A DNA stretch of 12,909 nt from Myxococcales bacterium (GTDB lineage: Bacteria; Myxococcota; Polyangia; Fen-1088): contig PMCR01000589.1 of the NCBI GenBank assembly GCA_003155465.1, forward strand, positions 1 to 12,909, read 5' to 3'. Positions within the stretch are counted from its first letter, which is position 1. Each line of letters opens with the position of its first letter. A program made the translations under genes and the position numbers. Of the stretch, positions 1 through 12,909 are shown in pieces. Under the pieces are notes generated by a model, which made no database searches, was not told the DNA's origin, and saw only the letters and a program-made list of their open reading frames with translations.

Positions 1-1
1 G

Positions 2-1123
2 GTGGCGACCCGATACCGCGTCCTGCTCTTCGCCATGCTCGAATCGGCTGACGAAGCCCGCCACGTGCCCAAGCTGACGCCATTTTGCGAGCGGATCGAG
101 TGGGCCGTGATGCGTGCTGGCTCCGAGATCGAGCGCGCGCGCGACTTCTTGGGACACATTCTGCGTGGTCGGCCGCTGGCCACTTGGCCGTATAGCTCGC
201 GATCCCTGGAAACCAAGCTGCGCGACCTGGTCGGCACCGGCGCCATCCACATCCTTCAGATCGAGCATTCCTTTCTGGCGCCCTTCCGCGATGCTGTGCC
301 CGACGGCTCGCCTTGCCGCACGATCCTTTCGTTCCACAACTTCGGGGAGACCCAGTACCGCAGCATGCTTCACATGCACGCGGGCGCACTGGAGAAGCTG
401 GGCTGGCTGGTCAAGGCGGTCCTCATGCGCGGCTGGGAGGCTCGCCATGCGGCGCGTTTCGACCGTTGTCTGGTGGTCTCGGAAATCGAGGCCGAGCGCC
501 TGCGTGCGGCGGCCGCTGGCACCGCCGTGTCGCTGGTCCCCAACGGTGTAGATACGGCGGCCTTGCGCCCGCTTGCCGAGGCCGCAGCCGGCAAACGGCT
601 GATCTTCGTGGGCCACCTGCGCTACCCGCCCAACATCGACGCGCTTCGTTTTCTCGCGCGCCACATCCTGCCTGCCCTGCGCGCGCGCATCCCCGAAGTC
701 CGCTTGACCGTGGTGGGCGACGGTGCGCCCCGCGCCTTGCGCGAATTTTCCGCACACGACGGCATCGACCTGATCGGCCGCGCTGCCTGTCCCCTTCCCT
801 ACTATCAGAACGCCCATGTCGCGGTTGTGCCCCTGCGCGCAGGCGGGGGCACCCGCCTCAAGATCCTCGAGGCCATGGCGCTCGGGCGGCCGGTGGTTTC
901 CACCCCGCTTGGCTGCGAGGGCCTCGCGGTCGAGAACGGCAAGCACCTGCTCATCGCGAAAGACGCCGAGGGCTTTGCCGCAGCCGTGGCGCGCCTGCTG
1001 ACCGACCGCCATCTCGCCGCCCGCCTGACCCAGGAGGCCCGGGCGCTGGTGGAAAGAGACTACGACTGGACGGCCATTGCAGAACGGCTCCTCTCCGTCT
1101 ACGACGAACTGCTGGCAAGGTGA
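2..1123 (+). CDS. GT-B (GT4-type) glycosyltransferase, exopolysaccharide-associated, 5'-partial
   Basis: This is probably a cytoplasmic or membrane-associated sugar transferase that uses a nucleotide sugar to build a surface polysaccharide or glycolipid. The C-terminal half is a clear GT-B donor-binding domain. It has VPNGVD near residue 179, a FVGHLRYPPNID strand near 202, a VVGDG strand near 238, and the glycine-rich GGGTRLKILEAMALG loop with its conserved Glu near 281-295. The N-terminal half (HVPKLTPFCERIE, then FDRCLVVSEIEAERL) resembles transferases linked to PEP-CTERM/EpsH-type exopolysaccharide systems. Those proteins are about 400 residues long and begin with a strand and a PYPP-like loop. 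Here the frame is open to the left edge, so some 30-40 N-terminal residues are probably missing and the GTG at position 2 is unlikely to be the true start. The last 28 codons are repeated at 3514-3600. The fold is secure; the sugar and acceptor are unknown. Confidence 0.88.
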   Translation: MATRYRVLLFAMLESADEARHVPKLTPFCERIEWAVMRAGSEIERARDFLGHILRGRPLATWPYSSRSLETKLRDLVGTGAIHILQIEHSFLAPFRDAVPDGSPCRTILSFHNFGETQYRSMLHMHAGALEKLGWLVKAVLMRGWEARHAARFDRCLVVSEIEAERLRAAAAGTAVSLVPNGVDTAALRPLAEAAAGKRLIFVGHLRYPPNIDALRFLARHILPALRARIPEVRLTVVGDGAPRALREFSAHDGIDLIGRAACPLPYYQNAHVAVVPLRAGGGTRLKILEAMALGRPVVSTPLGCEGLAVENGKHLLIAKDAEGFAAAVARLLTDRHLAARLTQEARALVERDYDWTAIAERLLSVYDELLAR

Positions 1124-1131
1124 TTCCAAGG
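1037..1131 (+). repeat. 95-bp direct repeat, left copy (3' end of glycosyltransferase gene)
   Basis: This segment matches 3514-3608 at 94 of 95 positions; the only difference is T at 1125 against C at 3602. It starts exactly on a codon boundary at an 8-bp palindrome (GCCCGGGC). It covers the last 28 sense codons and the TGA of the glycosyltransferase, and ends 8 bases past the stop. The flanks diverge at once on both sides (G at 1036 against T at 3513; G at 1132 against A at 3609). The repeats are 2477 bp apart, start to start. This is the arrangement expected of attL/attR-like ends or of a segmental duplication. Confidence 0.97.
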
Positions 1132-1134
1132 GGG

Positions 1135-1176
1135 TCGGGCTGCCCGATCCTTCATGAGAACCGAGTCCCACGGTTC
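1135..1176 (+). terminator. Possible terminator hairpins after the glycosyltransferase gene
   Basis: Two short perfect inverted repeats follow the glycosyltransferase stop. TCGGG/CCCGA lies at 1135-1147 with a 3-base loop. GAACCG/CGGTTC lies at 1158-1176 with a 7-base loop, and CATCATTT follows. The U-tract is poor, so termination is only a suggestion. Both hairpins lie just inside the repeat-bounded block, not in the repeat. Confidence 0.3.
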
Positions 1177-1387
1177 CATCATTTGCCTCGCGGATGTCCA
1201 GCGGCCACACCCCGGACCAGCGCAAACCCTGTTCAGCAAGTAGTTCGATTGGCCAGCCTGGACGGGCCACTCATCGTCCTGGCGCATGCGTTTCTCTACG
1301 GACAGCAGACGTGAGTGCAGCTACGTTTGTGCGTCGAAGGCAGCCCGCCCAACACCGCGTGCATCGGCAACGGCAGCGGATCTTTGT

Positions 1388-1413
1388 GTCAGTAGGCCGG
1401 GATCTCTACTGAC
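1388..1413 (-). terminator. Inverted repeat over the stop codon of the small lipoprotein gene
   Basis: A perfect 8-bp inverted repeat, GTCAGTAG (1388-1395) and CTACTGAC (1406-1413), has a 10-base loop. Read on the minus strand, it includes the last codons and TAG stop of the small lipoprotein gene and would form a hairpin at the transcript's 3' end. No U-run follows it, so it may be a 3' stabilising hairpin or a weak terminator. The rest of 1177-1387 shows no gene, tRNA or other structure that I can support. Confidence 0.4.
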
Positions 1414-1825
1414 TGATGCGGCTTCCGCGCCACGTTCCAGAGGCGCTGCTCACTTGCCAGGTTCCCACCAGGCTGCCGTCGGTCAGAAGCTGTCCCTGGA
1501 ATGATCCGGTGCCACCTGAGTCGAGGACAGAACCAAGGATGACACTGCCATTTGGGTCCGCGGTGCCCGACAGGGTAAACTGGGCGCTGCTGCTGGAGCT
1601 CTTGCCCGACCCGGTCACAAGCCCCTGGAGATCAATCACGACTTCCCAAGTGCCCGCGCCGTCTCCCTTGTAGGTGCCAGCGTAGTTGCCTGCAACGATC
1701 TGCTGACATTCAGCAGTCGTGGTTTCGCATTTGAAGGCTGGCGCGTCTGAGCCACACGCAGAGGGGAGCGTCACCAGCAAGAGGGCAGAGGACAGGACCG
1801 ATGCTAGGCGCCATGAGATGAGCAT
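1406..1825 (-). CDS. Small putative lipoprotein with GTW-type beta repeats
   Basis: The gene encodes a predicted 139-residue lipoprotein of unknown function. I chose the ATG at 1825 because it gives a compact signal peptide: Arg at residue 6, a hydrophobic core, and a lipobox-like LPSAC ending at Cys24. Upstream starts in the same frame (ATG at 1864, GTG at 1900) would put a non-signal-like stretch before it, and the ribosome site before 1825 is weak. After Cys24 the protein has CETTTAEC, then short glycine-punctuated strands: NYAGTYKGDGAGTW, a Ser-rich turn, GSFQGQLLTDGSLVGTW and SGTWRGS. The recurring G-T-W/Y and G-x-x-x-G pattern suggests a small all-beta fold. The gene lies within the repeat-bounded block, in the same direction as the larger lipoprotein gene upstream of it. 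No catalytic motif is visible. Confidence 0.7.
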   Translation of the reverse strand: MLISWRLASVLSSALLLVTLPSACGSDAPAFKCETTTAECQQIVAGNYAGTYKGDGAGTWEVVIDLQGLVTGSGKSSSSSAQFTLSGTADPNGSVILGSVLDSGGTGSFQGQLLTDGSLVGTWQVSSASGTWRGSRISQ

Positions 1826-1944
1826 GGGCCGTTCATAGGAGAGAACCTGCTGAATATCAACCATATTCACCCAGCGTGTTGCCACAGAAGAGAGTCCCAC
1901 CCGCTTGCCTCAAATAGGAATCGCACCCGTTCGGCGCCAGCTCG

Positions 1945-2030
1945 GCGGGTAGGTGCTCGGCGGAGTTTTCGGCAATCGTGAGGACCAGTTGCTCATGAAA
2001 ACTCTGGTACCTACCCCGCACCTACCCCGC
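1945..2030. repeat. Nested inverted repeat between the two lipoprotein genes
   Basis: Two nested perfect inverted repeats fill this gap. The outer arms are GGGTAGGTGC (1947-1956) and GCACCTACCC (2018-2027). The inner arms are GAGTTTTC (1963-1970) and GAAAACTC (1997-2004), around a 26-base loop in which GCAA (1972-1975) and TTGC (1989-1992) can also pair. CTACCCCGC occurs twice in tandem, 11 bases apart, at 2011-2019 and 2022-2030. The structure starts 3 bases past the stop of the Gly-rich lipoprotein gene. It could be a terminator, a transcript-stabilising element or a recombination site. I could not match it to an attC-type consensus. Confidence 0.65.
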
Positions 2031-2032
2031 GC

Positions 2033-3349
2033 TCAAGGTGTCGCGCATTTCCAACCGACACCAGCGACTACTGTGTAAGTCGTGCAGCCGCAAGTACATG
2101 CCTTCCACCCGCCCCCCTCCGGCCACGCGGGCACTTGAGAGGGACTGTGGCAACAGTCGTCGCATTGGTCATAGCGGCACAACTGCCCGCCCGGCGTGCA
2201 CGTGAAACAATAACCATTGTGAGAGTTGCCGCTACAGCAATCGTGGCAATCAGCGAAGACGCAGCGGCTCTTGTCGCTCGTACATGCCTGGCAGGTGAAG
2301 TTTATGCAGAGTTGCATCGCCCCGGGACAGAGGCAGTCACTATTCTTGACGCATTCAACACACTGATGGCCGACTCTATCGGCGTCTGCCGGGGTTAGCC
2401 GACGGCCGGAACCACCCTGGGACGCACAGCAGTCACTACAATCCGCAGTCTTGCAACTGTTTGGGCCCCCATCCCCGCCGCCCCTCGGCGTGCAGGCATT
2501 GCAACTCCCGTCGGCTCCGCAGTAGTACTCCCTCGTGGTGCCGCCGCAGGAAGTGACCGCCGCGTCACTCGGTGGGCCGCCGCATGACACGCCAGCAGCC
2601 CCCGCCGCACCGCTCGAACAGGACGACGTATCGCTGCTGACGAGCGTGCTGCCACCCTGGCCACCGAGATTCCAAGGCGGCGTCTCACCCGTACAGAGTC
2701 CCGCACTCGTCCCGCCCGACCCAGAAACGGTGCCCCCAGTTTCCGACGCCGTCCCGCCCGAGCCTGGGGAACCGCCCACGCCACCGGAGCCAGAGGAACC
2801 TCCGGTGGTTCCAGCGGTGCTGACAGGGGCATCTGCCCCGCCTGTCGCGACGGGCGCATCCGGTACCGACCCTCCTGTGGAATTCGCCCCGCCGGTACCG
2901 GCGATGGTCGAGCCACCCGAGCCCACCGTGGTTGAACGCGAGCCGCCCGAACCGGTTGAGCCGCCACCGCCCACGGAAGCCGCCCCGGCCGTGCCCGGGA
3001 CACCACCGGAGTTTGGGAAGCCGCCCGTCCCCAGCGCGCCTCCCGCGCGGCTACCACCACTGCTCATCGCGGACTCAGAGATTTCACCGCCGCCGCGCGC
3101 GCCACCAGCGCCAGCAGCGGCGTTGCCGCCCGAGCCACCGAGAATTGGGGCATCGCTGGGCGCTCCCCCCAGCGGGGACCCGACGGCTCCACCCGCGACA
3201 GCGCCGCCAGAACCGACGGCACCGCTCGTACGGACGCCTCCGGCCGCACCTCCGGGACCATTGGCACCACCACATCCCACCCCGAGCACAACGAAGAGTC
3301 CCACCCAGCCAAGCCTCAGGGCTAACGACGCTGTTGTAGCAGTTCTCAT
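2033..3349 (-). CDS. Gly/Ser-rich lipoprotein with three cysteine modules at the C-terminus
   Basis: This is a predicted 438-residue surface lipoprotein. The ATG at 3349 follows AAGGA by 6 bases and gives a signal peptide with Arg at residue 2 and a lipobox ending at Cys26 (VLGVGC). The ATG at 3355, two codons earlier, follows GAGGA and is nearly as good. Residues 27-218 are low-complexity Gly/Ser/Ala/Thr sequence with GTGG, GSGG and GGS units, a spacer style common in myxobacterial surface proteins. Residues 219-438 are cysteine-rich. Three modules share the pattern C-x2-C-T...C-x4-C-x-D-C-C, at about residues 283-308, 353-372 and 381-400. A CVECVKNSDCLC segment lies between the first two, and CTCGC is near the end. 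The spacing suggests disulfide-bonded or metal-binding knots outside the cytoplasm. I recognise no named family. The plus-strand Pro-rich frame over the same DNA is its mirror image, not a gene. Confidence 0.82.
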   Translation of the reverse strand: MRTATTASLALRLGWVGLFVVLGVGCGGANGPGGAAGGVRTSGAVGSGGAVAGGAVGSPLGGAPSDAPILGGSGGNAAAGAGGARGGGEISESAMSSGGSRAGGALGTGGFPNSGGVPGTAGAASVGGGGSTGSGGSRSTTVGSGGSTIAGTGGANSTGGSVPDAPVATGGADAPVSTAGTTGGSSGSGGVGGSPGSGGTASETGGTVSGSGGTSAGLCTGETPPWNLGGQGGSTLVSSDTSSCSSGAAGAAGVSCGGPPSDAAVTSCGGTTREYYCGADGSCNACTPRGGGDGGPNSCKTADCSDCCASQGGSGRRLTPADADRVGHQCVECVKNSDCLCPGAMQLCINFTCQACTSDKSRCVFADCHDCCSGNSHNGYCFTCTPGGQLCRYDQCDDCCHSPSQVPAWPEGGGWKACTCGCTTYTVVAGVGWKCATP

Positions 3350-3513
3350 TTCCATTCCTTTCCTCGGCTTGAGTATAGGTCGTTTCAAGCGCCATCTTCC
3401 CTTCACCGGATCGCATCTGCAAGTGCCTGGCGGACAGAGCCCGGGCACTGGGCGTGCGTCTGCGCCCAGTAGCTGAAGCAACAACCGCTGTGCTCAACCC
3501 ACCTTCCTGCAAT

Positions 3514-3600
3514 GCCCGGGCGCTGGTGGAAAGAGACTACGACTGGACGGCCATTGCAGAACGGCTCCTCTCCGTCTACGACGAACTGCTGGCAAGGTGA
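3514..3600 (+). pseudogene. Orphan 3' fragment of the glycosyltransferase gene
   Basis: These 28 codons plus TGA encode the same C-terminal tail as the intact gene (ending YDELLAR), with no base change in the coding part. No start codon or ribosome site precedes the fragment in frame, so it is not expected to be translated. It may be the original gene end that was displaced when the upstream block arrived, or a copy brought in by that block. Perfect coding identity suggests the event was recent or that conversion keeps the copies alike. Confidence 0.9.
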
Positions 3601-3608
3601 TCCCAAGG
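3514..3608 (+). repeat. 95-bp direct repeat, right copy
   Basis: This is the second copy of the glycosyltransferase 3' end, with the single C-for-T difference at 3602, 2 bases past the stop. Sequence left of 3514 is the upstream region of the Gly-rich lipoprotein gene and has no similarity to the glycosyltransferase coding sequence before 1037. Confidence 0.97.
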
Positions 3609-3717
3609 AATCCCGCGGCAAGCGCAGCCAAGCCGCGGGGCACCCAGCAGAAGGCCGTGTTCCAAGACTGAATCGTGACAGTTGGCGCCGGCACGTTCCG
3701 AGGGTAAAGATGCTGGC

Positions 3718-5706
3718 ATGGCGTTTGACGGGCCGCGCCTAAGGCGCGATCTAGTTTCAACCATCTCGCAAGAAGATGGCGTCAGGTACGTCGACGTCCA
3801 CGATCCCAGACGGGGTTCCAGCTTCCGTCTGTTCGACTATGAGTATTCGGTCGCCCTCGCATTTGACGGTAGGCCCCTGGCCAAGGTCATCCCCTGGGTG
3901 CGGCTGTCGACCGGGCTGGAGCTGACGCCGGAACAACTCACGTCGTTCGCCGAACGTCTTGATCAGCTCGGGTTCCTTGCGTCGGACGAGGCGAGCACAC
4001 CGGGGGTCGCGCTGAAGGAGCAGCCGGCTCTGGTTCCGCATCCGTCTGCAGAGGCCCGACACACGCCTTTGCCGGTTTCCGGACTGCTTCCCGAGTCACC
4101 CGCGACTGCGCGAACCCCCGAGCCACTTCCCGAACCGCCCGCGACTGAAAAATCCCCCAGGCCGCTTCCTGAACCAGCCCCGGCGCTCGCGGAAGCGCTT
4201 CCTGCAACGGAATCGCTCCCGGTGACGGCGGAGCAAGCGCCGGAACCAGCCGAGGCAGAAACCGCAGCGACCGAGCCCCTGTCATCAGCCGCGCCGCCCG
4301 CGACCGAGCCGCCCGCCGCCGTGGTGACACCATCGCAGCCCGACAGTCCGTCGCAGGCCCAGCCGCTGCTGCCAGTCACAGACGCGACGCCCCCGCCGGT
4401 CGAGACACCGCTTGCGTCCAGCACGCCGGTGCAGGAGCCGTCGCAGGTTCCACCCGAAACGCGGCCCTCCGCCGTGGCGGACACAGCGCCGTCCCCTCCC
4501 CTCGCAAAGACGCCGCCCCCCCTGCCAGGGCCACGGCCTGCGGACCGGCCGTCCGCGGCCGAAGCGACAGACCGCACCAGCCGGCCACACACCGTCAAGG
4601 GTGGGGCCCGCGGGTCGACGCCGGGGCCGCGTCGGATAGTGACTCCCCCACCGCTTCCAACACCCCCTCCCCTTGTCACGCCGGCACCCTCGCGGTCCAC
4701 GAGGGTGCGCGGCGGCACGTGGATTCTCTACGCTCTGTTCGGCACACTGGCGGCATTGGCCGTTGGGGTGCTCGTGGTGCCGCTGGCGCTCGACCCCCGC
4801 CCACCCGCTGCCGTGCGCGCACGCGTTTCGTTCGCCAGACCCACGGCCGTGGTGCGTTGGTTCGATGCCACCGCGCCGGTGGAGGGGCTGCCCAGCCAGG
4901 TGCTGAGCTTCCCTGCTGGCGGAAAGGTAATCAGGCTGGCGTCCCCAGGGACCTCGCTGCGGCCCGGTGACGTGGTGGCCGCAACCGACGCAGCCCGTCT
5001 GGCGCTGGCCGATCTGGCACGGCAACAAGAACGGCTCGCCTACCGGCAGGAACTCGTGCAAGGCATCGGGGACATGGGCGACGAGTTGCGCGCCGGTGCG
5101 GCCCGGACCAAAGTCGAGTTGAGCGCTGGGTTGATCGAGCGTACCCAGCGGGCTCTGTCACGTGTCGCGGTTGTGGCGGAAGCACCGAACCAGGTCGAGG
5201 CAACTCTGGCCACCCTGGGTCAGACCGTGCGGGCTGGCACGCCGGCGGTGCGCATGCGTAGGGCAGGTTGGCGTGCCAATTTCGAACTGCCGCGTACGCT
5301 GGCCGCGCGGGTTTGGAAGCAAGGCTTCTGTGAGGCCGAGATCGAGGGGCGGCCGGTCGGGTGCGACCTTGTCTCGGACGGCGGCGACGAAACCCACGTG
5401 GTCATTGAGCTGGCGCCCGAAGCAGCCACCGCGGCCGGCCAACCGGCGCGTATGGCGCGCGCGCGTTTTTCCGACGCGTTCCTGGTACCGGCCGCGGCCC
5501 TGTCGCGCGTGGGCCAGAGTGACCGGGTCTTGGTGGTGGCTCCCACTGGTCGGGCCGAGGTACGAAACGTGACGGTGGCGGATCGAACCGCCACCGATGC
5601 CGTCATCACCCAGGGCCTGGATGCCGGCGACGCCGTCATCATCGGGACTTCCGAACCCGTCGGGGCGGGGGCTCGGGTGCGAATCACTAAGGCGACGGGC
5701 GAGTAG
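3718..5706 (+). CDS. Membrane-anchored periplasmic adaptor (HlyD/RND-MFP-like) with PqqD-like N-terminus and Pro-rich linker
   Basis: The gene encodes 662 residues from the ATG at 3718; a GAGGG lies 13 bases upstream. A TTG 12 codons earlier is possible but has no ribosome site. Residues about 10-88 (YVDVHDPRRGSSFRLFDYEY, then LTPEQLTSFAERLDQLGFL) resemble a PqqD-like winged-helix domain, as found at the front of some peptide-export and M50/HlyD proteins. Residues about 95-330 are rich in Pro, Ala, Glu and Thr. One membrane helix spans about 335-358. The periplasmic part shows the first lipoyl half (GGKVIRLASPGTSLRPGDVV, near 401), a helical segment, the second lipoyl half (ATLGQTVRAGTPAVRM, near 500), a beta-barrel-like region, and a membrane-proximal region (VLVVAPTGRAEVRNVTV, then GLDAGDAVIIG). 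An adaptor normally links an inner-membrane pump to an outer-membrane channel, but no pump is in this window. The adaptor call is good; the PqqD-like call is moderate. Confidence 0.75.
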   Translation: MAFDGPRLRRDLVSTISQEDGVRYVDVHDPRRGSSFRLFDYEYSVALAFDGRPLAKVIPWVRLSTGLELTPEQLTSFAERLDQLGFLASDEASTPGVALKEQPALVPHPSAEARHTPLPVSGLLPESPATARTPEPLPEPPATEKSPRPLPEPAPALAEALPATESLPVTAEQAPEPAEAETAATEPLSSAAPPATEPPAAVVTPSQPDSPSQAQPLLPVTDATPPPVETPLASSTPVQEPSQVPPETRPSAVADTAPSPPLAKTPPPLPGPRPADRPSAAEATDRTSRPHTVKGGARGSTPGPRRIVTPPPLPTPPPLVTPAPSRSTRVRGGTWILYALFGTLAALAVGVLVVPLALDPRPPAAVRARVSFARPTAVVRWFDATAPVEGLPSQVLSFPAGGKVIRLASPGTSLRPGDVVAATDAARLALADLARQQERLAYRQELVQGIGDMGDELRAGAARTKVELSAGLIERTQRALSRVAVVAEAPNQVEATLATLGQTVRAGTPAVRMRRAGWRANFELPRTLAARVWKQGFCEAEIEGRPVGCDLVSDGGDETHVVIELAPEAATAAGQPARMARARFSDAFLVPAAALSRVGQSDRVLVVAPTGRAEVRNVTVADRTATDAVITQGLDAGDAVIIGTSEPVGAGARVRITKATGE

Positions 5707-5756
5707 CCATGTCCGGACGAACACCCCCATGGCCAAGACGTGCTAGGTTGAGACCC

Positions 5757-6629
5757 ATGTTCAAGGGAGTCATCACAGCACTGGTCACACCATTTCGCGA
5801 CGACGCCATCGACGAGGAGGCCCTGCGCCGCCTGGTCGACGAGCAGATCCGCGCGGGCATCGACGGATTCGTCCCGGTGGGCACCACCGGCGAATCGCCC
5901 ACGGTCTCGGTGGAGGAGCACATCCGCATCATCAAGATCGTGGTGGAAGAAACCCGCAAGCGCGTGCCGGTCATCGCCGGGACGGGCGCCAACTCGACCC
6001 GCGAAGCCATCGAGCTGACGCGCGAGGCGCGCGCGGTGGGTGCCGACGCAACCCTGCAGGTCACGCCCTACTACAACCGGCCCACCCAGGACGGGCTCTT
6101 CCGTCACTTCAAGGCAATCGCCGATGCGGCCGGGCTGCCCATCGTGGTCTACAACGTGCCCGGGCGCACCGGGTGCGACCTTCTGCCCGAGACCATGGCG
6201 CGCCTGTGCGAGGTGCCGCTGGTTGTGGGCATCAAGGAAGCAACCGGCTCGGCCCAGCGGGCGGCGCAGATCATCTCGCGCGTGGGTGACCGGATGGTGG
6301 TTCTGTCAGGCGATGATGCGACGGCTTTCCCCCTGTACGTGCTGGGCGCGCAAGGCTGCATTTCGGTCGTGTCCAACGTGGCGCCCGCTGAGATGGCGGC
6401 CATGTGGGACGCGGCGACCGCGGGCGACTGGAAGAAAGCCCGCGAGCTGCACTACCGCGTCTTTCCGCTCTCCGAAGGACTGTTCATCGAGGCTAACCCG
6501 ATTCCAGTAAAAACCGCGCTGGCCATGATGGGCAAGATCGCCGAGGAGATCCGCGCGCCGCTCTACCCGATGGCTGGGGCCAATCGCGAGAAGGTGCGCA
6601 GGATTCTCGCTGACCTCAAACTCATCTGA
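5757..6629 (+). CDS. dapA: 4-hydroxy-tetrahydrodipicolinate synthase
   Basis: This cytoplasmic enzyme condenses pyruvate with aspartate semialdehyde, the first committed step to diaminopimelate and lysine. The ATG at 5757 gives 290 residues, the usual family length, beginning MFKGVITALVTPF. A start 16 codons earlier would add an unconserved Arg/Pro-rich leader. Key residues are all present, shifted by one from the E. coli numbering: T43 and T44 in GTTGES, Y106 in TPYYNRPTQDG, Y132 and R137 in YNVPGRTG, and the Schiff-base lysine K160 in GIKEATG. The C-terminal segment with NPIPVKTAL is also typical. It starts 50 bases after the adaptor gene and is followed 10 bases later by dapB, so the two dap genes are surely cotranscribed. 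Confidence 0.97.
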   Translation: MFKGVITALVTPFRDDAIDEEALRRLVDEQIRAGIDGFVPVGTTGESPTVSVEEHIRIIKIVVEETRKRVPVIAGTGANSTREAIELTREARAVGADATLQVTPYYNRPTQDGLFRHFKAIADAAGLPIVVYNVPGRTGCDLLPETMARLCEVPLVVGIKEATGSAQRAAQIISRVGDRMVVLSGDDATAFPLYVLGAQGCISVVSNVAPAEMAAMWDAATAGDWKKARELHYRVFPLSEGLFIEANPIPVKTALAMMGKIAEEIRAPLYPMAGANREKVRRILADLKLI

Positions 6630-6639
6630 CTGGGAAGCC

Positions 6640-7449
6640 ATGGGCGAATCTGTGCGTATTGCTGTATTCGGCGCTGCCGGCAAAATGGGGGGCGCGATCG
6701 TGCGCGCGATTGCCGACACTCCGGCCACTTCCCTGGTGGCGGCGGTCGAGCGTGCCGATTTCCCCGAGTTGGGCGCGGATGCGAGCCGCGTGGCGGGATT
6801 GCCTGAAAGCGGCCTGCGCGTGCAGGCGGACCGGCCCGGCCGGGGTATGGCCGACGTATGGATCGATTTCTCCGCACCCGGCGCCGCCGTGGCCAATGCA
6901 ATAGCCGCGGCCCAGGCTGGCGCCAGCATCGTGATCGGCACCACCGGGATTTCAACCCAGGACAAGGCAGCGATAGCTTCCGAGGCAAAACGAATCCCCA
7001 TTGTGCTGGCGCCCAACATGTCGGTGGGCGTGAACGTGATGCTGCGTTTGGTGGCAGACGCGGCCCGTGCCCTGGGTTCGGCCTACGACATCGAGATCGT
7101 GGAAGCACACCACCGGGCCAAGCGCGACGCGCCCTCGGGCACGGCCCTGCGTCTGGCCGAAGCGGTCGCCGAAGCCACCGGTCGCGATCTCGGGAAGAGT
7201 GCGCGCTACGAGCGGCATGGTGAAATTGGGCCGCGTACTGCCGACGAGATTGGCATCCAGACTGTGCGCGGCGGTGACGTGGTCGGCGACCACACCGTGT
7301 TCTTCCTCGGGCAGGGTGACCGTATCGAAATCACCCACCGGGCCTCGTCGCGCGACACCTTGGCCCGCGGCGCGGTTCGCGCGGCGCTCTGGCTTCACCG
7401 CCGCGCGCCCGGGCTCTACGACATGCGCGACGTGCTGGGGTTGAAGTAG
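6640..7449 (+). CDS. dapB: 4-hydroxy-tetrahydrodipicolinate reductase
   Basis: This cytoplasmic NAD(P)H-dependent reductase works on the product of the preceding enzyme. It is 269 residues long, normal for the family. The Rossmann motif GAAGKMG is at residues 11-17, IDFSAP at 75-80, GTTG at 100-103 and APNMSVGVN at 124-132. The catalytic signature EAHHRAKRDAPSGTA starts at 155, with H157, H158 and K161 matching the E. coli catalytic His and Lys. The C-terminal THRASSRDTLARGAVRAALW helix is also standard. GGGAAG lies just before the ATG, and only 10 bases separate it from dapA. Pathway products feed lysine and, through diaminopimelate, peptidoglycan. Confidence 0.97.
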   Translation: MGESVRIAVFGAAGKMGGAIVRAIADTPATSLVAAVERADFPELGADASRVAGLPESGLRVQADRPGRGMADVWIDFSAPGAAVANAIAAAQAGASIVIGTTGISTQDKAAIASEAKRIPIVLAPNMSVGVNVMLRLVADAARALGSAYDIEIVEAHHRAKRDAPSGTALRLAEAVAEATGRDLGKSARYERHGEIGPRTADEIGIQTVRGGDVVGDHTVFFLGQGDRIEITHRASSRDTLARGAVRAALWLHRRAPGLYDMRDVLGLK

Positions 7450-7498
7450 TTCGCCCGACGAGTCGGACGGTGGGGCGCCCCGCAGGGCCAAGTTGAAA

Positions 7499-7520
7499 AT
7501 CCGCCAGGCAGAGGGCGGAT
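7499..7520 (+). terminator. Hairpin after dapB, possible terminator
   Basis: The perfect 7-bp inverted repeat ATCCGCC (7499-7505) and GGCGGAT (7514-7520) has an 8-base loop and lies 50 bases past the dapB stop, in the 160-bp gap before the next gene. It is followed by CTGTCAGTTCC, not a U-run, so intrinsic termination would be weak. It may separate the dap pair from the next two genes. Confidence 0.35.
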
Positions 7521-7609
7521 CTGTCAGTTCCTCAACACCCGCGGCGCGCTGATGCACGTCTGGCCACGCCCTGGGCGCTGGTCCCGGGTTTGCAAGTTCC
7601 AGCGGTGTG

Positions 7610-8707
7610 ATGCATTCAATTGCGAAAGACTCCAGCAGGCGATTTCGCGGCACGGGTTGGCTAAGCGGGGCTCTGCTCATCGCGGGCATGGCGGCCCTGG
7701 TCCTACTTATGCGGCGGGTTGGCGTAGAACCGGTCCTGCGCGGCATTGAACGGGTTGGGCCCGGATTTCTATTGGTCGTTCTCGCACCGGTTGTAGGAAT
7801 GACTCTGCACTGCTGGGGCTGGCTTGTGCTGCTGCCCAAGTCGCTGCGCCCCCGGCAGGCGATCGCGCTTGCCGCCTACGTGGCCTCCCAGGCCGGTGAC
7901 GAACTGGGCGGTGGGGTGGCAGGCGAGCCGCTCAAGGCGCTAGTGTTTCCGCCCGGCGTGCGCAGCCGCACCCTGGTCGCCCTGGCGCTCGACAATGGTA
8001 CCCACATCGCCGCAACCGCACTCTTGCTGGCCGGCGCGGCGCTGCTCCCCTGGGACTCCACCTCCCTGGTCAGCGCTCGAACTTGTGCCTGGGTGGGCGC
8101 GACCATCCTTGCGGCCGTGCTGCTCGCAGTGCTCATCATCCTCGTCGCCCCGCTGCGCCGGTGGGGCACTGGATCCAGTCGGGCGGCCCGACTCGCGCGC
8201 GGATTGGATGCCTCCCGCGTTGCCTTGCTTTCACAACCGCGGCTCGTGCTGGGCAGCGTGTTGCTTCATCTGGCGGGCAAGCTGTGGATTGTTGCCGAGA
8301 TGGCACTGCTGCTGTTATTGCTCGGGTTGAACCCGGCGCTCGCGCCGTGGCTGGGCGCCGCATCCGTGGTCGCATCCATGCTGGGCGCTGCCATCCCCGG
8401 CCAAATGGGCGCAGTCGAAGCCGCCGTCTTCGCCGCCTGCACCGCTTTGGGTGTGGATGCTCCAACGGCCATGGCCTTGGTTCTGTTGCGCCGGTTGCGA
8501 GGCGGACTCTGGATTGCCCTCGGCCTGATGCTCACCAGAACCGTTCTGGCCCGTGGAAAGGCCTGCCCGGATCTCGCCGAGATCCGTGGTCAGGTACGCC
8601 AGCCCCTGAGGACTGGCCGGCGATCGGTCGGTCTCGCCGACTTCGCGACGAGATCCGCTCCGTCCACTCTGCGAGTCCGGCCGGTCTTGAATACCCCCTG
8701 GGGCTAG
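7610..8707 (+). CDS. UPF0104 / lysylphosphatidylglycerol-synthase-type transmembrane flippase-like protein
   Basis: This is an integral inner-membrane protein of about 365 residues with roughly eight hydrophobic helices. The layout matches the UPF0104 family, which is the membrane part of MprF-type proteins and is also found in HpnL and AglD relatives. The family's conserved polar loops are recognisable: GGGVAGEPLKALVF (about residue 100), IPGQMGAVEAAV (about 262) and LRRLRGGLWIALG (about 295). The cytoplasmic lysyl-transfer domain of full MprF is absent, so the protein is a translocase or scaffold, not an aminoacyl-lipid synthase. The ATG at 7610 follows an in-frame GTG at 7607; neither has a strong ribosome site. 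The last 45 residues are hydrophilic and Arg-rich. The next gene starts 39 bases downstream, suggesting joint transcription. The lipid substrate cannot be told from the sequence. Confidence 0.8.
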   Translation: MHSIAKDSSRRFRGTGWLSGALLIAGMAALVLLMRRVGVEPVLRGIERVGPGFLLVVLAPVVGMTLHCWGWLVLLPKSLRPRQAIALAAYVASQAGDELGGGVAGEPLKALVFPPGVRSRTLVALALDNGTHIAATALLLAGAALLPWDSTSLVSARTCAWVGATILAAVLLAVLIILVAPLRRWGTGSSRAARLARGLDASRVALLSQPRLVLGSVLLHLAGKLWIVAEMALLLLLLGLNPALAPWLGAASVVASMLGAAIPGQMGAVEAAVFAACTALGVDAPTAMALVLLRRLRGGLWIALGLMLTRTVLARGKACPDLAEIRGQVRQPLRTGRRSVGLADFATRSAPSTLRVRPVLNTPWG

Positions 8708-8709
8708 AT

Positions 8710-8730
8710 CTTGCGAAGGTAAGTCGCAAG
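8710..8730 (+). promoter_or_regulatory. Inverted repeat ahead of the sulfatase-modifying-like lipoprotein gene
   Basis: The perfect 7-bp inverted repeat CTTGCGA (8710-8716) and TCGCAAG (8724-8730) has a 7-base loop and fills most of the 39-base gap between two plus-strand genes. Its right arm runs into AAGGTGA, the only ribosome-site-like sequence before the ATG at 8747, although the spacing of about 15 bases is long. Folding could affect translation of the downstream gene or transcript processing. It may also be chance. Confidence 0.35.
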
Positions 8731-8746
8731 GTGACAAAGTGCGGCC

Positions 8747-9772
8747 ATGGCAATCTCCGCTCGGTCACCCTACCTGCCCACCTTGATCGGCCTTGGGTTC
8801 GCGGCCTCGGTCGGCCTGACGCTTTTCCCCCAGATCGGATGCAAATCATCCCGTCCCCTCCCGACGGCGAAAGCGCCCCCGACGGCGAATGGGCTCCCGG
8901 AAGAGTCCGAGGCAGCGGCAACCATCTCTCCGCCACCAAGCCCAGCGTCCCCCCAGCCCACCATCGCCTGCGCGGCGAACCAGGTGCCCATCCCTGGCGG
9001 GACGTTCTGGCTGGGAGACGAAGAGATCGGCCGGCACGCACACCAGGTGACCTTGGCACCCTACTGCATGGACAAGACCGAAGTGACCGTCGCTGCCTTC
9101 CGTGCCTGCGTGCAGGCACACAAATGCCGACCCCCCAGCGCAACCGTCGATTGGAAGGGCATCACGCCAAAAGATAAGGCGAAATGGAGCCAGTTCTGCA
9201 ATTGGGGAAAACGCGGCTTCGACCAGCACCCCATGAACTGCGTGGATTGGGATCAGGCGACTGAGTATTGCGCAGCGACCGGTGGTCGCCTACCTACTGA
9301 GGACGAGTGGGAATATGCGGCCTGCGGCAACGATGATCGCATTTTCCCCTGGGGCAAGCAGCCGCCGGACGTGACCAGACTGAATGCCTGCGGCGGCGAG
9401 TGCGCATCAATGGCAAAAGAACGCTTTGATGAGAACTGGGAAACCATGTACACGGGCGACGACGGCTGGACATCCACATCACCGGTGGGCAACTATCCCA
9501 AAGGCGCCAGTCCCTTCGGCATTCTGGACATGGCGGGCAACGTCTGGGAATGGACGGTTGATATCTTCTCCGTCAATGACCAGGGGCCGGGAGATAGCCC
9601 GCGGGGACCCCAGCCCAATACGCCGTACCGCACGATCCGGGGCGGCGGCTGGAACAGCAACGCCGCAGCCAGGGTCCGCACGGCCTCCGCCGACGGAAAC
9701 GGCCCTGATAGCCGCAACTTCTCTGTCGGTTTCCGCTGCGCACGTGGGGTGAAGAACTCTGACGGGACCTAG
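8747..9772 (+). CDS. Formylglycine-generating-enzyme-fold (SUMF1-like) lipoprotein lacking catalytic cysteines
   Basis: The 341-residue protein begins with a hydrophobic segment ending at Cys32 (PQIGC), a loose lipobox, then a Pro/Ala/Thr-rich linker to about residue 77. Residues 80-335 are an FGE-sulfatase domain: VPIPGGTFWLGD (80-91), VTLAPYCMDKTEVTVAAFRAC (101-121), HPMNCVDWDQATEYC (161-175), GGRLPTEDEWEYAA (179-192), SPFGILDMAGNVWEW (255-269), RTIRGGGW (295-302) and VGFRCAR (327-333). In true formylglycine-generating enzymes two cysteines follow the RGGSW motif. Here S304 and R309 occupy those places, so sulfatase activation is unlikely. Eleven cysteines after the linker start suggest disulfides outside the cytoplasm. 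Many bacterial relatives are binding or scaffold proteins, and that is the best guess here. The stop overlaps that of the converging gene. Confidence 0.88.
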   Translation: MAISARSPYLPTLIGLGFAASVGLTLFPQIGCKSSRPLPTAKAPPTANGLPEESEAAATISPPPSPASPQPTIACAANQVPIPGGTFWLGDEEIGRHAHQVTLAPYCMDKTEVTVAAFRACVQAHKCRPPSATVDWKGITPKDKAKWSQFCNWGKRGFDQHPMNCVDWDQATEYCAATGGRLPTEDEWEYAACGNDDRIFPWGKQPPDVTRLNACGGECASMAKERFDENWETMYTGDDGWTSTSPVGNYPKGASPFGILDMAGNVWEWTVDIFSVNDQGPGDSPRGPQPNTPYRTIRGGGWNSNAAARVRTASADGNGPDSRNFSVGFRCARGVKNSDGT

Positions 9773-11934
9773 TCCACTACGACAAACTCAATGCGACGAT
9801 TCTTCAACTTCGCGGCCGTGCCCAGGTTGGGAACCACGGGCTTCTTCGCACCCATCCCCACCGACGCCACCCTTTCCTGGCCGACGCCTTCGTCCACCAA
9901 GTACTGGGCGACAGCCTTCGCCTGAGCATCCGTAAGCGCCTGGGCCTTTGCCTCCGGCAAACCACTGCCCCAGTGCGCCTCGATGCGCAATTGGCGAATC
10001 TCCGGATGATTGACCAAGACGTCCACGACTTCGTCGAGCAGATGGGACCCGACCGCAGTCAATTCAGCGGTTGGCTTCTTGCCTGCGAATCTGAAAGCGA
10101 CTGCCTGGCGCAATTTGAACTTCCCATTCTGGAAGGTCACTCCCGCCACCGCGGGACGAGAGCGCAACGTGATGCTCGCCGCATTCTCCCGGCCTTCCGC
10201 CACAGTGAGCTGAACGACCTTGGACAGGTACTGGTCCGCGTCGATGCGCAGAACATATTGGCCCGGCTGGACCGGCACCGTGAAGTTCCCCGATTCATCC
10301 GACTTCCCCTCGGCGATCTGCGGACCGGCGAGTTTGAGTGCCGCGGCCACCCCCTTGCCCGAACCGTCGGCAATGTGTCCCACCGCTCGCGCAGCCGGGA
10401 CGCGCGCGGTGAGCGTGAAAGCAACGTTGGCGGTCTGCCCCGCGATGACGTCAAACCTTGCCGAGACGGTTTCGTAGCCATTCGCCCCGATCACCAATTC
10501 GACCGCCCCAGGTGCTAGCGGCACACTTTGGAAAGTCCCGTCGGCGTCGGTCAGGACGCGAGAATACAGGCGGCCGGTGACCCCGACGACGGCGCCTTCG
10601 AGGGGAGTCCCGGCTGTGTCGGTGACTCTCCCCGCAACCAGGCCTTTGCCCAGCAGATCATCCTCCTGCACGATCTTTTCGACTGGCACATGGCGGGTCA
10701 CGACCCGCGGAACCAGATCGACCGGATACCCCAATCCGAATAGCAGATTCCATGGTGCCAGGGACGGAGCATAGGCATAGCCAGGCGAGCGTAGCGCGAC
10801 ATCCAAGCCAACCGTGAGGGTCAGGCCGCGCAAAATCTGTCCCTGTACGCCGAAGGTAATCCAGTGCTGGTCTTGGTTGTCGGCGCATGCGGCCGCGCCG
10901 GTCTTGCCGCACGTCGCGTGCTGCATGTCATAGATGGTTTGGTCCTTGGACCCCGTCAAATACTCGAAGTGATACTCAATTATCGGCCGCAACGAGAATC
11001 CTGCTGTCAGCTCGCCGAAGGGGGCATCCGCGCCGAGCGCAAGCCGGAATCGGTTCTCGGAGATCCCGTAGCCGAACCGCGAAACGTAGCGGGAATAGGC
11101 GGAAGTGTTCTCCGCATCGTAGTCCTGCAGACTCCCTGAACTGTCAACGTAGTAGCCAAGGTTCAAATGGAATCGGATTGGAACGGTCTTGGTCATTGGC
11201 TTCAGATCATACGTGGCCAGCGCGCTGAACCAGAAAGAGGTCGCCTCAGGTGAGAACGACAGTCCCCCTGCGGAAGGCACCATGCGAGTCCCCAGTTCGG
11301 CACCAGCGGAGAACCCCGGTCCGACCGGGTAGGCAAACTTGGCCCCCAGAACCAGATCGCCAAGTACCTTGATGAGTTCGGGGTCCGTGCGGTCGGCCTC
11401 GGACACGCACTGCTCCTTGCCACTCGAATCCGCACCACAGAAGCGCCGATTGCGATTCTCCGACGCCGCAATGGCGCCGAACAGCTCGAAGTAGTTGATA
11501 GGCGTAATACCAAAGGTCAACGCCCCCTGCACCCGGGTGTCGCGGTCGCCTGCGCTGGGAGAATCGCGTCTCACGAGCACGTTGCTTCCAGTGAAGAACT
11601 CGCCGTGCAAACCAAGGCGAAACTGGCCGACCGAGCCAACTTCAGCAGAACTCATGCGCAAAAGGCCCACCGGCCCGCCGAGACTTAGCTGGGGAATGAA
11701 TCCCGCTGCACTCTCGTCGGCTTCGGACGCAGCCGCTGCCACGACCGGGGCAGCGGCCTGGGGAGCAACTGGATCAACACTGGGGACCGGGGACGGCGCT
11801 CCGGTCGGGGCGGGAGCGCCCAGCGCAGGTGGGGCAGGAGGCGCCGGGACCGGTGTGCCGGGTTGTGCAAGAGCCGAGCCTGCCGCAAGAAGAAGTGCGG
11901 CGAAGGATCCGGAAGTGGTCGTTTGAATTCGCAT
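9769..11934 (-). CDS. Outer-membrane beta-barrel protein with two CarboxypepD-regulatory-like domains and an OmpA-type C-terminus
   Basis: The gene encodes 721 residues. The ATG at 11934 follows AGGAG by 7 bases. A signal peptide cleaved after ALA at residue 23 is followed by a Pro/Ala linker to about 75. Residues about 80-410 are alternating, aromatic and Gly-rich strands of an outer-membrane barrel (LRMSSAEVGSVGQFRLGLHG, then WNLLFGLGYPVDLVPR). They hold two cysteine pairs, C166/C176 and C342/C350, probably in loops. Residues about 432-508 (GRVTDTAGTPLEGAVVGV, then TDADGTFQS) and 513-592 (GHIADGSGKGVAAALKL) are carboxypeptidase-regulatory-like beta sandwiches. Residues about 605-721 are OmpA-like, ending GMGAKKP...KNRRIEFVV. 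The usual GHTD is EAHWGSG, and the acidic residue normally before the loop Asn is Pro, so peptidoglycan binding is doubtful. It probably anchors or senses at the outer membrane. Confidence 0.88.
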   Translation of the reverse strand: MRIQTTTSGSFAALLLAAGSALAQPGTPVPAPPAPPALGAPAPTGAPSPVPSVDPVAPQAAAPVVAAAASEADESAAGFIPQLSLGGPVGLLRMSSAEVGSVGQFRLGLHGEFFTGSNVLVRRDSPSAGDRDTRVQGALTFGITPINYFELFGAIAASENRNRRFCGADSSGKEQCVSEADRTDPELIKVLGDLVLGAKFAYPVGPGFSAGAELGTRMVPSAGGLSFSPEATSFWFSALATYDLKPMTKTVPIRFHLNLGYYVDSSGSLQDYDAENTSAYSRYVSRFGYGISENRFRLALGADAPFGELTAGFSLRPIIEYHFEYLTGSKDQTIYDMQHATCGKTGAAACADNQDQHWITFGVQGQILRGLTLTVGLDVALRSPGYAYAPSLAPWNLLFGLGYPVDLVPRVVTRHVPVEKIVQEDDLLGKGLVAGRVTDTAGTPLEGAVVGVTGRLYSRVLTDADGTFQSVPLAPGAVELVIGANGYETVSARFDVIAGQTANVAFTLTARVPAARAVGHIADGSGKGVAAALKLAGPQIAEGKSDESGNFTVPVQPGQYVLRIDADQYLSKVVQLTVAEGRENAASITLRSRPAVAGVTFQNGKFKLRQAVAFRFAGKKPTAELTAVGSHLLDEVVDVLVNHPEIRQLRIEAHWGSGLPEAKAQALTDAQAKAVAQYLVDEGVGQERVASVGMGAKKPVVPNLGTAAKLKNRRIEFVVVD

Positions 11935-12501
11935 TTGTGAACTCCTGGAAGCGAGGCAAGCCCCATGCTAGACGCGCTTTTGAATCTACGCAATCGGGAC
12001 TTCCCTCTTCCCGCTCACCTCGTCGGTCCAGCGAAAATGCGTGAGCCGTGCGCAGAGGCAAGGTCGCTGCGGGTCAAGAGTTCTTGCTTCACTACTGTAT
12101 GAGATGGGGTGATGCCCGCGTATCGGTCGACAGACCGCGCCAGCTGGCCTTCGCGCAGAGCCCGTCCATCAGACCAGCCCGCAAGCGCGCCAATCTCGCA
12201 CACCAACTTTGGGCGTAACCTTTCGGGCGGGCGCCACACTAAGAGTTGATCAAGCTGAAAAGAAAACCGGGGCTGGCCTCTTCTTTCCGATTGCCTGACG
12301 GACCGGCTGTCCGATTGACCCAATCTGCCCTTCGACCATCCCCTATAGGCCTGATGTCGTTTGCACCGAGAGAATCGATAGGCTGGGCGGAGCGACGACG
12401 TAACTGCAGAACCGTGTTTCCTGGCGTCATGTCGCCGTCGGGTCGGAATACCGTGGCGTGATGCCCTTCCGGCCTGGCCTACCAGCCCTAGGAGAACCTT
12501 G
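11935..12501. other. Divergent intergenic region, 567 bp, no gene supported
   Basis: This gap lies between two divergent genes and must carry both promoters. I see no tRNA, repeat array or coding frame with a credible start and composition. A minus-strand open frame crosses it but runs antisense into the clear lipoprotein start at 12502. Small features are the promoter candidate near 11965-11993 and a 5-bp inverted repeat CGGAC/GTCCG at 12299-12313. The stretch near 12240-12300 is more A/T-rich than its surroundings. Confidence 0.6.
11965..11993 (-). promoter_or_regulatory. Weak sigma-70-like promoter candidate for the outer-membrane protein gene
   Basis: On the minus strand, TTGCGT (11993-11988) is followed after exactly 17 bases by TAGCAT (11970-11965), which ends 30 bases before the ATG at 11934. 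The matches to consensus are 3 of 6 and 4 of 6. Promoters in this group of bacteria often diverge from the E. coli consensus, so this is only a candidate. Confidence 0.25.
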
Positions 12502-12909
12502 ATGAAATTGCGAACAAGCACCCTGGCTGCTCTGCTCCTGCTCGCCGCCTGCCCGGGAGCCCATCCGGGCAAGACCCCTGGGTCTCGGGTTGAGACATCC
12601 CACGCGGCCCTGGGCAAGGTGCCGGCTGGCGAAGTGGCCACCTGGAAGCTCATGGCCCCACCGCCAGGTACGAGCCCCGACCCGCGCTACCTGCAGGCGG
12701 CTGCCTTTGACGAGACCCGCAGGGTGCTGGTCATGTTCGGCGGCATCTCCGATCCAGACTCCAGCGGCAACTGGGTTGTGGTCGGGGATCTCTGGGAGTG
12801 GGATCCCGCGGCCGGCACATGGACCAACCGCACCCCTTCAGGCAGCAAGCCGAGGCCGCGCGCGGGCGCAGGCATGGTTTTCGACTCGACCCGCAAGAAG
12901 TTCGTCATC
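12502..12909 (+). CDS. Kelch-repeat lipoprotein, 3'-partial
   Basis: An ATG preceded by AGGAGA with an 8-base spacer opens a frame of 136 codons that continues past the right edge. The first 17 residues are a textbook lipoprotein signal: Lys and Arg at residues 2 and 4, a Leu/Ala core, and LLAAC with Cys17. After a short linker comes a Kelch-type blade. It has DPRYLQAAAFDETRR, then VLVMFGGISDPDS and GDLWEWDPAAGTWTNRTP, and a second blade begins with PRPRAGAGMVFDSTRKKFVI. The FGG...DLW.WD...TW pattern is diagnostic of galactose-oxidase/Kelch propellers, which usually have six or seven blades, so several hundred residues probably lie beyond the window. Such proteins generally bind ligands or partners at the cell surface. 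No enzymatic residue can be judged from the part seen. Confidence 0.85.
   Translation, partial: MKLRTSTLAALLLLAACPGAHPGKTPGSRVETSHAALGKVPAGEVATWKLMAPPPGTSPDPRYLQAAAFDETRRVLVMFGGISDPDSSGNWVVVGDLWEWDPAAGTWTNRTPSGSKPRPRAGAGMVFDSTRKKFVI

Follow-up and report, generated by a model that had tools for sequence, protein, structure and literature searches.

The window, the whole 12,909-nucleotide stretch of Myxococcales DNA that was analysed, begins inside a group 1 glycosyltransferase (GT) gene, whose full-length product corresponds to database protein P0001 (408 aa), with the first ~35 codons falling outside the window. The features of the locus are as follows.

2..1123, plus strand: group 1 GT gene, 3' 373 codons, start upstream of the window (Pfam Glyco_trans_1_4, 9.7e-30, and others)
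1037..1131, plus strand: R1, the GT 3' end (87 coding bases including the stop) and 8 bp (repeat search)
1132..3513, no strand: inserted block, 2382 bp, missing from the GT gaps of six relatives
1262..1343, no strand: dispersed repeat family F1, with matches in 6/6 relatives' genomes
1406..1825, minus strand: small lipoprotein-like gene, 139 aa from an ATG at 1825 (open reading frame list; the start is our reading)
1965..2032, no strand: dispersed repeat family F2, dispersed in relatives' genomes
2033..~3349, minus strand: lipoprotein-like gene rich in Gly/Ser and in Cys, about 438 aa, lipobox recognized by eye (open reading frame list; the start is our reading)
3371..3425, no strand: dispersed palindrome-like repeat family F3, with 25 matches in six relatives
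3514..3608, plus strand: R2, a second, partial copy of the 3' end of the GT, on the right-flank side (repeat search)
3682..3720, plus strand: conserved block TTGGC...GGGTAAAGATGC...ATG, bounding the variable gap on its right, common to 7/7 loci
3718..5706, plus strand: downstream flank gene, conserved in 6/6 relatives, no Pfam family
5709..6629, plus strand: dapA, right flank (DHDPS, 2.9e-99), syntenic in 6/6 relatives
6640..7449, plus strand: dapB, right flank (DapB_N/DapB_C), syntenic in 6/6 relatives

R1 and R2 are direct copies of 95 nt, identical at 94/95 positions and spaced by 2477 bp. A chance origin is excluded, because the window's next-longest exact direct repeat measures 13 bp. All 87 coding bases, including the TGA, are the same in both copies; the single mismatch, T/C at repeat position 89, is the second base past the stop codon, and R2 translates as ARALVERDYDWTAIAERLLSVYDELLAR*. 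The first-pass annotation had described a repeated gene end, oppositely oriented genes between the copies and an intact host gene, and each of these is borne out: the repeat has the coordinates and identity given above, two minus-strand genes lie between its copies, and the GT has an intact 3' end. The presence of both GT ends in the host genome rests on the assembly, which has no N in the window. Hairpins 3' of R1 and of R2 are not above those of shuffled sequences (z -0.42 and -0.39).

Neither of the insert's two genes has a Pfam or PHROGs family, and 8 further open reading frames of at least 80 aa that overlap it have no Pfam family; hence no transposase or recombinase family was found there. 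A protein search with the small lipoprotein-like protein gave no match except the window's own protein, and the Gly/Ser-rich, Cys-rich protein has just two partial homologues. In the loci of the six relatives, tblastn gives no match to the lipoprotein genes, and in their genomes the insert DNA has only short, repeat-like matches. Positions 1037-3608 have no DNA match in plasmid or phage collections; in viral contigs, 11 stretches fit a pattern for the small lipoprotein and 0 were confirmed. An Rfam search of the window gave no match. The insert may be a REP/RAYT-mobilized element, in which a Y1 transposase and its terminal repeats would cause the insertion: F1-F3 lie inside it, and its genes and open reading frames have no transposase family. 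The gene just downstream of one F2 copy in G001 is Y1_Tnp-like at 21.8 bits, below the Pfam cut-off of 23, and the gene neighboring an F1 copy in G002 has no family.

We compared the window with six orthologous loci from Myxococcales fen metagenome-assembled genomes (MAGs), giving seven loci in all. The order of GT, downstream gene, dapA and dapB is kept in 6/6 relatives' loci. In all 7 loci the variable gap is bounded by the GT stop codon on the left and by the block at 3682..3720 on the right; because it spans this interval, the cargo lies directly behind the GT. The block is promoter-like and may act as a promoter, although a sigma-70 scan made no call there. An empty site, which the first-pass annotation had proposed looking for, is present at L002, where 1 bp separates the GT alignment from the downstream alignment. 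L001 and L003 have short gaps (156 and 291 bp across the two), and the window, L004, L005 and L009 have gaps of 2.5-5.1 kb with differing cargo. The adjacency of R2 to the conserved block is the one observation suggesting that R2 retains the native downstream junction; when sequence 3' of R1 or of R2 was aligned with the gaps of the relatives, no alignment was significant (lowest shuffle fraction 0.083).

The GT-end repeat is found at the right edge in 0/3 relatives with kb-sized cargo, and two of these gaps hold other pieces of neighboring DNA. Three GT pieces lie in the L005 gap (100 bp at 88%, 59 bp at 90% and 52 bp at 85%, all direct), arranged in the order of GT bases 274-374, 608-667 and 82-137, and the L004 gap contains one piece derived from DNA upstream of the GT (51 bp, 92%, direct). 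Duplicated pieces at the GT site are thus direct in 5/5 cases, with varied positions and lengths. From 15707, the L005 gap is a patchwork of GT piece, dispersed repeat, Lcl_C-domain piece, GT piece and dispersed repeat, with at most 6 bases between segments. The L009 GT gap holds no piece of its flanking genes, and 0/9 of the other gap segments tested in these loci hold a piece of theirs. Among these nine, the two L003 segments match each other, and both carry Gly-rich lipoprotein-like genes.

One further locus has a similar architecture. In G006, the terminal 289 bp of a Pkinase gene and a further 143 bp recur in direct orientation at 92.9% identity (copies of 435/432 bp), bracketing a ~6-kb TetR/OEP/HlyD/MacB block. 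The flanks are contiguous in G005, an empty site with a single copy of the repeat, and their alignments lie 29-47 bp apart in G001, G002, G003 and G004:C224. The partial copy in G006 ends in 38 bp from the 5' part of the kinase gene, and G004:C202, a contig that is possibly mis-binned, has the same kinase-cargo junction with a longer kinase piece of at least 447 bp; this difference in length and the 5' remnant are expected if the partial copy erodes. The kinase-locus repeat includes an abundant dispersed repeat. Elsewhere in G006, an HrpB-like 3' end pair (80 bp and 10 bp, Pfam HrpB_C) was rejected as a simple insertion because its flanks are not adjacent in relatives, and the G006C327 pair and the 1463/7975 pair of G006C163 give partial or rearranged pictures. 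Two other pairs occur in G003C99 (where a 457-bp tail belongs to a gene predicted to encode 1292 aa) and at 68961/73245 of G006C163. For all five pairs, genes were called by crude open reading frame scoring.

Duplicated pairs were also counted more widely, with low copy number judged within the sampled contigs only. A first sample of 776 kb had 20 direct and 4 inverted low-copy pairs more than 1 kb apart (29/35 pairs being low-copy); 5 of the 20 direct pairs lie at the GT site and several others come from one locus. In a second sample, 771 kb of G003, there were 1 direct and 4 inverted beyond 1 kb (13/35 low-copy), so that the general excess of local direct duplications seen in the first sample was not replicated. 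Ku is present in 6/6 relatives, as is a ComEC-like domain, which E. coli also has and which is therefore not diagnostic of competence.

That relatives have this gap empty or differently filled suggests an accident of recombination, not a specialized mobile element, as the origin of the locus. The reading that we favor, with a probability of roughly 0.6, is non-site-specific duplicative insertion at an insertion-tolerant gap, after which the redundant copy decays. The interval from the GT stop to the next gene's promoter-like block would tolerate insertions and would have captured differing DNA in the window and three relatives, perhaps with selection keeping the GT and the downstream promoter intact. 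In the window, foreign DNA would have entered beside the GT by a duplicative, non-site-specific recombination: a molecule bearing the GT end, joined or circular, could have recombined by a single crossover; a sister chromosome could have taken part in homology-facilitated illegitimate recombination (HFIR); or the template could have switched during repair. Any of these would leave the GT whole, followed by the cargo and, where the original downstream DNA begins, by part of a second GT. Being redundant, partial copies of this kind would decay by deletion; R2 may once have been longer, and L005, L004 and the G006 kinase locus would represent later stages. We count in favor the L001-L003 gaps, the differing cargo, the L005 and L004 pieces, the L005 patchwork, the kinase parallel and Ku, and against it the unreplicated excess, the 0/9 segments, L009, the binning of G004:C202, the dispersed repeat at the kinase locus, the HrpB pair and the non-diagnostic ComEC-like domain. 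The 100% identity over 87 bp also counts against it, as it requires a recent event or gene conversion.

Known systems offer partial models. In a Campbell-type single crossover, integration of a circle carrying a gene 3' end yields a complete gene and, beyond the cargo, a partial 3' copy that runs into the original downstream DNA; the GT site has the same layout, but here the circular donor is hypothetical. HFIR during transformation or conjugation, best known as insertion-deletion, is similar in that incoming DNA is placed next to a stretch of homology and one of its junctions is illegitimate, but at the GT site the target gene is whole and its tail duplicated, and uptake and anchor are hypothetical. 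Features of HFIR or insertion-duplication found here are variable junctions (100, 59, 52 and 51 bp, and 435/432 bp at the kinase locus) and direct orientation, at the kinase locus as in the 5/5 GT-site pieces. In T6SS loci of Vibrio, HFIR has been proposed, hedged by a 'perhaps', to account for displaced immunity genes and gene 3' ends (PMC5361080). In Streptococcus pneumoniae, transformation-induced merodiploidy through sister-chromatid recombination leaves one intact and one cassette-bearing target copy, and in one clone 3,276 bp were duplicated with no repeats flanking them (PMC3784515). The S. pneumoniae duplications are far larger, and IS repeats border their main class, whereas the GT-site repeat is 95 bp and the lineage uncultured.

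A tandem GT duplication could instead have come first, in an ancestor of the window, L004, L005 and L009, with cargo later landing in and eroding the spare copy, of which R2 would be a remnant. The four loci with kb-sized cargo are indeed set apart by a split with 81/83 support (midpoint root only), every duplicated piece is direct, and piece A of L005 appears old, since its identity to the seven GTs is 81.7-88.7% and is no higher for its own GT than for that of L001. This order of events is nonetheless unlikely: R2 is 100% identical over the 87 coding bases while the GTs of the window and of L004, L005 and L009 differ by about 15%, so that later gene conversion would be needed, and the order of the L005 pieces implies either at least two spare copies or a rearrangement.

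Integrative elements in gene 3' ends (att-flanked islands, CIMEs) place the gene tail on both sides of the insert and leave the host gene intact. The first-pass annotation had taken R1 and R2 as attL and attR of such a cassette, and a site-specific integrative or trans-mobilized cassette would fit the topology of an intact host gene end, a short direct repeat restoring it and an insert between, as well as the empty site at L002. Its view of the locus as an insertion site is upheld by that empty site and the different cargo in three relatives; the other cargo it had envisaged between the same repeats exists without the repeat. The attL/attR reading is not supported, because 0/3 of the other kb-sized gaps carry the repeat at their right edge, because the insert has no recombinase family (Pfam for two genes and 8 open reading frames; PHROGs for two genes), though an enzyme encoded elsewhere could act in trans, and because the gap edges are the GT stop and the promoter-like block. 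The pieces in L005 and L004 also differ in position and length, a variation that the annotation itself had held to speak against att sites, and the lack of plasmid or phage matches adds to a picture that makes such a cassette very improbable. An assembly artefact, in which GT tails from two strains, one continuing into cargo and the other into flank, were stitched into one contig, would suit the MAG origin of the six relatives and the T/C difference past the stop, but is similarly improbable given that the window has no N, that a graph assembler requires reads joining the cargo end to R2, and that the G006 kinase locus shows a similar architecture with copies already 7% diverged.

Bacteria are seldom caught acquiring kb-sized cargo between housekeeping genes when no mobile element is evident. 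Gene-end repeats that bracket cargo are not necessarily att sites, and the differently aged partial copies at one orthologous gap, together with the empty-site parallel, make the steps of insertion, duplication and erosion testable with close strains. It is conceivable, if doubtful, that in this fen myxobacterial lineage a general capture route puts secreted and lipoprotein genes behind the ends of housekeeping genes, leaving a decaying, direct, partial duplication of the host gene, in which case eroded gene tails would be a fossil record of insertions made without integrases or transposons.

The 95-bp direct repeat proposed in the first-pass annotation is real: window positions 1037-1131 recur at 3514-3608 with a spacing of 2477, and the copies differ only at base 89 of the repeat, two bases beyond the stop codon of the glycosyltransferase gene (GT). 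Other exact direct repeats in the window are at most 13 bp long. The locus carries an insertion and a duplicated tail of a gene, arranged as follows.

2-1123, plus strand: GT, with a complete 3' end
1037-1131: first copy of the GT 3' end (R1)
1406-1825, minus strand: insert gene 1, lipoprotein-type N-terminus (by eye)
2033 to about 3349, minus strand: insert gene 2, lipoprotein-type N-terminus (by eye)
3514-3608: second copy (R2)

A protein search with the product of 1406-1825 matched only the window's own protein, while the product of 2033 to about 3349 has two partial homologues among the 7993 candidates sharing most words, which were scored. The insert proteins gave no tblastn match in the loci of six relatives, and matches of the insert DNA to their genomes are all short and belong, with a few weak exceptions, to the three dispersed repeat families F1-F3. 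One F2 copy, in G001, lies upstream of a Y1_Tnp-like gene whose score is just below the Pfam cut-off. An imperfectly palindromic dispersed repeat with the core TTTTGCAGATGCGATTCGGTGAAGGCAAAATGGCGCTT occurs at window 3371-3425 and at L024-L048 (25 matches in six related genomes). By eye, GCCCGGGCACTGG at 3439-3451, 75 bp ahead of R2, matches the start of R2 at 12 of 13 bases, and could be a further small GT remnant or a chance match.

GT belongs to a tight protein group (P0002-P0027, 81-88% identity). Scanning of genome contigs gave nine GT loci, of which six at 84-88% (L001-L005 and L009, all from "Myxococcales bacterium isolate fen" MAGs) were used and three distant ones dropped; a search of 18 genomes from the family of G001 found GT at E 1e-100 in these six alone. 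All six share the order GT, downstream gene, dapA, dapB, and the gap between GT and the downstream gene varies widely; the gene content of the kb-sized gaps differs from one to the next.

Distance between GT and downstream alignments, with cargo in relatives
L002: 1 bp
L001: 156 bp
L003: 291 bp
Window: about 2.55 kb
L009: 3.6 kb; RCC1-repeat protein and two without family
L004: 4.1 kb; YidD-like, PIN-domain, weakly TPR-like and one family-less protein
L005: 5.1 kb; CarboxypepD_reg protein, DUF362 protein and Lcl_C piece

L002 is an empty site. There, the TGA within TGACAGTTGGC is the GT stop codon; the window, L003 and L004 also have TGACAGTTGGC ahead of their downstream gene. In all seven loci the right edge of the gap is formed by a block in which TTGGC and GGGTAAAGATGC are invariant, directly ahead of the start codon; we read it as a promoter, although a sigma-70 scan did not call it. 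Because the gap simply spans the DNA between two constrained edges, inserts can sit precisely at the end of GT without a site-specific enzyme. In a tree of GT and dapA-dapB, the four loci with kb-sized cargo fall on one side of a split (support 81/83). L003 has further variable kb-sized gaps at 4680-8430 and 672-2588, with related Gly-rich lipoprotein-like genes and without flank duplications.

When each gap was compared with its own locus by BLAST, the 87-bp GT piece of the window and the following pieces in relatives were recovered. All five pieces at the GT site (one in the window, three in L005, one in L004) are direct.

Host-gene pieces in the gaps of relatives
L005 14150-14249, direct: GT piece A, 88% to own GT
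L005 15707-15765, direct: GT piece, 90% to own GT
L005 16160-16211, direct: GT piece, 85% to own GT
L004 7023-7073, direct: source just upstream of GT, 92%

The same comparison found no host-gene piece in the gaps of L009, L001 and L003, and nine further gap segments of these loci hold no piece of their own flanking genes. Piece A is about equally close to L001 (88.7%), L004 (87.5%) and its own GT (88.0%), indicating that it is old. Starting at 15707 the L005 gap is a patchwork of segments at most 6 bases apart: a GT piece, a repeat also present on two other contigs, 316 bp that resemble an Lcl_C gene elsewhere at 78%, a GT piece and a many-copy repeat. The many-copy repeat (L005 16218-16300, also L052 and L056) can, by eye, also be read in frame within predicted coding genes as TPFGGFGTDSPPHQPPRA, recalling palindromic elements inserted in proteins.

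A parallel exists at a kinase locus of G006, where a stretch made of the gene's final 289 bp plus 143 bp recurs 6 kb away, with TetR, OEP, HlyD and MacB genes between the copies. G005 carries one copy and its two flanks are contiguous, and the flank alignments are 29-47 bp apart in G001, G002, G003 and contig C224 of G004. The partial copy in G006 includes 38 bp of the kinase 5' part (97%), and the kinase-cargo junction lies at the same place in G006 and in contig C202 of G004, which retains at least 447 bp of kinase; we take this as evidence that the G006 copy was once a longer partial copy and has since been cut down. Two cautions apply. C202 may be mis-binned, as the 3' part of its kinase matches that of C224 in the same MAG at only 84% and the 5' part matches C170 at 98%. 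In addition, the repeated stretch in G006 includes an abundant dispersed repeat. A very abundant repeat of ~80-90 bp, 86-95% identical, occurs at 9578-9662 and 15968-16049 of G006 contig C117 and on many G001-G005 contigs, with more than 100 matches among those listed, in five genomes.

Comparing 776 kb with itself (contigs of G003-G006, L001, L002, L004 and the window) yielded 29 low-copy repeat pairs, 25 of them direct; more than 1 kb apart were 20 direct (5 at the GT site) versus 4 inverted. The same thresholds applied to 771 kb of G003 as a second sample gave 13 low-copy pairs, with 1 direct versus 4 inverted beyond 1 kb, and we do not claim a genus-wide excess of direct duplications. Besides the window, four low-copy pairs in the first sample hold a predicted-gene 3' end in a copy: the kinase (G006C117), an HrpB-like helicase (G006C224), a 1292-aa gene (G003C99) and a MerR/TPR gene (G006C163). 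The relatives showed no adjacent flanks for the HrpB pair, and two more pairs, in G006C327 and at 1463/7975 of G006C163, gave a partial or rearranged picture. G004 contig C236 carries a 1022-bp direct repeat (1858-2878 and 7476-8497, 94%, ~4.6 kb apart) holding the 3' part of the HrpB-like gene.

Single-crossover insertion-duplication, homology-facilitated illegitimate recombination (HFIR) with a sister chromosome, and template switching would each yield the common end product, namely the complete gene, cargo, a partial copy with the 3' end and the original downstream side; the sequence fits all three alike. Ku occurs in all six relatives, making end joining possible; a ComEC-like domain is also present in all six, but occurs in E. 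coli too. Two related ideas have been published: HFIR, proposed for gene 3' ends displaced within T6SS loci of Vibrio (PMC5361080), and merodiploids made by transformation (PMC3784515). Of the initial interpretation, with R1 and R2 as attL and attR of a cassette, the insertion bracketed by a duplicated gene tail is supported; the precision at the GT end calls for no integrase-like specificity, and the repeats are most likely a scar left by recombination and not att sites. The accompanying expectation of different cargo between the same repeats is borne out only for the cargo: L004, L005 and L009 carry other genes, but the L009 gap lacks a GT piece and the pieces in L005 and L004 differ from that of the window. 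The interest of the locus is chiefly that the site can be seen among relatives in empty, filled and, as we read it, eroded states.
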